IMG/VR virus record: IMGVR_UViG_3300046727_000402
Coordinates: 1-47,400 of that record
DNA: 47,400 nucleotides
Source of the DNA: a virus
Direction: 5' to 3' (one strand)
Shown here: piece after piece, positions 1-47,400 of the stretch
Layout of the letters: each line of letters begins with the position of its first letter
Numbering within the stretch: position 1 is the first letter of the stretch
The notes under the pieces: generated by a model
Database searches by the model: none
The model's input: the letters and a program-made list of their open reading frames with translations, nothing else
Told to the model about the DNA's origin: nothing
Program-made: the position numbers and the translations under genes

Positions 1-127
1 ACGCTGCCCGATGGGGCGGTCCAACGGCTACCGGTGTACTGCGTGGGCGACTTGGCGGTGTTTCGTCGCGCCGCGATTGAAGATGGACAACCGGCGTTCC
101 AAGAACTCGATCACCAGAAATACAGCC
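1..127. repeat. Terminal overlap, left copy
   Basis: These 127 bases are identical to positions 47274-47400. The large terminase reading frame passes through the join without a shift, so this is the overlap of a circular or circularly permuted molecule rather than two genuine gene copies. The length equals a common maximum assembler k-mer, which makes an assembly overlap more likely than a biological terminal repeat. Confidence 0.95.
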
Positions 128-885
128 TCGAAGGCCTCGCCAAACTCCGCATCCAAGACCCCGAACTCTTCGCCGCCAACTACTTAAATAGTCCCGCCGA
201 CGAAGTGACCGCCACGTTCAAGGACGCGTGGCTCCGCTTCTACGACTGGATGGATGACGAACAGATCCGCTATATCGACCAGGCCGGCAAAACCAAGGTG
301 ATCGCCACCAGCAGCATGGACACGATTGCCCTGGTCGATCCGGGTGGGTTTGGGACCGGCAAAGGACGACAGCGGGCGCGGCCCGCCTTCTGGATCATCG
401 GGAACCAGCAACAGGACGGTCTCTACGTCTTGCTCCATTGCTGGTCCGAGCCGGCGACGTATCTCGCGCTGCAACAGGAAATCGCGACCGCCTGCCAACG
501 CTACCGGGTCCGCAAAGTGTACTGCGAACGCAAAGCCCAGCAGATCGTCTTTATCGACGGGCTCCGTACCCTCTGTCGCCAACAGGGGGTGGACACTATC
601 ATTGAAGAGATCGGGTTCGATAACAATAAGTCGAAAGACGACCGGATCTTAGGGCTCGAAGGCTACTTCCAGCGCGGCCAGATCTATCTCGGACGCACCG
701 CCATGTTCCACGAGTTCCGGACCCAATATGCCCAGTTCCCCAAATCGGCCCGCAACGACTTGTTGGATGCCCTTGCCTGGGGCCCGTCCGTGTGGCCCAA
801 ACTGATGGGCACCATGAAGAACATGCAGCAGCGCCAGCAACAGGAACGCGCGGCCTACTACCAGCGGCGGGGCCAGAGCGTATGA
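1..885 (+). CDS. terL: Large terminase subunit, C-terminal part (continues from 46506 across the circle join)
   Basis: This is the nuclease half of the packaging motor that cuts concatemeric phage DNA and pumps it into the prohead through the portal. Joined to 46506-47400 (minus the 127-bp overlap) it gives one 550-residue protein; codon 257 falls at base 1. RNase H-fold nuclease features are visible: an aspartate in the strand LVDPGG (residue 369 of the joined protein), a glutamate in YCERKAQQ (432) and the NDLLDALAW motif (Asp 509, Asp 512), which fits the usual metal-binding acidic set. The stop overlaps the next start as ATGA, indicating translational coupling. Confidence 0.96.
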   Translation, partial: TLPDGAVQRLPVYCVGDLAVFRRAAIEDGQPAFQELDHQKYSLEGLAKLRIQDPELFAANYLNSPADEVTATFKDAWLRFYDWMDDEQIRYIDQAGKTKVIATSSMDTIALVDPGGFGTGKGRQRARPAFWIIGNQQQDGLYVLLHCWSEPATYLALQQEIATACQRYRVRKVYCERKAQQIVFIDGLRTLCRQQGVDTIIEEIGFDNNKSKDDRILGLEGYFQRGQIYLGRTAMFHEFRTQYAQFPKSARNDLLDALAWGPSVWPKLMGTMKNMQQRQQQERAAYYQRRGQSV

Positions 886-1115
886 CCGGCACCGTCATCG
901 TGGAATGCTGCGGTGGACCATTAGATGGGGAACGGATTACGGCGTGGCCAGCACCATCGCATATAGAAGTATTCCAGCATGACGAGACTGGTCGCGTGGC
1001 AGCGGCAGCCATCGGCGCGAACCCAGGACGACGATATGCGCTCATCGGTCATTATGAGCACCGTGACCGCCCGTCTGCCCAATGGAATCCTATCAAGGAG
1101 CGACCCCATGCCTAA
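882..1115 (+). CDS. Small phage protein of unknown function
   Basis: 77 residues, starting at the ATG that overlaps the terminase stop (ATGA). The sequence contains ECCGGPLDGE, which resembles the short 'CGGPLDG' segment of small phage proteins found beside head genes. No membrane segment or catalytic motif is visible. An upstream in-frame ATG at 792 lies inside the terminase gene and is unlikely to be used. It begins a run of very short genes between terminase and portal. Confidence 0.75.
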   Translation: MTGTVIVECCGGPLDGERITAWPAPSHIEVFQHDETGRVAAAAIGANPGRRYALIGHYEHRDRPSAQWNPIKERPHA

Positions 1116-1347
1116 ACCAGCGAACGGCGACTACCGCGCCACCGGCACCGAAGATCTCGGCTCCAATCCGAGCACCAAACACACCGAACCCGCGACCGTG
1201 CCCACCAGCGGTGGCAAAGACGCCGGTGGCACCACCAGCCCCCGCGTGACGGTGCAGACCAAACGCGCGGCCTGGAACGAGACGCCGAGCGGGGGCAAGA
1301 CCCACTGGCCCAGCAAGGTCGATTCCTTCAACGGGGAGAAGGTCTAA
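1108..1347 (+). CDS. Small hydrophilic protein of unknown function
   Basis: 79 residues. The ATG at 1108 has a clear AAGGAG ribosome-binding site at 1095-1100 and overlaps the end of the previous gene by 8 bases. The product is rich in Gly, Thr, Ser and Lys, with little predicted structure (PTSGGKDAGGTT) and no family I recognise. Its position between terminase and portal suggests a head-assembly accessory protein, but this is inferred from location only. Confidence 0.7.
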   Translation: MPKPANGDYRATGTEDLGSNPSTKHTEPATVPTSGGKDAGGTTSPRVTVQTKRAAWNETPSGGKTHWPSKVDSFNGEKV

Positions 1348-1457
1348 TGGCCGCCACGAAAAAGATGCCGATGGACAAGAAGAAGATGATGATGCCCATG
1401 ATGGACGAGAAAAAGAAGCCGGCGCCGAAGAAGGCAAAAAAGAAAGGCGCTCGCTAA
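1347..1457 (+). CDS. Tiny Met/Lys-rich basic peptide
   Basis: 36 residues, starting at an ATG that overlaps the previous stop (TAATG) and ending in the same TAATG arrangement with the next gene. Composition is extreme: about 15 lysines and 8 methionines, including KKKMMMPMM, and only a few other residue types. The tight coupling on both sides is the main reason to believe it is translated. A nucleic-acid-binding role is possible but unproven. Confidence 0.65.
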   Translation: MAATKKMPMDKKKMMMPMMDEKKKPAPKKAKKKGAR

Positions 1458-1639
1458 TGGCCACGAGGACACAGAAACATCCCGGCTTCGCGAAGGTCGC
1501 GGGGAAGATCGCCGCTAAAGAAGGCATCTCCAAGGATCGCGCCGGCGCCATCCTCGCCGCCGGGGCGCGGAAGGCCAGCGCCAAAGCCGTGCGGGCCAAT
1601 CCGCGATTGAAGAAAGTCTCGGGACGCGGGAAGTATTAA
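1457..1639 (+). CDS. Small basic conserved phage protein
   Basis: 60 residues: a basic helical protein with the pattern GFAKVAGKIAAKEG, then AGAILAAGARKAS and a Lys/Arg-rich tail. Short proteins with this KIA-x-KEG ... AGAILA ... NPRLK layout are common near portal genes in phages from metagenomes and usually have no assigned function. Start and stop are coupled to neighbours by TAATG overlaps. The basic charge suggests DNA or RNA contact; that is inference. Confidence 0.8.
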   Translation: MATRTQKHPGFAKVAGKIAAKEGISKDRAGAILAAGARKASAKAVRANPRLKKVSGRGKY

Positions 1640-1899
1640 TGACACCACGTCCGCATATTATTGACCACGAACTCAACCTTCGGGATCTCACCGATGTCGT
1701 TGCGGCCATTGATCCGGCGACGCGCGAAAACCCGGAAGCGATGGCACACGCGTTAGACCAGAGTAGCGTGTTCGGCGTTGCCTGCTTGCAGGAATGGTTG
1801 ATCGCAATGGAACGAATGCAAGCCGAACTGCTTGAGGAAGTCCGCCAGGCTACTCGCGCCGAAGTGGAACAAGAGTTCCGCGACAAGGAGCCGACATGA
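1639..1899 (+). CDS. Hypothetical helical protein
   Basis: 86 residues, coupled to the previous gene through TAATG. The N-terminal half is acidic with RDLTDVVAAIDPAT; the C-terminal half is a predicted amphipathic helix rich in Glu, Gln and Arg (about residues 50-82), typical of a coiled coil. I recognise no family. Confidence 0.7.
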   Translation: MTPRPHIIDHELNLRDLTDVVAAIDPATRENPEAMAHALDQSSVFGVACLQEWLIAMERMQAELLEEVRQATRAEVEQEFRDKEPT

Positions 1900-2087
1900 A
1901 CTGCCGACGCCGCACCGAACGCCCCGCGCCCACCATCGCCAAGGCGATGCGCGACAATCCCGGCACCCCACCCACCGGGGGCGTCACCCGAACGAGCGGT
2001 GACAAACCAACCGATACGCCACGCGCCGTGCCCGAAAGCCTGGACCCCGCGCCGACCCAAGGTCGCGTCATCACATACGAGTCGTGA
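1896..2087 (+). CDS. Small hypothetical protein
   Basis: 63 residues starting at an ATG four bases before the previous stop (ATGA). It is rich in Pro, Thr and Arg and looks largely disordered. There is no recognisable domain. Support comes from the continuous chain of start-stop overlaps from the terminase gene to the portal gene. Confidence 0.6.
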   Translation: MNCRRRTERPAPTIAKAMRDNPGTPPTGGVTRTSGDKPTDTPRAVPESLDPAPTQGRVITYES

Positions 2088-2197
2088 CGCCGGACGAGAG
2101 AAAAGAGCGCATTGCGCGGGACGTGATCGCATTCACAGCTCTCCCGTGGTGGGGGCGCTGGTGCGGTATACTGCTCGCATGGTTCGGGAGACGCTAA
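2084..2197 (+). CDS. Tiny Trp-rich amphipathic peptide
   Basis: 37 residues from a GTG that overlaps the previous stop (GTGA), ending one base before the portal ATG. The N-terminal third is charged (TPDERKERIARD); the remainder is hydrophobic and aromatic (PWWGRWCGILLAWFGRR), suggesting a membrane-associated helix. This kind of short protein just ahead of the portal gene is plausible in phages, but no family is known to me. Confidence 0.6.
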   Translation: MTPDERKERIARDVIAFTALPWWGRWCGILLAWFGRR

Positions 2198-4237
2198 ATG
2201 GCCCAGCGAATTATTTGGGGCGCCGGCCGCGAGGACGCCTTTAAAGACTACCTCGATCGCGAGATGCAACAGGCGCTCGCGGCGCGGAGCGCGGTCGAAC
2301 GCACCTGGATTCGCTGGCTCGAACAGTACCGCGCCCCCGCCAATCGGCCGCTCAAGTCGTTTCCGTTCGAAGGTGCGGCCAACTTCGAACTGCCACTCAC
2401 CGCGATCGATGTCGATCAGCTCTACGCCAAGTTCTTCCAGACGATCCACGCGCCGACCAACACCTGGACGCTCGAACCGCTCAATCCCGGCTGGGAAGAC
2501 GCTGCCAAACCGCTGCAAGACTTCCTCGAATGGCTCGATGGCGCCATGCTCCACATGGAACAGGTCAATAAACGCGCCCTCCTCGAACTCGTGAAGCTCG
2601 GCACGGCCATCTACAAAACCGGCTGGCTCTTCGAACGGCGCACCATCAAGACATACGACGATCAGGGGAAGACGCTCCGGGTCGAACGGACGATCAGCAA
2701 ACCCACCGTCGATCACGTCCGGCTCGCCGATTTCCTGATTCCTCCCTATGCCTACGAGATCGACCCCGATCTCCAGGGCGGCGCCCCCTGGATCGCTGAA
2801 CGGTTCCGCCGCGGCATCGATGCCCTGGAGTCCATTGCCGATAGCTCGGAACCCTATCTGCCGAATTACGGCCTGCTGGCGATCCAAAAACTCCGGCAAC
2901 AGATGGAGAACCGCGAAACCGATTATGATGCCGCCATCCAGGGCATGGACTACAACAAAGTCGGCATGGCCGGCCAAACCCTGCCGTTCGATACCAGCAC
3001 CAGCACGGTCCCGGAACCCGGCAAATCCAGCACGTTCTTCGTGGATAACGAGGTCGAGTGGTGGCAAATCCATGCCCGGTTCGCGACCCAAAAAGCCGGT
3101 GGCAGCCAGGATGACATCGTCGTGGAGTATCATCGCCCCACGCGCATGATGCTCCGGGCCATCTATCAGCCCTATCGGCATAGCAAACGGCCCTATGACG
3201 TCGCCCGCTTCTTCCCCGGCGAAGGCTTCTACGGCATCGGCGTCTGTGAACAGAAAGAGATGTTCCAACGGTCCGAATCCGATCTGTTCAATACCATGCA
3301 CGACAACACCCTGCTCTCGAACGCGGTCGGTATCGCCGCCAAACAGGGCAGCAATATCGGTCCCGGTGAGCCGATCTATCCCGGCAAGATCTGGATCACG
3401 GACGGCAACCCGCGCGATGAGCTGATGGCCTTCAATCTCAGCCAACCTTACCAGGGATTGGTCCAGATCCAAGGCATGGTCAACGAACTCGGCAAGCTGC
3501 GCACCGGCATCGGTGATCTCCAGAGCGGCAACATCAATGCGCTTCCGTCCCGGACGCCGGCCACCAGCGTCCAAGCCATGCTCGAAGAAGGCGCCCGCCG
3601 CCCCGATCTGACGCTCACCAATATCCGAGACTGCCTGAGCGGGGTGGGCCTCAAAACGCTGCAAAATGTCCAGCAATACTTGCAGCAACCCGGACTCGGT
3701 GCCGGCGGCGAGATCTACATGGACATCATGGTCAAGGTGCTCGGCCCCGAGGCCGCCGCCCCAGCGCTCCAAGCCTTAGCGCTGAGCCAGGACAGTATCG
3801 AACTTGGGCTCGGGGTGATGCTCACCGCCACGAGTGCCACCGCGAATAAAGAACTCGCCAAACAGAACCTCATGGCCTTGGTGCAGCTCCAAACCCAGAT
3901 CGGGCCGCCGATCTTGCAAGCGCTGACCCAGGCCATGCAGGCCCAGGGCACACCCGTGGGTCAGGCCGCCCTCGATTGGGCGCAGGGCATGGTCTTTCTG
4001 CAGAAACGCGTGCTCGAACAATCTGACATCCGGAACGTCCATGAGCTGGTTCCCACGATTCCCAAAGATCCTGGCCCACCGGCTGGCTTCCCGGCGCCTC
4101 CCCCAAGCCCCTACGGACCCGCCCCTGCCTTTCCACTGCTCGGCGGAGGAGGTGGCCCACCTCAAGGGCCTCCAGGAAGCTCCGGCATGGAAGCACTACC
4201 GAGCCCTGCTGGAGCGGGTGGCCCAGGCGGAATATGA
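2198..4237 (+). CDS. Portal protein
   Basis: 679 residues. It forms the dodecameric ring at one capsid vertex that is the docking site for terminase and the channel for DNA. Recognisable portal features include the N-terminal AVERTWIRWLEQYR helix, a middle region with GEGFYGIGVCEQKEMFQ and the SLFNTM-like segment before a long helical stem, and the conserved GDLQSGNINALPSRTPATSVQAM region near residues 440-465. The length fits portal proteins of short-tailed phages. The last ~60 residues are Pro/Gly-rich (APPPSPYGPAP, GGGGGPP) and overlap another gene in a second frame. The start follows the previous stop directly. Confidence 0.92.
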   Translation: MAQRIIWGAGREDAFKDYLDREMQQALAARSAVERTWIRWLEQYRAPANRPLKSFPFEGAANFELPLTAIDVDQLYAKFFQTIHAPTNTWTLEPLNPGWEDAAKPLQDFLEWLDGAMLHMEQVNKRALLELVKLGTAIYKTGWLFERRTIKTYDDQGKTLRVERTISKPTVDHVRLADFLIPPYAYEIDPDLQGGAPWIAERFRRGIDALESIADSSEPYLPNYGLLAIQKLRQQMENRETDYDAAIQGMDYNKVGMAGQTLPFDTSTSTVPEPGKSSTFFVDNEVEWWQIHARFATQKAGGSQDDIVVEYHRPTRMMLRAIYQPYRHSKRPYDVARFFPGEGFYGIGVCEQKEMFQRSESDLFNTMHDNTLLSNAVGIAAKQGSNIGPGEPIYPGKIWITDGNPRDELMAFNLSQPYQGLVQIQGMVNELGKLRTGIGDLQSGNINALPSRTPATSVQAMLEEGARRPDLTLTNIRDCLSGVGLKTLQNVQQYLQQPGLGAGGEIYMDIMVKVLGPEAAAPALQALALSQDSIELGLGVMLTATSATANKELAKQNLMALVQLQTQIGPPILQALTQAMQAQGTPVGQAALDWAQGMVFLQKRVLEQSDIRNVHELVPTIPKDPGPPAGFPAPPPSPYGPAPAFPLLGGGGGPPQGPPGSSGMEALPSPAGAGGPGGI

Positions 4238-4493
4238 CCAGCTCGCCACCCCGCTCGGGGTGAAACGCTATTGGTTCCAATGCGGCGCCTATCAGTCGGC
4301 CCGCCGCCATGTCGATCTCGTGGACGCCTTACTGCTCAAATGGGAGGACCATGTCAACCGATCCCAACAGTCCCGCGACGCCCAACGGGACACCCACGCC
4401 AGCCTCTTCTACGGCACCAACCTCTGGGACACCTGGCGGAACAGCACCACCGAACGGAACGGTGCCGACACCGGCCGTTCCCGTCACCCCTGA
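4041..4493 (+). CDS. Small helical protein overlapping the portal 3' end and the scaffold 5' end
   Basis: 150 residues if begun at the ATG at 4041. The credible part runs from about residue 35: AEEVAHLKGLQEAPAWKH, then helices up to LVDALLLKWED. This resembles short phage proteins lying between portal and scaffold genes. The first ~200 bases overlap the portal in another frame, and the last 143 overlap the scaffold-like gene. An alternative GTG start at 4152 follows a strong GGAGGAGG sequence. The true start is uncertain; function unknown. Confidence 0.6.
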   Translation: MSWFPRFPKILAHRLASRRLPQAPTDPPLPFHCSAEEVAHLKGLQEAPAWKHYRALLERVAQAEYDQLATPLGVKRYWFQCGAYQSARRHVDLVDALLLKWEDHVNRSQQSRDAQRDTHASLFYGTNLWDTWRNSTTERNGADTGRSRHP

Positions 4494-5208
4494 GTGGCGC
4501 CCCGGCCCCAATGCGCCGTCCTGGGCCGCCGGTCGCTCGCCAGAAGAGATCATGAATATCGCGGCACTCGCCGTCGATCAGCTGGCGAAATTCAATCAGT
4601 CCCCGGCGCCGCTCCAACAGCCGTCCTATGCGCCCCCGGCGGCGCCATCACAAGCGCAGCGCTTCGATCTGGATATTCCCGATGATGACTTTATCTCCGG
4701 CCGCCAGATGAAGCAGTTGATCCAGCAGTATGGCGCCGCGGGCCAAGGCGATCCGGTCGCCCGACACCTGGCCGCCAGCAGCAACATGCACGCGATCCAG
4801 CAGATGCAGCCGGACGCGTTCAAACGCTGGGCTCCCGAGATCCATGCTGAGATCGCTAAGGTGCCACCAGAGTTACGCACCCTTGACAACCTGCAACTCG
4901 TGGTCCAGATTGTCCAAGGTAGACATGTGCAGGAACTCGTGGATGAGCAAGCGCGGCAAAAGGCGGTGCTGCTCGCCCAGGAACAAGTCGCGACGATCCG
5001 GTCTGGGACTGGTGGCTCGACGGCGATCCCCACACTGACAACCGATTTACGCTCCGACGATTTGCCCGAGCATTGGCGCAAACAAGCGGAGTTGCACGGC
5101 CTGACCTTGGATGCGGTCCGCGAATTTTGTCACGCGACCGGCGAATCCATGGAGTCCTACTTCGAGACCGTCAAGAAGTATGGCAAAGGGGCCGTCGTGC
5201 ATGGATAA
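4351..5208 (+). CDS. Putative scaffolding or head-assembly protein
   Basis: 285 residues from the ATG at 4351, which has GGGAGGA just upstream. The N-terminal 55 residues are Pro/Thr/Gly-rich and disordered. Residues from about 65 on are helical and charged, with a Gln-rich centre and a C-terminal DAVREFCHATGE ... YFETVKKYGKG segment. Location between portal and capsid genes, composition and length suggest scaffold, but no diagnostic motif exists. An earlier in-frame ATG at 4309 lacks a good ribosome-binding site. Confidence 0.6.
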   Translation: MSTDPNSPATPNGTPTPASSTAPTSGTPGGTAPPNGTVPTPAVPVTPEWRPGPNAPSWAAGRSPEEIMNIAALAVDQLAKFNQSPAPLQQPSYAPPAAPSQAQRFDLDIPDDDFISGRQMKQLIQQYGAAGQGDPVARHLAASSNMHAIQQMQPDAFKRWAPEIHAEIAKVPPELRTLDNLQLVVQIVQGRHVQELVDEQARQKAVLLAQEQVATIRSGTGGSTAIPTLTTDLRSDDLPEHWRKQAELHGLTLDAVREFCHATGESMESYFETVKKYGKGAVVHG

Positions 5209-5252
5209 GATCGTGCGCACATCGAGCGCCAACCTTTTGCGTATGAGGTCGC

Positions 5253-5852
5253 GTGGCCCAGCCCGAGTCCGTCGCCAAACGCCCGGTCGGTCGCCCCCCG
5301 AAGTCGCATCCGCTGACGAGCGCGCCGAAACCACTCGTTGATGCCGTTGCTGTCACCGATTTCGGCGGCGTGGAAGAGTCGTCCGCCTTCCTGCACGAAG
5401 CCGAACGCGACTACACCTATGTCAACGGGTTCTCGGAATTGAAGCGCCAGCAGGATCTCGCCAAAGTCGAGGTCCGTGACGGTCTCCGGAAACCCAAAGA
5501 CGTGCCGATCCTCCCCGTCAATCTGCATTGGGTCCGCTGCGCCGGCTCCTACGAAAAAACCGGCTCCTATAAATCCAAAGGCTATCGCGCCGTCACCCAG
5601 GCCGATCTCGACGCCAATCACACCTGGCTCACCGGCCTCCCCCCGGGCGCCAAGATGAATGCGGCCGGTGAGATCGTCGCGGCGGCGGGTGATGTCGTCC
5701 TTATGGTCGCGGATCGCGAAACCGCTGCCCGCAACGCGCTCCGGAAACAGCAGCGCGCCCAAGCCATGACGGACGCAGTCGGAACCGAGCAGGAAGGGTT
5801 TGTCCGGGTCGGCACCACGACGGGTGCCAACCCTACGATCACCACGGAATGA
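5253..5852 (+). CDS. Head-region protein of unknown function
   Basis: 199 residues from a GTG with ATGAGG just upstream. The N-terminus has KRPVGRPPKS, an AT-hook-like stretch; the middle contains SELKRQQDLAKVEVRDGLRK and HWVRCAGSYEKTGSYKSKGYR; the C-terminus is a helix rich in Ala and Arg. It lies between the scaffold-like and decoration-like genes. A structural or assembly role is inferred from position only. Confidence 0.7.
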   Translation: MAQPESVAKRPVGRPPKSHPLTSAPKPLVDAVAVTDFGGVEESSAFLHEAERDYTYVNGFSELKRQQDLAKVEVRDGLRKPKDVPILPVNLHWVRCAGSYEKTGSYKSKGYRAVTQADLDANHTWLTGLPPGAKMNAAGEIVAAAGDVVLMVADRETAARNALRKQQRAQAMTDAVGTEQEGFVRVGTTTGANPTITTE

Positions 5853-5886
5853 GTCGGCGGCGCAGGCCGCTCTGCGGAGGTAGGGT

Positions 5887-6348
5887 ATGACGCTGATCCC
5901 GGCACGCGGCGATTGGGAATACCGCACCATGGATTCCAATTCGACCGCCACCTTCGTCTACGGCAGTCTCGTGGCGTTCAATCCCGCCCGCACCTTGGTG
6001 GAATACACCTCCGTCTCCTCGGCAGCGGTCGGCATCGCCATGCAGAACTCCGTCAATAGCCTGCCGCCCGGCAAAGTCGTCGTCGCCGTCCCGACTGCGG
6101 GCTGCACGTTCTTCGCCCCCACCGGCACGCTCGCCCTCTCGTCGTTGTCGCTCGGGCAGGCGGTCGGCATCAAAAAGTCGGGCAATACGATGGATCAAGT
6201 GGATGCCACGATCACCTCGACCGTCAGCGTGATCGGCACCATTTACCGCTTCCCGGTCGATACGTCCGGATTGACGAAAGCCGAAGTCGCGTGGCAAGTC
6301 GGCCAGGGCGTCTTCTTCTCGGGCTCGTCGAACACCTTCGCTAGCTAA
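5887..6348 (+). CDS. Probable capsid decoration-type protein
   Basis: 153 residues with a GGAGGTAG ribosome-binding site about 10 bases upstream. The sequence is rich in Val, Thr, Ser and Gly with alternating beta strands (KVVVAVPTAGCTFFAPTG) and no transmembrane helix. A small beta-rich protein immediately before the major capsid gene is the usual place for a head decoration or stabilisation protein. No motif proves this. Confidence 0.6.
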   Translation: MTLIPARGDWEYRTMDSNSTATFVYGSLVAFNPARTLVEYTSVSSAAVGIAMQNSVNSLPPGKVVVAVPTAGCTFFAPTGTLALSSLSLGQAVGIKKSGNTMDQVDATITSTVSVIGTIYRFPVDTSGLTKAEVAWQVGQGVFFSGSSNTFAS

Positions 6349-6365
6349 GGTCAGGAGATACCGCG

Positions 6366-7277
6366 ATGATTACCCGTGGGCAGCTCATCCCGCTCCTGGA
6401 ACCGAAGCTGTCGAACATCTGGTTCGACGCCTATCCCCAGCGCGCCGTCGAGTATACCGCGTTCCTCAACATGCGGACGACGGGCAAAGCGCAGGTCACC
6501 GATTTCAAGCTCACCGATCTCGGCGCGCTCCGGCTCAAAGGCGAAGGCGATTCCATCGTCTACGACGATCCGATCGCCGGCCCCCAGAAAGTCTATACCT
6601 GGGTTCGCTTCGCGCTCGGCTATCAAATCACCGACGAGATGGAAAAGAACGATCTCTACGGCCAGGTCGCCAAGATCGAACGCTCGCTCATCAAATCGGC
6701 CGTCGATCTCCAGGAAACCAAGGGCGCGGCGATCCTGAACGGCGCCTTCGGTACCACCGACGCCGATGCCTATAGCTCGACCGGATTCGACGGGCTCCAA
6801 CTCTGCTCGACCGCCCATACGCGGCTCGATGGCGGCGCCACGCAACGGAATCGGCCCTCGACCGACGCCGATATCGGGGTGACCGCGCTCCAGAACGCGC
6901 TCACCGATTTCGAGAACTATGTCGATGACCGGGGCCGGCCGTCGCTCATCACGCCGAAGCTGCTCATCATCTCGTCCGGCGATCGCTGGACGGCGAAGGA
7001 ACTGCTCAACAGCGAGTACAAGCCGGGGACCGCCAACAACGAGATCAACGCGCTCAAGGACGAAGGGCTCTCGTTCATGGTCTCGCACTACAAGACCGAC
7101 GCCGATTCCTGGTTCCTCAAGGGCGACGTGCACGATGCCAATTTCATCTGGGATACGCGCCCCCGCACCGGCATGCAGGAAGATTTCGATCGCGAAATCA
7201 TCAAGCGCAAGGTGGTCGAAGGCTTCGCTGTGGGATTTGGAGAGTGGAGAGGATGGTGGGGAACGGCAGGTGCTTGA
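6366..7277 (+). CDS. Major capsid protein (Mu gpT-like family)
   Basis: 303 residues, forming the icosahedral shell. The layout matches Mu-like major head subunits: N-terminal LIPLLEPKLSNIWFDAYP, the TGKAQVTDFKLTDLGAL region, RFALGYQITDEM, and a C-terminal IWDTRPRTGMQEDFDREI followed by GFGEWRGWWG. The start has AGGAGA upstream. Up to about codon 288 glycine and arginine codons are mostly GGC and CGC; the last ~15 codons switch to GGA and AGA, just before the inserted homing endonuclease gene, suggesting that the 3' end was acquired with that insertion. Confidence 0.9.
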   Translation: MITRGQLIPLLEPKLSNIWFDAYPQRAVEYTAFLNMRTTGKAQVTDFKLTDLGALRLKGEGDSIVYDDPIAGPQKVYTWVRFALGYQITDEMEKNDLYGQVAKIERSLIKSAVDLQETKGAAILNGAFGTTDADAYSSTGFDGLQLCSTAHTRLDGGATQRNRPSTDADIGVTALQNALTDFENYVDDRGRPSLITPKLLIISSGDRWTAKELLNSEYKPGTANNEINALKDEGLSFMVSHYKTDADSWFLKGDVHDANFIWDTRPRTGMQEDFDREIIKRKVVEGFAVGFGEWRGWWGTAGA

Positions 7278-7338
7278 TCTATAAGCACTTAGGAGCGTAG
7301 ACTTGCTTGGAGTCGCGGAGTGGAGTAACTTTCACTCC

Positions 7339-7956
7339 ATGAACATACTCAAATGCAAGCGCTGCGGCGGCGATATACAGCCGGGACCGAAGGACACCAA
7401 TCGCACGTTCTGCTCGGTGGACTGCCGGGATACTTGGTGGAACGAGTTTCGGTCCCATGGCGTCACGCGGGATGAGTGCGAACAGAAGAAAAGAATGTCG
7501 TGGACCAAGAATACATCGGTCCCGCATTTGACAGAAACGCAGGCGGTATGGTTGGCAGCGATGATTGACGGTGAAGGGCATATTTCGATCTATCGTGAAC
7601 GCCGACGTGGAAATACTAGCGGATTTCGTTTTAAGCTTGTTGTTGTGGTGACGAACACGAATAAGAATATTGTAGATCGTGTCGTCGAAATCACGCAAGG
7701 ATTTGCTGCCAAAAAGGATAAACGTCCGAAGAATCACAAGCCGTGTTATAGGGCTCAGGTTCATGGGCGGAACAATGAAGTGATCTTACGGGCGATCCGG
7801 CCATATTTGGTCGCGAAAGGTGCCCAAGCAGATAGAGCCCTAGAGTTTTGTCTGGTCATGCAGTCGGCACCAATGCGTGCATCGCTGGTGCATGATATTT
7901 TCGAGCGGCTGCGGTTGGAAGTGAACCAGCTCAACCGACGCGGAGTGGAGGCGTAA
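7339..7956 (+). CDS. LAGLIDADG-type homing endonuclease with zinc-ribbon N-terminus
   Basis: 205 residues from the ATG at 7339 (an in-frame TTG at 7303 would add 12). Residues 4-37 hold CKRC ... FCSVDC, a four-cysteine zinc-binding motif. WLAAMIDGEGHIS follows near residue 75 and is the LAGLIDADG helix with its acidic catalytic residue; only one such motif is evident, implying a dimer. Base composition is AT-richer than the neighbouring structural genes. It lies between the capsid gene and a small virion gene, a typical place for a free-standing mobile endonuclease gene. Confidence 0.85.
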   Translation: MNILKCKRCGGDIQPGPKDTNRTFCSVDCRDTWWNEFRSHGVTRDECEQKKRMSWTKNTSVPHLTETQAVWLAAMIDGEGHISIYRERRRGNTSGFRFKLVVVVTNTNKNIVDRVVEITQGFAAKKDKRPKNHKPCYRAQVHGRNNEVILRAIRPYLVAKGAQADRALEFCLVMQSAPMRASLVHDIFERLRLEVNQLNRRGVEA

Positions 7957-7959
7957 CCG

Positions 7960-8229
7960 ATGGCTGGCCTACACGACTACACCGTCTTTTCCGGCGTCTC
8001 GATTAACTCGGACGCTTCGAATACCGTGGGGATCGCGCTGAATAAGCATCCCCTGTCGGTCGGGAGCTTCGTGCTCTTGACCTCGGTCCTGACCGCGCCC
8101 AACACGTCGGCGCTCACGGCCGGTCAGCTCGGGATCGTGCAACAGGCCAGCGGGCTCTCGCTCATGTATATCAGCGGGAACACGGTCTACACCATTGGCG
8201 CCTCGGCTACCAGCGCCGCCTGGAGCTGA
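7960..8229 (+). CDS. Small beta-rich virion-type protein
   Basis: 89 residues, rich in Ser, Thr, Gly and Ala with short hydrophobic strands (SVGSFVLLTSVLT, LGIVQQASGLSLMYIS) and no membrane segment. It starts four bases after the homing endonuclease gene and returns to the GC-rich codon usage of the structural module. It could be a head-fibre or decoration subunit; nothing in the sequence decides this. Confidence 0.65.
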   Translation: MAGLHDYTVFSGVSINSDASNTVGIALNKHPLSVGSFVLLTSVLTAPNTSALTAGQLGIVQQASGLSLMYISGNTVYTIGASATSAAWS

Positions 8230-8234
8230 TGTAA

Positions 8235-8250
8235 CCGCTGGCGATAGCGG
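8235..8250 (+). other. Short hairpin
   Basis: CCGCT and AGCGG (8235-8239 and 8246-8250) form a 5-bp stem around a six-base loop right after the previous stop codon and 13 bases ahead of a much stronger hairpin. Alone it is weak; together the two suggest an mRNA 3' end or processing structure. Confidence 0.4.
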
Positions 8251-8263
8251 ACGGGCGTACTAG

Positions 8264-8296
8264 ACTGGGGGCGGGCGGCGACGCCTCGCCCCCAGT
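8264..8296 (+). terminator. Strong 14-bp stem-loop with GCGA tetraloop
   Basis: ACTGGGGGCG at 8264-8273 pairs perfectly with CGCCCCCAGT at 8287-8296. Inside it GGCG (8274-8277) pairs with CGCC (8282-8285) around a GCGA loop of the stable GNRA type; the only flaw is a bulged T at 8286. It is followed by GTCTTATG, not a clean U-tract, so it may be a weak terminator or an RNA-stabilising structure between capsid-end and tail genes. Confidence 0.7.
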
Positions 8297-8317
8297 GTCT
8301 TATGAGGGAGGGTGACG

Positions 8318-8644
8318 ATGTTTACGACCTTCAATACCCTGCTCGGCGCCAGTAGCAGCACGCTGAGTAGCGCGCCCTACTGCATCGCGGACGCGATCGC
8401 CGTCCAGATCTCGGTCACCACCTCGACCGCGAGTACCAGTGTCGTCACCGTGCGCGCCGCGAATGCGGATGGATTTAGTCGGGCGATCCCCGATAACATG
8501 TGGAGCGTCGTTACGGTACTGAATAACCAGGGCATCTATACCGTGACGCCAGGATCGCGCTGGCTGCTGGTCGAACGGGCCAATATCGCGGTCAGTGCGA
8601 CCTCGAATACGACGGTGCAACTCAGCATCCAGAACTGGATCTAA
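8318..8644 (+). CDS. Small beta-rich virion protein
   Basis: 108 residues from the ATG at 8318, which is placed 6 bases after GGGAGG; a GTG at 8312 overlaps that site and is less likely. The sequence is dominated by Ser, Thr, Val and Ala in a pattern of short beta strands (DAIAVQISVTTSTASTSVVTVRA). There is no helix or membrane segment. Position after the capsid gene suggests a virion component; function unknown. Confidence 0.65.
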   Translation: MFTTFNTLLGASSSTLSSAPYCIADAIAVQISVTTSTASTSVVTVRAANADGFSRAIPDNMWSVVTVLNNQGIYTVTPGSRWLLVERANIAVSATSNTTVQLSIQNWI

Positions 8645-8647
8645 CCG

Positions 8648-9949
8648 ATGCTGCTCGTCGCTCTGAACGAAGCCACCGCCGCGCGCCGGCTCGTCCCCTT
8701 TTGGCTCGTCCAATCCAATGGTACCAGCGCCGCCACGGTCGAAGCGGGGAACACGCCGCAATGGTCCCTCAATGGCGGGGCCTTCGTCAACGCGGCCAAT
8801 ACCCTCTCGGCCGTCTCCGCCAACGCGGGTCGCTACACGCTGCAACTCACCCAGAGCGAGACCAGCGTGCTCGGGACCCTGATGTTCCGGCACTCATCAA
8901 CGACCTGTTTCGAACAGGGATCGACCCCGGCTGTCGCCCAGATCGTGGCCCAGAGCCCCTATGTTAACGTCTGGGATGAGCCCAGGAGCACGCATACCGA
9001 TCTCACGACCTATGGTTGGACGCTCCAGGTGCCCTCGGCTAAGACGATCCAGGGCGTGGCCGATACCTCGAATATCACGCTCTCGTCGTCGGAATCGGCG
9101 CGCGATGGCCTCTATAACGGCTGTTTCATCCAGTTCCAGTACCCCGATGGCACCTATTACGGCGATTACATTTCGGTCTACACGGGCTCGACCAAGGGCG
9201 TGAAGCTCCAAACGGCACTTCCGGCCGCCGCCAGCAGTGGGATGAGCTACACGATCTTCCCCTCGGCCGCGTTGCCCGATCTCGGCACCGTGTGGAACGC
9301 CTCCCGTTCGGCGTACAGCAATGCCGGCAGCTTCGGCCAGTACGTCTATAGCCAGCTGACCGGTGGATCGTCCGGAACGGTGAATACCGCCAATTTCCCG
9401 TCATCTGGTGGCTCGACCGCGCAAGAAGTCGCGTCAGAAGTGTGGTCCTATGGCACCCGGAACATGAACTCGATGTCCACCGCCACCATGCTCGGCGTCG
9501 TGAGTGTCGGGACGGTGCAGTTGCCGGGCAGCAATTTCAGCGTCGTGCTGAAGCCGCAGTTCCATTCGGGCGCGACGATCAGCGGCGTCTCCAACACGGT
9601 TAACTTCCCGAGCAGCCAATCGGCGACGGTCGCGGAAGCCGTGTGGTCGAGCTATCAGACCCGCACTCTGCTGGGCGATTCGTCGGCGGCCACGATCGGC
9701 TTCGTCCGGAGCGTGCTCACGGCGAATGCGCTCTCCGATGTCGGCGCCCGCTCGGTCGCGTCCAGCGTGTGGAGCACGAATTTCGGCAACAATCGGTGGG
9801 CTTTCGAAGCGATGTACGCGCAACGGAATCGCGTCGATGTCGGCACCAGTCAACTCACTGTCTACCAACCGGACGATGCGACGCCGCAATGGACTGCGTC
9901 GGTGACCTCGGCACAGTTCGGCATCGGTAGCATCGACCCGGCCGGCTAA
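8648..9949 (+). CDS. Virion structural protein, tail-associated
   Basis: 433 residues. The N-terminal third resembles an immunoglobulin-like sandwich (LVPFWLVQSNGTSAATVEAG ... GRYTLQLTQSE). The C-terminal half contains at least three loosely repeated segments of the form EVWSYGTRNMNS, EAVWSSYQTRTLLG and SVWSTNFGNNRWAF separated by beta-rich linkers. Such EVW repeats recur in phage tail and receptor-binding proteins. No catalytic motif is visible. The gene is spaced four bases from both neighbours. Confidence 0.65.
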   Translation: MLLVALNEATAARRLVPFWLVQSNGTSAATVEAGNTPQWSLNGGAFVNAANTLSAVSANAGRYTLQLTQSETSVLGTLMFRHSSTTCFEQGSTPAVAQIVAQSPYVNVWDEPRSTHTDLTTYGWTLQVPSAKTIQGVADTSNITLSSSESARDGLYNGCFIQFQYPDGTYYGDYISVYTGSTKGVKLQTALPAAASSGMSYTIFPSAALPDLGTVWNASRSAYSNAGSFGQYVYSQLTGGSSGTVNTANFPSSGGSTAQEVASEVWSYGTRNMNSMSTATMLGVVSVGTVQLPGSNFSVVLKPQFHSGATISGVSNTVNFPSSQSATVAEAVWSSYQTRTLLGDSSAATIGFVRSVLTANALSDVGARSVASSVWSTNFGNNRWAFEAMYAQRNRVDVGTSQLTVYQPDDATPQWTASVTSAQFGIGSIDPAG

Positions 9950-9953
9950 TCCC

Positions 9954-11684
9954 ATGACCTACGGCGTCCATCGCCGCGGCCGGGGCCGTTCCCCCGTCCT
10001 GCCGGGGTCCGGTGGCAACGCCAGTCAGCTCGCCTTCGCGACCGCCGCGCCCGGTGGGGTCCAGAACGGCACCACCTGGGGCGGTCCTGTCTCCGTCCAG
10101 ATCCAAGACAATGCCGGGCACCCGATCGCGTTGGCTGGCGTCGAAGTCCTGCTCGCGCTGGCGGCAGGCTCAGTCGCCGGCACGTTCACCGCGACCAGGG
10201 CGAATCCCGGTCCGAGCGGCGGGCAGTTCACCGATGCCACCGGATTGGCCACGTTCACGAGCCCCAAATTCACCGGCATGGTGGGCTCGATCCAGCTCGT
10301 GGCGAGTGCGGCCGGGTTTACGCCGATCACCTCCTCTGGTATCGTCGTGGTCACGGGCACCGCGGTCGCCAGCCAGAGCACCGCCACCGTGCCGGCGGGC
10401 ACGACGGGCTCGACCACGACCCTCAGTGTCCAGGCCCGCGACATCTCGGGCAATGCGCTCACGATCGGTGGCTCCACAGTCATCGTGACGATCACGGGTG
10501 CTAATACGGCGGGCCCCGATCCCGCCACCGATCTCGGGAACGGGGTCTATCAGTATGCCTATATCCCGCTCGTCGTGGGCACCGATACGGTCGCGATCAC
10601 GCTCGACGGATCGGCGATCAGCGGATCGCCGTATAGCAGTACGGTGACCGCGCCCGTCTCGGTCTCCACGATTCTCCGCGTCGGTCTGTTCAATTTCGGC
10701 ACGACCGAATGGGGCAATGGACCGGGTGACGACACGGCGACGCCACGCTGGAACGCCACGGTGACGGTGCCGACGCCAAGCACGATCAGTAGTCTGATCG
10801 ACCTGGCCGATGCAACGGATATGCTGGTGTTCATCAATTTCGCCGATTCGCGCAATTTCTGGTGTGATGTGTCCGGTAGTTTCCTGATCTATAACCCGAC
10901 GAAATACGCCAATCAGGTCCAACGGTTTAACAGCACGAATCTCGGCGCCACGCTCTACGCCAAAGTCGTCAATGCGCTCTTGCGTCGGCGCCTGATCGCC
11001 TACTGCGTCGATGAGCCGAAACACCCCATTTTCAACGGCTCGATCTCCAATAGCCAGATCAACGACATGGGACTGCTCCATAAGTCCGTGTTCGGGAACG
11101 CCAACACGATCACGTCTGTCCGCACCGATGCCTCGTTCCTCACCCCGGCACCCTCGGGTGGCTATACCGGCCTGGACTATGGGTGGGCCCAGAGCGAAGG
11201 ACCTCTCCATCAGCCCAGTAATGGCGTCACGGCTACCCAATGGTTCGTGAATGCCTACAATGGACTCGCCGCCCTCAACATGGGCATGATCGGCGGCCAC
11301 AACTGGCTCGATGGCGGCGACGCCACCTGCTGGGACTATCTCAATACGGGCAGTTCGAGCGGTCTCATTGCCGGAACGTTCACCCAGGGCGGCATCGTGA
11401 GTCCCACGCAATCCGTCTCCTGCGCGCTCGGCACCCAAGGCAATAGCCGGTGGTATACGTCGCCCACCCGGCTCCGGGGCATTATGGATGCGCTCGCGGC
11501 GCTGCCGAACTATGCCGATGTGCCAGCCCTCATGTTTTGGAGCCATTCGCCGCGCGGCGCCGACACTCAAGACCCCACGTTCGGCCCGCTTGAAGATCGC
11601 TCCGATGTGATCGCGGCGATGGATTACGTGCTCACCACGGGCAATGCGCGGGCGAGTTCCACCGGCTGGCGGACGCCCAAATGA
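9954..11684 (+). CDS. Tail protein with Ig-like domains and a TIM-barrel glycosidase-like domain
   Basis: 576 residues. Roughly residues 20-230 look like two bacterial Ig-like beta-sandwiches (VSVQIQDNAGHPIALAGVEV; TTLSVQARDISGNAL). From about residue 240 the sequence becomes an alpha/beta barrel-like domain with YCVDEP, LDYGWAQSEGPLH and GHNWLDGGD. The same order of motifs appears in the product of 16768-17940 (VIADEP, LDFAWLQYEGPLH, GVNTLDGGD). An acidic residue at the end of a strand, as in DEP, is typical of glycoside hydrolase catalytic sites, so a polysaccharide-degrading tail spike is likely; activity is inference. Confidence 0.65.
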   Translation: MTYGVHRRGRGRSPVLPGSGGNASQLAFATAAPGGVQNGTTWGGPVSVQIQDNAGHPIALAGVEVLLALAAGSVAGTFTATRANPGPSGGQFTDATGLATFTSPKFTGMVGSIQLVASAAGFTPITSSGIVVVTGTAVASQSTATVPAGTTGSTTTLSVQARDISGNALTIGGSTVIVTITGANTAGPDPATDLGNGVYQYAYIPLVVGTDTVAITLDGSAISGSPYSSTVTAPVSVSTILRVGLFNFGTTEWGNGPGDDTATPRWNATVTVPTPSTISSLIDLADATDMLVFINFADSRNFWCDVSGSFLIYNPTKYANQVQRFNSTNLGATLYAKVVNALLRRRLIAYCVDEPKHPIFNGSISNSQINDMGLLHKSVFGNANTITSVRTDASFLTPAPSGGYTGLDYGWAQSEGPLHQPSNGVTATQWFVNAYNGLAALNMGMIGGHNWLDGGDATCWDYLNTGSSSGLIAGTFTQGGIVSPTQSVSCALGTQGNSRWYTSPTRLRGIMDALAALPNYADVPALMFWSHSPRGADTQDPTFGPLEDRSDVIAAMDYVLTTGNARASSTGWRTPK

Positions 11685-11694
11685 GCACCTCCTA

Positions 11695-12426
11695 ATGGCT
11701 GCGCCCTCCTATACCGCCTCTGGGACCCAGGTCAACGGCACTGGCGCCGTCACGCCCGGCATCCCGGCATCGCATCAAACCAACGATCTGTTTTTTCTCG
11801 TGGTTCAATCGGCGAATCAGGCGGTCACGCTCTCCGATCCCCAATATTTCACGGAGATTGTTGGCTCCCCACTGGGCACAGGCACGGCAGGAGCGATCGG
11901 GGCCAATCGGCTCACCGTCTTTTCATCGGTGGCCAGTACGAGCAACATGTCAGCGCCCACGGTGGCCGATGCCGGGGACCATGTCCTGGCCCGGATCTTC
12001 GGGGTCCGCAGCGCCTATACCCGTGGCACGCCCTATCAGAGTGTGGCCACGAGCATTGTCGCGACCTCGGAATCGGCCGTCACGATCCCGGCCGGCACGA
12101 CGCCCGTCAACAACTGCTTCCTGGCCCTCTTCGTAGCCAATGCGATTGACAATTCGGCGTCGCAACTCAATGGTCAAACGAATGGATCGCTGGACAACCT
12201 GATCGAAGTGTTCGATGCGAATACGAACAATGGGGTCGGTGGGGGCGTCTGCTTCACGCGGGCCAGCCTGAATACGGCCGGGGCGTTCAGCGCGACCACG
12301 GCCGTCCTGGCGGTCGCGTCTCCCCAGATCACCATGGCCCTGGCCGTCTTTCCCACCGATGCCGTATTTTCCTCATCCGCCGCCGCAGGTGGCAGTCATT
12401 TCTTCCGCCGGGGACGGAGGGACTAA
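11695..12426 (+). CDS. Virion protein, first copy of a tandem pair
   Basis: 243 residues from the ATG at 11695, just after an AGCACCTCCT sequence. It is a beta-rich protein with SYTASGTQVNGTG, SHQTNDLFFLVVQSANQ, GANRLTVFSSVAST and CFTRASLNTAGAFS. This domain type is often seen in phage tail and head fibre proteins. The following gene encodes a close paralogue in which nearly every motif recurs. The last 15 residues (AAAGGSHFFRRGRRD) are unique to this copy. A receptor or fibre role is inferred from context. Confidence 0.75.
   Translation: MAAPSYTASGTQVNGTGAVTPGIPASHQTNDLFFLVVQSANQAVTLSDPQYFTEIVGSPLGTGTAGAIGANRLTVFSSVASTSNMSAPTVADAGDHVLARIFGVRSAYTRGTPYQSVATSIVATSESAVTIPAGTTPVNNCFLALFVANAIDNSASQLNGQTNGSLDNLIEVFDANTNNGVGGGVCFTRASLNTAGAFSATTAVLAVASPQITMALAVFPTDAVFSSSAAAGGSHFFRRGRRD
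12043..12125 (+). repeat. 83-bp perfect repeat, first copy
   Basis: This segment is identical base for base to 12778-12860, at the same place in the two paralogous genes (protein region around VATSIVATSESAVTIPAG). The surrounding sequence of the two genes differs at many synonymous sites, so this block has been made uniform recently or is under unusual constraint. Confidence 0.9.
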
Positions 12427-12429
12427 CCA

Positions 12430-13191
12430 ATGGCCGCACCGACCTATATTGCGTCCGGGACCCAGGTCAACGGCACCACGAGCGCGATCACGCCAACCTG
12501 GCCTTCGCATCAGACCAATGATGTCGGCATCTTGGTTGTGCAATCCGCCAATCAGACCATTACCCTCGCCGATCCGCAGTTCTTTACGGAAATGGCCGGT
12601 TCTCCACTGGGCACGGGGACGGCAGGTGCCGCGTTCGCCAATCGGCTCGCCGTCTTCTGGTCGCTGGCCAGCACGAGCAACATGTCAGCTCCCACCATCG
12701 CCGCCACCGCCGATCATGCCCTGGCCCGGATGTTCACGGTCCGCAGTGCCTATACCCGCGGCACGCCACTCCAAAGCGTGGCCACGAGCATTGTCGCGAC
12801 CTCGGAATCGGCCGTCACGATCCCGGCCGGCACGACGCCCGTCAACAACTGCTTCCTGGCGTTGCTGGTGGCGAACTCCAACGACACCTCCGCCTCACAG
12901 CTTGGGGGCCAGACCAACGGTTCGGTGGACAACCTCACCGAAGTGTTCGACGCGAATACCAATAACGGGGTTGGCGGCGGTATCTGCTTCACCCGCGCCA
13001 GTCTGAATACCGCCGGGGCGTTCAGTATCACGACCGCCTCGCTCGTGTCCGCGACCCCGCAAATCACGATGGCGATCGCCGTCTTTCCGACCGACGCCGT
13101 CTTCGGCACGCTTCCGCAGCGTGTGAATACGTTGACCATATCCAGCCTGAGTGTCTCACCGATCCTGGTGACACCGCTGGCGGTCACCTAA
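12430..13191 (+). CDS. Virion protein, second copy of a tandem pair
   Basis: 253 residues. It is a paralogue of the product of 11695-12426: TYIASGTQVNGTT, SHQTNDVGILVVQSANQ, FANRLAVFWSLAST and GGICFTRASLNTAGAFS align without large gaps. Only the C-terminus differs, with a short beta-rich tail (TLTISSLSVSPILVT). Two adjacent copies could form a hetero-oligomeric fibre or provide a stock of sequence variants for host recognition. Confidence 0.75.
   Translation: MAAPTYIASGTQVNGTTSAITPTWPSHQTNDVGILVVQSANQTITLADPQFFTEMAGSPLGTGTAGAAFANRLAVFWSLASTSNMSAPTIAATADHALARMFTVRSAYTRGTPLQSVATSIVATSESAVTIPAGTTPVNNCFLALLVANSNDTSASQLGGQTNGSVDNLTEVFDANTNNGVGGGICFTRASLNTAGAFSITTASLVSATPQITMAIAVFPTDAVFGTLPQRVNTLTISSLSVSPILVTPLAVT
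12778..12860 (+). repeat. 83-bp perfect repeat, second copy
   Basis: Identical to 12043-12125, offset 735 bp, inside the second of the two tandem paralogous genes. Confidence 0.9.
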
Positions 13192-13205
13192 GAGGTGAGC
13201 GTCCA

Positions 13206-13832
13206 ATGATTCTGACCCTTGGGCACGTCGTGTCGCATGCTACGAGCTTCTGCGGCCGGAGCGATATTCTCACGAGCCAGGCCAGTTTCTATGCCAATCT
13301 GGCGCTCGGCGAAGTCTCGACTCGTGTCCACCACAAGCCGAAGGAAGCCTTCGCCGTGTCGAGCACCACGAGCGGCGAGAACCGGATGGCGCTCCCACCC
13401 GACTTCGATTATCTGCTCGGTGCCGGCCCCACGCTTAGTACCGGCTCGACCGCGCCGATCCTCTTGATGCCCGCGGCCGAAGACGAATTTGATTCGCTTG
13501 CGAGTACGCTGGGCCAGCCGGCGCGATATATGGTGTACGGCAATGAGTTGGAGTTGTCGCCCACGCCCGATAGCGGCTATTCCGTCCAGTTCCGCTATGC
13601 TGCCAAGACGGCGGTCCTGGTGGAAAGCACCGAGACCTGCCTGCTCGATGAACGCTGGCATCCTGGCTGGATGTGGAAGGCGACATCCCTGGTGTGCGCG
13701 TCCAAGAACAACTATGAGGGCATGCAACTCGCCGACCAGCAATATTTGAACTATATGACGAGCACGCCATCGGATCGGCAGAAGACGCAGTCGGTGAAAC
13801 GTGGCATGAACCTGCGGGTGCAGCGGTCATGA
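13206..13832 (+). CDS. Putative head-tail adaptor protein
   Basis: 208 residues. The N-terminal half is helical (GHVVSHATSFCGRSD ... YANLALGEVSTRVHHKP), followed by a beta-rich section ending in SGYSVQFRYAAKTAVL, and then a helical LADQQYLNYM segment. This alternation and size match the phage adaptor proteins that sit under the portal ring in short-tailed phages. The gene is followed by a small gene overlapping its stop (ATGA). Assignment rests on overall pattern, not on a single motif. Confidence 0.55.
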   Translation: MILTLGHVVSHATSFCGRSDILTSQASFYANLALGEVSTRVHHKPKEAFAVSSTTSGENRMALPPDFDYLLGAGPTLSTGSTAPILLMPAAEDEFDSLASTLGQPARYMVYGNELELSPTPDSGYSVQFRYAAKTAVLVESTETCLLDERWHPGWMWKATSLVCASKNNYEGMQLADQQYLNYMTSTPSDRQKTQSVKRGMNLRVQRS

Positions 13833-14089
13833 CGTTTCTTCCCTGGCAACGGGGTGTTCCCCGCTCGAACACCACCACGAGTGATGAGTTCCCGCAGGGT
13901 CTGGTCATTCCGACCGTCTGGAGTAAACGGGGACGGGCGACGCAGGAAGCGGTGCATTGCTATGTCCAAGCACCGAGCACGGATAACGGCATTGATTTCG
14001 TCTATCGCGTGCAAGCACAATACCCGTGGTTGGTGACAAGTATCACGCCGGCCATCGTCAGTAGCGCCATTTCGGAAGGACGGCCCTAA
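13829..14089 (+). CDS. Small virion-region protein
   Basis: 86 residues, translationally coupled to the adaptor-like gene (ATGA) and one base before the next start. It begins with MTFLPWQRGVPRS and continues as a mixed alpha/beta sequence. No family is recognised. It may belong to the connector or tail assembly by position. Confidence 0.6.
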   Translation: MTFLPWQRGVPRSNTTTSDEFPQGLVIPTVWSKRGRATQEAVHCYVQAPSTDNGIDFVYRVQAQYPWLVTSITPAIVSSAISEGRP

Positions 14090-14090
14090 G

Positions 14091-15602
14091 ATGCCGATCT
14101 CGACCCTCACGGCGGTGCCTGGCATTCCGGAAGGCTCGGAAGCGACGCCGGGACTCTGGAACTCGCGCTTCTCCATTCTGGCCGGCAACTCGGAAGAACT
14201 GAACCAGAAAGCGATCGGGCTCTTAAGTGGTTTCGTGCTGGGCGGCTCGGGCAGTCCTGAAAGCGTGCAGACGGCGAATCCTGGTCTTCTGTTCGCGCAA
14301 TCGGATGCCACGGCAGACCAACACCCGATCTGGGTCAAGTTCGTCGGCAGTGGTACCACCGGCTGGCGCGGATTTGGTGGCTTCCAGGGCACTGGGACCG
14401 ATAGCTACCAGTTGGGCCGGGGTGCCTCCGCGAGCGGCGAGAACGCCTCCGCGATCGCCCGCACCGCGATCGCCAGCGCGTCCGCCGCGCAAGCCTGGGG
14501 CTATCAAGCCGCCGCGACGCAGCCGTCCGCCATCGCCTGGGGCCCGAATAGCCGATCCTCCGCCGCGAACGCGATCGCGGGCGGCCTCAACACCTATGCC
14601 GGCCAGCTCAATAGCGGGGCTATCGGTAGCGCCGTCACGAGTAACGCCACGGGGGGCTGGGGCTATGGGACCGGGACTCAGGTCAGCCATCAGTCGTCGC
14701 TCGTCTTCTCCGCGACTGGGGGCAGCAGCCGTACCGATCATGAGTTCTTCGTCGATTTCCCCCTGAGTGCGTTTAGCGGGGTGCTCTCTGCCTCGACGAT
14801 CTCCGCACTCGGTGCTACGCTGCTCTCGACGCTCTCGATGACGGGGAATGCCGCCCTGAGTACGGCGTCGGTCGCAACGATGCAGGTGAGTAGCCTCCTC
14901 ACCGTCGCGACCCAGATCGTCGTCAATCAGGGTCCGAATGATGGCGAGATCTTGACGCTCAAGTCGTCCGATGTCGCGCATGGAATGACGACCAGAACGG
15001 ACACGGATACCTACGGCGAGTTCCAGAAACAGACGGCCGCCGCTGGGGGGCTCAAGATCAGTGGTCACTCCGAATCCGGGACGGCCCGCGCGATCGAGCT
15101 CAGCGCGGAAGCCGGGACTGGGGATACGACCAAATCGACGGCCGCCAGCGGAGCCTTGTACGTCAATGCAAACAAGGCAAACGGCACCGGCCTCCAAGTG
15201 CTCGGTTCCACCGAGAATATTGCGGTGCTCGCCAACGGTGGCTCGGCGCAGTTCATCTTCCAGGCCGATGGCACCTCGTACGAAAACGTCGGCACGGCCT
15301 GGGTCAACTTCGATACCCATGATGACGTCGCGCTGCTGAATCAGCTCTCGGCCTATGTCACCCGGCTCAATGATCCGTTACGAGAGAGTTTTGCGGCATG
15401 GCTCACCGCGTCACGCGATGAGCTCGAACGCTTGCAACTCGTGGCCTTCGATGAGACCGGCAATCCGTTTGTGAATACCAGTCGGCTGGCGATGCTGCAC
15501 ACCGGCGCGCTCCGGCAACTCGGGCGCCACCTCCAGCGGCTTGAATCGCAGCTCGCCCAACTGACGCTACTCCTTCCTGCGCCGGCACGGGCCTCATCGT
15601 GA
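14091..15602 (+). CDS. Tail fibre / adhesin-like protein with YadA-type repeats
   Basis: 503 residues. Around residues 105-185 there is a run of repeats rich in Ala, Ser and Gly in the style of YadA head repeats of trimeric adhesins (LGRGASASGENASAIART, AWGYQAAATQPSAIAWG). A beta-helical middle follows with LKISGHSESGTARAIEL. The C-terminal ~100 residues form a helical section (DDVALLNQLSAYVTRL ... LRQLGRHLQRLESQLAQL) like the trimerisation or chaperone ends of tail fibres. The protein is likely to bind the host surface. Confidence 0.7.
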   Translation: MPISTLTAVPGIPEGSEATPGLWNSRFSILAGNSEELNQKAIGLLSGFVLGGSGSPESVQTANPGLLFAQSDATADQHPIWVKFVGSGTTGWRGFGGFQGTGTDSYQLGRGASASGENASAIARTAIASASAAQAWGYQAAATQPSAIAWGPNSRSSAANAIAGGLNTYAGQLNSGAIGSAVTSNATGGWGYGTGTQVSHQSSLVFSATGGSSRTDHEFFVDFPLSAFSGVLSASTISALGATLLSTLSMTGNAALSTASVATMQVSSLLTVATQIVVNQGPNDGEILTLKSSDVAHGMTTRTDTDTYGEFQKQTAAAGGLKISGHSESGTARAIELSAEAGTGDTTKSTAASGALYVNANKANGTGLQVLGSTENIAVLANGGSAQFIFQADGTSYENVGTAWVNFDTHDDVALLNQLSAYVTRLNDPLRESFAAWLTASRDELERLQLVAFDETGNPFVNTSRLAMLHTGALRQLGRHLQRLESQLAQLTLLLPAPARASS

Positions 15603-15659
15603 TGAACCGTTTGCTCGGGCGGCGCTGTCATGCTTCGCATCTATGCCGTGAGATTTCTT

Positions 15660-15950
15660 ATGGATACATCGGCGGTCATCAATACCGTGCTCCTCGTTCT
15701 CATCATTCCGGCGATCGCCGCCCTCTGGCGCACGCTCGGGAAAAGCACGGAATCACTAGGCCGGCTCAATGACTCCTTCAATCGGTTCGCATCCGCCATT
15801 GTGGGGGTCGAAGGTCGGGGTGGGGCACTCGAAGAACTGGCCTCGCTTCGGAAACGCACGCATAAGCTGGAAAACATGATGACGGCGCTACTGGTCGGCT
15901 CGAAGATCAAGTTGCCGAACTTCAACGGGGAGATAGACCACGATGATTGA
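15660..15950 (+). CDS. Small membrane protein with coiled coil, lysis module
   Basis: 96 residues from the ATG at 15660; an upstream ATG at 15630 would add ten. One hydrophobic helix (VINTVLLVLIIPAIAAL, residues ~6-23) is followed by a charged helix with heptad character (ASLRKRTHKLENMM). It precedes a holin-like gene and an endolysin gene and overlaps the holin-like gene by 8 bases. It may be an accessory holin or anchor protein. Confidence 0.65.
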   Translation: MDTSAVINTVLLVLIIPAIAALWRTLGKSTESLGRLNDSFNRFASAIVGVEGRGGALEELASLRKRTHKLENMMTALLVGSKIKLPNFNGEIDHDD

Positions 15951-16212
15951 GACCGGCCAACGGAAGGTCGAGATGCTGAAACTCGTCCTCTCTCTCTCGC
16001 TCGTCGTCGTACTCGCCTTAGCCGCGGCGACGATTTGGGGACCGGCCATCGGCGTCTCGGCGGCGATCGGACCTATTGCGCTCATGTGGGGGGGCGTCGC
16101 CGCGTCGGCTTCAGCCACGTTTAACATCGCCAATGGCACCGAACATACGGCCGCCGCGACGGCCCAGGTGGCCCAGGCGAACTCGGCAGCAGCCTCTGGT
16201 CCCACCGCATGA
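15943..16212 (+). CDS. Holin-like protein
   Basis: 89 residues with two hydrophobic segments, LVLSLSLVVVLALAAATIW (about 12-31) and GVSAAIGPIALMWGGVAAS (about 37-55), and a polar C-terminal tail. Size, two helices and the position directly before the endolysin, with an overlapping start (ATGA), match class II holins, which open the inner membrane to let the lysozyme out. No sequence motif defines holins, so this is by context. Confidence 0.7.
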   Translation: MIETGQRKVEMLKLVLSLSLVVVLALAAATIWGPAIGVSAAIGPIALMWGGVAASASATFNIANGTEHTAAATAQVAQANSAAASGPTA

Positions 16213-16775
16213 GCTTTGCCACCAAACTCCCGATTGTCCTGAAGTTTGAAGGTGGCAAGGTCGATAATCCGAATGATCCTGGCGGTCGGACAGCCTATGG
16301 GATTACTCAAGCGACCTATAACGCCTGGTGCGCGGACCAGCGACCGCCGATGCCGCCGCATGATGTGTGGGAGATCGAGCCAGACCAGGTTGAGGCGATC
16401 TATCGCCAGCGCTATTGGGATGCCATCAATGGCGATGCCCTGGCGGACATCAGCGCGCATCTCGCGCTTTGCGTGTTCGATGGCGCAGTCAACCATGGCG
16501 TCGGCCTGGCATCACGGCTCTTGCAGCGCGTCGTCGCCTCCCCCGCCGATGGCGTGATCGGTCCCAAGACGCTGATGGCGGTGACACAATCCATCGCACT
16601 CCAGGGACAATCCCAGATCGTGATCGCCTATCTCCGGCGTCGGATGACGGTCTACCTGAATATCATCCTGAACAACCCGAGCCAGCGCGTCTTTGAAGCG
16701 GGCTGGCGGAAACGAATTAATACTTTGGCGACTGAGGTGGGCATTTCCCCCATCTGGGAGTCCACGCATGTCTAA
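16209..16775 (+). CDS. Endolysin, GH108-type muramidase
   Basis: 188 residues. The N-terminal KFEGGKVDNPNDPGGRTAYGI contains the catalytic glutamate in the FEGG motif of glycosyl hydrolase family 108, which cuts the glycan strands of peptidoglycan. The C-terminal half has the family's peptidoglycan-binding part (FDGAVNHGVG, GVIGPKTL). Its length is normal and there is no signal peptide, so export depends on the holin. Confidence 0.9.
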   Translation: MSFATKLPIVLKFEGGKVDNPNDPGGRTAYGITQATYNAWCADQRPPMPPHDVWEIEPDQVEAIYRQRYWDAINGDALADISAHLALCVFDGAVNHGVGLASRLLQRVVASPADGVIGPKTLMAVTQSIALQGQSQIVIAYLRRRMTVYLNIILNNPSQRVFEAGWRKRINTLATEVGISPIWESTHV

Positions 16776-17940
16776 GGAAGCCTCGAAAGACATCCGCCGG
16801 TCCTGGCTCTGTACCCTCGCGCTTCTCCTGCTGCCGCCAATCATCCTGTTCGCGCAGGATACGCCATTCCGACAGGTAATCCGCGTGGGTACCGATAGCG
16901 CCGTCGTCGTCGGCCGCGTCCATGTGGCCGTCGATAGCGTGATTCCGAGCGTACAACTCGTGACAGTGCATGATACCGTGCGGATTACGACATCGCTGCT
17001 CGTCCACGACACGATCACCGTGTTTATCGGGACTCCTGGCGTGGCCTTCGGTCCCTGGCACCTGCCGCCGACGAGTTACGCGACGACGACGTATACCGGG
17101 GCCTATCTCGGCTACAGTACGATCGTGAGCGCCGGGACGCCAGCCGGGTTCCTCGACCAGATCCGAGTGGCGAAGAGTGCCGGGCGCCGGCTCATGGTCA
17201 ATCTGGTGGGTCGGAAAGCGTCCAGCACGGGCGGCCCCGACATGCCGTACTATCTCGCTGGTGTAGCGGCGATGCAGCCCTATGCCGCCGCACTCCAAGC
17301 CTATGCCGATAGCGGGACGATTCTAGGAGTCGTGATCGCGGACGAGCCCAACTGTGGCGGCTGCTGGGGCGGGAAGCCCTGGACTGTCGCCCAGATGCAA
17401 CAGGCGGCGGCGGCGATCCAAGCCCTCGTCCCGACGATCGCGCGCGGCTTCCGGGTCGATCCCAGCTTCCTGGCGAGTCTGAACGCCCCGAATCTTGTTA
17501 CGCTTTTGGACTTCGCATGGCTCCAGTATGAAGGCCCACTGCATACGCCCTGCGCTCGCCAGCTCTCCGACTGCATCACGTCCGCGAGCACGGCGGCCAC
17601 GGGGCTCGGCCTCAAACTCGTGATGGGCGTCAATACCCTCGATGGCGGCGACGGCTCGAGCGGGGTACCGGGGACCTTCACGAACGCGGCCAGTGTCAAT
17701 CGGTGGCAACTCTCCGCTGCGGAAGTGCTCAAGTATGGGCTCGCGCTCGTGACCGATCCCCGCGTCTGCGCGGTCCTCTCCTGGCGCTACGGGGCGAACG
17801 CCACTAAGCCACAGATCAACTCTGGCATGACCGACACGCAGCTCGCCAGCATCCTGAGCTTCGATACCCGGGTTAAGCCGCAAATGGATAGCGTCGCCCG
17901 CACGGCGGCGCGGCAACCGGCGCGGAGTTGCCGGCGCTAA
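16768..17940 (+). CDS. Secreted protein with TIM-barrel glycosidase-like domain
   Basis: 390 residues from the ATG at 16768, overlapping the endolysin by 8 bases. The N-terminus has a signal sequence (SWLCTLALLLLPPIILFAQ). Residues ~30-95 have repeated beta strands such as VHDTVRITTSLLVHDTITV. The rest is an alpha/beta domain with VIADEP, LDFAWLQYEGPLH and GVNTLDGGD, shared with the C-terminal domain of the tail protein at 9954-11684. Following the lysozyme, it may act on cell-surface polysaccharide during release; catalytic function is inferred. Confidence 0.6.
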   Translation: MSKEASKDIRRSWLCTLALLLLPPIILFAQDTPFRQVIRVGTDSAVVVGRVHVAVDSVIPSVQLVTVHDTVRITTSLLVHDTITVFIGTPGVAFGPWHLPPTSYATTTYTGAYLGYSTIVSAGTPAGFLDQIRVAKSAGRRLMVNLVGRKASSTGGPDMPYYLAGVAAMQPYAAALQAYADSGTILGVVIADEPNCGGCWGGKPWTVAQMQQAAAAIQALVPTIARGFRVDPSFLASLNAPNLVTLLDFAWLQYEGPLHTPCARQLSDCITSASTAATGLGLKLVMGVNTLDGGDGSSGVPGTFTNAASVNRWQLSAAEVLKYGLALVTDPRVCAVLSWRYGANATKPQINSGMTDTQLASILSFDTRVKPQMDSVARTAARQPARSCRR

Positions 17941-17942
17941 GC

Positions 17943-17971
17943 TTGCGGAAGCCAACGGTGGGTTGTAGGTT
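17943..17971 (+). promoter_or_regulatory. Promoter with 16-bp operator (site A)
   Basis: TTGCGG (-35) and TAGGTT (-10) are 17 bases apart. The spacer holds AAGCCAACGGTGGGTT, an imperfect 6-4-6 palindrome that matches the operator of sites B, C and D (right half TGGGTT invariant). The ATG of the next gene is seven bases after the -10, so the transcript would start at or next to the start codon. This is the only such site among the late plus-strand genes. Confidence 0.7.
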
Positions 17972-17978
17972 ATGGGAC

Positions 17979-18230
17979 ATGTTACCTCTTCAACCTATCG
18001 AACGTGATCCTACCGGGGTGGTCCGATTTAAGGCGAATGCGATCTGTCGATATTTGGTCGATAGTGGAGTTGCAGACTTCAATCAATTGGCCACGATGCC
18101 GTTTGCCCAAGAAGATTGGGAACAATTCGCGCAGTTGATCGGCTATAGTTTGTCGGGATTTGGGGAATTGTCATATGTCTCAGACGAGACATATTCGCAA
18201 GCGGAAGAGATAGCATCAAAACTAAGCTAG
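17979..18230 (+). CDS. Small conserved phage protein with QLIGYSLSGFGELSYV motif
   Basis: 83 residues. The C-terminal half, EQFAQLIGYSLSGFGELSYV, belongs to a short protein family widespread in phages of metagenomic origin; no function is known to me. It has its own operator-bearing promoter with the ATG seven bases downstream, so it is probably expressed independently of the late operon. It interrupts the spacing before a glycosyltransferase gene whose start codon seems lost. Confidence 0.85.
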   Translation: MLPLQPIERDPTGVVRFKANAICRYLVDSGVADFNQLATMPFAQEDWEQFAQLIGYSLSGFGELSYVSDETYSQAEEIASKLS

Positions 18231-18874
18231 TTACTGCTCTCCTCGTCAAAGACGAACGCGCCCGCTACCTGGAACGCGTGCTGCGCCACTGCCTTAGCTT
18301 CTCCGATCAGGTGCTCGTGCTCGATGACGGCTCAACCGATGGCTCGCCAGAACTCGCGCACGAGCTCGGTTGCCAGGTGTTACGCCGCGACGGTGCCAGC
18401 ATGTGGGGCCAGGAAGCGCCGGCTCGCGCCGAGCTGTGGCACTGGGGCGCGGAAGCCGCTGGCGACGGCTGGCTGCTGATCTGCGATGCTGACCAGATTC
18501 TATACGGTGACATCCGTCCGCTGCTCCGCACAACGCAGCATAACGCCTGGGCGTGGTCGCTCTTTGACTGTTGGAACGATGAGCGTTACTACCGCGCCGA
18601 TGGCTTCTGGCAGGGCTACAAGCTAGCGCGGCCATGGCTGTTTAAACCTTCGACACTCACCGAACCGGCGCTCTGGCCAGATCGCGCACTGCATACCGGC
18701 CATTGCCCGGCCAATTTCCCAATGCGTTGCGGGACAGCGCCTTACGACATATATTGGTCGCATCTCGGGTGGCTCAATCCAGCAGATCGGCAGGCAAAGT
18801 ACCAGCGGTATATGACGCAGGCGGACCATCTCACGCCTTTCGAACGAGCCCACGTTGCCTCAATCCTTGATTGA
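18215..18874 (+). CDS. Glycosyltransferase family 2-like protein, start and end disturbed
   Basis: About 219 residues. KTKLVTALLVKDERARYLE, then VLVLDDGSTDGS and LLICDADQIL (DxD metal and nucleotide-sugar site) are classic GT2 elements. There is no ATG, GTG or TTG in the open frame before 18278, yet homology clearly starts near 18218; an ATC at 18215 follows GGAAGAG at a five-base spacing and could be a rare start. The 3' end is overlapped by the endonuclease VII gene. Either this is a decaying gene or it uses an unusual start. Confidence 0.7.
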   Translation: MKTKLVTALLVKDERARYLERVLRHCLSFSDQVLVLDDGSTDGSPELAHELGCQVLRRDGASMWGQEAPARAELWHWGAEAAGDGWLLICDADQILYGDIRPLLRTTQHNAWAWSLFDCWNDERYYRADGFWQGYKLARPWLFKPSTLTEPALWPDRALHTGHCPANFPMRCGTAPYDIYWSHLGWLNPADRQAKYQRYMTQADHLTPFERAHVASILD

Positions 18875-19331
18875 TACGCCGACCAAAAACTGCACTGGTT
18901 GCCATCAAGATCTCCCGTACAAACAATTCAGTCGTCACCATAATACTCTGGATGGATTTCGTCCTAAGTGCCGGCTGTGTCGGACTGAAGAATCCCGTCA
19001 ATATTTTGCCCAAAATCCCCATAAACGCCGCGAGCATTATCGAGTATTAGCCAACCGTCTCGGTCCGTTGGCACAACGTCCTAAGAAACTCTTTGAACGA
19101 TATCGTCTGGAAGTCAGTAGATATGAGGAGATGCTTATAGCCCAAAATGGGCTCTGTGCTATTTGCGAGATGCCTCCGGACAATAATCGTCATCTTCAAG
19201 TAGATCACTGCCATTACACGGGGAAAATTCGTGGCCTACTTTGCATGAAATGCAACAAGGGAATCGGGCAGCTTGACGATGATCCAAGTTTAGTTGCTGC
19301 CGCATTGCGCTATCTCTTGGGTGCTGAATGA
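18855..19331 (+). CDS. Endonuclease VII-family HNH nuclease
   Basis: 158 residues from a TTG; no better start exists. Two N-terminal zinc-knuckle pairs (CTGC near residue 13, CRLC near 39) precede CAICE and the core LQVDHCHYTGKIRGLLCMKC (about 114-133), the recombination endonuclease VII signature with its catalytic His and metal residues. T4 endonuclease VII resolves DNA junctions, but free copies scattered among phage genes usually behave as mobile nucleases. It starts inside the end of a glycosyltransferase gene and is AT-richer than neighbours. Confidence 0.85.
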   Translation: MPQSLIDTPTKNCTGCHQDLPYKQFSRHHNTLDGFRPKCRLCRTEESRQYFAQNPHKRREHYRVLANRLGPLAQRPKKLFERYRLEVSRYEEMLIAQNGLCAICEMPPDNNRHLQVDHCHYTGKIRGLLCMKCNKGIGQLDDDPSLVAAALRYLLGAE

Positions 19332-20572
19332 GCGTCCAACTGGAAGTTATGCCGCAATCGCGACGTGATTTAGTCGTAATCGGGACATCTTTAAAAAAGC
19401 CATCCTCTATTCTGCGATTTTACCTAGAATCTCTCGCGTGGCAAGAACGTCCCATAAATGTGGACGCCATATATTGTTTCACTGATGATGGCCTAGAACC
19501 CGATGCCCTAGACCTCGTGAAACAATTTGTAGAGAGATATGGCGGCGTCATTCTTGGACCGGCAATGCCGCCGACGCCAGGAGATTTTAGCGACAGTCAT
19601 CCCACCACCCATATATGGGCTGATAGTGCGATGCGCCGTGTTGGTGCGAACAAAGATCAGATTCTCCAATTCGCCATGGCTAATCGAGCTGATGCGGTAT
19701 GGCTGGTGGACGCTGATTTGATTTGCGATACGACGACCTTTCAGTCTCTATGGTCGATTCCTGATCCCATCGTCTGTGGCGTGTATTGGACCAGATGGTC
19801 GAAGCAGATCGAAGGGGCTCATCCAGTACATGCCGGCCCCCAGGTTTGGCTTACCCATCCCTATGGGCTTGCAGGTCATGGAATGGAAGAGTGGGAATTC
19901 CGCCGAAAACTCATAGATCGGCAGGCGGTACAAGTATTTGGACAGGGAGCATGTACGCTAATTCGCCGTGATGCCCTTCTTAAGGGGGCTTGCTTCGCTC
20001 CTTTGCCAGACAATACCGGCCCCGGATTTATGCAGGGAGAAGATCGCCACTTCTGCATTCGGGCTGAGCGGCTCCATCTTCGGATGACGGCTGATGCCTG
20101 GATTGACGCATTCCATATCTATCACCGTCCTGAGGACGAACAGATTGCGCCGGCCATGGCGGCGCGCCTTGGTACCCCGCATCCGGACCAACCGCGTTCG
20201 TCCATGGATCTGGTGAGTCTCACGCTACAAGCCCTTGAAGGCATCCCCACCGCGCAAGGCTTCCAGCGGTTTCCGGAGCAGCGTGTCCGTGGCCGGCTCG
20301 GCGCGCTCAAGCTGCATCCCGAGCTGGAAGCGGCGGTCATGCAACTGCGTCGGGGCGAGAGCCGGATCGTGCCGGTGCATTTTCCGCTCTCGTGGCCGCT
20401 GCCGCCCTATCGCGGCCAGCGGCGGCTCATCCGCGTGACACTGCACGACACGAAGCCGTATCAGGTCGCGCCCGTGATCGACCGCGAAGTACTGACGGAC
20501 GGGGCGGCGGGTTGGCTCGATACGACGCAATGTACGCCGGAATTGATCGATTTAGTGAAGGAGACGGCATGA
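19328..20572 (+). CDS. Glycosyltransferase-like protein
   Basis: 414 residues, coupled to the endonuclease gene by ATGA. The first ~280 residues have a GT-A type outline: LVVIGTSLKKPSSIL, VDAIYCFTDDG, AVWLVDADLICDT (DxD), and GEDRHFCIRA. The last ~110 residues (VPVHFPLSWPLPPYRG and following) form a separate domain of unknown role. The first 850 bases are clearly AT-richer than the last 400, with a change near 20180, so the gene looks like a fusion of segments of different origin. Confidence 0.75.
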   Translation: MSVQLEVMPQSRRDLVVIGTSLKKPSSILRFYLESLAWQERPINVDAIYCFTDDGLEPDALDLVKQFVERYGGVILGPAMPPTPGDFSDSHPTTHIWADSAMRRVGANKDQILQFAMANRADAVWLVDADLICDTTTFQSLWSIPDPIVCGVYWTRWSKQIEGAHPVHAGPQVWLTHPYGLAGHGMEEWEFRRKLIDRQAVQVFGQGACTLIRRDALLKGACFAPLPDNTGPGFMQGEDRHFCIRAERLHLRMTADAWIDAFHIYHRPEDEQIAPAMAARLGTPHPDQPRSSMDLVSLTLQALEGIPTAQGFQRFPEQRVRGRLGALKLHPELEAAVMQLRRGESRIVPVHFPLSWPLPPYRGQRRLIRVTLHDTKPYQVAPVIDREVLTDGAAGWLDTTQCTPELIDLVKETA

Positions 20573-21417
20573 CGGCGCCAGCAACGCAGCAAATCGACAT
20601 CCCGCCTGGCGTATGCGTCGTCACCACCTTCGGGGTGCTCCGGCAGGAGATGACGCAATCGCTCATGGAGATGCGCTCCTATAGCGAGAGCATCGGGCTC
20701 AAGCAGGTCTCCTACCAGATGATCCCCGGCGTGCTCGTCGAGAAGGCGCGGAACGATGCCGTGCGATCCATGCTCGGCGCGTTCGAGGGCAAAGCCGGCT
20801 GGCTGCTCTTTGTCGATGGTGACATGATCTTCCCGCCGCAAGCGTTACAACACATCTTGACGACGGCATATCAGCATGTGCCATTCGCCGATGTGATGGG
20901 CGCGTATTGCACGCTAAAGGGCGAGATGGCACTCCCGAGCATCGACACCGGCACCGGCCGCTGGGAGAGCCATTTCCCCGGTCGCGGCCCGCTCGAAGTG
21001 ATCCGCACGGGCGCCGCATTCCTGCTGATTAAGCGCCACGTCTTCGAGCGGTTGCCGCAGCCGTGGTTCCGCGTGCGGGCGCAGCAACGGCCGCTCGACG
21101 CTCTGGCCGAGGTCGATAACCTGGCCCGTTGCCAGCTCGACGGCACAAACCCGTTCCGCGATCTGCCAGGCCAGCCGTGGGAGAAACTGGAACAGTGGGC
21201 GGTCAACGATCCGTCCGCGAACCAATACGCACCGATTGAGGTGGGCGAAGATTCTGGCTTCTGCGACAAGGTGCGCGCGGCAGGGATGCGCATCTTCGTT
21301 GATACCAACTTAGAAGTCCGGCACGTCGATAACATTATTGCGGGATGGGATCGGCATCGCGACAAGGTGCGCGAGAGCGAGCGCCTACAGTTGCAGGCCG
21401 TCGGCGTTGACTGCTAA
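20569..21417 (+). CDS. Glycosyltransferase-like protein, GT-A fold
   Basis: 282 residues from the ATG at 20569 (GAAGGAGA upstream, ATGA overlap). VCVVTTFGVLRQEMTQSL, then LFVDGDMIFPP (the DxD element) and ADVMGAYCTLKG fit the core of phage-encoded glycosyltransferases that move a sugar from a nucleotide donor. The C-terminal GEDSGFCDKVRAAG ... VRHVDN segment is common in this group. Acceptor unknown. Confidence 0.8.
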   Translation: MTAPATQQIDIPPGVCVVTTFGVLRQEMTQSLMEMRSYSESIGLKQVSYQMIPGVLVEKARNDAVRSMLGAFEGKAGWLLFVDGDMIFPPQALQHILTTAYQHVPFADVMGAYCTLKGEMALPSIDTGTGRWESHFPGRGPLEVIRTGAAFLLIKRHVFERLPQPWFRVRAQQRPLDALAEVDNLARCQLDGTNPFRDLPGQPWEKLEQWAVNDPSANQYAPIEVGEDSGFCDKVRAAGMRIFVDTNLEVRHVDNIIAGWDRHRDKVRESERLQLQAVGVDC

Positions 21418-21432
21418 GAGGAGCGCTGCAAT

Positions 21433-21735
21433 ATGAAAGCCATCTGGTTGTGGATGCGCCGACAATGGCGGCTGGCGCATGTCGGAGGCGAATGGAAACG
21501 AGCCTTGCATCACTGCGAGGCGCTGATTCTCTCGGCCGATAGGCAACCTCTCCAACGTGGCGTCGAAATTACGCTGTGGGTCTTTCCGAAAGATTCGCCG
21601 TATGCGTGTGCTGGGGCGATGCTCCCAATTGAGGAGGACGGCGAATCGCCTCGGCTCCTTAGGCCAACCATCGCCCCAGAGACTACAACTGTAAGCGACA
21701 GTGTGACCTCCACCACGGTGTGGCGCTTTGCCTGA
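21433..21735 (+). CDS. Hypothetical small protein in carbohydrate island
   Basis: 100 residues, with AAGAGGAGCG upstream of the ATG. The N-terminus is aromatic and basic (MKAIWLWMRRQWRL); the remainder is mixed. It overlaps the TTG start of the C-methyltransferase gene by 8 bases. No family recognised. Confidence 0.65.
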   Translation: MKAIWLWMRRQWRLAHVGGEWKRALHHCEALILSADRQPLQRGVEITLWVFPKDSPYACAGAMLPIEEDGESPRLLRPTIAPETTTVSDSVTSTTVWRFA

Positions 21736-22996
21736 GTCCGTCCGCGAGCAGACGCAGTGTCGCGTCTGCAACAGCGAGCGACTGGAGACATACCTCGATC
21801 TCGGCGTCCAGCCGCTCGCGAACGCGTTCCGCAAGCCGGACGACACGTCGCCCGAGATGACGGCGCCGCTCCAGCTCGCGCGCTGCCTCGACTGCGGTCT
21901 CAGTCAGTTACACCACGTCGTGTCGCCGGAAGTGCTCTACCGAAACTATCTCTACGAGTCTGGCCATAGCGAAGGCTGGAAGCAGCATTGCGCCGAACTC
22001 GCCGATGAGATCAAAGAGCTACTCTCGATCTGTCCACGGAACGTCGGCCCGCTCGTCTGTGACATCGCCTGCAACGACGGCGTGCTGCTGCGGTGCTGCC
22101 ACGAACAGGGCCTCTACGGCTACGGCGTGGAACCGGCGCGGAACCTCTCGACCGGCGCGATTCCTGTCGTGCGCGAGTTTTGGACGCATGCACTGGCCAA
22201 GCAGATGGTCGAGTTCCCAGGGAAATCCGTCATCATCGTTGCCCAGAATGTCCTTGGGCATGTGGATGACGTGCTGGATTTCCTGCGCGGCATTGCCACG
22301 GCGTTGATGCCGAACGGGATGGCCATTATCGAATGTCCACACATTCACCCGTTACTCACCGCTGGCGCATTCGACACCGTGTACCACGAGCACTTGAGTT
22401 ATTGGTCACTCGGGCCACTGATGCAGGCCACCCAGCGCGCCGGTCTCCGCGTCGTGAATGTGCAGATGTTCCCAAATCTTCACGGCGGTACCTGCCGTTA
22501 TTATCTCCGGCACGCCGAAGGCTACCCTGTGGCGGATCATTACCCGCCAGATGTGATCCCGGAGCGCGTCCAGCAGATGTTGGATTGGGAAGACAGGACA
22601 CTCACGCCGGGCAGCTACGCCGACTTCGGCCGCGTCGTCAAGCACACACTGGAGCGATTGAACTGGATTCTGTGTAAAGAGCATGGAGTGACCGCTTACG
22701 GGGCGAGCGCGAAGAGTACGGTTCTCTTGAATGCGCTCGCTCCCGCTGCAAGACAGCGCGTTAACTTTATCTTTGACGATACTCCACAGAAGCAAGGTTT
22801 GCTGACGCCAGGAAGTGGGATCGAAATCTGTGCGCCACCCGAAGACTTCTCAGCTATTGACAGCTTGCTAATAACGGCTCCCAATTGGGCGACCCAGATC
22901 AAGGAGAAAGTCGAGGCGCGGGGGTTCACTGGCCAGTACATCCTGCCCTGGTACGGTGTCACGGTTGAGGACGCATGCCCCGTATCGTCCTCATAA
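21728..22996 (+). CDS. Sugar C-methyltransferase (NovU/TylCIII-like)
   Basis: 422 residues from a TTG start. Such enzymes use S-adenosylmethionine to add a methyl group to carbon of a keto-sugar nucleotide. The N-terminal zinc domain has CRVC at residues 11-14 and CLDCG near 53; then LDLGVQPLANAF, a SAM-binding Rossmann fold (CDIACNDGVLL ... GYGVEPA), the family segment ECPHIHPLL ... YHEHLSYWS with catalytic-type His/Tyr, and the C-terminal YGASAKSTVLLN domain. It lies just before a sugar nucleotide epimerase/dehydratase gene, consistent with one deoxysugar pathway. Confidence 0.92.
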   Translation: MPESVREQTQCRVCNSERLETYLDLGVQPLANAFRKPDDTSPEMTAPLQLARCLDCGLSQLHHVVSPEVLYRNYLYESGHSEGWKQHCAELADEIKELLSICPRNVGPLVCDIACNDGVLLRCCHEQGLYGYGVEPARNLSTGAIPVVREFWTHALAKQMVEFPGKSVIIVAQNVLGHVDDVLDFLRGIATALMPNGMAIIECPHIHPLLTAGAFDTVYHEHLSYWSLGPLMQATQRAGLRVVNVQMFPNLHGGTCRYYLRHAEGYPVADHYPPDVIPERVQQMLDWEDRTLTPGSYADFGRVVKHTLERLNWILCKEHGVTAYGASAKSTVLLNALAPAARQRVNFIFDDTPQKQGLLTPGSGIEICAPPEDFSAIDSLLITAPNWATQIKEKVEARGFTGQYILPWYGVTVEDACPVSSS

Positions 22997-23925
22997 CTGG
23001 TGGCTACGGATTCATCGGACGTGAAGTCGCCATCCAGTGCTGGCACCGTGGCGATCACGTCGTCGTCGTGGATGCCTGTACCTATGCCGCGCGCCCGGAA
23101 CTCCTGCCGGATCTGCCACGGATCACGAAAGTCGAAGGCGACATTCGAGAATTGAGCCACTTGTTTGGCGCCGATACCATTGTACATTGTGCCGCCGAGA
23201 CACACGTCTGCAACTCGATTGATGATGCGCAGATGTTCGTCGAAACGAATATCCTCGGAACCTTTCATCTTCTCGAACTGATTCGCGCGAAACGTGGCTA
23301 CGAACGACCGCTCTTCCTCAATGTTAGCACCGACGAAGTATTCGGTGACGTCCCCGGCCGGGACGTGTCGACCGAACGCGATCATCTCCTTCCCTCCAGT
23401 CCCTACTCGGCTTCAAAGGCTGCTGCTGAGTTGCTTACGATGGCGTGGGCTCGGACTTACGGTCTCCGTATACGAACCGTCCGCCCGTCTAACTGCTACG
23501 GACCCGGCCAGTATCCCGAAAAGCTCATCCCCAAGGTCATCCGCTGCCTTCAGCTCGGCCGTGACATCCCTATCCATGGGGATGGGAGCCAAACCCGGTC
23601 CTGGCTCCACGTCGAGGACTGTGCCCGCGCTATCCTCGCCGTGCTCGACCACGGCCAAGACGGCGACTCCTATAACGTCCCCGGCAACACCGCCGCGTCC
23701 GTCCGCGACATCGTCGAAGCCTTAGTCGGGCACTATACCGCCTTGACTGGCCGCCCTAGTCCGAGCGTCCTATCTTTCGGGCAGGAACGCCCTGGTGGCG
23801 ATACGCGGTACTGTGTGGCAGGGAAGAAGATCGCGGGCCTGGGCTGGCGCACTCGTGGCGCGTTCTGGGATGATTTGTCACAGATTCTCCGGCATGAACT
23901 GGATCTTGGCGTCCACGTCGCGTAA
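22975..23925 (+). CDS. NAD-dependent sugar nucleotide epimerase/dehydratase
   Basis: 316 residues, extended SDR family. ITGGYGFIG (residues 7-15) is the NAD-binding loop; VSTDEVFGD carries the catalytic Thr and Asp/Glu typical of dTDP-glucose 4,6-dehydratases (STDEV), and YSASKAAAE holds the catalytic Tyr-x3-Lys. HGDGSQTRSWLHVEDCARA is characteristic of the same subfamily. It probably makes a 4-keto-6-deoxy sugar used by the neighbouring C-methyltransferase and glycosyltransferases. Confidence 0.92.
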   Translation: MPRIVLITGGYGFIGREVAIQCWHRGDHVVVVDACTYAARPELLPDLPRITKVEGDIRELSHLFGADTIVHCAAETHVCNSIDDAQMFVETNILGTFHLLELIRAKRGYERPLFLNVSTDEVFGDVPGRDVSTERDHLLPSSPYSASKAAAELLTMAWARTYGLRIRTVRPSNCYGPGQYPEKLIPKVIRCLQLGRDIPIHGDGSQTRSWLHVEDCARAILAVLDHGQDGDSYNVPGNTAASVRDIVEALVGHYTALTGRPSPSVLSFGQERPGGDTRYCVAGKKIAGLGWRTRGAFWDDLSQILRHELDLGVHVA

Positions 23926-23949
23926 GCGCTTCTGTCTCATCGTGGTGGC

Positions 23950-25590
23950 GTGAGCGGGAGTGTGAAAGGGCTCTGTATGACGCTCAAACGCCTGACCCAA
24001 TTCGGCATGCCTCTGCATGGACGACCCCAGCAGAGTGCGACGACGGTGCGGCTGGTGCCGTTGACGCAAGGCATGTCCGCCAACCGGCCGTATACCAACG
24101 AACCGCCCGCGTCCGCCTCCAGTCTTGTCAACTTCCTGCCGATCAACGGCGCCCTGATCCCCCGCTCCCGCCTCTCCAGCATCGCCACGATTGGACGCCC
24201 GAATCAGATTGTCGGCATGATCGAAGGGATTCATAGCGGCGCACTCGATACGTCCCGGCTCTGGATGGTGGCGACCGGGTCGGCCAGCACAGACAATCTT
24301 CTCGCGATGACCGTGGGCGGTGTCGTGAGCCAGGCGAGTTTCGTCTCGTCTGGCGGTATCGGAACCGCGCCCTCATGGGCGATTGCAAGTGCGCGCCCCA
24401 GTTTCGCTTTTTATCCTTCGGTCTTCGATTCGTCGAATGTGCTGGATGATCTGCTCCTGATCGCGCTCCCGAAGCCGATCACGTCGGCGGAAACGCTCTT
24501 GGCGGCCGGGCTCACCCTCACCGGCCCGATCTATTCCTATCTGACCAACGCGCCGAAGGCGAGATACGTCTTCAGCTATGACGATTTCGTGGTCGCCTGG
24601 AACGTCTTCGATGCCACCGGCACGGCCCAACAGCGCCGAGCCCAGTGGTGCGATCGGGGGAATCCCGGCGTCTGGACCGGTGGGAACTCGGGCTTCGAAG
24701 ATCTCCTGTCCATGAAAGGCTACGGGACCGGCGGCGCGGTCGTCGATAACCGGCTCATCCTGTTCTCAACGGATGAGATTTGGGTCGGAGTGCCCGCCAG
24801 CTATCCGGCGCAGTTCCAGTTCGCACCGCTTGATACCACCATAGGCTGCCCAGCCGAGAACAGTGGCACGGTGCAGAACACCGAACTCGGTCTCATCTTT
24901 CTCGGTTCGGACAACAATCTTCGGCTCTTGCCACGCGGCGGCGGTCTCTCGGTCATCATCAATCCGAGTATCGGCGTCTTCCTCCGCGAACGGGGACCGA
25001 TGGTCGATGGGGCCTGGGCCTGGTATGACGCGGACCGACGGCTCTATCATCTCATGCCCTTTATCGGCGGCGGGACGGCCGCGGGAATCATTGTCAATCT
25101 GAACACTGGCGAATGGGGCCAAGAGTATACCCAAGTCGGGGCCACGGCCGGCTGCTATGCCCGCACCGCGACGGCCGAGAAGATGTTTGCCGGCGATATT
25201 AACGGCTTCGTGTATTCCACCGATAGCCGGCTCCGTGGCGATACACTGCCGCCATCCACGGGTATTTCGGCGCTCACGGTCACGTCCCAGTTCCGATCGG
25301 AACCGTTAGGAATGGATCTCCCGGATGGTCGCCGGCAAGTGCTTCGCACGAACTGGGACTACCGGGCCACGAGCTCCGCGACCGCGACCGTCAACCTCTC
25401 CGGCGACTATGGGAACACGTTCCCGGTCGCGGCGACTCCGGTGACGCTGTCGGTGGCCTCGTTTGGACAGAGTCTCACGGTGGATAGCATCGTCGATGGC
25501 CCGGCGCCTGTCGTGGAATGGACCAGCGACACGACGGGATACGAACTGCATCGGGCCAGCGTCACGATGGCGCTCCGGGGCCGGCGATGA
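23950..25590 (+). CDS. Tail (nozzle or stabilisation) protein
   Basis: 546 residues from GTG at 23950, or 537 from ATG at 23977. The sequence is almost all beta strand with repeating short hydrophobic blocks (LSSIATIGRPNQIVGMIEG; WVGVPASYPAQFQF; RLYHLMPFIGGGTA; GFVYSTDSRLRG), compatible with a beta-propeller such as the P22 gp10-type tail nozzle. It is placed downstream of the carbohydrate island and resumes the structural codon usage. Assignment is by architecture. Confidence 0.6.
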   Translation: MSGSVKGLCMTLKRLTQFGMPLHGRPQQSATTVRLVPLTQGMSANRPYTNEPPASASSLVNFLPINGALIPRSRLSSIATIGRPNQIVGMIEGIHSGALDTSRLWMVATGSASTDNLLAMTVGGVVSQASFVSSGGIGTAPSWAIASARPSFAFYPSVFDSSNVLDDLLLIALPKPITSAETLLAAGLTLTGPIYSYLTNAPKARYVFSYDDFVVAWNVFDATGTAQQRRAQWCDRGNPGVWTGGNSGFEDLLSMKGYGTGGAVVDNRLILFSTDEIWVGVPASYPAQFQFAPLDTTIGCPAENSGTVQNTELGLIFLGSDNNLRLLPRGGGLSVIINPSIGVFLRERGPMVDGAWAWYDADRRLYHLMPFIGGGTAAGIIVNLNTGEWGQEYTQVGATAGCYARTATAEKMFAGDINGFVYSTDSRLRGDTLPPSTGISALTVTSQFRSEPLGMDLPDGRRQVLRTNWDYRATSSATATVNLSGDYGNTFPVAATPVTLSVASFGQSLTVDSIVDGPAPVVEWTSDTTGYELHRASVTMALRGRR

Positions 25591-25841
25591 GACTCCCGCC
25601 AGTGCCGAGCACGATTAGCGGGGACGTGGGCCGCTATCTGAACCAGCTCGTGAACGCGCTCAATAGCGAGATGCCGATCTCGGTCTTTAGTGGCACCACC
25701 CCGGAAAGCGTCTGGACCGGTGTCGCGGGGAACATCGTCGTCAATGTCGGGAGCGCGAGCACGAATACGCGGCTCTGGGTGAAAGCCGGGTCGCCCACCG
25801 TGCAGAGCCGGACGAGCTGGTTCGCGGTGCGGATCGGATGA
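25587..25841 (+). CDS. Small virion-associated protein
   Basis: 84 residues from the ATG that overlaps the previous stop (ATGA). The pattern is an N-terminal helix (GRYLNQLVNALNSEM) and a beta-rich C-terminal half (NIVVNVGSASTNTRLWVKAGS) frequently seen in short phage proteins that follow tail genes. Function unknown. Confidence 0.7.
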   Translation: MRLPPVPSTISGDVGRYLNQLVNALNSEMPISVFSGTTPESVWTGVAGNIVVNVGSASTNTRLWVKAGSPTVQSRTSWFAVRIG

Positions 25842-26437
25842 CAGCGCACACACGGGAACGGACGACGCTCGCAGCGGTTGTGATCGCGACCGATCGCCGG
25901 GTCGCGCTGCTCGATCGTATTCTCGATTCGATCCAGGATTGTGACGAATGCGTGATCGTTGGCAACTGGCCCGCGAATACGTCTCGTGTCGATTATCGCT
26001 ACTATCAGGTGCCGGGAATCACGCATACGACGCTCGATGCCCTGATGCGTCGGGACGTGGGTTGGATCGTGACGGATGCCGATGCGGTGCTCTTTCTTTC
26101 AGACGATCATCGGCTTGATCCAGGATTTGTGCCGGCGTATCATGCGCACTACGCCACAGATCAGAGTTGGGATTTCTTGGGACCGACACGCTATACGGTT
26201 CGTGATGGGCAACGGATCTGGCTCAATAACGGCAGAGACGAGCAGTATATCGGCGGTCACGGCGGGATCTACCGTCGTCGCTGCGCGCGGGCGCTGCCCT
26301 GGATGACGGCGCCACATCATCCCAACTGGGATCTCTTACACGCCCATTTATTGCAGCAGCAAGGACTCCGATTGCGTCACGCGGACCGCGACGTAGCCAT
26401 CGAAGACATCGAACCGGGTGCGCAGCCATGGAAATAG
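25838..26437 (+). CDS. Glycosyltransferase-like protein
   Basis: 199 residues, ATGA-coupled to the preceding gene. The sequence runs AAVVIATDRRVALLDRIL, CDECVIVGNW, GWIVTDADAVLFLSDDHRL with the acidic DxD-like run, and IGGHGGIYRRR. This matches a compact GT-A nucleotide-sugar-binding domain as in other phage glycosyltransferases. It lies between structural genes, which suggests modification of virion or of the host surface in the late phase. Confidence 0.65.
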   Translation: MTAHTRERTTLAAVVIATDRRVALLDRILDSIQDCDECVIVGNWPANTSRVDYRYYQVPGITHTTLDALMRRDVGWIVTDADAVLFLSDDHRLDPGFVPAYHAHYATDQSWDFLGPTRYTVRDGQRIWLNNGRDEQYIGGHGGIYRRRCARALPWMTAPHHPNWDLLHAHLLQQQGLRLRHADRDVAIEDIEPGAQPWK

Positions 26438-26616
26438 CGACGGAAGAATGCCTCCTTGAATGGGAGAAATATCTAGCGGAATGGGAAGACACGATCTATG
26501 CTAGGTTATTCGCACCGCGCCAGATTTCAAAAGATGCGGCCCTGACCTGCTGGTTCGTGAACCGGCTCCGCAACGCGATTCCTGATGAGGACGCTGGCAA
26601 TGAACCCTGGAAGTAA
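26428..26616 (+). CDS. Small acidic helical protein
   Basis: 62 residues, overlapping the end of the glycosyltransferase-like gene by 10 bases. It begins with an acidic amphipathic helix (ATEECLLEWEKYLAEWED). No domain recognised. Confidence 0.6.
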   Translation: MEIATEECLLEWEKYLAEWEDTIYARLFAPRQISKDAALTCWFVNRLRNAIPDEDAGNEPWK

Positions 26617-26618
26617 CC

Positions 26619-26948
26619 ATGCCTGGTGATCTTCTACATTTGCATCGCAAACTCGACCGGCTCACGTTGCTGGTTGCCACGATGTTCGACGCGCAACAAC
26701 GCGCTTTTCATACCCTCGATGTGGAGATCCACCAGATGGCCGGAGAACTGGATGCCCTGACCGCGCAGGTCGCGGCGAATACCGATGCCGAACAGTCGGC
26801 AATTACGCTTCTCACCAGCCTGCATCAGCTCTTGGCGGACGCGATCGCCAGCGGTGATCCGGCGAAGCTGACCGCGTTGCGGGATCAGCTCGCGACCAGT
26901 AAGGACGCGCTGGCCGCTGCGGTCGTTGCGAATACGCCGGTCGCGTGA
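26619..26948 (+). CDS. Coiled-coil protein of phage tail regions
   Basis: 109 residues, almost entirely helical with heptads. LDALTAQVAANTDAEQSAI followed by GDPAKLTALRDQL and ALAAAVVANTP is a recurrent layout of short coiled-coil proteins in phage tail modules. These often trimerise, but their function is not established. GTG of the next gene overlaps its stop. Confidence 0.75.
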   Translation: MPGDLLHLHRKLDRLTLLVATMFDAQQRAFHTLDVEIHQMAGELDALTAQVAANTDAEQSAITLLTSLHQLLADAIASGDPAKLTALRDQLATSKDALAAAVVANTPVA

Positions 26949-27571
26949 CGGCAACGCTCGACGTCACATACGGTAATCTTGCCCCAGCGGACGCGGAACG
27001 CATGGCCCGCGCCGCTTGGGGCGGGCCCGTGCTGGAGCATCATCCCGGGTCAACGGAGCCTTGGATCTCGCGGCTCGTGGCAGATTTCGTCATCGCCACG
27101 GGCGCGCGGTCCGTCCTGGAGACGGGCGGCTACCTCGGGGCCACGAGCATCATGCTAGCGGATGCGCTCATTGAGCTCGGCGGTGGGAGTCTCACTGCCT
27201 GCGAAATCGACAGCGAGCGTGCCACGGCGATCCATGATCGACTGACGGATCGTCGCATATCCCGCAATGCGAAAGCCTTTCAATATGTCGTCTATGCGGG
27301 CGATGTGAGGCAGTTTCTTCGAACGACGACCGCCCTCTTTGAGGTCGCCTTCGTGGACGATTGCCACGAAGAGAAGCACGTCCGCGACGAACTGGCGCTC
27401 CTGCTGCCGAAGATGCGGCCCGGTGGCCTGGTGTTGATGCACGATGTCGTCGGTCTCTGCCCCGGCAACCGGGAGCCGCTCGGCTGCGTGTGCGAGGAGT
27501 TCGGCGGGACGGTGCTCGACCTGCCACGTATGGGACCGGCCGGCGGCCTCGGGCTAATCCAGTGCGCATAA
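26945..27571 (+). CDS. Class I SAM-dependent methyltransferase
   Basis: 208 residues from a GTG overlapping the previous stop. VLETGGYLGATSIMLADAL is motif I (SAM glycine loop; residues ~57-75), LTACEIDSERA carries the acidic motif II residue, and VAFVDDCHEEKHV plus GGLVLMHDVV complete the O-methyltransferase-like fold. Targets of such phage enzymes include sugars, so it may act with the carbohydrate genes upstream. Substrate unknown. Confidence 0.8.
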   Translation: MTATLDVTYGNLAPADAERMARAAWGGPVLEHHPGSTEPWISRLVADFVIATGARSVLETGGYLGATSIMLADALIELGGGSLTACEIDSERATAIHDRLTDRRISRNAKAFQYVVYAGDVRQFLRTTTALFEVAFVDDCHEEKHVRDELALLLPKMRPGGLVLMHDVVGLCPGNREPLGCVCEEFGGTVLDLPRMGPAGGLGLIQCA

Positions 27572-27819
27572 TTGAGAGTACCGCGCCCAATGCCTTGCGC
27601 GAACTAGCTCGTCTCATTGAGAGAAGCCACGAAGGCACGTTACCGAAAACTCAAGAGCAGATGATACATCTTCATGATCTCTTGGCGTTTTCGTCGCATG
27701 CCTGCGCATGGTATCTCAACGTCCTTCATGAGGATATGTCATTCCACGGCTTTCCATGCACAAGCGTCGATCATTTTGAGATGACGGTTCATAAAGATGA
27801 GTCCGATGATCGTCGCTAA
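27562..27819 (+). CDS. Small hypothetical protein
   Basis: 85 residues from the GTG at 27562, overlapping the methyltransferase gene by 10 bases. The helical segment ALRELARLIERSHEGT and the His/Met-rich MIHLHDLLAFSSHACAW stand out. Codon use is AT-richer than both neighbours. Function not recognised; the overlap of 23 bases with the next gene supports expression in the operon. Confidence 0.6.
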   Translation: MRIIESTAPNALRELARLIERSHEGTLPKTQEQMIHLHDLLAFSSHACAWYLNVLHEDMSFHGFPCTSVDHFEMTVHKDESDDRR

Positions 27820-28414
27820 ACCAGCTAACTGGGACGTGGGCGATCCGAACCGTATTACCACTCTCATTGACACCTTCGTTGCCAATCCCCGCTTCGCCAC
27901 CTACCCGTGGCCCGACGACATTCGCCGCACCCATGCGGTCCAAACCTTAGGCAACCCGGGCAACCTGGTCTTCGAGGCATGGAAAGATGGGCAGTTTTGC
28001 GGTATCTTGTTGCTAGAGCACATTATCCCGTTCGTGGACGCCAGCTTCCATTTCCTATTTGTGGACCATGATCTGGTCGGGAAACGGGCGCTGATCGTCA
28101 ACTTTCTGGGCACCTGTTTTCGGGACATGGGCTTCCACCGTCTCAGTATGGAAGTGCCGGATTTCCCCAACAAGGAACGTCGCCGCCGGCAAGAATCCTC
28201 CCTGCTCAGGTTTCTCCGCGACTCGCTCGGGTTCCGTTATGAGGGCGAGGAACGCGCCCGGAGCAAGGAATTGTCGGACGTGCTGTCGAACGAGTGGGTG
28301 GCGAAACAGGGTAGCCGGCGCAGCCAAGCGCATTTCGATGGCGAGACCTGGCGCGATATTGTACTCCTGAGGCTCCTGGCCTCGGAGTGGGAGTCTAAAT
28401 TCGGGGGGAGCTAG
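27797..28414 (+). CDS. GNAT-like acetyltransferase-fold protein
   Basis: 205 residues. The order FEAWKDGQFCGILLLEHI, a beta strand FHFLFVDHDL, then GKRALIVNFLGTCFRDMGFHRLSMEVPDFPN and FLRDSLGFRYEGEERARS follows a GNAT fold: the strand with V-F-V-D, the helix after the acetyl-CoA loop position, and the C-terminal GF-x-YEGE strand. The canonical Q/RxxGxG/A loop is replaced by HDLVGKRA. It lies just before the internal-protein genes, and a virion-linked role is possible. Confidence 0.65.
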   Translation: MSPMIVAKPANWDVGDPNRITTLIDTFVANPRFATYPWPDDIRRTHAVQTLGNPGNLVFEAWKDGQFCGILLLEHIIPFVDASFHFLFVDHDLVGKRALIVNFLGTCFRDMGFHRLSMEVPDFPNKERRRRQESSLLRFLRDSLGFRYEGEERARSKELSDVLSNEWVAKQGSRRSQAHFDGETWRDIVLLRLLASEWESKFGGS

Positions 28415-29749
28415 ATGCCGCAAGCGATTGCCGGACCTGTAATTGCCACGGTGGCTGGCGGCCTCGCCAATAAACTCTTCGGCGGCCATGGCCAGACCAC
28501 CACGCAACTCCCCGCCGATATGCAGGGCATGCGGTCCAACCAGATTCAACTCCTCAATTATCTCACTGGATTCGGCGGGATGCCCGCCGCGATGGGCGGG
28601 GCGATCCCGCCGATGCCCCATAATCCCGCCGAGCAGATCCGATGGATTCAACAGTACGGCTCAGCCGCCAAGCAGCGGCAGGCTGGCGGGATGCCAGGCA
28701 CGCCGCAAGCCGGATGGGGCGCCCAACCTCAGCAGGGCCAGCCACTCGGCCAGTATAACTATGCCAGTGGCGGCTATGTCTCTGGTCCTGGGGGTCCCAA
28801 GAGCGATGCCATCGATGCGAAGCTCTCGAATGGTGAAGGGGTCCTGACGGCAGAGGCGGTCAATGCGTTGGGCGGCCCGTCCATCGTGCAGGTGCTCAAC
28901 CTGCTCGGCGCGATGCATCAACACTCTTCGGCTGGGGCACCGCAGCATTTCGCCAATGGCGGGATCGCGGGGGACAACTGGCTGACCCAGAACTTTCCCC
29001 AACTTCGCGCGCCCCCGGCGCCGGCCCAGGCTCCCAGCCTATCGATGGACCCCCGCGGGATGGGCGGGATGCCGCAACTCCCAACTGGTAGCATGGGGGG
29101 CGGGCCCGGCGCGCCGCCGACGCCGGATGCCCAGCTTAAGAGCCCGAACCAGCAGCGATTCGAGGGCATCTACGGCCAACTCGGCATTCCTACGACTGCC
29201 CTCCAGCGACAGTCCGTGGGAGGAATGCAGCAGTTCCTCGCGAGCGATCCCTATGGACAGGCCCGATCGGCGCTCAACCAGATCCTCGGCGACCCCGGCG
29301 GCGCCTTCCGGCCCGACTTCTCCCGGGCGCTCGCCCAGGCGAACCAGACGGGGGGACGGTTCGGCAGCCAGAATGCGATGTTGAACGCCCAGGCTTTGAA
29401 CGATTACAACTCTGCCGCCCTGAAACAGCAACTCGGCGCCGCCCAAGGTATCCAAGGTCTTGGCGCGCAACAGGCGAATGACCTGACGGGCGGCTATAAC
29501 ATGGGCCAGCAGTACGCCAACCAGCTCGCCAGCGGGCAGCAACAGGCCATCCAAATGCTCAACCAAGCGCTTGGGACGGCCCAACAGGCGACGTTCGGCG
29601 CGCCGACCCAGCAACAGCCCTCGGACTTCGGCCAGTTTATGCAGGGCGCCGGCAGCGTCGCGCAACTCTTGCCGTTCCTGAATTCAGGGGCCAATCAACA
29701 GAGCAGTGCTCCTGGCTACCAAAACACTAACTGGATCTATCGCAAATGA
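28415..29749 (+). CDS. Internal virion / ejection-type protein, Gln- and Gly-rich
   Basis: 444 residues, starting immediately after the previous stop with GGGGGAG upstream. Residues 1-35 include a hydrophobic glycine-rich stretch (AIAGPVIATVAGGLANKLFGG). The remainder is very rich in Gln, Gly, Ala and Pro, with NYASGGYVSGPGGPKSD, a motif of phage tail-tip and ejection proteins, and a long helical C-terminus (AQALNDYNSAALKQQLGAAQ). It heads a three-gene block of similar products. Confidence 0.6.
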   Translation: MPQAIAGPVIATVAGGLANKLFGGHGQTTTQLPADMQGMRSNQIQLLNYLTGFGGMPAAMGGAIPPMPHNPAEQIRWIQQYGSAAKQRQAGGMPGTPQAGWGAQPQQGQPLGQYNYASGGYVSGPGGPKSDAIDAKLSNGEGVLTAEAVNALGGPSIVQVLNLLGAMHQHSSAGAPQHFANGGIAGDNWLTQNFPQLRAPPAPAQAPSLSMDPRGMGGMPQLPTGSMGGGPGAPPTPDAQLKSPNQQRFEGIYGQLGIPTTALQRQSVGGMQQFLASDPYGQARSALNQILGDPGGAFRPDFSRALAQANQTGGRFGSQNAMLNAQALNDYNSAALKQQLGAAQGIQGLGAQQANDLTGGYNMGQQYANQLASGQQQAIQMLNQALGTAQQATFGAPTQQQPSDFGQFMQGAGSVAQLLPFLNSGANQQSSAPGYQNTNWIYRK

Positions 29750-30918
29750 CGGCGCCCTTTCCGCCGTATCTGCCGCAACTCGCCGTGCCGGACGTGCGGC
29801 CGGGGCCGTTCCAGCCGGGACCGACCGGCGGCGACTCCTTCGCGCAAGCCGGCGGCGATCTCGGCAAGGTCTTGATGGCGTTGCGTCAGTTGTCGCAAAC
29901 GTCACAGATCGAGAATCGCCAGATCGATGTGCATAAGCAACTCGGGCTTGGGGAGATTGGAGCCAAGCAGGCAGAGATACAACAGAAAGCGGCGGAGGAA
30001 CAATACAAACAGCAGCAAGCCGCCGCGACCCAGCGCCGTGCGGATCAAGCGGGCTCGGCCTTTCTGCAAACGCTGCCACCCAACGTCCGTGCCGCGCTGG
30101 CGAATGCGCCGCCTGGCACGGTCCCTGGTCTCATGAAGTCCATGCAAGAGGCTGGTGTGGTTGGCGAGATGCCGGTAAGCCAACGAGAGATGGATCATTA
30201 TGCCGAATTGAAGAAGACTGATCCGGCGGCGGCCGCACAGTATTGGACGTTGATTCAGAAGCCGCCCGGGGCCGTGGTGAATCTCAATCCTGGCGAATCC
30301 GCCTACGGAAAAGGTCAGGGCGAGGCGGAATCCGGCGTCTTCAAGACCGCGCTGGAAGGCACACCGAAGTTACTGCAAAGCATGGACTTCGCGATGAAGG
30401 CGCGGCAAACCGCCAAGACGGCGGTCACGGGATTCGGAGCCAATGCCAAGTTGAATGTTTCGCGGGCTCTTGCGGCTTTTGGTGGCAAATCCTCGGGCGA
30501 TAAAGCGACGGATACTCAGCTCTTGGAGAAGCTCGCCCAGGATCGTGTACTTGCGCTGCTGGCTTCGCATTCGACTGGGATTACGCGCTTGACTAATCAA
30601 GAGCTGCAATTTCTGACGTCGGTCTCTGGCGGTGACATCACGATGCAGCCTGAAGCCATCACGAAGATTCATACGATTAATCTGGGCTCGGACGTGCGCC
30701 AAATGCAGGGCTGGATCGACGAACTGCGGCAACAGGCGATTGATTATCCCGCCTACGCGGGCCCAGCACTCGCGCGGGCGAAGGCCATTGAGCAGCAGTT
30801 GCAGCCTCGGCTGAAGGCGTATAACGGATATGTACAAGAGGAAGCCCAACAGGAACAAAACCTAAACAAGACCATCGATCAGTTTCGGAAGAAGGCGCTG
30901 GGAGGGCAACAGCCATGA
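29746..30918 (+). CDS. Internal virion / ejection-type protein
   Basis: 390 residues, ATGA-coupled to the genes on both sides. After a Pro-rich N-terminus it is mostly helical and Gln/Ala-rich (GAKQAEIQQKAAEEQYKQQQ near residue 75), with a C-terminal coiled coil. The three-gene cluster 28415-33167 occupies the place of the ejection proteins that short-tailed phages inject with DNA to bridge the cell envelope. No tape-measure pattern is seen. Confidence 0.6.
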   Translation: MTAPFPPYLPQLAVPDVRPGPFQPGPTGGDSFAQAGGDLGKVLMALRQLSQTSQIENRQIDVHKQLGLGEIGAKQAEIQQKAAEEQYKQQQAAATQRRADQAGSAFLQTLPPNVRAALANAPPGTVPGLMKSMQEAGVVGEMPVSQREMDHYAELKKTDPAAAAQYWTLIQKPPGAVVNLNPGESAYGKGQGEAESGVFKTALEGTPKLLQSMDFAMKARQTAKTAVTGFGANAKLNVSRALAAFGGKSSGDKATDTQLLEKLAQDRVLALLASHSTGITRLTNQELQFLTSVSGGDITMQPEAITKIHTINLGSDVRQMQGWIDELRQQAIDYPAYAGPALARAKAIEQQLQPRLKAYNGYVQEEAQQEQNLNKTIDQFRKKALGGQQP

Positions 30919-33167
30919 CCGCACCTGGCCGTCCCATGCAGGATAGCACGCCAGGGCCGGATCTCCATGATACGCCCGAGCAAATGCAGGCCGTCCTCGC
31001 AGAGATGCGGCGACAAAAAGCCGATTCTCTTATTCCTGCCTATCTCGCGCGGAATGGAATCACATCGAACCCAGGCCCTCCAGGTGGCACGCCACGCCAA
31101 CCGTGGTCGGCGCAAGATTTCGTCCACGGTCTCGGCGTCTCGGCACGAGGTGTAATCTCTGGGCTAGAAAGTCTCGTACATATGCCGGGCAATGTCGTCA
31201 CAGGAGCGGAAGCGGCCTTGGCGCGACATTTCATTGATCCCGCCACCGGCGACGCCATTCAACAATTGGGGCAGCGTTACGCCGGGGCTGGACCGAATAT
31301 TCTCGCCGATAAGATGGGACTTCCGCAGTACGACCCTGGACTCCAAACCGCACTCGGCCATGTGGTGGAAGGCACGGCTTCTGGGGTGCCGTTTGGTGGT
31401 CTGGCCGCCTTGGCCGGAGCATCGGGTGCTGGGGGCAGCGAAACAGCGAAAGCCCTCGGCGCGGGCCCACGTGGTCAAGCGATTGCCGGCGTCGTCGCTA
31501 GCGTGGCGGTGCCAGCGATTCAGGCCGGCGCGACAACGCTGCTCCAAAAGCTCATTGCGGGGACGGAAGAACAGCGGCAAACGTCCCAAGCGCTCCGCAG
31601 CATATTAGTTGAGGGATCTGGCGAAGGAAATCCAGGGACGATCGGACAAGTCTCACCCAAAGCCCAGGCATTAGAAAACAAACTGCGTCAGAGCAATCCG
31701 GATGCGTTTCGCCAAGCGTTGGCCAATCAGGAAACGGGACTCCAACAACGAGCCCAATCCGTCTTAGATGTTGGCCCCAATGATCCTGAGGCGGCCGGTC
31801 AAGCCATGAAAGTGGGCATCGAAGGCCCACCACCGACTCGGTTACTCGCCAATCAGAGCAAAATTGACGCAATCATCGCGACCGGCAACAAAGGTCCAGC
31901 CACCGAAATTGTGTCGAATGCGCCGGTGACGCAGGGCTTTATCCCCAAATTCCGGCGCACATCGGAAGCGTTGTATCAGCGTGCGATCAGTATGGTTCCG
32001 GACGAGACGCCGGTGACGCCGCAGAACCTATATACTTGGCTCAAAGGTCGTCTCGCCCAAAAAGAATTTGATCCGCAATCGCTCTTGGATCTCAAAGACC
32101 CGGAATCGACGCAAATCTTGCAGCAGCTTCACGACAACTTGGCGACGAAGTATCCGAACGGAACACCGTTCGCAACGCTCTGGAACCTGCGGAAGGCGCT
32201 TGACGATGACATTACGAGTTTTAGTTCGCTCGCCCAAGCCGCCTCTCCGAAGAAGCAACAGACGTTGATTCAGCTTCGGAGCGCGTTGACGAAAGATTTG
32301 GAAGTTGCTGTTATCCAGAACGGTGGCAAACCAGCGGCTGCCGCATGGAATCAAGCGCAATCGTACTATGCGAAACGCATGGATCAGATCGAGAGTATTT
32401 ATCAACCACTCATCGACAAGAATACCCCTGAGCAGATCTTTCAGGCGGCCCTGAGTGGCACGAAGCGCGGGGCGTCCATTGCTCGACAAGCGATGCGTCC
32501 CCTGAATCCCGAGCAAAAGCAATTAGTGCTCGGCTCAATTCTGAATGATATGATGACGAAAGCGACTCCAGCTGGACGGGTGGTCGATCTCGATAAACTC
32601 GTGACGAGATGGGAAGGTCTGACGCCGCAGATGCAAGGCGTTCTCTTACAGCATCTCGGAGCCGCCCACGCGAATAACTTGAATAGGGTCATGGATGCTG
32701 TCAAACTTATCAATCAGGCCGCCCCCTCGCTCGTGGCGATTGGGAAACCGGGCACGTTTGGAGTCGCGCAATCTGGCCTCGCGAAGCTCTTCAAAATGGC
32801 ACCCACCATAGGGAGCATGGGTGTCGGTGGTTCCGTGTCCGCAGGGATGCTCGGTCAAATATCGCCAGCGGCGGCTGTGGCCGGGACGGCGGTGTCGGGC
32901 ATGGTGGCGGGTGCGGATAAAATCACCTCGCAGTTGCTCGTGCGTGCGCTCACGTCACCCAAAACGACGGCGTGGCTTCTACAAACCGCGAGCATCCCTG
33001 CGGGAGCGTTAATTCCTGCCGCCGTGCAATTGGGTAAGACGGCACAACATTGGGATGACAAGGATAAAGCGGTTGCCCAAGATCTTTCAGATGCTATCAC
33101 GGCTGGTCTCAAAGGACCAGGAGCCTTCCTACCATCGCTCGCGCCGGATGCGACAGCGGTACATTAA
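30915..33167 (+). CDS. Large internal virion / ejection-type protein
   Basis: 750 residues, the longest gene product here and last of the late operon. It alternates hydrophobic small-residue segments that could insert into membranes (GLAALAGASGAGGS; GQAIAGVVASVAVPAIQ near residues 190-210; AAAVAGTAVSGMVAG near 655-670) with charged helices (TLIQLRSALTKDLEVAV). This matches the composition of large channel-forming ejection proteins. There is no lytic transglycosylase motif. A structured RNA element follows 10 bases after the stop. Confidence 0.6.
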   Translation: MTAPGRPMQDSTPGPDLHDTPEQMQAVLAEMRRQKADSLIPAYLARNGITSNPGPPGGTPRQPWSAQDFVHGLGVSARGVISGLESLVHMPGNVVTGAEAALARHFIDPATGDAIQQLGQRYAGAGPNILADKMGLPQYDPGLQTALGHVVEGTASGVPFGGLAALAGASGAGGSETAKALGAGPRGQAIAGVVASVAVPAIQAGATTLLQKLIAGTEEQRQTSQALRSILVEGSGEGNPGTIGQVSPKAQALENKLRQSNPDAFRQALANQETGLQQRAQSVLDVGPNDPEAAGQAMKVGIEGPPPTRLLANQSKIDAIIATGNKGPATEIVSNAPVTQGFIPKFRRTSEALYQRAISMVPDETPVTPQNLYTWLKGRLAQKEFDPQSLLDLKDPESTQILQQLHDNLATKYPNGTPFATLWNLRKALDDDITSFSSLAQAASPKKQQTLIQLRSALTKDLEVAVIQNGGKPAAAAWNQAQSYYAKRMDQIESIYQPLIDKNTPEQIFQAALSGTKRGASIARQAMRPLNPEQKQLVLGSILNDMMTKATPAGRVVDLDKLVTRWEGLTPQMQGVLLQHLGAAHANNLNRVMDAVKLINQAAPSLVAIGKPGTFGVAQSGLAKLFKMAPTIGSMGVGGSVSAGMLGQISPAAAVAGTAVSGMVAGADKITSQLLVRALTSPKTTAWLLQTASIPAGALIPAAVQLGKTAQHWDDKDKAVAQDLSDAITAGLKGPGAFLPSLAPDATAVH

Positions 33168-33177
33168 CGCCGGCGCT

Positions 33178-33253
33178 GGGTCCGTTTGAACTGTGACAAT
33201 TGGGGGTAGTGTCCTGCTTTGATTGTAACGGACCCTAGCCCTACCGCTGGGCT
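33178..33253 (+). terminator. Two-part RNA structure at the end of the late operon
   Basis: GGGTCCGTT (33178-33186) pairs with AACGGACCC (33227-33235) and, after a nine-base bulge, ACAAT (33196-33200) pairs with ATTGT (33222-33226), giving a 14-bp stem around a ~21-base loop. A second hairpin, AGCCC/GGGCT (33237-33241 and 33249-33253), follows at once. There is no long T-run. It could be a terminator between converging transcripts or a small stable RNA. Confidence 0.6.
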
Positions 33254-33270
33254 CTATCTACCCTTCTGGG

Positions 33271-33555
33271 ATGAGCCTCTCCCTTGTCGCCTGGATTGGG
33301 CTATTCCTCGCCCTCTGGATCTTATGGGATATTTCTCGTGTTACGCGCAACCAGTCGGTTCTACACCGCGAGCTTTGGGAACGTTTCGGTAGAGGGATAG
33401 CCGGCTGTTACAATGAAACTAGGACACTACCTAACGCCTGCATTAGAGTAGTAGGTGGATACCAAGCCAGATCAGGAGTGGAAGGACGGCGATCCAGGCA
33501 AGTCCGGCGAACATGCCGAGCAGAAGGCCCGCGATGCCTCCACACAAGAGAATGA
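33271..33555 (+). CDS. Small putative membrane protein, 3' end antisense to a minus-strand gene
   Basis: 94 residues. The first 40 are convincing: one transmembrane helix (LSLVAWIGLFLALWILWDI) followed by a charged helix. The last ~37 residues are Arg-rich and lie over the opposite-strand gene 33443-33679, so the true product may be altered there. It sits beyond the late operon's hairpins, so it may be separately transcribed. Confidence 0.45.
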   Translation: MSLSLVAWIGLFLALWILWDISRVTRNQSVLHRELWERFGRGIAGCYNETRTLPNACIRVVGGYQARSGVEGRRSRQVRRTCRAEGPRCLHTRE

Positions 33556-33679
33556 GAATGGCACCAATGAGTCCGCCTGCCGGTGCCAGAGTAATGGCGA
33601 ATCCCCAGACTGTAATACAGACGAGGAATCCTGTTAGCTTCCCCATGCGGACATTGGCACCTTCCAGCCAGTCTCGCAT
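33443..33679 (-). CDS. Small polytopic membrane protein
   Basis: 78 residues with two or three hydrophobic helices (TGFLVCITVWGFAITLAP; GLIGAILILLCGGIAGLLLG; LAWIAVLPLLIWLGIHLLL). Its ATG overlaps the previous stop (TAATG). It is the last gene of the long minus-strand operon. Such tiny membrane proteins may act as holins or as inhibitors of host functions; nothing decides between these. Confidence 0.7.
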   Translation of the reverse strand: MRDWLEGANVRMGKLTGFLVCITVWGFAITLAPAGGLIGAILILLCGGIAGLLLGMFAGLAWIAVLPLLIWLGIHLLL

Positions 33680-33786
33680 TAGCGACGTCCCGCGCGCTGC
33701 ATGAGCCAGAGAAGCGCGCAGACACCGCAGCCGACGAGGAAGCCTTGGAGAAAGCCACGTGTAATGAGGTGCAGGAGATCATTCAT
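33679..33786 (-). CDS. Tiny membrane protein
   Basis: 35 residues with one hydrophobic helix (GFLQGFLVGCGVCALLWLM) and a basic C-terminus (QRAGRR). The stop overlaps the next ATG. The coupling on the downstream side and the clean membrane-protein profile support it despite its length. Confidence 0.6.
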   Translation of the reverse strand: MNDLLHLITRGFLQGFLVGCGVCALLWLMQRAGRR

Positions 33787-33788
33787 GC

Positions 33789-34181
33789 TCAGGTCTCCCT
33801 CGCCGGTTCGTCCGGCTCAAATCGTCCCAGGACATCGCTCTGTCGAATCACGTAGAGCCCTGGCTCCGGCGTGGCGCTCTCGGCGCGCTTGCGCACCAGC
33901 ACCCAGTCGCCGGGCGCGAGGTCGCAGGGATGGACGAGGCCCTGGGAGGTATGCGTCAGCGCATTGGTTTCATCCGTATGCACGGAGAAGCGTAATCCAT
34001 GATGGCGCTCGCAGTCCTCGTCGTCGCACGGCTCCGGCGCGCCGACGCTGACGATCTCCCACTGCAGCTCGGCGAGCTTATCCCGCGCGGCCTCCGGGAT
34101 GACGATGGCCGACCCGCGATAGCGTTCGTCGGTGTGTATCTTGCGGATAAAGGCGAGGCCCGGCGCTGGCGTGGGGTTCAT
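33789..34181 (-). CDS. GroES-like (Cpn10-fold) protein
   Basis: 130 residues from the ATG at 34181, which overlaps the FkbM-like gene's stop. The order GLAFIRKIHTDERYRGSAIVIPEAARDK, LQWEIVSVGAPEP, a 30-residue insert with Cys and His (PCDDEDCERHH), LAPGDWVLVRKR and GLYVIRQSDVLGRFE follows GroES strand by strand: the PE-AR segment corresponds to the mobile-loop region, GD-VLV to the conserved turn and the final YVI-x-SDVLG strand to the C-terminus. The insert is unusual. It may replace or modulate host GroES in capsid protein folding. Confidence 0.7.
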   Translation of the reverse strand: MNPTPAPGLAFIRKIHTDERYRGSAIVIPEAARDKLAELQWEIVSVGAPEPCDDEDCERHHGLRFSVHTDETNALTHTSQGLVHPCDLAPGDWVLVRKRAESATPEPGLYVIRQSDVLGRFEPDEPARET

Positions 34182-34915
34182 GCGCGCTCCGCAAATAACC
34201 AATCATCGGCCCAGTCGATCCCTGTATTGAACGTCTGCACGCTATAGCCCTGCGCCAGGAGCAGCGTAAACACGGTGTCTTTTGTCGCGGTCTCAGGCCC
34301 CAGGAAGTCGTGGCAGCTCACGATAATGCGTTTGACCTGGCACAGGCCGTCGCCGATATGCTGGAGCAGCGCGAGTTCGCCGCCCTCGATGTTGATTTTG
34401 AGCAGATCAATCTTTTCAAGATCATATTGCGCACGGAAGTCTTGCCAGCGCACGGTGGGCAATCGGATCTGCCCGTCTCGTCGGTGGCCGGCGCCGATGT
34501 AATGCGCCCCCATCTTCAATGGTAACCACGGCTGCGACGAGACGGCCCAGGGCGAGGCCATCGCGGCATAGGGCAGCCGGTGCATCGTGAGCGCCAAGCA
34601 CTCGAAGACGGCCGGCTGCACCTCCACGCCGAGGTAGCGGAGGAGCATGTTCGGAACCTGTCGATAGAGCCACACCGCCTCTTCGCCATAGCCCGCGCCG
34701 AAGTCTACCACGGTGTCGCCGGCTCGTGGCCGATACTTGGCGAAGTAAATGTTCCGGCAGAGCCAATCGATACGCGACGGTGGCATGTAGTGCGCACGAT
34801 CCGTGACGTAGATCCGCTGGCCGGCGTACTCGTAGTAGAGTCGGCGCACGGTGGGATCGTGGCGGACGGCGACGTACTGCGCCAGCCGGTGCGGCAGCCG
34901 GTTGAGGAGGCTCAT
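34178..34915 (-). CDS. FkbM-family-like methyltransferase
   Basis: 245 residues from the ATG at 34915 (GGAGG-like sequence absent, but ATGA coupling to the gene ahead). GDTVVDFGAGYGEEAVWLYRQV is SAM motif I; YLGVEVQPAVFECL provides the acidic residue after strand 2; KIDLLKINIEGGELALLQHIG is the typical FkbM KID-x-EG segment; IIVSCHDF follows. Family members methylate sugar or polyketide hydroxyls. Why it is on the early strand is unknown. Confidence 0.85.
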   Translation of the reverse strand: MSLLNRLPHRLAQYVAVRHDPTVRRLYYEYAGQRIYVTDRAHYMPPSRIDWLCRNIYFAKYRPRAGDTVVDFGAGYGEEAVWLYRQVPNMLLRYLGVEVQPAVFECLALTMHRLPYAAMASPWAVSSQPWLPLKMGAHYIGAGHRRDGQIRLPTVRWQDFRAQYDLEKIDLLKINIEGGELALLQHIGDGLCQVKRIIVSCHDFLGPETATKDTVFTLLLAQGYSVQTFNTGIDWADDWLFAERA

Positions 34916-35034
34916 CGCCGGTGCTTCGGGTCGGTGAACATGAGGATGATCGCGACGATCACGACCGCGAGAATGCCGGTGGCGCCCATCGCGATCGCGA
35001 TGGCGTGACGATGGGTGGTGATCCATTCCATCAT
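34912..35034 (-). CDS. Tiny membrane protein
   Basis: 40 residues with one hydrophobic helix (GATGILAVVIVAIILMF) flanked by His-rich N-terminal and basic C-terminal ends. Its ATGATG start overlaps the upstream stop, and its stop overlaps the next ATG. A longer reading through this region in the FkbM frame is a His/Arg-rich artefact. Confidence 0.65.
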   Translation of the reverse strand: MMEWITTHRHAIAIAMGATGILAVVIVAIILMFTDPKHRR

Positions 35035-35246
35035 GGCTTCACCCGGACAATCGTGAGATGGAATGCGCTGCCGTCTTTGAGACTCACCAGCACTTGCTTC
35101 GTCTTGTCGCTTTCGAACGGTATGTGCTTGTGGTCAGCGATCTCAACACCGCTGGTGAGTGCGCCGATAGGATCATCGGCGTCAGCGTCGCGCCAGATCT
35201 CAAGCATCGTGGCCAGGGCGCGGACGAACTGCGAGGTGGTTGCCAT
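35031..35246 (-). CDS. Small hypothetical protein under promoter B
   Basis: 71 residues from ATG at 35246. This start lies six bases after the -10 of promoter B, so the mRNA would be leaderless; a farther ATG at 35264 lies within the promoter and cannot be used from it. A helical N-terminal half (QFVRALATMLEIWRDADADD) precedes a beta-rich C-terminal half. No family recognised. Confidence 0.7.
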   Translation of the reverse strand: MATTSQFVRALATMLEIWRDADADDPIGALTSGVEIADHKHIPFESDKTKQVLVSLKDGSAFHLTIVRVKP

Positions 35247-35252
35247 GGCCAG

Positions 35253-35281
35253 AGTATAACCCAACGCTAGGTTATTGTCAA
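35253..35281 (-). promoter_or_regulatory. Promoter with 16-bp operator (site B)
   Basis: On the minus strand TTGACA (35276-35281) and TATACT (35253-35258) are 17 bases apart: close to the ideal sigma-70 promoter. Between them AACCTAGCGTTGGGTT is a 6-4-6 palindrome with one mismatch. It overlaps the 3' end of rusA and drives the genes 35246 down to 33443. A protein on this operator would block RNA polymerase. Confidence 0.8.
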
Positions 35282-35650
35282 GGGAAGGTTTTTGGCTTCG
35301 AAGACCGTCACGTCCACGCGGGGGATCGGATCGCCGTCGATGCGCATCGCATGAATCGCCACGATTTGCGCGTCTGAGTCATAGGCCGCGCCTTGGAGGG
35401 CATCGAGTAAAATACTGACGCGTTTATCGAGGTCGCCGGATTTCCGTCCCCGGAACCACTGGATCGTCACCTCAACGTCAGCCGGTACCGCGATCGGTCG
35501 GATGCCCGCAGCACGGGCGCGAAGATAGACCTCCTGCTTATACGCCCGTGCTTCGTTAGAGAGGTGCATATGCGTGCCCGCGCGGCGCCACCAGCGATTC
35601 GAACTTGGCGGAATGGGCAACGTTAGCGTGTACAATCGCCGGGAGCTCAC
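35267..35650 (-). CDS. rusA: RusA-type Holliday junction resolvase
   Basis: 127 residues from a GTG that overlaps the upstream stop. PIPPSSNRWWRR, ARAYKQEVYLRARAAG, then GDLDKRVSILLDALQG with the paired acidic residues and YDSDAQIVAIHAMRI, give the complete RusA signature (metal-binding Asp residues in DLDK, LLD and DSD). RusA cuts four-way DNA junctions formed in recombination and is common in phage early regions. Promoter B is embedded in its last codons. Confidence 0.93.
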   Translation of the reverse strand: MSSRRLYTLTLPIPPSSNRWWRRAGTHMHLSNEARAYKQEVYLRARAAGIRPIAVPADVEVTIQWFRGRKSGDLDKRVSILLDALQGAAYDSDAQIVAIHAMRIDGDPIPRVDVTVFEAKNLPLTIT

Positions 35651-35817
35651 GGCTCCTGCTCCAGCTTCGCCAGCTCGGCGGTGAGCCAGTAATGCTGCTC
35701 GTATGCTTCATCTTGTCGCCCATCCGCATAGTCAGGCGTGGCGCCGTACCAGCCCTCTTTTCTCGCCTTATCCAGCCGCTCCACCAGCCGCGCGAGCAGG
35801 GCACGCTCGGGGGTCAT
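35647..35817 (-). CDS. Small hypothetical protein
   Basis: 56 residues from ATG at 35817. It is charged and helical with two aromatic segments (GWYGATPDYADGRQDEAYEQ; HYWLTAELAKLEQ). The stop overlaps the rusA GTG (GTGA). No function recognised. Confidence 0.65.
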   Translation of the reverse strand: MTPERALLARLVERLDKARKEGWYGATPDYADGRQDEAYEQHYWLTAELAKLEQEP

Positions 35818-35845
35818 GGCGTCGCTCCCGCCGCGGGGCGGGGTG

Positions 35846-36040
35846 TCAGCGAGCACGAGGCGCCTCCCGGGTATCGGATGCACGGGGCCCCGCGCACCGC
35901 GCCTGCACGTAGGCCTCAAGTGCGTCATTCAGGGTGCGGGCGTCGCCCTTCGGCTGTCCGACGCCCGCACGCCAGGCGCCGATCGCCACGTCCAGTCGTT
36001 CGCGCGCTTCGTCGACGCGCTCCGCCTCGTTACTGGCCAT
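35846..36040 (-). CDS. Small hypothetical protein
   Basis: 64 residues from ATG at 36040. Charged helix DEARERLDVAIGAWRAG and RTLNDALEAYVQAR, then a basic tail. It overlaps the preceding gene by 11 bases. The first 76 codons of the longer open frame are Arg/Pro-rich and spurious. Confidence 0.6.
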   Translation of the reverse strand: MASNEAERVDEARERLDVAIGAWRAGVGQPKGDARTLNDALEAYVQARCAGPRASDTREAPRAR

Positions 36041-36389
36041 CGGTCGGCGCCTCGGGGCGGGAGGCCAGATTTCGAATGGTTTGGGCGGCAGCCTGGAACG
36101 CCCTCGTTTGCGCTGGCCCTTCCGGCAAGCAGATCCCGTCCGTACACCAGACGCATTCCAGCCGCTCGACGGCCTTGGCGGCTTCCTCGAAGGCCGCCGT
36201 TCGCGCCTCCCGCGCACCCCCGGCTTCCGCCGCGGGACTGGCGGCGGCCGCCAAGGCCGAGAACGCATCCTCGACGATCTTGCCGTGGGCTGCGACGATG
36301 GACTCGGGCAGATCCAAACGCAGCGCGTTTAGGCTACGCCGTGCGAGGTTCACAGCCTCTTGCGCCGGTCCCGGCGTGCTAGGCGTCAT
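36030..36389 (-). CDS. Hypothetical helical protein
   Basis: 119 residues, Ala/Glu-rich and helical, with CVWCTDGICLPEG (residues ~79-91) as a three-cysteine segment that could bind metal. It overlaps its neighbours on both sides by about 11 bases, consistent with the compact early operon. No family recognised. Confidence 0.65.
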   Translation of the reverse strand: MTPSTPGPAQEAVNLARRSLNALRLDLPESIVAAHGKIVEDAFSALAAAASPAAEAGGAREARTAAFEEAAKAVERLECVWCTDGICLPEGPAQTRAFQAAAQTIRNLASRPEAPTDGQ

Positions 36390-36786
36390 GGAGGGCCTCC
36401 GAGATGAGCGCCAGCAAGGCGGCCCGACGCTCTGCCGAAATCGTATTGCGCCGTTGGTTCAGATAGGGCTGCATCCGGCGTAACTCACCCTGAGCGCGAT
36501 AGTGGCCGCACGGCTCGGTGTAGACACAGTGTCCAACCTGCCGGAGCGTCACGCGACCGCCGCAGTGTCGGCAGTAGCCGAGCGCGCGCAAATCGCCTTC
36601 GTCCGAGGCTTCGAGCAGGAAGCGATCTGCCCACATACGCTGCTCGTCAGTAGAGGCCTCCGGGAATTTCTTCTTCGCGAGCTCCACCAGCGGCTCAACC
36701 CATTCCTCCCAAGCCGGCGTTCCGAAGTCGGCCGGCCGTACCGGTGCAAGCTTGCGCTCCCGTGCCCCTCCGGGCGTGGCGGTCAT
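36379..36786 (-). CDS. Putative zinc-binding protein
   Basis: 135 residues. A central motif CRHCGGRVTLRQVGHCVYTEPCGH (about 72-95) has four cysteines and histidines in a zinc-ribbon spacing. The N-terminal half contains a helical acidic domain with WADRFLLEASDEGD; the C-terminal half is basic (RRMQPYLNQRRN). Small zinc proteins in early phage operons often bind nucleic acid or host regulators. Function unknown. Confidence 0.7.
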   Translation of the reverse strand: MTATPGGARERKLAPVRPADFGTPAWEEWVEPLVELAKKKFPEASTDEQRMWADRFLLEASDEGDLRALGYCRHCGGRVTLRQVGHCVYTEPCGHYRAQGELRRMQPYLNQRRNTISAERRAALLALISEALHDA

Positions 36787-37667
36787 GCGGTCCCCCGCGA
36801 GGCCGCAGAACCCACCGCGATCATCTCGTCCAACAACCGGAACGCCGACTCCTGTAACGCGGCAACGGTGGGGGCGAGCTTTTTACCCGCGGCAGCCCTC
36901 GCGGCAGCCCACGCGGCAGCCCACGCGGCATCCTCCGCGGCAGCCCACGCAGCAGCCCTCGCGGCAGCCCTCGCGGCATCCCCCGCGGCAGCCCTCGCGG
37001 CAGCCCACGCAGCAGCCCTCGCGGCATCCCCCGCGGCAGCCCTCGCGGCATCCCACGCGGCAGCCCACGCGGCATCCCACGCGGCATCCTCCGCGGCAGC
37101 CCACGCGGCACCCCCCGCGGCATCCCCCGCGGTAGCCCCCGCGGCAGCCCTCGCGGCATCCCACGCGGCAGCCCACGCAGCAGCCCTCGCGGCATCCCAC
37201 GCGGCAGCCCTCGCGGCATCCCCCGCGGCAGCCGCGTCCTTCCGCGCGCGGTCCAGCGTTGGTTGCGCGGCGATCGCCGTCGTTGCATCCACGATGCGCG
37301 CCAGTGATTCGAGCGCTTGCGCCTGCTCAGTGAGCCCGGCCAGCCGCAGCCACGCCGGGGTCTGTACCCTTGCCAGCCAGTCGGTGGCCATCCAGGCGCG
37401 CGTCTCGTCGTCGTCGGCGCCGGTGTTGGTCCCGATCAGCCGCGGCGCGTAGTCTTTGAGCCGCTGCCGGGTATCGTCGTCGAGCGCATCATTCCACGCC
37501 CGACCGAAGGCGGCGAGCACCGGAGAAACGCATTTCGGGTGGTCGCTCCACGGCTCCTTGGCCATGTAGCTAACCAGCTCTAGTAGGCACGCGCCCTGCT
37601 CGAAGCTCCGGTGCGCGCCGCTGTCGAGTCGTACCGCGCTTAGGTCCAACACTGCGTGCTCCGTCAT
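36783..37667 (-). CDS. Protein with long Ala/Trp-rich repeat helix
   Basis: 294 residues from ATG at 37667. Residues ~1-145 are an ordinary domain ([25 protein letters not shown] ... [22 protein letters not shown]). Residues ~150-265 consist of AAW/AAR/DAAR units such as [15 protein letters not shown] that should form one long helix with Trp and Arg on repeated faces. The last 25 residues are ordinary again. Proteins of this repeat type occur in phages of many hosts; role unknown. Confidence 0.8.
36892..37240. repeat. Degenerate tandem repeat encoding Ala/Trp/Arg helix
   Basis: About 350 bases built from 12- and 15-base units with gcggcagcc, gcggcatcc and ccacgcggca variants. Because the repeat period is a multiple of three and stop-free, all reading frames stay open here, which produces several spurious overlapping frames. 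Such sequence is prone to slippage, and unit number may vary between phage isolates. Confidence 0.85.
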
Positions 37668-37725
37668 CCGTCCTCCGGGGTGGCGCCGCGGGCGGCGCGC
37701 TGTGGGTTTCTGTGGGAGAGCGCCA

Positions 37726-38703
37726 TCAAAAGGGAAGATCGTCGGCCAGATCGCCGGGCTCATACGCGCCTGGCATGCCCGGACCGGCCGCCTGCGGCGC
37801 TCGCGGCGCCTGCGGCGCCTGCGATCGGACCGTGCGTTGCGCCAGGATCTTCTGGAGGCGCCCCATCGCTTCCGCGAGCGTGTGTGCGGTCGCCTGGCCG
37901 AGTGTCATGAGCCACGTCTGCCGCTCCTCCGGCGTGAACACCGGGCCGCCGCCATAGGGATCGTCGCTGGCTAACAGGGCGCGGAACTGGGCGATCTGCT
38001 GGTCGGACGGCGGCTCCGACGGTATCGCGCTCGGGGTCTGCGGCGCCGGCGCGGTGAGCGGCGCCGCGACGCTCGGCGTCTGTAAATGCTCTTTATTCGC
38101 TTCGATAAAGAGCGTGGCGGTGGCGGCCACGAGGGCCGTATCGCCGAACTTCCCGAGTGTCTCCCAGCTCCGGCGTGCGATCTCCACGCAGCGAGCATAG
38201 CGCGCTTCCAGCGCGGCCCACTCGTCCATCACCGGCTTGGGCTGCATCATGGCGTCGCTGGCCATCTCTTTCCAGACTTGCGTGGTGCTCACTGGGAGAA
38301 GAGGGGAGGGCGCGTTTTGATTCTGGGCGTTGGTATGCATACGCCCGCTTTGCGGCGTGGTCTCGCTGAGGCGGGAGAGATAGATGACGCGTTTGCGGCC
38401 TTCTTCCCGTTTGACGATCTGGACCTTCCCGTCATACTTCCAGCGGTAGCGCGGCAGGCCGCGTTCTTCGCCCTGCTGCTCCGCAAGACCCAGCATGAGC
38501 GGGCCCGTGGGCAGCTGGTATTCGTCGGCATAGACGCGACCCTCGCCGATCCCGTCCCACGTGCCTTTGAATCCCCATTGGGCCGACATCATCTTGCCCG
38601 GCTCGTTCGGATTGGGCTTTTCGGGATAGTAGTCGAGGAACTTCACCGTGCCGATGAGCGGAATGTTCACTTGGAGTTTGATCGTCGTCGTTGGTCCTGC
38701 CAT
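37726..38703 (-). CDS. SSB-like protein with acidic C-terminal tip
   Basis: 325 residues; AAGGAG lies ten bases before the ATG. The last residues, PGDLADDLPF, match the acidic peptide that ends bacterial single-stranded DNA-binding proteins (DDIPF) and recruits partner enzymes. The N-terminal ~110 residues are beta-rich (TIKLQVNIPLIGTVKFLDYYP; KYDGKVQIVKRE), compatible with an OB fold. The middle is disordered and Pro/Ala-rich. A replication or recombination role with RusA is likely but not shown by fold. Confidence 0.6.
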   Translation of the reverse strand: MAGPTTTIKLQVNIPLIGTVKFLDYYPEKPNPNEPGKMMSAQWGFKGTWDGIGEGRVYADEYQLPTGPLMLGLAEQQGEERGLPRYRWKYDGKVQIVKREEGRKRVIYLSRLSETTPQSGRMHTNAQNQNAPSPLLPVSTTQVWKEMASDAMMQPKPVMDEWAALEARYARCVEIARRSWETLGKFGDTALVAATATLFIEANKEHLQTPSVAAPLTAPAPQTPSAIPSEPPSDQQIAQFRALLASDDPYGGGPVFTPEERQTWLMTLGQATAHTLAEAMGRLQKILAQRTVRSQAPQAPRAPQAAGPGMPGAYEPGDLADDLPF

Positions 38704-38755
38704 GGGGGTACCACTCCTTCCGTGATGGGGGCCGCGCGGCGCGGCGCAGGGCTAC

Positions 38756-39238
38756 TCAGGATGATTGATCCATTTTGTGTAGATGTTCGAAGTACTCTGG
38801 TGTGCCGTAGATATTCTGGGTCGCGCTGTTTCCTCGCTCGTACGCATCGCGGGCGGCGCCGAGATCGTCGGCGAGGGTGACGCGGGGGACGAGGTAGAGG
38901 TAGTACGCATCCAAGGGGGCTTCATTGCGGACGACGTGTTCCTCCACCGTGATGCCGGGGCTGACGGCGGAGAGGCCGGTAGCGTGGAAGGCGGCGACGG
39001 CGAGGGCGCGGAGGGTGTCTTCCTCCTGGAGCACGGCGAGCTCGGCGTCGTCGAGAAGTTCTTCCAGATGCGTGAGTTGTTCCGGTGTGGCGCTGTCGGG
39101 CTCCTGGAGTTCCGCCTGAGTCATGCGGAGGAGGCCGCGCGCCACGGCGAGGCGGCGTCTCGCCTCATGCACGATTCTTGTCTGACTCCCGAGCGTGACC
39201 GGCTCGATGCGCGGCGGTGCGTAAGGCTGGGTCGTCAT
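38756..39238 (-). CDS. Hypothetical protein with coiled-coil N-terminal half
   Basis: 160 residues. Residues ~20-90 form a long charged helix (HEARRRLAVARGLLRMTQAEL ... HLEELLDDAELAVLQEED); the C-terminal part is mixed with YYLYLVPRVTLADDLGAAR. GGAG stands seven bases ahead of the ATG. No family recognised. Confidence 0.7.
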   Translation of the reverse strand: MTTQPYAPPRIEPVTLGSQTRIVHEARRRLAVARGLLRMTQAELQEPDSATPEQLTHLEELLDDAELAVLQEEDTLRALAVAAFHATGLSAVSPGITVEEHVVRNEAPLDAYYLYLVPRVTLADDLGAARDAYERGNSATQNIYGTPEYFEHLHKMDQSS

Positions 39239-39239
39239 G

Positions 39240-39404
39240 TTAGGATCTCCGGGGCCGGCGGATACGGCCGGCGGGGTGGGCCCAGTCGGTGGGCCGCGGC
39301 CATTTGGCGAAATGTCGATACAGTCGCCACAGCGTCTGCCACAGCGTCGGGGCCACGGCGCTGCCGATGGCGAGAAGACAGAGGAACATGATCGCCGAGG
39401 TCAT
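39240..39404 (-). CDS. Small membrane protein
   Basis: 54 residues with an N-terminal hydrophobic helix (IMFLCLLAIGSAVAPTLW) and a basic C-terminal region ending PAGRIRRPRRS. It lies two bases ahead of the following gene and overlaps the one before it by four. Function unknown. Confidence 0.6.
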   Translation of the reverse strand: MTSAIMFLCLLAIGSAVAPTLWQTLWRLYRHFAKWPRPTDWAHPAGRIRRPRRS

Positions 39405-39544
39405 GGCCGTTTCTTCCTGGCGAGGTCTTTATGCCCCTGACAAAAGCATTCCCCGATCCCGTTCGTCCAGATCCCAGGATGCGGGCAGGTAAAGACGACG
39501 TGCCCGTTCATGGTGATCGGATTCGCGCTGCATTGCCAGCTCAT
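39401..39544 (-). CDS. Tiny cysteine-containing protein
   Basis: 47 residues from ATG at 39544. CSAN ... FTCPHPGIW ... GECFCQGH contains four cysteines and two histidines in a zinc-binding-like layout, with a basic end (ARKKRP). ATGA coupling on both sides supports it. Confidence 0.6.
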   Translation of the reverse strand: MSWQCSANPITMNGHVVFTCPHPGIWTNGIGECFCQGHKDLARKKRP

Positions 39545-39825
39545 GGGAGACTCCGTCGCGGCGCGTCCGACCTCGGCGCGTCCTGCACCAGGGCCAAGAG
39601 CCGTGCTTCGGCCTGGTGCTGCTGCTGGCGGGCGTCGGCCATCTGGTCTGAGCGGGTGCCACAGGCGTCGCCGAGCTGCCAGAGACGGGTGGCATCGGCC
39701 CACTGCTGGAGCGCCTCGCCGAGCATGGCCTGGTGCTGCCGGAGCGCGGCCCGGCGTGCGGCGTGCCGGAGCCAGGGCCAGGGCCAGGGCCAGGCCAGGC
39801 CTGCGCCCGGGAGGAATCTACGCAT
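39541..39825 (-). CDS. Hypothetical helical protein with WP repeat
   Basis: 94 residues from ATG at 39825; ATG at 39837 is an alternative. The N-terminus has AWPWPWPWLRH, coded by a six-base tandem repeat; the rest is a Gln/Arg/Ala-rich helix (LRQHQAMLGEALQQWADATR; MADARQQQHQAEARLLALVQ). It may be membrane-anchored by the Trp-rich segment and extend as a coiled coil. Function unknown. Confidence 0.55.
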   Translation of the reverse strand: MRRFLPGAGLAWPWPWPWLRHAARRAALRQHQAMLGEALQQWADATRLWQLGDACGTRSDQMADARQQQHQAEARLLALVQDAPRSDAPRRSLP

Positions 39826-40054
39826 CGTCACAGCCATAGACGGTGGGGCCATCGGGATCAAACTCGCCCGGACCAGCACGCCGCAGTCCGACCGCAGGGG
39901 CGAAGGCCCAGTGCTCCCATGCCGCCTGATCCTCACAGCGGAGCCGTGGGGCGCGCCCCGACGCGGCCGGGATACGGTGCTGCCACTGCCCGGAAGGGGA
40001 CCGCTCGGGCTGATCGCCCAGACGACACATGAAACATCCGGTGGTCGGTGTCAT
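39818..40054 (-). CDS. Hypothetical small protein
   Basis: 78 residues with CFMC near the N-terminus and single Cys residues at ~40 and 75 (RCEDQAAWEHW; VYGCDDA), which might bind metal. It is coupled to the preceding gene. No family recognised. Confidence 0.55.
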   Translation of the reverse strand: MTPTTGCFMCRLGDQPERSPSGQWQHRIPAASGRAPRLRCEDQAAWEHWAFAPAVGLRRAGPGEFDPDGPTVYGCDDA

Positions 40055-40251
40055 GGCGCCTTCGCCTTTCGGGCAAAGAACTCGGGCGCGTGGGCGATGA
40101 TCTGGGCGCAGTCTTCGTCACACGCGGCCTGAATGGTACAGCGGCCGGTCCCGGCGGCGACCTGCACGGCGCCGAGCCAGACGGGCCAATCGCCATGGAG
40201 ATCGCAGTCGGGGTTTGCCGGCTGGTCGAGATAACAGTGGCATCGGATCAT
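40051..40251 (-). CDS. Small Cys/His-rich protein
   Basis: 66 residues with a good AAGGAGAG site before the ATG. CHC at residues 4-6, then CDLHGDW, CTIQAACDEDC and IIAHAPEFF. Five or more cysteines and two histidines suggest a zinc-stabilised fold. Function unknown. Confidence 0.6.
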   Translation of the reverse strand: MIRCHCYLDQPANPDCDLHGDWPVWLGAVQVAAGTGRCTIQAACDEDCAQIIAHAPEFFARKAKAP

Positions 40252-40547
40252 GATGTCTCTCCTTCCGCTTTCGCGCAGGCGGCGCGGGCCATGGTGAGGC
40301 AGCGCGTCCCGCCAGGCGTTGCCGTGGCAAACGGGATCGTCTCGACATAGGCGAGCAGGGCATTGAGTGCATTCAGGAGTTCGGGCGCCGCCGCGATGAG
40401 GCGGGCGTTGGCGTCAAACTCGGCATCGGTGCGATCTTCGAGATGCACTTCGGCTAGTAGGTCATCCGTGGCATCGCGAATCAGGAACACATCCACGGGA
40501 TCTATGGTCCATGGTCCGGGCGAGTAGTGCGTAGCGATGGTTGGCAT
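40248..40547 (-). CDS. Conserved small phage protein (ANARLIAAAPELL family)
   Basis: 99 residues. HYSPGPWTIDPVDVFLIRD, an acidic middle and FDANARLIAAAPELLNALNA belong to a very common small protein of phages and prophages. It is found in early regions and has no proven function. It is the first gene downstream of promoter C, with GGAG before its ATG. Confidence 0.85.
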   Translation of the reverse strand: MPTIATHYSPGPWTIDPVDVFLIRDATDDLLAEVHLEDRTDAEFDANARLIAAAPELLNALNALLAYVETIPFATATPGGTRCLTMARAACAKAEGETS

Positions 40548-40593
40548 GGCGTGGCTCCGGGATGAGGGCCGGTGGCATCACCGGCACGACCAG

Positions 40594-40622
40594 AAGCTAA
40601 CCCAACGGTGGGTTCTTGTCAA
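40594..40622 (-). promoter_or_regulatory. Promoter with 16-bp operator (site C)
   Basis: Minus-strand TTGACA (40617-40622) and TAGCTT (40594-40599) are 17 bases apart. The spacer and first -10 bases contain AACCCACCGTTGGGTT, a perfect 6-4-6 palindrome and the best version of the shared operator. It lies between two coding regions and would start transcription toward 40547. CTGGTC follows the -10, as CTGGCC does at site B, then GTG in the place of that site's ATG. Confidence 0.8.
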
Positions 40623-40633
40623 GCGGGGTTCTC

Positions 40634-41284
40634 TTACGGTTTCAAGCCGCAGCCCACGCCGAGCTCAACGCCTTGTCGTGAGGCCACCCCACCAGCAACA
40701 CACCCGACATGCCGACTCCACCAGGTTCCGTTTGCCTTCTTTTTGAGCAGGGAAATCACGGTATCTTGTGTCGCAATGATTGAATCCCGCGCGGCCACGC
40801 GGGCGGCACACGTGAGCACGACGTGGGAGCACGCCGCAATCGTCGAGTCGGCCACTGCGATGACCTGACCAGGATCGACGAGCAGCGGCGGGACTGGCGG
40901 CGTCCCAGGCGGGCCAACTACTAACGTATTACTAGTATCGCTAGCATTAGTAGTTGATGACGGCGTCACCTGTCCAGCCCGCCAGCGTGCGAGCAATACC
41001 GCATAGCGACCCGCCAACGCATGAAACGCCGCCGTATCGCCACGATAGACGGTGTCCACGCGCGCCGCCCGATGCCGCAGGCTGTCCAGTTGAGCGTCCC
41101 GCGCCGCGATCGTCGCCCCGAGGGCTCCGAGCGCCCGTTCGTGGCCATTCCACAGGGCCACGCCGCCGAGACCCGCGCCGAGCAGGCCGAGCAGCAGGAG
41201 CGGCTTCGCGGGAAGGGTCAGGAGGGTGTCCTCATCGCAGGATTTCCCAGAGATAGAGCGCGGCCCACATCGCGGCACCGGCAT
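40634..41284 (-). CDS. Spanin-like protein with membrane anchor and coiled coil
   Basis: About 216 residues if started at ATG 41284, but that start overlaps the previous gene by 53 bases and a start nearer residue 20 is possible. A hydrophobic helix (PLLLLGLLGAGLGGVALW) is followed by a periplasm-type helical region (TIAARDAQLDSLRHRAARVD), a Pro/Thr linker and a second helix with ATQDTVISLLKKK. This is the architecture of inner-membrane spanins, which help to disrupt the outer membrane. Sequence evidence alone is not decisive. Confidence 0.5.
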   Translation of the reverse strand: MPVPRCGPRSISGKSCDEDTLLTLPAKPLLLLGLLGAGLGGVALWNGHERALGALGATIAARDAQLDSLRHRAARVDTVYRGDTAAFHALAGRYAVLLARWRAGQVTPSSTTNASDTSNTLVVGPPGTPPVPPLLVDPGQVIAVADSTIAACSHVVLTCAARVAARDSIIATQDTVISLLKKKANGTWWSRHVGCVAGGVASRQGVELGVGCGLKP

Positions 41285-41387
41285 TACTGATGGCCAATGT
41301 GGTGTGATGGGACCAGAGGGCTGCGACTGTCCCGGCGATTCCGAACCCAACACCGATTACGGGAATGATCCATCGGAGATGCTTCAC
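41232..41387 (-). CDS. Small membrane protein
   Basis: 51 residues from a GTG that overlaps the upstream stop (GTGA). Two hydrophobic stretches (WIIPVIGVGFGIAGTVAALW; ISNAGAAMWAALYLW) are separated by a short SHHTT turn. It could be a holin-like protein paired with the spanin-like gene downstream. Confidence 0.6.
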   Translation of the reverse strand: MKHLRWIIPVIGVGFGIAGTVAALWSHHTTLAISNAGAAMWAALYLWEILR

Positions 41388-41665
41388 TCGGCTGGCACCT
41401 CCCTCTTCGGTCGCCCACCCTTGGCCCCATTGCGCCGCGCGGCCGCCGCTTTCTTGGGGCTGGTGCGCTGACCGAGCGCCACGGCGGCGGCATTCCTGGT
41501 GCTGTCATGGCGCCGGCCCCAGAGCTGCGGGACGCGCACATGCTCGCCGTCGATCACCACCGCATAGCGCCCGGCTTTGTTCCGCAGCAGCAGATAGCGG
41601 GGCCCACGCGGCGCGTCCGGCCGCTTCGCCCGACCCACCACGATCCAATCGAGCACCAACGTCAC
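41384..41665 (-). CDS. Small basic protein
   Basis: 93 residues. A beta-rich N-terminal half (WIVVGRAKRPDAPRGPRYLLL; YAVVIDGEHVRV) and a Lys/Arg/Ala-rich tail (KKAAAARRNGAKGGRPKRE) suggest nucleic-acid binding. No family recognised. Confidence 0.65.
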   Translation of the reverse strand: MTLVLDWIVVGRAKRPDAPRGPRYLLLRNKAGRYAVVIDGEHVRVPQLWGRRHDSTRNAAAVALGQRTSPKKAAAARRNGAKGGRPKREVPAE

Positions 41666-41678
41666 GACGTTCCCTCTG

Positions 41679-41900
41679 TCACCGCGTTTCCTCCCGGTAC
41701 CAGCGGTCGATCCGCGCGACCGCCGCCGCGTGGTCCCGGTATTCCTGTTTCAGGATCGGCATGGCTGCGGTGGTTCGCAGGAGCAGGCCCCGGCCCGCGC
41801 GCGTGGGGCAGAGATACGTCAACGTCGGCAGCTCGGCGCCGGCCGGGCGCCACGCCAGCACGGTGGCCGCGCCACGCCGGCGACCCAGGAGACATCTCAT
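41679..41900 (-). CDS. Hypothetical small protein
   Basis: 73 residues with an ATG overlapping the stop of the GroES-like gene (AATGAG). The C-terminal helix KQEYRDHAAAVARIDRWYREE is protein-like. A second open frame (41662-41895) covers the same bases, but its Pro/Gly/Arg composition looks like a shadow. Confidence 0.55.
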   Translation of the reverse strand: MRCLLGRRRGAATVLAWRPAGAELPTLTYLCPTRAGRGLLLRTTAAMPILKQEYRDHAAAVARIDRWYREETR

Positions 41901-42166
41901 TCCGCCGCCAGAATGGCTAAGACGGAGGTCTCCGGCAGCAGGAGCGTTTGCCCATCCCCAATCCCGAGCTCCGTGCCCGCCAGCGTGGACAGCCAGATCG
42001 CATCACCCACCGCGACACGATGCACCTCCGGCCCGATCGCCGTCACCGTGCCCTGTCGCGCCGTATCGGCATACTGCTTCACGACATGGAGCACGGCGGA
42101 CCGCGCCGTTTCCGGTGCCAGCGCGACCACGAGGTTCCGGCCCAACGGTTGGAATGTGATGCTCAT
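41897..42166 (-). CDS. Second GroES-like (Cpn10-fold) protein
   Basis: 89 residues from ATG at 42166, seven bases after the -10 of promoter D (leaderless). FQPLGRNLVVALAPETARS, GTVTAIGPEVHRVAVGD and the turn before LLLPETSVLAIL follow the GroES strand order: PLGRNLVV resembles the PL-DR-LV first strand and VAVGDAIWLS the V-x-GD-V strand. It is shorter than the other GroES-like protein here (33789-34181) and lacks its cysteine insert. The role may be a co-chaperonin for capsid folding or only a shared fold. Confidence 0.65.
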   Translation of the reverse strand: MSITFQPLGRNLVVALAPETARSAVLHVVKQYADTARQGTVTAIGPEVHRVAVGDAIWLSTLAGTELGIGDGQTLLLPETSVLAILAAE

Positions 42167-42648
42167 GCCATCCAACCTACAACCCACCGCTCGGTTGCGC
42201 AAGCCGCCGTCGCACGCCGCTCCTGAACCTCACGAACATGCCCACCCCATTTGCCTGACATGCTCCTCCCGTCCTCCGGAAGAGACGCCGGCAACCCGTA
42301 GATACGCCCTTCACACGCAGATCGCATGGCGGCGGACACGCGGGGCTCTCGGGGACAGCGGGCAGTGCCCCCGGCCTGAAGCCACAACCCCTCCATCAGG
42401 AGGGACGCGCTCCTTCGGGTTGAGGACCAGCCACGAACAGAGGCACTCGCCTCCAGGCCCTCACCATCAGTGACCGTGCGTATCGTCAGGACCAGGTCGC
42501 AGGGCGGCGGTGCCTGGATTTGAGCAGTCTCACGCACTCGTATGACGGTCCCCGTTGTGTCCCGCACAACGCTGCGCGCGCCATGCCCTCGTAACGGGGT
42601 CAGAACCGAGATCAGATCGCACCAAGAACACACCAGTGTAGAGCGCAC
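42163..42648 (-). CDS. Hypothetical protein, uncertain
   Basis: 161 residues. Its stop overlaps the GroES-like ATG (ATGA), as for other gene pairs in this operon, and CDLVLTIRTVTDGEGLEAS looks like a real strand pair. The rest is Arg/Ser-rich with no pattern, and no good ribosome-binding site precedes the start. It could be the first gene of the minus-strand operon. Otherwise the stretch 42203-42648 holds nothing I can identify. Confidence 0.4.
   Translation of the reverse strand: MRSTLVCSWCDLISVLTPLRGHGARSVVRDTTGTVIRVRETAQIQAPPPCDLVLTIRTVTDGEGLEASASVRGWSSTRRSASLLMEGLWLQAGGTARCPREPRVSAAMRSACEGRIYGLPASLPEDGRSMSGKWGGHVREVQERRATAACATERWVVGWMA
42174..42202 (-). promoter_or_regulatory. Promoter with 16-bp operator (site D)
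   Basis: Minus-strand TTGCGC (42197-42202) and TAGGTT (42174-42179), 17 bases apart. The spacer has AACCGAGCGGTGGGTT, the shared palindrome with one mismatch. -10 and operator end match site A exactly (GGTGGGTTGTAGGTT). It serves the GroES-like gene. Confidence 0.75.
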
Positions 42649-42804
42649 CGATCGCGGAGTCTAGTGCCTGTCAGATCGGCAGGAGCATGACAAAATGGCA
42701 GGGCGGAGGAGCGCGCACGAAGACGGCGACTGCCGCAACGATGGATTATGTTAAGCTGAGCGTGGAAGTATCTTACGCACCAACGACTTAGCGACGTCGT
42801 ATAA

Positions 42805-43104
42805 TCACGAGGCCCGCCGCTGCCGCCGCGCCCGCTGCCGCCGCGCTTGCGCCACGGCGTTCGCCAGCGCACCTTCGAACGTGCTTTGGATCACGCTGGG
42901 CAACCTCGTGAGCGCCGTCCTGGACGCGCTCGAAGCCTGGACGATCGGCAGCGTCTGCGCGGTCGCGGCCTGGTGTGCGGCGGTGCGCGTGACGCGCCCG
43001 CGGCGCTCGCGGCGTTCTCCTCCGCGTTGAGAAGCGCCAGTGGCGACAGCATGGCCGAACTGCAGGAGCCGCATGGAGATACGAAGAGACAGCTCGTATA
43101 ACAT
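42805..43104 (-). CDS. Possible small protein, low confidence
   Basis: 99 residues. The first 20 (MLYELSLRISMRLLQFGHAV) are protein-like; the remainder is Arg/Ala/Gln-rich and may be a chance frame in GC-rich DNA. The ATG lies inside a palindrome that could be an operator, which would fit autoregulation if it is real. Confidence 0.3.
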   Translation of the reverse strand: MLYELSLRISMRLLQFGHAVATGASQRGGERRERRGRVTRTAAHQAATAQTLPIVQASSASRTALTRLPSVIQSTFEGALANAVAQARRQRARRQRRAS

Positions 43105-43115
43105 GCATTATGTTA
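43099..43115. promoter_or_regulatory. Inverted repeat, candidate operator
   Basis: TAACAT (43099-43104) and ATGTTA (43110-43115) are perfect inverted arms five bases apart. One arm with its flank recurs at 42745-42756. AT-rich palindromes in a divergent region next to an HTH regulator gene are typical repressor sites. Confidence 0.45.
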
Positions 43116-43269
43116 AGCGTCGAGACGAGCGCGCGGCGGGAGCGGCGACAGCGCACGCGCAAGACGCCACGATGGCCGGAGCCCTGACCCCGCCTGACCC
43201 CCCAGGCCGGGGGCGAACGCTAGGGCTGATACCCGCACCACAATTCGCGGCGTCTGCGGGAGAACGTGG

Positions 43270-43298
43270 TTGACGCCAGCGGCAAGTTCGCGTAGGTT
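43270..43298 (+). promoter_or_regulatory. Promoter of the HTH regulator gene (site E)
   Basis: TTGACG (43270-43275) and TAGGTT (43293-43298) are 17 bases apart, and the regulator's ATG follows after five bases (leaderless). The -10 is the same as at sites A and D, but the spacer does not contain the palindromic operator, so this promoter may escape the control acting on sites A-D. Confidence 0.65.
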
Positions 43299-43303
43299 GC
43301 GGG

Positions 43304-43510
43304 ATGCAGACGATTGTAGCGTTACGGGAGGCGCGTGAGGCGCGTGGATGGACGCAGGAGGCGTTGGGGGAGCGGTGCGGGCTGACGGCGTCGGTGGTGT
43401 CGCATTATGAGGCGGGTCGGCGGGTACCGACGTTGCGGAATGCGGTACGGATCGCGGACGCGTTGGGTGTGTCGATGGATATGCTGGTTGGTCGGGTGTG
43501 GCCGCGATGA
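43304..43510 (+). CDS. XRE-family helix-turn-helix regulator
   Basis: 68 residues, one HTH_3 domain and little else: LREAREARGWTQEALGERCGLTASVVSHYEAGRRVPTL is the full four-helix Cro/CI-type unit, with TQEALGERCG and the recognition helix TASVVSHYE. It lacks a dimerisation domain, like Cro-type proteins. As the only recognised DNA-binding repressor in the genome, it is the first candidate to bind the palindromic operators at sites A-D or the palindrome at 43099. The next gene overlaps its stop (ATGA). Confidence 0.9.
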   Translation: MQTIVALREAREARGWTQEALGERCGLTASVVSHYEAGRRVPTLRNAVRIADALGVSMDMLVGRVWPR

Positions 43511-44172
43511 CGGAAGCCCAGCCACCTACACCGGTCCCAGCGACGCCGGTCCCGGGACAGAAGATCATGCCGAAGCCGAAGCCGGGCCTGCCGGAGCATC
43601 TGCGAATGGCTCGGGACCGGGTGGTGCGGGAGCGAAAGGCGGTGCGAGCGCAGGCGGAAGTGGGGATGACGGACGCGCAGATCGAGGCGATGTTGGTGTC
43701 GGGACTCCTCCCCCAGTGGCGCAAGGTGGCGGAGTTGCGGGCGAACGGGCAGACGCCGACGCAGATCGCCCGGGTGATGGGGATCACGCGGCCGCATGTG
43801 TATAGCATCATGCGGAAGCCGGAGGTGAAGGCGGCGTTTGGGTATTACCGGAAGAGTTTGCATGAGAAGGTGGTGCAGGTGCAGCATATGGCGGCCAATG
43901 CGTTGCCGCGTGGGGTGGAGAAGACGGTGGCGTTGTTGGAGCAGGACATTGATCCGCGGCATATCATCAACGCGACGGCGGCGTTGGCCAAGATGGCGAT
44001 GATGAGCGAGTCGCGGGGTGATACGGTGGGCCAGAAGATCGTGATTAACCTGACACCGGATGCGGCACGGCAGCTCAGGACGACGGGGCTCGGCGGAGCC
44101 GTGGGCAAGCTGGCCCAGGCCGCCGAGGTGGAGTGGGAGGAGATCGTGGATGCGCCGGAGGAGGAACGGTGA
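43507..44172 (+). CDS. terS: Small terminase subunit (HTH-containing)
   Basis: 221 residues from ATG at 43507. A central helix-turn-helix, AELRANGQTPTQIARVMGITRPHVYSIM (about 79-106), lies before KPEVKAAFGYYRKSL and a long helical C-terminal region ending in an acidic tail (WEEIVDAPEEER). That order and its place upstream of the large terminase fit DNA-recognition small subunits, which bind the packaging site and form rings. The N-terminal 30 residues are Pro-rich. Alternative: another regulator, less likely from context. Confidence 0.7.
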   Translation: MTEAQPPTPVPATPVPGQKIMPKPKPGLPEHLRMARDRVVRERKAVRAQAEVGMTDAQIEAMLVSGLLPQWRKVAELRANGQTPTQIARVMGITRPHVYSIMRKPEVKAAFGYYRKSLHEKVVQVQHMAANALPRGVEKTVALLEQDIDPRHIINATAALAKMAMMSESRGDTVGQKIVINLTPDAARQLRTTGLGGAVGKLAQAAEVEWEEIVDAPEEER

Positions 44173-44327
44173 GCGCAACGATGCCCACGCGGCCACGGTC
44201 ACTCGCGGTTGCCATCGTTGCGTTAGTACGGGACGCCAGGAGAATCCTGCACACGGAGCAACCCGTGGCCCTTGCCGCCCGCCTGGAAGCCATTGAGCAG
44301 TTGGCCGGCGAGCTACTGGACCCATGA
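44169..44327 (+). CDS. Small hypothetical protein
   Basis: 52 residues from a GTG overlapping the terS stop (GTGA). A helical sequence, SLAVAIVALVRDARRIL then ALAARLEAIEQLAGELL. ATGA coupling to the next gene. No function recognised. Confidence 0.65.
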   Translation: MSATMPTRPRSLAVAIVALVRDARRILHTEQPVALAARLEAIEQLAGELLDP

Positions 44328-44572
44328 CCATCCGCTCCCGCCCCACGACGCCCGCGTATGCCGCCGGCTGGGACCGCTGCTTCGGGAAGACGCCTGACCA
44401 GGGCACCGTCGTCTTCCGAGCGTCCTGCCCGGCGCCGGCATGGTATAAACCCGAGGAATGGCGTGGGCACACCGTGACACGGCACCCGGGAGAGTCGGAC
44501 AAGGCGTTCCACCAGCGGAGCACACGAGAACTGCGGGCGGCGATCCTCCGTGATCTGAAACACCAGACGTGA
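44324..44572 (+). CDS. Small hypothetical protein
   Basis: 82 residues, with ATGA coupling ahead and GTGA coupling to the terminase remnant behind. RPTTPAYAAGWDRCFGK at the start resembles the opening of many short phage proteins; aromatic residues cluster in PAWYKPEEWRGH. Originally this gene would have been directly followed by the large terminase. Confidence 0.65.
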   Translation: MTIRSRPTTPAYAAGWDRCFGKTPDQGTVVFRASCPAPAWYKPEEWRGHTVTRHPGESDKAFHQRSTRELRAAILRDLKHQT

Positions 44573-44628
44573 TCCCACCGCCGTCCCTAGAGTTCCAGAC
44601 CGGCGACGCCCAGTGGCCCGCCGCATGA
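44569..44628 (+). pseudogene. Remnant of the large terminase N-terminus
   Basis: A GTG overlapping the previous stop opens a 19-codon frame that contains LEFQTGDAQW, identical to residues 5-14 of the intact large terminase, then stops after PAA. Its stop overlaps the ATG of the methyltransferase gene. The remnant is best explained as the old start of the terminase gene, cut off when the methyltransferase cassette entered; it now could serve to couple translation to the cassette. Confidence 0.85.
44588..44616 (+). repeat. 29-bp direct repeat, left border of the inserted cassette
   Basis: 27 of 29 bases match 46519-46547 (two transitions). The right copy is the beginning of the intact terminase gene. 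The 1,931-bp spacing covers the methyltransferase gene with its nested frames and two Cys-rich genes. Confidence 0.9.
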
Positions 44629-45929
44629 AAATCGGCTCGCTCTTCGCTGGCATCGGTGGCTTCGACCTTGCCGCCCGCTGGATGGGCTGGGAGACGGCCT
44701 GGTTTTCCGAGATCGACCCGTACGCCTCAGCGGTCCTTGCCAAACACTGGCCTGGAGTGCCGAATCACGGCGACATCACACGCATAGATTTTACGCAGGT
44801 TGAGCCGGTTGATCTCCTCTGTGGGGGATTCCCCTGTCAGGACATAAGCAATGCCGGCAAACGCGCGGGCATTACCGGAACACGAAGCGGTCTCTGGACC
44901 CATTTCGCCCGAGCCATTCGCGACTTACGACCCCGCTACGTCGTCGTGGAGAACGTCGCAGCGTTGCTTGGGCGGGGAATGGGACGAGTTCTCGGCGACC
45001 TTTCCGCGCTCGGGTACGATGCGGAATGGTCGGTGTTATCTGCGGCCGATGTCGGCGCTCCTCACCTCCGCGCCCGCATCTGGATTGTGGCCTATCCCAC
45101 GCACGACGGGACTGGATGGGGGCAGCAACTCACGGAACGCCGCCAAGGCGCGGGGATACTGGCCCACGCCGGACGTAGGGGTCTTCAACTTGACCGAATC
45201 CTTCGAGAGTTGGGTCGCACGCTCGGCACGAATGGGGGCGCGACACCAGCACGCACCGTTCCGACCACCGCTGGCGCTCGCAGTGAGGATATGGAGCACG
45301 CCGCGGGCGAGCGACGGGGAGAAGGGCGGACCGAATCAGAGTTTTGGAGCGGGTGGGACGCCCCTACCCGCGCAGGTTGGTGGGACACTGAACCCCCGGT
45401 GGGTCGAGTGGTTGCAAGGCTATCCGATTGGCTGGACCGACTTGACTTAGAGCTATGCCTTAGAGTAGTATGTAGGTATGCCAACCACGCCCATTGCAGT
45501 CCCGCCCAAGCCGTGCGCTTGGTGCGGGAAACTTATGGAGAGGCCGAGGTTTTCCAATGGAGAACTCGAAGCCCCAACCATGTTTGCGCGCCGCAAATTC
45601 TGCTCCCTATCCTGCGCCGCCTCGAAACCAAGTGTCAAGAAAAATTCGATGCACAAGAGGGCCCGGAAACTACGACGGGCATACTGCGAGGCGTGTCTCA
45701 TAACGAAGCGGCTTCAGGCGCACCACCTAGATCAAGATCCCACGAACAATGCGCTGAACAATATCCAGACTCTCTGCAAGAGCTGTCACGATTTCTGGCA
45801 CAATACTGCGCGCAGGCTTGGGCGGAAGGTCGCGGGGCGTATGCCGCAGATCGTGTAAGTCGCCTTAGAGGACTCGGTAACGCCATCGTTCCGGCGTGCG
45901 CGTACCGCATCTTCCAGACCCTAGGCTGA
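44625..45929 (+). CDS. DNA (cytosine-5) methyltransferase, interrupted by an HNH gene in frame
   Basis: 434 residues from ATG 44625. It would transfer methyl groups from SAM to cytosine C5 in a short target and may protect phage DNA from restriction. Motif I LFAGIGGF (6-13), catalytic Cys 71 in GGFPCQD, ENV (109-111), and HLRAR (147-151, the usual QRRxR region) are present. The variable region runs to WWDTEPPVGRVVARLSDWLDRL (near 260-281). Motifs IX/X RLRGLGNAIVP (413-423) come only after ~130 residues encoded by the HNH insertion read in this frame. Whether the enlarged protein still works is doubtful. Confidence 0.85.
   Translation: MKIGSLFAGIGGFDLAARWMGWETAWFSEIDPYASAVLAKHWPGVPNHGDITRIDFTQVEPVDLLCGGFPCQDISNAGKRAGITGTRSGLWTHFARAIRDLRPRYVVVENVAALLGRGMGRVLGDLSALGYDAEWSVLSAADVGAPHLRARIWIVAYPTHDGTGWGQQLTERRQGAGILAHAGRRGLQLDRILRELGRTLGTNGGATPARTVPTTAGARSEDMEHAAGERRGEGRTESEFWSGWDAPTRAGWWDTEPPVGRVVARLSDWLDRLDLELCLRVVCRYANHAHCSPAQAVRLVRETYGEAEVFQWRTRSPNHVCAPQILLPILRRLETKCQEKFDAQEGPETTTGILRGVSHNEAASGAPPRSRSHEQCAEQYPDSLQELSRFLAQYCAQAWAEGRGAYAADRVSRLRGLGNAIVPACAYRIFQTLG
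44851..45450 (+). CDS. Overprinted phage protein in the +1 frame of the methyltransferase gene
   Basis: 199 residues entirely inside the methyltransferase gene. It carries all landmarks of a separate phage protein family: SPEPFATYDPATSSWRTSQ, FSATFPRSGTMRNGRCY, SGLWPIP and YWPTPDV, STPRASDGEKGGPN, and the C-terminal GGTLNPRWVEWLQGYPIGWT. Members of this family often lie beside phage cytosine methyltransferases and have no known function. The frame closes 8 bases before the HNH insertion repeat. That both frames match conserved families over ~600 bases argues for true dual coding. Confidence 0.75.
   Translation: MPANARALPEHEAVSGPISPEPFATYDPATSSWRTSQRCLGGEWDEFSATFPRSGTMRNGRCYLRPMSALLTSAPASGLWPIPRTTGLDGGSNSRNAAKARGYWPTPDVGVFNLTESFESWVARSARMGARHQHAPFRPPLALAVRIWSTPRASDGEKGGPNQSFGAGGTPLPAQVGGTLNPRWVEWLQGYPIGWTDLT
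45458..45870 (+). mobile_element. HNH endonuclease insertion flanked by 8-bp repeats
   Basis: CCTTAGAG at 45458-45465 and 45863-45870 are exactly 405 bases (135 codons) apart and lie between the methyltransferase's DRL and RLRGLGN codons. Removing one repeat unit restores a continuous methyltransferase frame with CLRGLGNAIVP. Only 12 bases separate the left repeat from the HNH start codon and 4 bases separate its stop from the right repeat, leaving no room for a self-splicing intron. Confidence 0.75.
45478..45858 (+). CDS. HNH endonuclease
   Basis: 126 residues. An N-terminal zinc pair set CAWC (13-16) and CSLSC (42-46) leads to CEAC (70-73) and the catalytic HNH core LQAHHLDQDPTNNALNN with His 82/83 and Asn 91, followed by LCKSCHDFWH with metal His 104. 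HNH enzymes nick or cut DNA; this one lies in a different frame within the methyltransferase gene and is probably a free-standing mobile endonuclease that spreads by cutting uninterrupted copies of its site. Confidence 0.9.
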   Translation: MPTTPIAVPPKPCAWCGKLMERPRFSNGELEAPTMFARRKFCSLSCAASKPSVKKNSMHKRARKLRRAYCEACLITKRLQAHHLDQDPTNNALNNIQTLCKSCHDFWHNTARRLGRKVAGRMPQIV

Positions 45930-46273
45930 TGTCATCCACGACCTCCCAGCCCTCGTACTGTCCCGATTGTCCTGGGTATCCCATTTGTCGGGGTTCCTGT
46001 TTTATCCCGAAACCAGAAGGGCCGGAGACTGGCAGAAGCTGGAAAGAACGCATGATCCTAGTGGCGCAAGAGAAGTATTTTGGTGTCCACCGTTCCGCCG
46101 TCTACTCTCCCGAGAAGTTCGAGCGCGTGGATTCGTCCTGTACCTGTAATCCCTGTTGTGCGGATGCGGGTCTCCCCTATACGCCGATCGGCGCCGTGCC
46201 GGCGCGCCCGTGCCAAAGCTGTTTGCCTGGGTATGATGGGAAGGATCGCTGCATCATGGGGTGCTGGGGATGA
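45929..46273 (+). CDS. Cys-rich putative zinc protein
   Basis: 114 residues; its ATG overlaps the methyltransferase stop (TGATG). CPDCPGYPICRGSC at the N-terminus and CTCNPCCADAG, CQSCLPGYDGKDRCIMGC at the C-terminus give about 13 cysteines. The centre has a short helix (SWKERMILVAQEKYFG). Part of the inserted cassette. Function not known; several structural zinc sites are likely. Confidence 0.65.
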   Translation: MSSTTSQPSYCPDCPGYPICRGSCFIPKPEGPETGRSWKERMILVAQEKYFGVHRSAVYSPEKFERVDSSCTCNPCCADAGLPYTPIGAVPARPCQSCLPGYDGKDRCIMGCWG

Positions 46274-46509
46274 CTGGCGCCCCGATTCATGTGCTGCCCA
46301 CGCGGAATATGGCAGCCCACCGCGAAGGGACGCAGGCGGCGTGCTGGTGTGGGGCCGTGGGTTACATCCTCTGTCCTGAGTGTGGGGGAGCGAAAGAAGG
46401 CTGCTGGTGCTGTCGGCGTGGGAAGGACGATGGCACCAACGGCATGATGCCTGTTGTGCCGGGCGATCACCCCGCCATCATCGTTCATGAAGATGTGGAC
46501 CCCGCATGA
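46270..46509 (+). CDS. Small zinc-ribbon-like protein
   Basis: 79 residues, ATGA-coupled to the Cys-rich gene before it and to the large terminase after it. CWCGAVGYILCPECGGAKEGCWCC contains six cysteines in CxC/CxxC pairs (residues ~25-48). The C-terminal tail is acidic (HPAIIVHEDVDPA). Possibly nucleic-acid binding; unknown. Confidence 0.65.
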   Translation: MTGAPIHVLPTRNMAAHREGTQAACWCGAVGYILCPECGGAKEGCWCCRRGKDDGTNGMMPVVPGDHPAIIVHEDVDPA

Positions 46510-47400
46510 CGGACACCTTAGAGTTTCAAACCGGCGACGCCCAGTGGAAAGCCCTTCGCGAGAAGGGCCTGAGTGATCTCTTCTTCTTCGGCAGCGTGAT
46601 CTTAGGGTACGGCGAGCTGGTGCCCATGCGGGAAAGCGCGCATCGCCTGCTGTGCCGGTTCGTGGAGCGGAGCACGGGCGTCCCCGTCTTAGATCAAGCC
46701 TGGGTCCGCAAAGTCGAGATGCCGCGCGGCACCGGCAAGACGACGACGATCACGCAAGCCTACATCATTCAACGCCTCTGCCAAGACCCGAATCTCTCGA
46801 TCCTGCTCTGTAACGAGAAAGAAGCCAACGCCAAGGCGATGCTCACGGCGATCAAGTCCCAGTTCATGACCAATGAGCTATTCCGGAAACTCTATCCCGA
46901 AGTCATTCCCGACGACTTCCACCTCCAACTCTGGTCTGCCACCCAGATTAACTGCAAACGCACCACCGGCCGCAAAGAACCAAGCATTTTAGTGATCGGC
47001 GAAGGCGGTACCGTCACCGGCATGCATCCCGATGAGATCTTTGTCGATGACCTCATCTCCCGCGAGTTGATGGAGAGCATGCGGAGCGGCAGCGTCGCTG
47101 ACCTCATCGGCCAGATCAACCGCTGGATTCATCAACTCGTCCCGTTGTTGTCCGGGCATCCCAAACGCTGTATCACCTTCATCGGGACCCGCTGGTGGCA
47201 CAACGACTGCTACGAACACATCGAGGAGAGCTTCGGCTATGGCCACGACCCCCAACGCTTCCTGCTCAAATGCACGCTGCCCGATGGGGCGGTCCAACGG
47301 CTACCGGTGTACTGCGTGGGCGACTTGGCGGTGTTTCGTCGCGCCGCGATTGAAGATGGACAACCGGCGTTCCAAGAACTCGATCACCAGAAATACAGCC
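46506..47400 (+). CDS. terL: Large terminase subunit, N-terminal part (continues at base 1/128)
   Basis: Residues 1-298 of a 550-residue packaging motor. The ATPase half is complete: Walker A PRGTGKT (73-79), Walker B EIFVDD (177-182) and the coupling motif FIGTRW (225-230). The nuclease half is at 128-885. The ATG overlaps the preceding stop (ATGA). Residues 5-14 also occur, as a broken copy, ahead of the methyltransferase gene at 44587. Confidence 0.97.
   Translation, partial: MTDTLEFQTGDAQWKALREKGLSDLFFFGSVILGYGELVPMRESAHRLLCRFVERSTGVPVLDQAWVRKVEMPRGTGKTTTITQAYIIQRLCQDPNLSILLCNEKEANAKAMLTAIKSQFMTNELFRKLYPEVIPDDFHLQLWSATQINCKRTTGRKEPSILVIGEGGTVTGMHPDEIFVDDLISRELMESMRSGSVADLIGQINRWIHQLVPLLSGHPKRCITFIGTRWWHNDCYEHIEESFGYGHDPQRFLLKCTLPDGAVQRLPVYCVGDLAVFRRAAIEDGQPAFQELDHQKYS
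46519..46547 (+). repeat. 29-bp direct repeat, right border of the inserted cassette
   Basis: Matches 44588-44616 at 27 of 29 positions; here it is part of the functional terminase start. It begins inside a CCTTAGAG octamer (46516-46523), the same octamer that borders the HNH insertion. Confidence 0.9.
47274..47400. repeat. Terminal overlap, right copy
   Basis: Identical to positions 1-127; joins the two ends of the circle inside the large terminase gene. Confidence 0.95.

Follow-up and report, generated by a model that had tools for sequence, protein, structure and literature searches.

The DNA analysed here (the window, 47,400 nt in all) is the IMG/VR record IMGVR_UViG_3300046727_000402, a virus derived from a metagenome. 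Near one end of it a chain of genes runs on the + strand from a gene resembling the small terminase (TerS) to the large terminase (TerL). The TerS-like gene (43525..44172) encodes a helix-turn-helix protein of 215 aa with a weak PHROG small-terminase match (phrog_2538, E 2e-4), and precedes TerL as in related phages. It is followed by a 52-aa ORF, g52 (44169..44327; no family match), an 82-aa ORF, g82 (44324..44572; without relatives in phages), a frame of 19 codons (44569..44628), a C5-cytosine methyltransferase gene (44625..45929), and two Cys-rich ORFs of 114 aa (Cys114, 45929..46273; no convincing relative) and 79 aa (Cys79, 46270..46509; a weak phrog_2864 match only). The 5' part of TerL (46506..47400; phrog_38, E 8e-31) completes the chain; the protein has 550 aa in all and continues at 1-885, past a 127-nt terminal overlap.

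Every junction from TerS to TerL is a stop/start overlap of 1-4 nt. Upstream these are GTGA (TerS/g52), ATGA (g52/g82), GTGA (g82/19-codon frame) and ATGA (19-codon frame/methylase); downstream they are TGATG (methylase/Cys114), ATGA (Cys114/Cys79) and ATGA (Cys79/TerL). The first-pass annotation had described a mini-operon coupled by ATGA overlaps. It had also placed the methylase, an overprinted frame and the two Cys-rich genes correctly, but the HNH gene that it listed among them lies not beside the methylase but wholly within its frame. No convincing relatives were found for the 82-aa and the two Cys-rich genes; one candidate locus, L128, looks like a chance match within a structural gene.

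A second copy of the TerL start

The start of TerL is present twice, as a 32-nt direct repeat with 29/32 identities and a spacing of 1,931. The first copy, 44585..44616 (CCCTAGAGTTCCAGACCGGCGACGCCCAGTGG), lies inside the 19-codon frame, which runs from GTG at 44569 to TGA at 44628 and encodes VIPPPSLEFQTGDAQWPAA; the second, 46516..46547 (CCTTAGAGTTTCAAACCGGCGACGCCCAGTGG), lies inside the intact TerL and encodes its N-terminus, MTDTLEFQTGDAQWKALR. The earlier observation that LEFQTGDAQW stands both at the TerL start and in a tiny upstream frame is thus confirmed, and the 27/29 matches over 29 bp then reported refer to this repeat, counted over fewer positions. In the genome as a whole nothing else matches it better than 21/32, and direct repeats of equal strength are otherwise confined to an Ala-repeat tract (36.9-37.2 kb) and a pair at 11926/12661. 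The latter pair sits in adjacent, similar ORFs.

A direct search of viral contigs gave no close relatives of TerL, and relatives were gathered via the portal, the capsid and then a TerL profile. In most of them the TerL N-terminus carries a conserved L[ES]FxxGDAxW motif (LEFTPGDAQW in L086, LEFTQGDATW in L111, LEFVAGDAAW in L088, and others), which is also the motif of the 19-codon frame. In the nearest relative, L086, TerS is joined directly to TerL with no block between them, and the TerL GTG overlaps the TerS stop by GTGA, just as the first copy in the window overlaps the stop of g82. A second copy of the TerL start was sought in 15 related loci and none was found; when the TerL start was compared with its own upstream DNA the best 30-mer scored 27/30 here and 18-20/30 in those loci. 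Since the motif is conserved, TerS and TerL are joined in the nearest relative and the relatives have a single copy, the 19-codon frame is, judged by its sequence, a leftover or a duplicate of the TerL start. The first-pass annotation had called it such a remnant and had named a conserved separate gene without the cassette as the contrary case; such a gene was seen in no relative. The ancestral order that it expected, with g82 directly before TerL, was not found, because g82 has no relatives and the related phages carry TerS in that place. A C5-methylase was found in none of 12 related records. Identity to the relatives over the N-terminal part of TerL is 46-68%, and most of them are contig fragments, so that no near relative shows the step before insertion; the repeat stands at both borders of the block and the L086 boundary has no block, but these phages lie too far off to provide a matching empty site.

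These comparisons suggest that a gene block entered the TerS-TerL boundary of a phage, its cargo being a two-subunit C5-cytosine methylase with an HNH gene nested in the larger subunit gene, together with a pair of small Cys-rich genes. The former TerL start would have been left 5' of the block as the 19-codon frame, TerL now beginning at the downstream copy. Recombination of two TerL alleles is the probable origin of the junction itself. The two copies differ at three nucleotides and all three differences are synonymous; by simple arithmetic the chance of this is ~0.04 if the changes were all in the freed copy and ~0.13 if they were shared with the constrained one. Because a freed copy is not expected to show synonymous differences only, these three nucleotides weakly favour recombination of two alleles over the simple target duplication first proposed for this insertion. 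In the latter course, one insertion would have duplicated the TerL start as its target site and the copies would have diverged in place. The direct repeat at both borders fits this, as does the finding that the nested HNH gene, too, is often flanked on both sides by target sequence; furthermore, restriction-modification (R-M) systems have been reported to insert with long and variable target duplications (PMC3874152). The block resembles those insertions in that it bears a methylase and has part of the target gene directly repeated at its borders, but its repeat is 32 nt rather than about 100, it has no proven restriction enzyme, and its copies differ only synonymously. A freed copy should have gathered replacement changes, and nothing in the block was recognisable as a transposase gene; target duplication is a serious but rather doubtful candidate.

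The repeat could conceivably also be an assembly misjoin, as the virus is a metagenome-derived record, known from its assembled contig. Metagenome assemblers commonly use 127 as their largest k. The two ends of this contig share exactly 127 nt, so a 32-nt repeat alone would not cause a misjoin; the reading frames and overlaps also run cleanly across both junctions, and this explanation is very improbable.

As all the genes read as a chain of stop/start overlaps, the leftover start may still link translation of the 82-aa gene to that of the methylase. A stronger version would make the 19-codon frame a coupling leader kept by selection for passing ribosomes between these genes. It has GTGA and ATGA overlaps at its ends and 10 codons without a replacement change, but any short in-frame remnant would look alike and there is no relative with the frame in which conservation could be seen; selection of this kind appears unlikely. 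A smaller point that would follow from a TerL remnant is that the packaging operon can take in a block of genes while both TerL and the overlap chain are spared.

A split methylase with a nested HNH gene

The large methylase subunit, alpha (434 aa; PF00145, E 7e-44), carries motifs I-VIII and X, with FAGIGG, GGFPCQDIS (holding the catalytic PCQ), ENV, RARIWIV and GLGNAIVP all present, and phrog_363 matches both ends of the protein. In its AlphaFold2 model residues 1-160 and motif X are confident and about 164-415 mostly are not. The beta subunit (44851..45450; 199 aa; phrog_1008, E 5e-29) is overprinted on alpha in the +1 frame and supplies LNPRWVEWLQGYPIGWTDL, a motif IX-like sequence (assigned by eye) that is absent from alpha; this frame is kept in nearly all methylase relatives. 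In M.EcoHK31I motif IX stands alone in the small subunit and motifs I-VIII and X in the large one (PMC3404938). The methylase of the block is, from its motifs, a split C5-methylase of this kind, with the same division between a large and a small polypeptide, the small frame here being overprinted in the large gene; unlike M.EcoHK31I, it has an HNH gene within the large gene, placed after the end of beta and ahead of motif X. From homology, the probable role of alpha and beta together is to protect the phage DNA from host restriction by methylating it.

The HNH endonuclease gene (45478..45858) encodes 126 aa with two CxxC pairs, lies wholly within alpha in the same frame as beta, and is predicted with confidence by AlphaFold2 (mean pLDDT 92.6). 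It matches PHROG HNH families, and its catalytic core (H82 H83, N91, N95 and H104) together with four Cys pairs is invariant in 27 sequences. Searches of solved structures and folds returned the generic HNH core only, with PacI and I-HmuI among the weak matches, and fold similarity does not tell homing HNH enzymes apart from those of restriction. The gene is bounded by an 18-nt repeat (14/18) at 45457..45474 and 45862..45879, a spacing of 405, or 3 x 135, the right copy lying at the start of the motif X coding. In most loci the HNH gene likewise follows the end of beta and precedes motif X; the exceptions are L126 and L097, where motif IX follows it.

The alpha frame is open through the HNH gene, and this is so throughout the set. 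At 33 distinct HNH loci (the window included) and at L210, a Gemmatimonadaceae contig, the HNH gene is nested in a methylase whose frame has 0 stops over the HNH core and ends with GN[ACG] of motif X. Could such openness follow passively from the amino-acid composition of the HNH protein and from G+C content? The +2 frame is more readily kept free of stops than the +1, and for the GC-rich locus L126 P(open) is 0.29 under synonymous recoding. Against this, all 33 of 33 are open where P(open) is mostly 1e-8 to 0.07 per locus (4e-8 in an AT-rich Staphylococcus phage; the log10 values of P(open) sum to -102), the same frame closes with motif X in each case, and 58 of 62 weaker, more distant HNH genes, which are not nested likewise, have stops in that frame. 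A passive origin is thus scarcely credible.

The HNH frame is the constrained one, with differences of 0.26/0.23/0.47 at codon positions 1/2/3. The alpha segment opposite it shows a similarity excess of mean z 0.88 and the unused frame one of 0.84; since the two score alike, the excess reflects codon relatedness, protein-level conservation of the segment was rejected, and it is the openness of the frame that is supported. The HNH gene would have been inserted in frame just before the motif X codons and would persist in alpha because its +2 frame has no stop; alpha is predicted to be translated through it, as an extra segment of ~135 residues, and so to reach motif X without splicing, the nuclease being predicted to cut.

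Homing or restriction

Two roles of the HNH gene have to be weighed. Most likely it is a homing-type mobile gene, tolerated by read-through and not by splicing. Alternatively, it may be the restriction partner of the methylase, forming a compact R-M system within one gene. HNH restriction enzymes exist, every close relative of this HNH that was found lies inside a methylase, and HNH distances show a weak but significant correlation with methylase distances (Mantel r 0.28), so that there is some co-inheritance. Yet among the 80 best methylase loci the HNH gene is present in only 3, and on the methylase tree those with it are scattered among those without (10 changes, at least 3 of them forced). 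The target segment is repeated on both sides of the HNH gene in 9/31 loci (p about 0.05 or less, by a crude test), and more distant kin occur in genes for a family A DNA polymerase and for N6/N4-methylases. A restriction partner is distinctly unlikely on this evidence. The scheme as a whole, comprising block entry, the leftover TerL start, the two-allele junction, the methylase and the homing-type HNH gene that is read through, is judged fairly probable.

As with the homing genes of group I introns and inteins, a nuclease gene lies here within a host gene near a conserved motif. No Rfam intron family was found at gathering scores in the window or in 18 loci, which sets it apart from group I introns, and an intein was rejected because the HNH frame differs from that of the host. 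Free-standing homing endonucleases of phages (PMC2988022 and the work cited there) are small nuclease genes placed in enzyme genes, sporadic in distribution, with host function presumably kept. The gene described here shares the insertion in an enzyme gene, the sporadic distribution and, presumably, the retained host function, but its host gene is neither split nor spliced, remaining one open frame by way of the +2 frame of the HNH gene.

The chances seem about even that there is a class of homing-type HNH genes that live in enzyme genes (C5-methylases and, more distantly, N6/N4-methylase and family A DNA polymerase genes), stop-free in the host frame and read through by the host protein. If so, read-through would be a further way for a nuclease gene to reside in coding sequence, besides introns, inteins and gene fission. 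The nesting in a readable methylase at all 34 loci suggests an unsuspected way for one mobile gene to inhabit another that nevertheless survives. Should the host protein indeed be read through, no splicing device is needed for a mobile nuclease gene to enter an enzyme gene, and the foreign coding sequence becomes at once, in another frame, a new segment of protein.

No description of nested or overprinted HNH or homing genes of this kind was found in the open-licence literature. Where two frames overlap, gene callers tend to report one and drop the other, so that the arrangement would be easy to miss: the record of Komagataeibacter phage phiKX1 has the beta frame annotated and lacks the alpha ORF and the full HNH gene, and that of Staphylococcus phage CUB-EPI_14 has the methylase and lacks the HNH gene. 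The nested arrangement is carried by two cultured phages.

An HNH gene nested within an open methylase frame

The alpha frame (44625-45929) carries C5-cytosine methylase motifs I, IV (PCQ), VI and VIII, with motif X (GLGNAIVP) at its extreme end, and the overprinted beta frame (44851-45450), which matches phrog_1008, contains a motif IX-like stretch. This overprinted pair is common to nearly all methylase relatives. The layout is that of M.EcoHK31I, in which motif IX alone is found on the smaller polypeptide (PMC3404938); the alpha-beta pair is presumably active and may be used against restriction. In HNH-less relatives alpha reads ...EPDVGRVAHGVPARVDRLRGLGNAVVP and beta ...WVEWLMGFPLGWTDL across one and the same stretch of DNA. 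It is between these two elements that the HNH endonuclease gene of the window (45478-45858) is placed; it starts a few codons after the end of beta, in beta's frame, and alpha is stop-free across it before continuing with RVSRLRGLGNAIVP.

HNH relatives were collected by profile searches, which gave 33 distinct loci with clear matches (over 60 bits), the window included. In all 33 the +2 frame is stop-free over the HNH core and lies within an ORF ending in motif X, and a 34th nested case was seen on a Gemmatimonadaceae contig. The probability of an open frame at each locus, calculated by exact synonymous recoding, is mostly 1e-8 to 0.07, and the log10 values add up to -102. A +2 frame is less difficult to keep free of stops than a +1 frame, for which many of these HNH genes allow no open reading at all. 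It is clear that the frames are nested and that their openness is not random, and alpha would presumably be translated through the HNH gene. In five of the 33 loci (L130, L131, L132, L139 and L145) the enclosing ORF is a beta-type frame rather than the PCQ-bearing one, or corresponds to the latter just in part. Motif X there shares its frame with beta-type sequence, and the frame of motifs I-VIII reaches it in part or not at all; to judge by their sequences, the frame roles in these loci differ from those in the window. The deposited annotations of two phages with this arrangement retain just part of the nested gene set: for phiKX1 (LC644975) the beta frame is listed and the alpha ORF is missing, and for CUB-EPI_14 (ON325435) the methylase is listed and the HNH gene is missing.

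Among 62 weaker HNH matches, stops occur in the +2 frame in 58; 0.33 open frames were expected and four observed. Three of these four exceptions lie in enzyme genes. In contig L163 the HNH gene (2776-3180) lies in the +2 frame of an ORF (909-3779) of the UDG-exonuclease-family A DNA polymerase (PolA) type, open for 957 codons, in which DNA_pol_A matches two separate stretches and the motif AKAENFGFLYG stands immediately 3' of the nested gene. In L161 (2550-3740) and L172 (2607-3767) the HNH is in the +2 frame of an N6/N4-methylase ORF, immediately before the DPPYG motif.

Between related HNH genes, differences at codon positions 1, 2 and 3 are 0.26, 0.23 and 0.47, and in most pairs the region is much less identical when read in the alpha frame than when read in the HNH frame. 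Since alpha-frame similarity, relative to recoding, is not above that of the unused frame, the alpha segment opposite the HNH is kept open and is otherwise unconserved. In AlphaFold2 modelling of alpha, confidence is high over the catalytic domain (1-160) and at motif X, and low over most of the stretch that separates them, as would fit a tolerated linker.

Probable mobility of the HNH gene

In the methylase tree, HNH-bearing loci are scattered among HNH-less ones, with 10 changes of which at least three are forced by well-supported branches; the methylase of the window is closest by path to three HNH-less loci (L020, L021 and L003). HNH and methylase distances are weakly correlated (r 0.28, p 0.0008). 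Of 31 loci, 9 have the target segment (RVDRL in alpha, GWTDL in beta) repeated on either side of the HNH insert according to a crude 18-nt test (p of about 0.05 or less), and about 20 do when judged by eye; the window's pair lies at 45457 and 45862 (spacing 405 nt). A search for intron RNA found none. Given this scattered presence, the weak correlation, the flanking repeats and the lack of intron RNA, the nested HNH is probably a homing-type gene, which may itself home; that it is instead a restriction subunit is unlikely.

The repeated terminase start

The direct repeat reported in the first-pass annotation at the cassette borders is indeed there: 44585-44616 (copy 1) and 46516-46547 (copy 2) are identical at 29 of 32 positions, with a spacing of 1,931 nt. 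Within this genome the repeat is exceptional: the next best match to the large terminase (TerL) start is 21/32, and equally strong direct repeats occur elsewhere only as a low-complexity Ala tract and as one pair shared by two similar, neighbouring ORFs. Copy 2 corresponds to residues 5-14 of TerL, whereas copy 1 falls inside a 19-codon frame running from GTG 44569 to TGA 44628. This frame is linked to the stop of an 82-aa gene through GTGA and to the methylase start through ATGA, as part of a gapless overlap chain of TerS (small terminase), a 52-aa ORF, the 82-aa ORF, the 19-codon frame, methylase, Cys114, Cys79 (both Cys-rich) and TerL. No relative of the 82-aa gene was found.

Family contigs were collected by portal and capsid protein searches and with a TerL profile; in the aligned set, TerL identity in the N-terminal part is 46-68%. 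Most of these proteins start with a variant of L[ES]FxxGDAxW, for example LEFTPGDAQW in L086, the nearest relative, and LEFTQGDATW in L111. LEFQTGDAQW is thus the TerL start of the family, and copy 1 is a TerL start no longer leading into TerL, which bears out the earlier view of the short frame as a remnant. A TerS-like gene lies directly 5' of TerL in L086, L088, L089, L091, L109 and L111, and in L086 the TerL GTG overlaps the TerS stop by GTGA, a junction type matching that of copy 1. Unrelated genes precede TerL in other relatives: a Methyltransf_24 gene (L100, 5357-6004), two small ORFs (L104, 3321-3855) and a phosphoesterase with a small ORF (L108, 4082-5352). The boundary therefore accepts genes, and looks like an insertion hot spot in related phages. 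No second TerL start was seen upstream of TerL in the relatives, and no C5-methylase in 12 related records, mostly fragments.

Target duplication on insertion is known for R-M units (PMC3874152), and a simple duplication of this kind as the cassette inserted is a possible, though less likely, source of the two starts. Copy 1 and copy 2 differ by three transitions, each of them synonymous in LEFQTGDAQW, where 10 of 30 possible transitions are synonymous; for a copy 1 unconstrained since duplication, the chance of this is about 0.04 if every change fell in copy 1, and about 0.13 if changes fell in both copies with copy 2 constrained. This weakly favours two TerL alleles that would have diverged as working genes and then been joined around the cassette by recombination.

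Genome ends and other features

The ends of the 47,400-nt virus record share an overlap of exactly 127 nt (1-127 and 47274-47400), and 127 nt is a typical assembler k. The assembly, 47,273 nt long, is therefore circular or permuted, and the overlap is not evidence for a biological terminal repeat; the TerL gene (550 aa) crosses the window's end. An Rfam scan of the window gave no matches. Two further genes resemble mobile nucleases, one after the capsid gene with a weak LAGLIDADG match (7303-7956) and one of endonuclease VII type that overlaps its neighbours (18855-19331). A long Ala-rich repeat tract, its repeats read on the reverse strand, lies at 36880-37200 within a 326-aa ORF.

Follow-up and report, generated by a model that had tools for sequence, protein, structure and literature searches.

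Nested reading frames for the two predicted subunits of a phage C5-cytosine methyltransferase

The window, by which we mean the whole 47,400-nucleotide stretch of viral DNA that was analysed, carries a gene for a C5-cytosine methyltransferase (MTase), here called alpha, and a second ORF, called beta, in the +1 frame of the same bases (Table 1). Alpha starts with GTG at position 44613 (an alternative ATG lies at 44625), encodes 438 aa, and matches both the Pfam family DNA_methylase (PF00145, E=7.5e-44) and phrog_363 (2.7e-85). Beta encodes 199 aa and matches PHROG_1008, a family labelled ‘DNA methyltransferase’ (E=5e-29); no family match for it was found in Pfam or NCBIfam, and no sequence match among solved structures. 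These results agree with an earlier note on this DNA, according to which two known phage families are encoded by the same bases. The two ORFs are present as that note describes them, but the overlap of beta with alpha is complete, such that beta is fully nested, and a third +1 ORF, for an HNH endonuclease, follows beta.

Table 1. Features of the alpha/beta locus, in coordinates of the window
Feature	Position	Strand	Basis
Alpha, predicted large subunit of C5-MTase	44613..45929	+	Pfam PF00145, phrog_363
Alpha motifs I-VIII, catalytic and SAM-binding half	44628..45095	+	phmmer, hhalign
Shine-Dalgarno-like AGGA, 8 nt before beta ATG	44839..44842	+	sequence
TAA in beta frame, just before beta ATG	44845..44847	+	sequence
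Beta, predicted small subunit, +1 frame of alpha	44851..45450	+	phrog_1008, constraint tests
Alpha variable region, reading through DNA of beta TRD and motif IX	45096..45450	+	AF2, substitution pattern
Beta motif IX (LNPRWVEWLQGYPIGWTDL)	45388..45444	+	hhalign against classical motif IX columns
HNH endonuclease ORF, 126 aa, +1 to alpha (beta's frame)	45478..45858	+	phrog_1271, 6e-13
Alpha motif X, RLRGLGNAIVP	45861..45893	+	alignment, hhalign

The match of alpha to M.HhaI is limited to residues 15-171, corresponding to motifs I-VIII (3.5e-23, phmmer), and within these motifs alpha has PCQ at residues 74-76, ENV at 113-115 and RxR at 153-155. When the alpha family was compared by hhalign with a profile of 18 classical MTases, motifs I-VIII aligned at 2.7e-59 and a second match fell on classical motif X, whose columns G422 and N423 are almost invariant in the family alignment; between motifs VIII and X of the alpha family, nothing aligned with the classical TRD and motif IX. 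An AF2 model of a homologous alpha (L142) has pLDDT values of 90-98 over residues 1-165, which include most of motifs I-VIII, and over the motif X helix, and values mostly below 50 over residues 172-255, which are encoded by the DNA of beta's TRD and motif IX. The variable region of alpha is predicted to be disordered across the family. Foldseek aligned the alpha model with 161-162 of the 327 residues of M.HhaI, i.e. with half of this enzyme.

The best match of the beta family to the classical MTase profile is motif IX (P=6e-4, hhalign), with LNPxfVEWlMGFPxgWT of the betas aligned to RxlTxxExxRlqGfpD, and those betas that also contain motif X align over IX-X with E=2e-7. Motif IX of the window's beta reads LNPRWVEWLQGYPIGWT. 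The window's beta frame also retains WVEWLQGYPIGWTDL, while alpha diverges from its relatives over the same DNA, reading EPPVGRVVARLSDWLDRL where they have EPDVGRVAHGVPxRVDRL. The N-terminal motif of beta (YDPxSSSWRTSQ...FSxTWPRSGMxRNG) and its WPTP repeats matched no MTase domain. AF2 performed poorly on beta alone (mean pLDDT 60, pTM 0.31), and no structural match was found for this weak model. Such an outcome might be expected if beta needs a partner, yet it is not evidence for one.

The AGGA sequence upstream of the beta start codon falls within CAG GAC, two codons of the PCQD motif in the alpha frame. Across the family, Shine-Dalgarno sequences are weakly enriched at beta starts (0.195 per start codon, compared with 0.147 in a control frame). 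Given the TAA just upstream, the beta ORF cannot start earlier in its frame, and it is therefore either initiated internally or entered later.

A tblastn search with beta revealed relatives in 156 phage records. The earlier note had proposed asking how often both proteins are encoded by the same bases, and among the 80 viral-contig relatives that were kept, nearly all of those with an alpha match on the contig as well overlap a C5-MTase base for base in its +1 frame. Genome contigs with beta come from Actinomycetota, Bacillota, Bacteroidota, Pseudomonadota, Cyanobacteriota, Planctomycetota, Acidobacteriota and archaeal MAGs. Both nested coding sequences are already annotated as DNA methyltransferase in the Paenibacillus larvae phages Tadhana (gp54/gp55) and Leyra, and so the overlap has been met by annotators before. 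No paper on this overlap in phages, or on its generality, was found in the open-access literature searched.

An open frame might simply accompany a conserved gene, and therefore we compared the +1 frames with codon permutations in which the amino acids and codon pool of alpha were fixed, synonymous codons were shuffled, and openness was scored over 120 codons. A first permutation used loci selected through beta and was thus biased; it was repeated on a sample blind to beta, in which 80 viral and 80 genomic MTase loci were retrieved with an alignment that covered only the N-terminus of alpha, from motif I to SxAG. Regular interruption of the +1 frame, which the earlier note had named as the sign against its proposal, was not what this sample revealed: the frame is open in 125 of the 132 alphas that lack a classical motif IX, where 13.4 were expected. 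The same holds at GC<0.5 (55/58 open, 1.9 expected). Among alphas with a classical motif IX, which are of the ordinary Dcm type, only 1 of 19 is open (0.1 expected). In phage-type MTases the +1 frame stays open for ~150-430 codons, whereas 10-38 stops are typical of the +2 frame; in MTases of the ordinary Dcm type, the +1 frame contains 8-28 stops.

The conservation of what the +1 frame encodes was assessed with a beta HMM built from other loci (the window is among its building sequences, and its own score is thus not independent). Real +1 frames score 103 bits compared with 34 for synonymously shuffled ones, and in 129 of 135 loci the real score exceeds all 20 shuffles; for MTases free of beta, real and shuffled scores do not differ. 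Over motifs IV-VIII the HMM gives 65 bits for real and 46 (45.7) for shuffled frames, and over the TRD and motif IX it gives 54 and 5 bits, respectively, with the real frame above every shuffle in 116/116 loci. The part of beta that lies over motifs IV-VIII is open in 120 of 121 loci (19.8 expected), a count partly conditioned on beta since these loci were picked for a long beta hit.

These data bear on the possibility that the +1 ORF is an untranslated shadow cast by a conserved MTase protein together with GC-rich codon use. Part of the resemblance to beta is indeed shadow, because shuffled alphas still average 34 bits, and 45.7 bits in the motif IV-VIII part. However, the excess of real over shuffled scores in nearly all loci, and in every locus for the C-terminal part, and the persistence of openness at low GC make this account extremely improbable, and as a full explanation it is ruled out statistically by the permutation of synonymous codons. 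The view of the earlier note that chance is unlikely is thereby upheld by both the openness counts and the HMM scores.

Substitution patterns lead to the same judgement. In 64 disjoint pairs of relatives, four-fold sites of alpha differ at 0.54 before the overlap and at 0.39 inside it, with the lower value inside in 52 of the 64 pairs (Wilcoxon p=5e-9), which is the synonymous constraint that the earlier note had suggested looking for. MTases without beta have values of 0.62-0.64. Within the first half of the overlap, alpha position 3 is the most variable, as is expected under alpha-frame constraint, whereas in the second half the most variable is alpha position 1, which is beta position 3. 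Over motif IX, the last bin, the differences at alpha position 3, which is beta position 2, drop to 0.13, compared with 0.47 before the overlap. Thus, the dominant frame switches from alpha over motifs IV-VIII to beta over the TRD and motif IX, again contrary to a mere shadow, and the dual coding is confirmed as real, with purifying constraint in both frames.

The two frames also divide the MTase motifs between them. A classical motif IX is present in only 1 of 197 alphas that have a beta, compared with 18 of 22 that do not, although these same 18 served to build the motif IX model; the other four of the 22 are cut or frame-broken contigs. In a census of 186 untruncated loci with beta, 154 have motif IX in beta and motif X in alpha, which is the window's type and resembles M.EcoHK31I. 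Four loci (L195, L072, L165 and L140) carry both motifs in beta in the manner of M.AquI, 17 carry both in alpha, and the remainder are mixed or other. Most of the 17 are actinophage loci whose beta does not reach motif IX; frame-shifted cases, L094 and L102 among them, make up the others. Because sampling began from the window's type, these proportions should not be extended to phage MTases as a whole.

Several individual loci depart from the window's organization. In the actinophage-type loci L012, L016, L017, L045, L064 and L073, a motif IX-like segment (LSPAFVEWLMGLP) and motif X are both encoded in the alpha frame, and yet a +1 beta that lacks motif IX is kept open. At L195 (2619-3923, from a Thermosynechococcus MAG), the alpha frame is broken up immediately past motif VIII, and beta contains WPTP repeats, motif IX and motif X. 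Mycobacterium phage Firecracker (gp6/gp5) likewise has an M.AquI-like arrangement. In L002 (Mycobacterium phage Llama gp74/gp75), alpha passes from frame 2 to 3 and beta from frame 3 to 1; this shift looks like one indel and is common to several annotated relatives, as would be expected of either decay or a frameshift site. In L007 (2001-3094, Gordonia phage Gudmit), an LPTP-type repeat appears in the beta frame and then, past a cysteine-rich insert, in the alpha frame, an order that suggests the exchange of a module between frames.

We consider it very probable that the locus encodes one heterodimeric C5-cytosine MTase, in which alpha is the catalytic subunit and the nested beta is the small subunit with motif IX and the recognition function. 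This reading is based on the motif content of each frame, the constraint in both, their co-occurrence, and the missing small domain of alpha. Alpha would supply motifs I-VIII, for SAM binding and catalysis, together with the helix of motif X. Beta would be translated from the same mRNA by internal initiation at ATG 44851, contributing motif IX and a target-recognition region that alpha lacks; that the WPTP-repeat region acts in recognition is something we infer. The two chains would then assemble into a working methylase, as they do for M.EcoHK31I. The enzyme of the window is probably an orphan phage modification enzyme.

Given that beta carries C-terminal motifs, a programmed +1 frameshift could instead fuse the N-terminus of alpha to the C-terminus of beta, yielding one chain rather than two subunits, and for the four M.AquI-like loci a single +1 shift would indeed produce a full MTase. 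In the window and in the 154 loci of its type, however, motif X resides in alpha downstream of beta's motif IX, and therefore a complete enzyme cannot be made by a single frameshift. The N-terminal part of beta over motifs IV-VIII is constrained as well (although its openness count is partly conditioned on beta), and the characterized precedents consist of two polypeptides (PMC3404938). We regard the frameshift as very unlikely, and reject it on the grounds that it does not fit the position of motif X.

The earlier note favoured a second family that is separate from the MTase and can persist on its own, and it offered a role in DNA modification or its control. The link to DNA modification stands. 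A regulator or anti-restriction protein that overprints the MTase gene and acts outside the enzyme would agree with the lack of an MTase domain match for the beta N-terminus and WPTP repeats, and also with the 17 loci that keep beta even though alpha holds motif IX-like and X segments; these loci indicate that beta does more than carry motif IX. Nevertheless, the beta C-terminus aligns to MTase motif IX, which is absent from alpha, and no intact beta without alpha was found among the relatives examined, making a regulator very unlikely. As candidates for a stand-alone beta family we found only L026 (3016-3696), where a beta piece cut short, with motifs IX and X, directly follows an integrase-like ORF with no alpha upstream, and L035, which begins at a contig edge; neither is a convincing stand-alone case.

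Returning to the heterodimer, its origin may be pictured as a single-chain MTase that a change of frame past motif VIII divided in two. Beta would then have been extended upstream over the DNA of motifs IV-VIII, and alpha downstream across that of the TRD and motif IX until it reached motif X. Overprinting, as proposed in the earlier note, would describe the N-terminus of beta and the middle of alpha; it misfits as a simple account because the beta C-terminus is a homologue of the ancestral C-terminal half.

The HNH ORF forms an insert in alpha, past the region equivalent to motif IX and ahead of motif X, and alpha reads through it with 0 stops (P(open)=0.001, codon permutation). Nested homologues of this HNH ORF are present in L011, L067, L070, L086, L087 and L215, and thus in only a few of ~240 loci. 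In all six loci that were examined, the frame leading through the HNH ORF to motif X is free of stops, with P(open) of 0.001-0.07 in five. In the part of PMC11855218 that describes it, the hidden HNH of the ShiLan type is similarly out of frame, with the methylase gene open through it, although that HNH has 195 aa compared with 126 aa in the window, and the HNH and its frame differ. The same part of that source makes no mention of the beta ORF.

More broadly, and with rather less assurance, we favour the view that nested alpha and beta are the usual arrangement in one large branch of the C5-MTases of phages and prophages, and that an ancient overlap of 150-400 codons extends across the phages of many bacterial phyla and perhaps of archaea. 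If the two frames encode two halves of one enzyme, then neither frame can be lost, and if beta carries the part that determines specificity, then recognition evolves in DNA that codes in two frames. Long overlaps between genes on the same strand are regarded as rare outside small viruses. Here, well over 100 divergent loci, some with GC of 0.35-0.45, keep such an overlap open, and under our proposal they do so because both frames are needed for one enzyme. Since the dominant frame switches in mid-overlap, the family provides replicate cases in which to study how constraint is divided between two frames. If our reading is true, many phage ‘DNA methyltransferases’ have been annotated or cloned as alpha alone, without the recognition and motif IX part, and this could account for activity assays that failed. 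Beta is lost wherever an annotation pipeline does not allow genes to overlap.

To our knowledge, the nested arrangement was known before from a single bacterial enzyme, M.EcoHK31I, whose small-subunit gene is reportedly nested in the large-subunit gene in a different frame, as the predicted small-subunit ORF is in the window and its family. Most C5-MTases are monomeric, with M.AquI and M.EcoHK31I as exceptions (PMC3404938), and because these two are known two-polypeptide enzymes, the ‘new biology’ of which the earlier note spoke is too strong a term. A two-polypeptide C5-MTase with this motif split is an already known, under-recognized kind. What is new is its breadth, which takes in phages and prophages from seven or more bacterial phyla and probably from archaea, with beta usually unannotated. 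Even the PHROG_1008 label ‘DNA methyltransferase’, which includes beta, is silent on a nested second subunit.

The single-chain enzymes M.HhaI and M.HaeIII correspond to alpha in their motif I-VIII half, whereas the window's alpha is without the TRD and motif IX; motif IX is not in the same chain as motifs I-VIII, as it is in the Dcm/HhaI type. M.AquI (CYCGRG) has motifs I-VIII in its alpha and IX-X in its beta (PMC3404938), a layout that matches the four M.AquI-like loci but differs from the window, where motif X is in alpha and beta is fully nested. The closest parallel in motif layout is M.EcoHK31I (YGGCCR), for which PMC3404938, citing Lee et al. 1995, assigns motifs I-VIII and X to the large subunit and motif IX to the small one, as in the window. 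M.EcoHK31I belongs to a bacterial restriction-modification system and has a restriction partner, whereas alpha and beta form a phage locus for which no restriction enzyme was identified. The predicted TRD of M.EcoHK31I is placed in alpha (PMC3404938), whereas substitution patterns in the window's family point to beta as the constrained frame of the TRD region.

Follow-up and report, generated by a model that had tools for sequence, protein, structure and literature searches.

HNH homing endonucleases such as I-HmuI are either intron encoded or free standing. In the literature on overlapping HNH and methyltransferase genes, we found the following reports relevant: the study of the ShiLan domain, a hidden HNH in the gp65 methylase of mycobacteriophage ShiLan, which includes Pacc40 gp60 as a further case (Arsenault, Gosselin, and Gogarten 2025, PMC11855218), the predecessor of this study, and a note on Applejack gp54/gp55 (PMC12613952).

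The stretch of DNA analyzed here, referred to as the window, is a virus record of 47,400 bases in which an HNH gene lies within a DNA methyltransferase gene, the host gene. A hidden HNH in a methylase is of the published (ShiLan) kind, from which the window differs in host type, phase, and HNH sequence. (i) In ShiLan-type elements as well as in the window, an HNH gene lies out of frame within a phage DNA methylase gene whose own frame is open, and the family of the window shares with them a conserved insertion site, a scattered distribution, and no detected intron or intein. (ii) The ShiLan host carries a DPPY motif and the Pacc40 record states a DNA methylase N-4, whereas the window host is a C5 methyltransferase. 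(iii) The hidden ORF lies in the +2 frame relative to the host (host+2) in ShiLan and Pacc40 but in the host+1 frame in the window and in every case of its family. (iv) Comparison of the ShiLan and window HNH proteins gave a BLASTP E value of 0.32 and a marginal profile comparison (hhalign) probability of 38%, suggesting that they are at most remotely related. (v) According to PMC11855218, no ribosome binding site is detectable for ShiLan, whereas Shine-Dalgarno (SD)-like sites are present in half of the HNH family studied here.

A tblastn search with the window HNH returned three phage records only, namely, Komagataeibacter phages phiKX1 and phiKX2 and Staphylococcus phage CUB-EPI_14, with HNH proteins that are 38 to 44% identical to that of the window. 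In phiKX1 and CUB-EPI_14, the HNH lies host+1 within a methyltransferase ORF that stays open, as in the window, and was left unannotated in the GenBank records; the insertion site in CUB-EPI_14 differs from that of the window. The window HNH resembles I-HmuI-like enzymes in being an HNH/zinc nuclease, and homing behavior would be expected by analogy; unlike these enzymes, it shares its DNA with host coding sequence.

The methyltransferase gene and its insertion

The host ORF (positions 44628 to 45929, plus strand) encodes 433 amino acids from the ATG at 44628, or 438 from the alternative GTG start at 44613 in the ORF listing. It was identified as a C5-cytosine DNA methyltransferase by matches to PF00145 (E value of 7.5e-44), phrog_363 (2.7e-85), and TIGR00675, and the signatures FAGIGG, PCQ, and ENV as well as motif X (GNAIVP) are all contained in this single ORF. 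The phrog_363 match covers residues 2 to 435, yet it uses profile positions 51 to 310 alone, i.e., the profile skips an insert. In this part of the gene, the HNH endonuclease gene (45478 to 45858, plus strand) encodes 126 amino acids in the host+1 frame and matches phrog_1271 (E value of 5.7e-13) and PF01844 (6.5e-4); the latter match is slightly under the curated cutoff, which the Pfam HNH exceeds in the related loci L067 and L001. The residues C13/C16/C42/C46, C70/C73, H82H83, N91, C100/C103, H104, and H108 are intact in the window, and the catalytic and zinc residues are invariant in the alignment. A search for solved relatives returned generic HNH matches only (IscB, DotN, and McrA). The methyltransferase frame contains no stop across the HNH ORF and is open through the entire insert, in agreement with the initial annotation, according to which an HNH gene is contained in a methyltransferase gene without breaking its frame.

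To delimit the insert, 80 methyltransferase relatives were retrieved with the part upstream of it, i.e., HNH was not used as a query. Most of them lack the insert: they carry WW..EPDVGRVAHGVPARVDRLRGLGNAVVPQ, with DRL followed directly by RGLGN, and such empty sites read VGRVAHGVPARVDRL immediately before RGLGNAVVP. In the window, WLDRL is followed by 141 residues and then by RGLGNAIVP. Since most relatives join DRL directly to RGLGN, the HNH-bearing stretch is, by this sequence comparison, an insertion relative to most related methyltransferases. From the empty sites and the flank positions, our best estimate is a stretch of 423 bp or 141 host codons (45444 to 45866, plus strand). An alternative size of 405 bp would leave six residues (DLELCL) that are present in no relative seen, and 423 bp was preferred. 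The proposal that an HNH gene was inserted in a conserved methyltransferase stretch, for which a comparison with uninterrupted relatives had been suggested, is thus confirmed by these relatives. The insertion site corresponds to one conserved motif across diverse methyltransferases.

The initial annotation had also proposed an 8-bp target duplication, which had to be abandoned. The two copies of GCCTTAGAG (45457 to 45465 and 45862 to 45870, both plus strand) are 405 bp apart; the right copy forms codons of the conserved RLRG on the motif X side, and the left octamer lies within the 5' end of the element itself, as aligned by eye with AWLDRSG...PHKLLLAYA of L067, L060, and L092. The local-alignment score of this repeat (18, compared with a shuffled 95th percentile of 20) is not above chance, and further 9- to 10-mer repeats are present in the same 1.4 kb. 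A role of the CCTTAGAG octamer as a target-site duplication is ruled out by the shuffles and the empty sites. Relatives lacking the octamer, which had been named as counterevidence, do exist; they dispose of the octamer and leave the insertion itself standing. A copy of the flank at the element end, as reported for ShiLan (PMC11855218), was found in some relatives: in L014, L018, and L092, the site is duplicated imperfectly but over a greater length at both element ends (25 to 35 bp, 71 to 80% identity), and at the homologous motif the similarity between element start and 3' flank is higher than the 95th percentile of shuffles.

Two further repeats were observed. A conserved inverted repeat, CATAAGC...GCTTATG, was seen by eye just 5' of the HNH start in L067 (3498 to 3530), L060, and L092. 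In the window, a 32-bp direct repeat (44585 to 44616 and 46516 to 46547; 91% identical) places a copy of the 5' end of terL, the terminase large-subunit gene, upstream of the methyltransferase, which would fit insertion of a 1.93-kb methyltransferase cassette next to terL.

Constant phase and selection on two frames

A first HNH scan of viral contigs returned one remote relative, and only 6 loci were obtained when genomes were scanned with an early alignment of HNH proteins. Further loci came from HNH profile scans and from the HNH-independent methyltransferase scan, and all were host+1. With a sharper HNH profile, 291 relatives were found in viral contigs; the best 80 of these 291 were taken and joined with the earlier loci, resulting in 88 loci, of which 74 are distinct. 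All 88 were nested host+1 with a frame that is open across the HNH domain, and the host+2 frame contained stops in all but a few of them. The same was observed in an earlier, overlapping set that included AT-rich hosts (19 of 19 loci nested host+1), whereas more distant HNH relatives that are not nested have stops in the corresponding host+1 frame. The HNH family is thus much larger than the published hidden-HNH cases. Distant HNH relatives were also found nested host+1 in other open ORFs, namely, UDG-DNA polymerase A fusions (L024, 958 to 3660; L038, 1101 to 3938) and an ORF with UvrD-helicase domains (L035, 972 to 3818). Because these relatives reside in DNA polymerase A and helicase ORFs, the HNH gene is better regarded as a mobile element than as part of a methyltransferase.

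The same data bear on the best surviving alternative, in which the HNH protein is the restriction partner of the methyltransferase and the locus a compressed restriction-modification pair with the nuclease gene overlapping the methylase. HNH nucleases do act as type II restriction enzymes, and the family is constantly associated with methyltransferase-region ORFs. However, the HNH gene is missing from many methyltransferases closely related to that of the host, a single conserved motif serves as insertion site in diverse methyltransferases, and the distant HNH relatives lie in polymerase and helicase ORFs, so that we consider such a pair unlikely.

Further cases of out-of-frame nesting were noted. 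A different HNH-like family, with no Pfam match, is represented by L085 (3240 to 3584) and L109 (3246 to 3659), where it is likewise nested host+1 within ORFs of C5 methyltransferases, close to the insertion site described above. In Gordonia phage Ailee (L013), an endonuclease gene (2877 to 3275) is host+1 within a C5 methyltransferase frame (2435 to 4309) that is open throughout; its record nevertheless annotates a joined coding sequence, and the endonuclease is labeled LAGLIDADG in one record and HNH in another.

The openness of the host frame through HNH is not due to chance. When the window HNH protein was recoded synonymously, the methyltransferase frame was open in 0.03 to 0.25% of the trials (P of 0.0003 to 0.0025), with 5.4 to 6.8 host-frame stops expected; for four AT-rich family members, it was open in 0 of 4,000 recodings. 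In the host+1 phase, each host stop corresponds to an HNH codon NNT before AA, AG, or GA. As a change of the final T to C is always synonymous, the host frame can stay open without any change to the HNH protein. T-ending HNH codons before AA, AG, or GA amounted to 0 of 914 in the family, compared with 1,491 of 3,230 C- or T-ending codons elsewhere; the respective numbers in the window are 0 of 13 and 21 of 48.

Amino acid conservation of the host frame between the window and distant relatives was weak (BLOSUM z of -0.4 to 1.6) and not clearly above the null, whereas a group of eight members had a z of 5.2, above the null. Because conservation was too weak for the window alone, we used 21 close pairs from the family and classified changes according to their effect in each frame; the resulting signal of dual-frame selection derives from family members other than the window. 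Changes that alter HNH and are silent in the host (NS/SS) reached 0.14 of the neutral ratio, compared with 0.51 for changes that alter the host and are silent in HNH (SN/SS). To remove mutation bias, a second test was limited to HNH-silent C/T differences at third positions. Such differences were found at 48 of 125 host-silent sites (38%), 64 of 506 host-altering sites (12.6%), and 0 of 168 stop-making sites (Fisher p of 4e-10 for host-silent versus host-altering sites). Since host-altering C/T changes are rarer than host-silent ones, the host-frame stretch is under selection at the amino acid level. Across the family there is thus purifying selection on both frames, stronger on the HNH frame and weaker on the host frame.

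That host-frame amino acid changes are likewise selected against would also be expected if the extra residues were the functional gain, i.e., a new methyltransferase domain, with the HNH frame as a relic or by-product. We find this very improbable, since constraint is stronger on the HNH frame than on the host frame, the HNH and zinc residues are invariant, and methyltransferases that lack the stretch are frequently found.

Probable mobility and proposed expression of the HNH gene

In the methyltransferase tree, the insert is distributed disjunctly: at least 5 changes between presence and absence are forced by well-supported branches. L067, with the insert, adjoins L078, without it, on end branches of 0.016 and 0.020; their N-terminal parts are nearly identical, and the DNA to the left and right of the insert can be aligned between the two. 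Methyltransferases that are almost the same but differ in the presence of the insert support, at the sequence level, mobility of the HNH element. The suggestion of a minimal mobile unit is supported by the scattered distribution, the pair L067/L078, and the distant relatives in other genes.

In 64 of 70 loci, an upstream in-frame stop lies no more than 45 nt from the HNH start (median of 6 nt). SD-like sequences precede 35 of 70 HNH starts, compared with 9.9 expected, where 35 is an upper figure because the choice of starts favored SD sequences. The window HNH start has a weak SD, and the upstream +1-frame stop is located at 45448 to 45450, 27 nt before the HNH ATG. Stop spacing and SD-like sites fit a separate initiation of HNH translation, either SD dependent or by reinitiation. 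These data also bear on a programmed frameshift that would produce a methyltransferase-HNH fusion, with the constant phase reflecting the slip. The phase is indeed always +1, but an in-frame stop directly precedes the HNH start in most loci, so that there is little or no place to slip, and HNH has its own ATG, often with an SD-like sequence; we give such a fusion very little credence. Finally, excision of the insert as a self-splicing intron or an unusual intein, prior to methyltransferase activity, would account for a conserved insertion site, as introns and inteins choose such sites, but we regard it as the least probable reading, since the 378-bp coding part of the HNH ORF nearly fills the 423-bp insert, the element has no Rfam match at an E value of ≤1, Pfam detects no intein domain (DNA_methylase is the only match in the host ORF), and RNA splicing would not require the observed amino acid selection on the host frame. 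The earlier remark that there is no room for an intron agrees with the coding share and the Rfam result.

We consider it likely that the window contains a mobile gene for an HNH homing endonuclease that has its own start and is free of intron and intein, within a C5 methyltransferase gene whose frame reads through it. The HNH gene lies between the end of the target-recognition region and motif X. The -1 frame of the element is stop free and in phase with the host, so that the host ORF continues through it and is longer by approximately 141 residues. HNH would be translated from its own ATG, either by means of an SD sequence or by reinitiation after the +1-frame stop just upstream. We infer from the sequence patterns that homing proceeds by cutting of the empty site: the putative HNH enzyme would cleave insert-free methyltransferase alleles, into which the element would then be copied by repair. 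The enlarged methyltransferase presumably stays active, with the insert forming a tolerated loop.

An overlapping phrog_1008-type ORF

Just upstream of the HNH gene and in the same +1 frame, the window contains a further ORF (44851 to 45450, plus strand) that ends with WVEWLQGYPIGWTDLT and a stop codon. It matches phrog_1008 (E value of 5.4e-29), and its openness has a P of 0.008; a conserved motif and codon bias are found in relatives. In approximately 55 empty-site relatives (among L051 to L130), the +1 frame lacks stops along most of the C-terminal half of the methyltransferase and contains the motif NPTWVEWLMGFPxGWT. The host codon that requires a final T for the Met of this motif is NAT in 49 of 49 cases, compared with a NAT share of 31.5% in the remainder of these genes (1,160 NAC and 534 NAT). 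Judged from these patterns, the phrog_1008-like ORF looks truly coding and would form a widespread dual-coded pair with the C5 methyltransferase, of which we found no description.

In 22 of the 74 distinct loci (within L133 to L210), the open host ORF that passes through HNH is of the phrog_1008 type, and the C5 ORF ends upstream of HNH, 50 to 95 nt away in most of them. As the C5 ORF ends before HNH in these loci, the C5 gene does not remain complete in every case. In the 22 loci, the phrog_1008-type ORF crosses the element into motif X (GNGQVP), an arrangement that resembles a split two-part methyltransferase. M.AquI is a two-subunit C5 methyltransferase, and the phrog_1008-type ORF could similarly act as a separate target-recognition/motif X part.

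Taken together, we lean towards a broader reading, albeit with less assurance than for the mobile element itself, in which the closer members of this widespread HNH family occur only as frame-nested genes, with a second frame that is stop free, constrained in its amino acids, and contributes to the host protein. The phase would always be the single one that is free of cost, and the element would enter loci in which the host gene is already overlapped by another conserved ORF of the same direction. Mobile genes usually leave the host gene unharmed through splicing or through an intergenic position; the present family would achieve this by coding, in that the second frame of the element is kept readable and is itself selected. 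A few cases in mycobacteriophage methylases would thereby become a general and testable strategy, for whose constant host+1 phase the genetic code offers a simple reason, and the data suggest that annotation pipelines miss many frame-nested genes of this kind.
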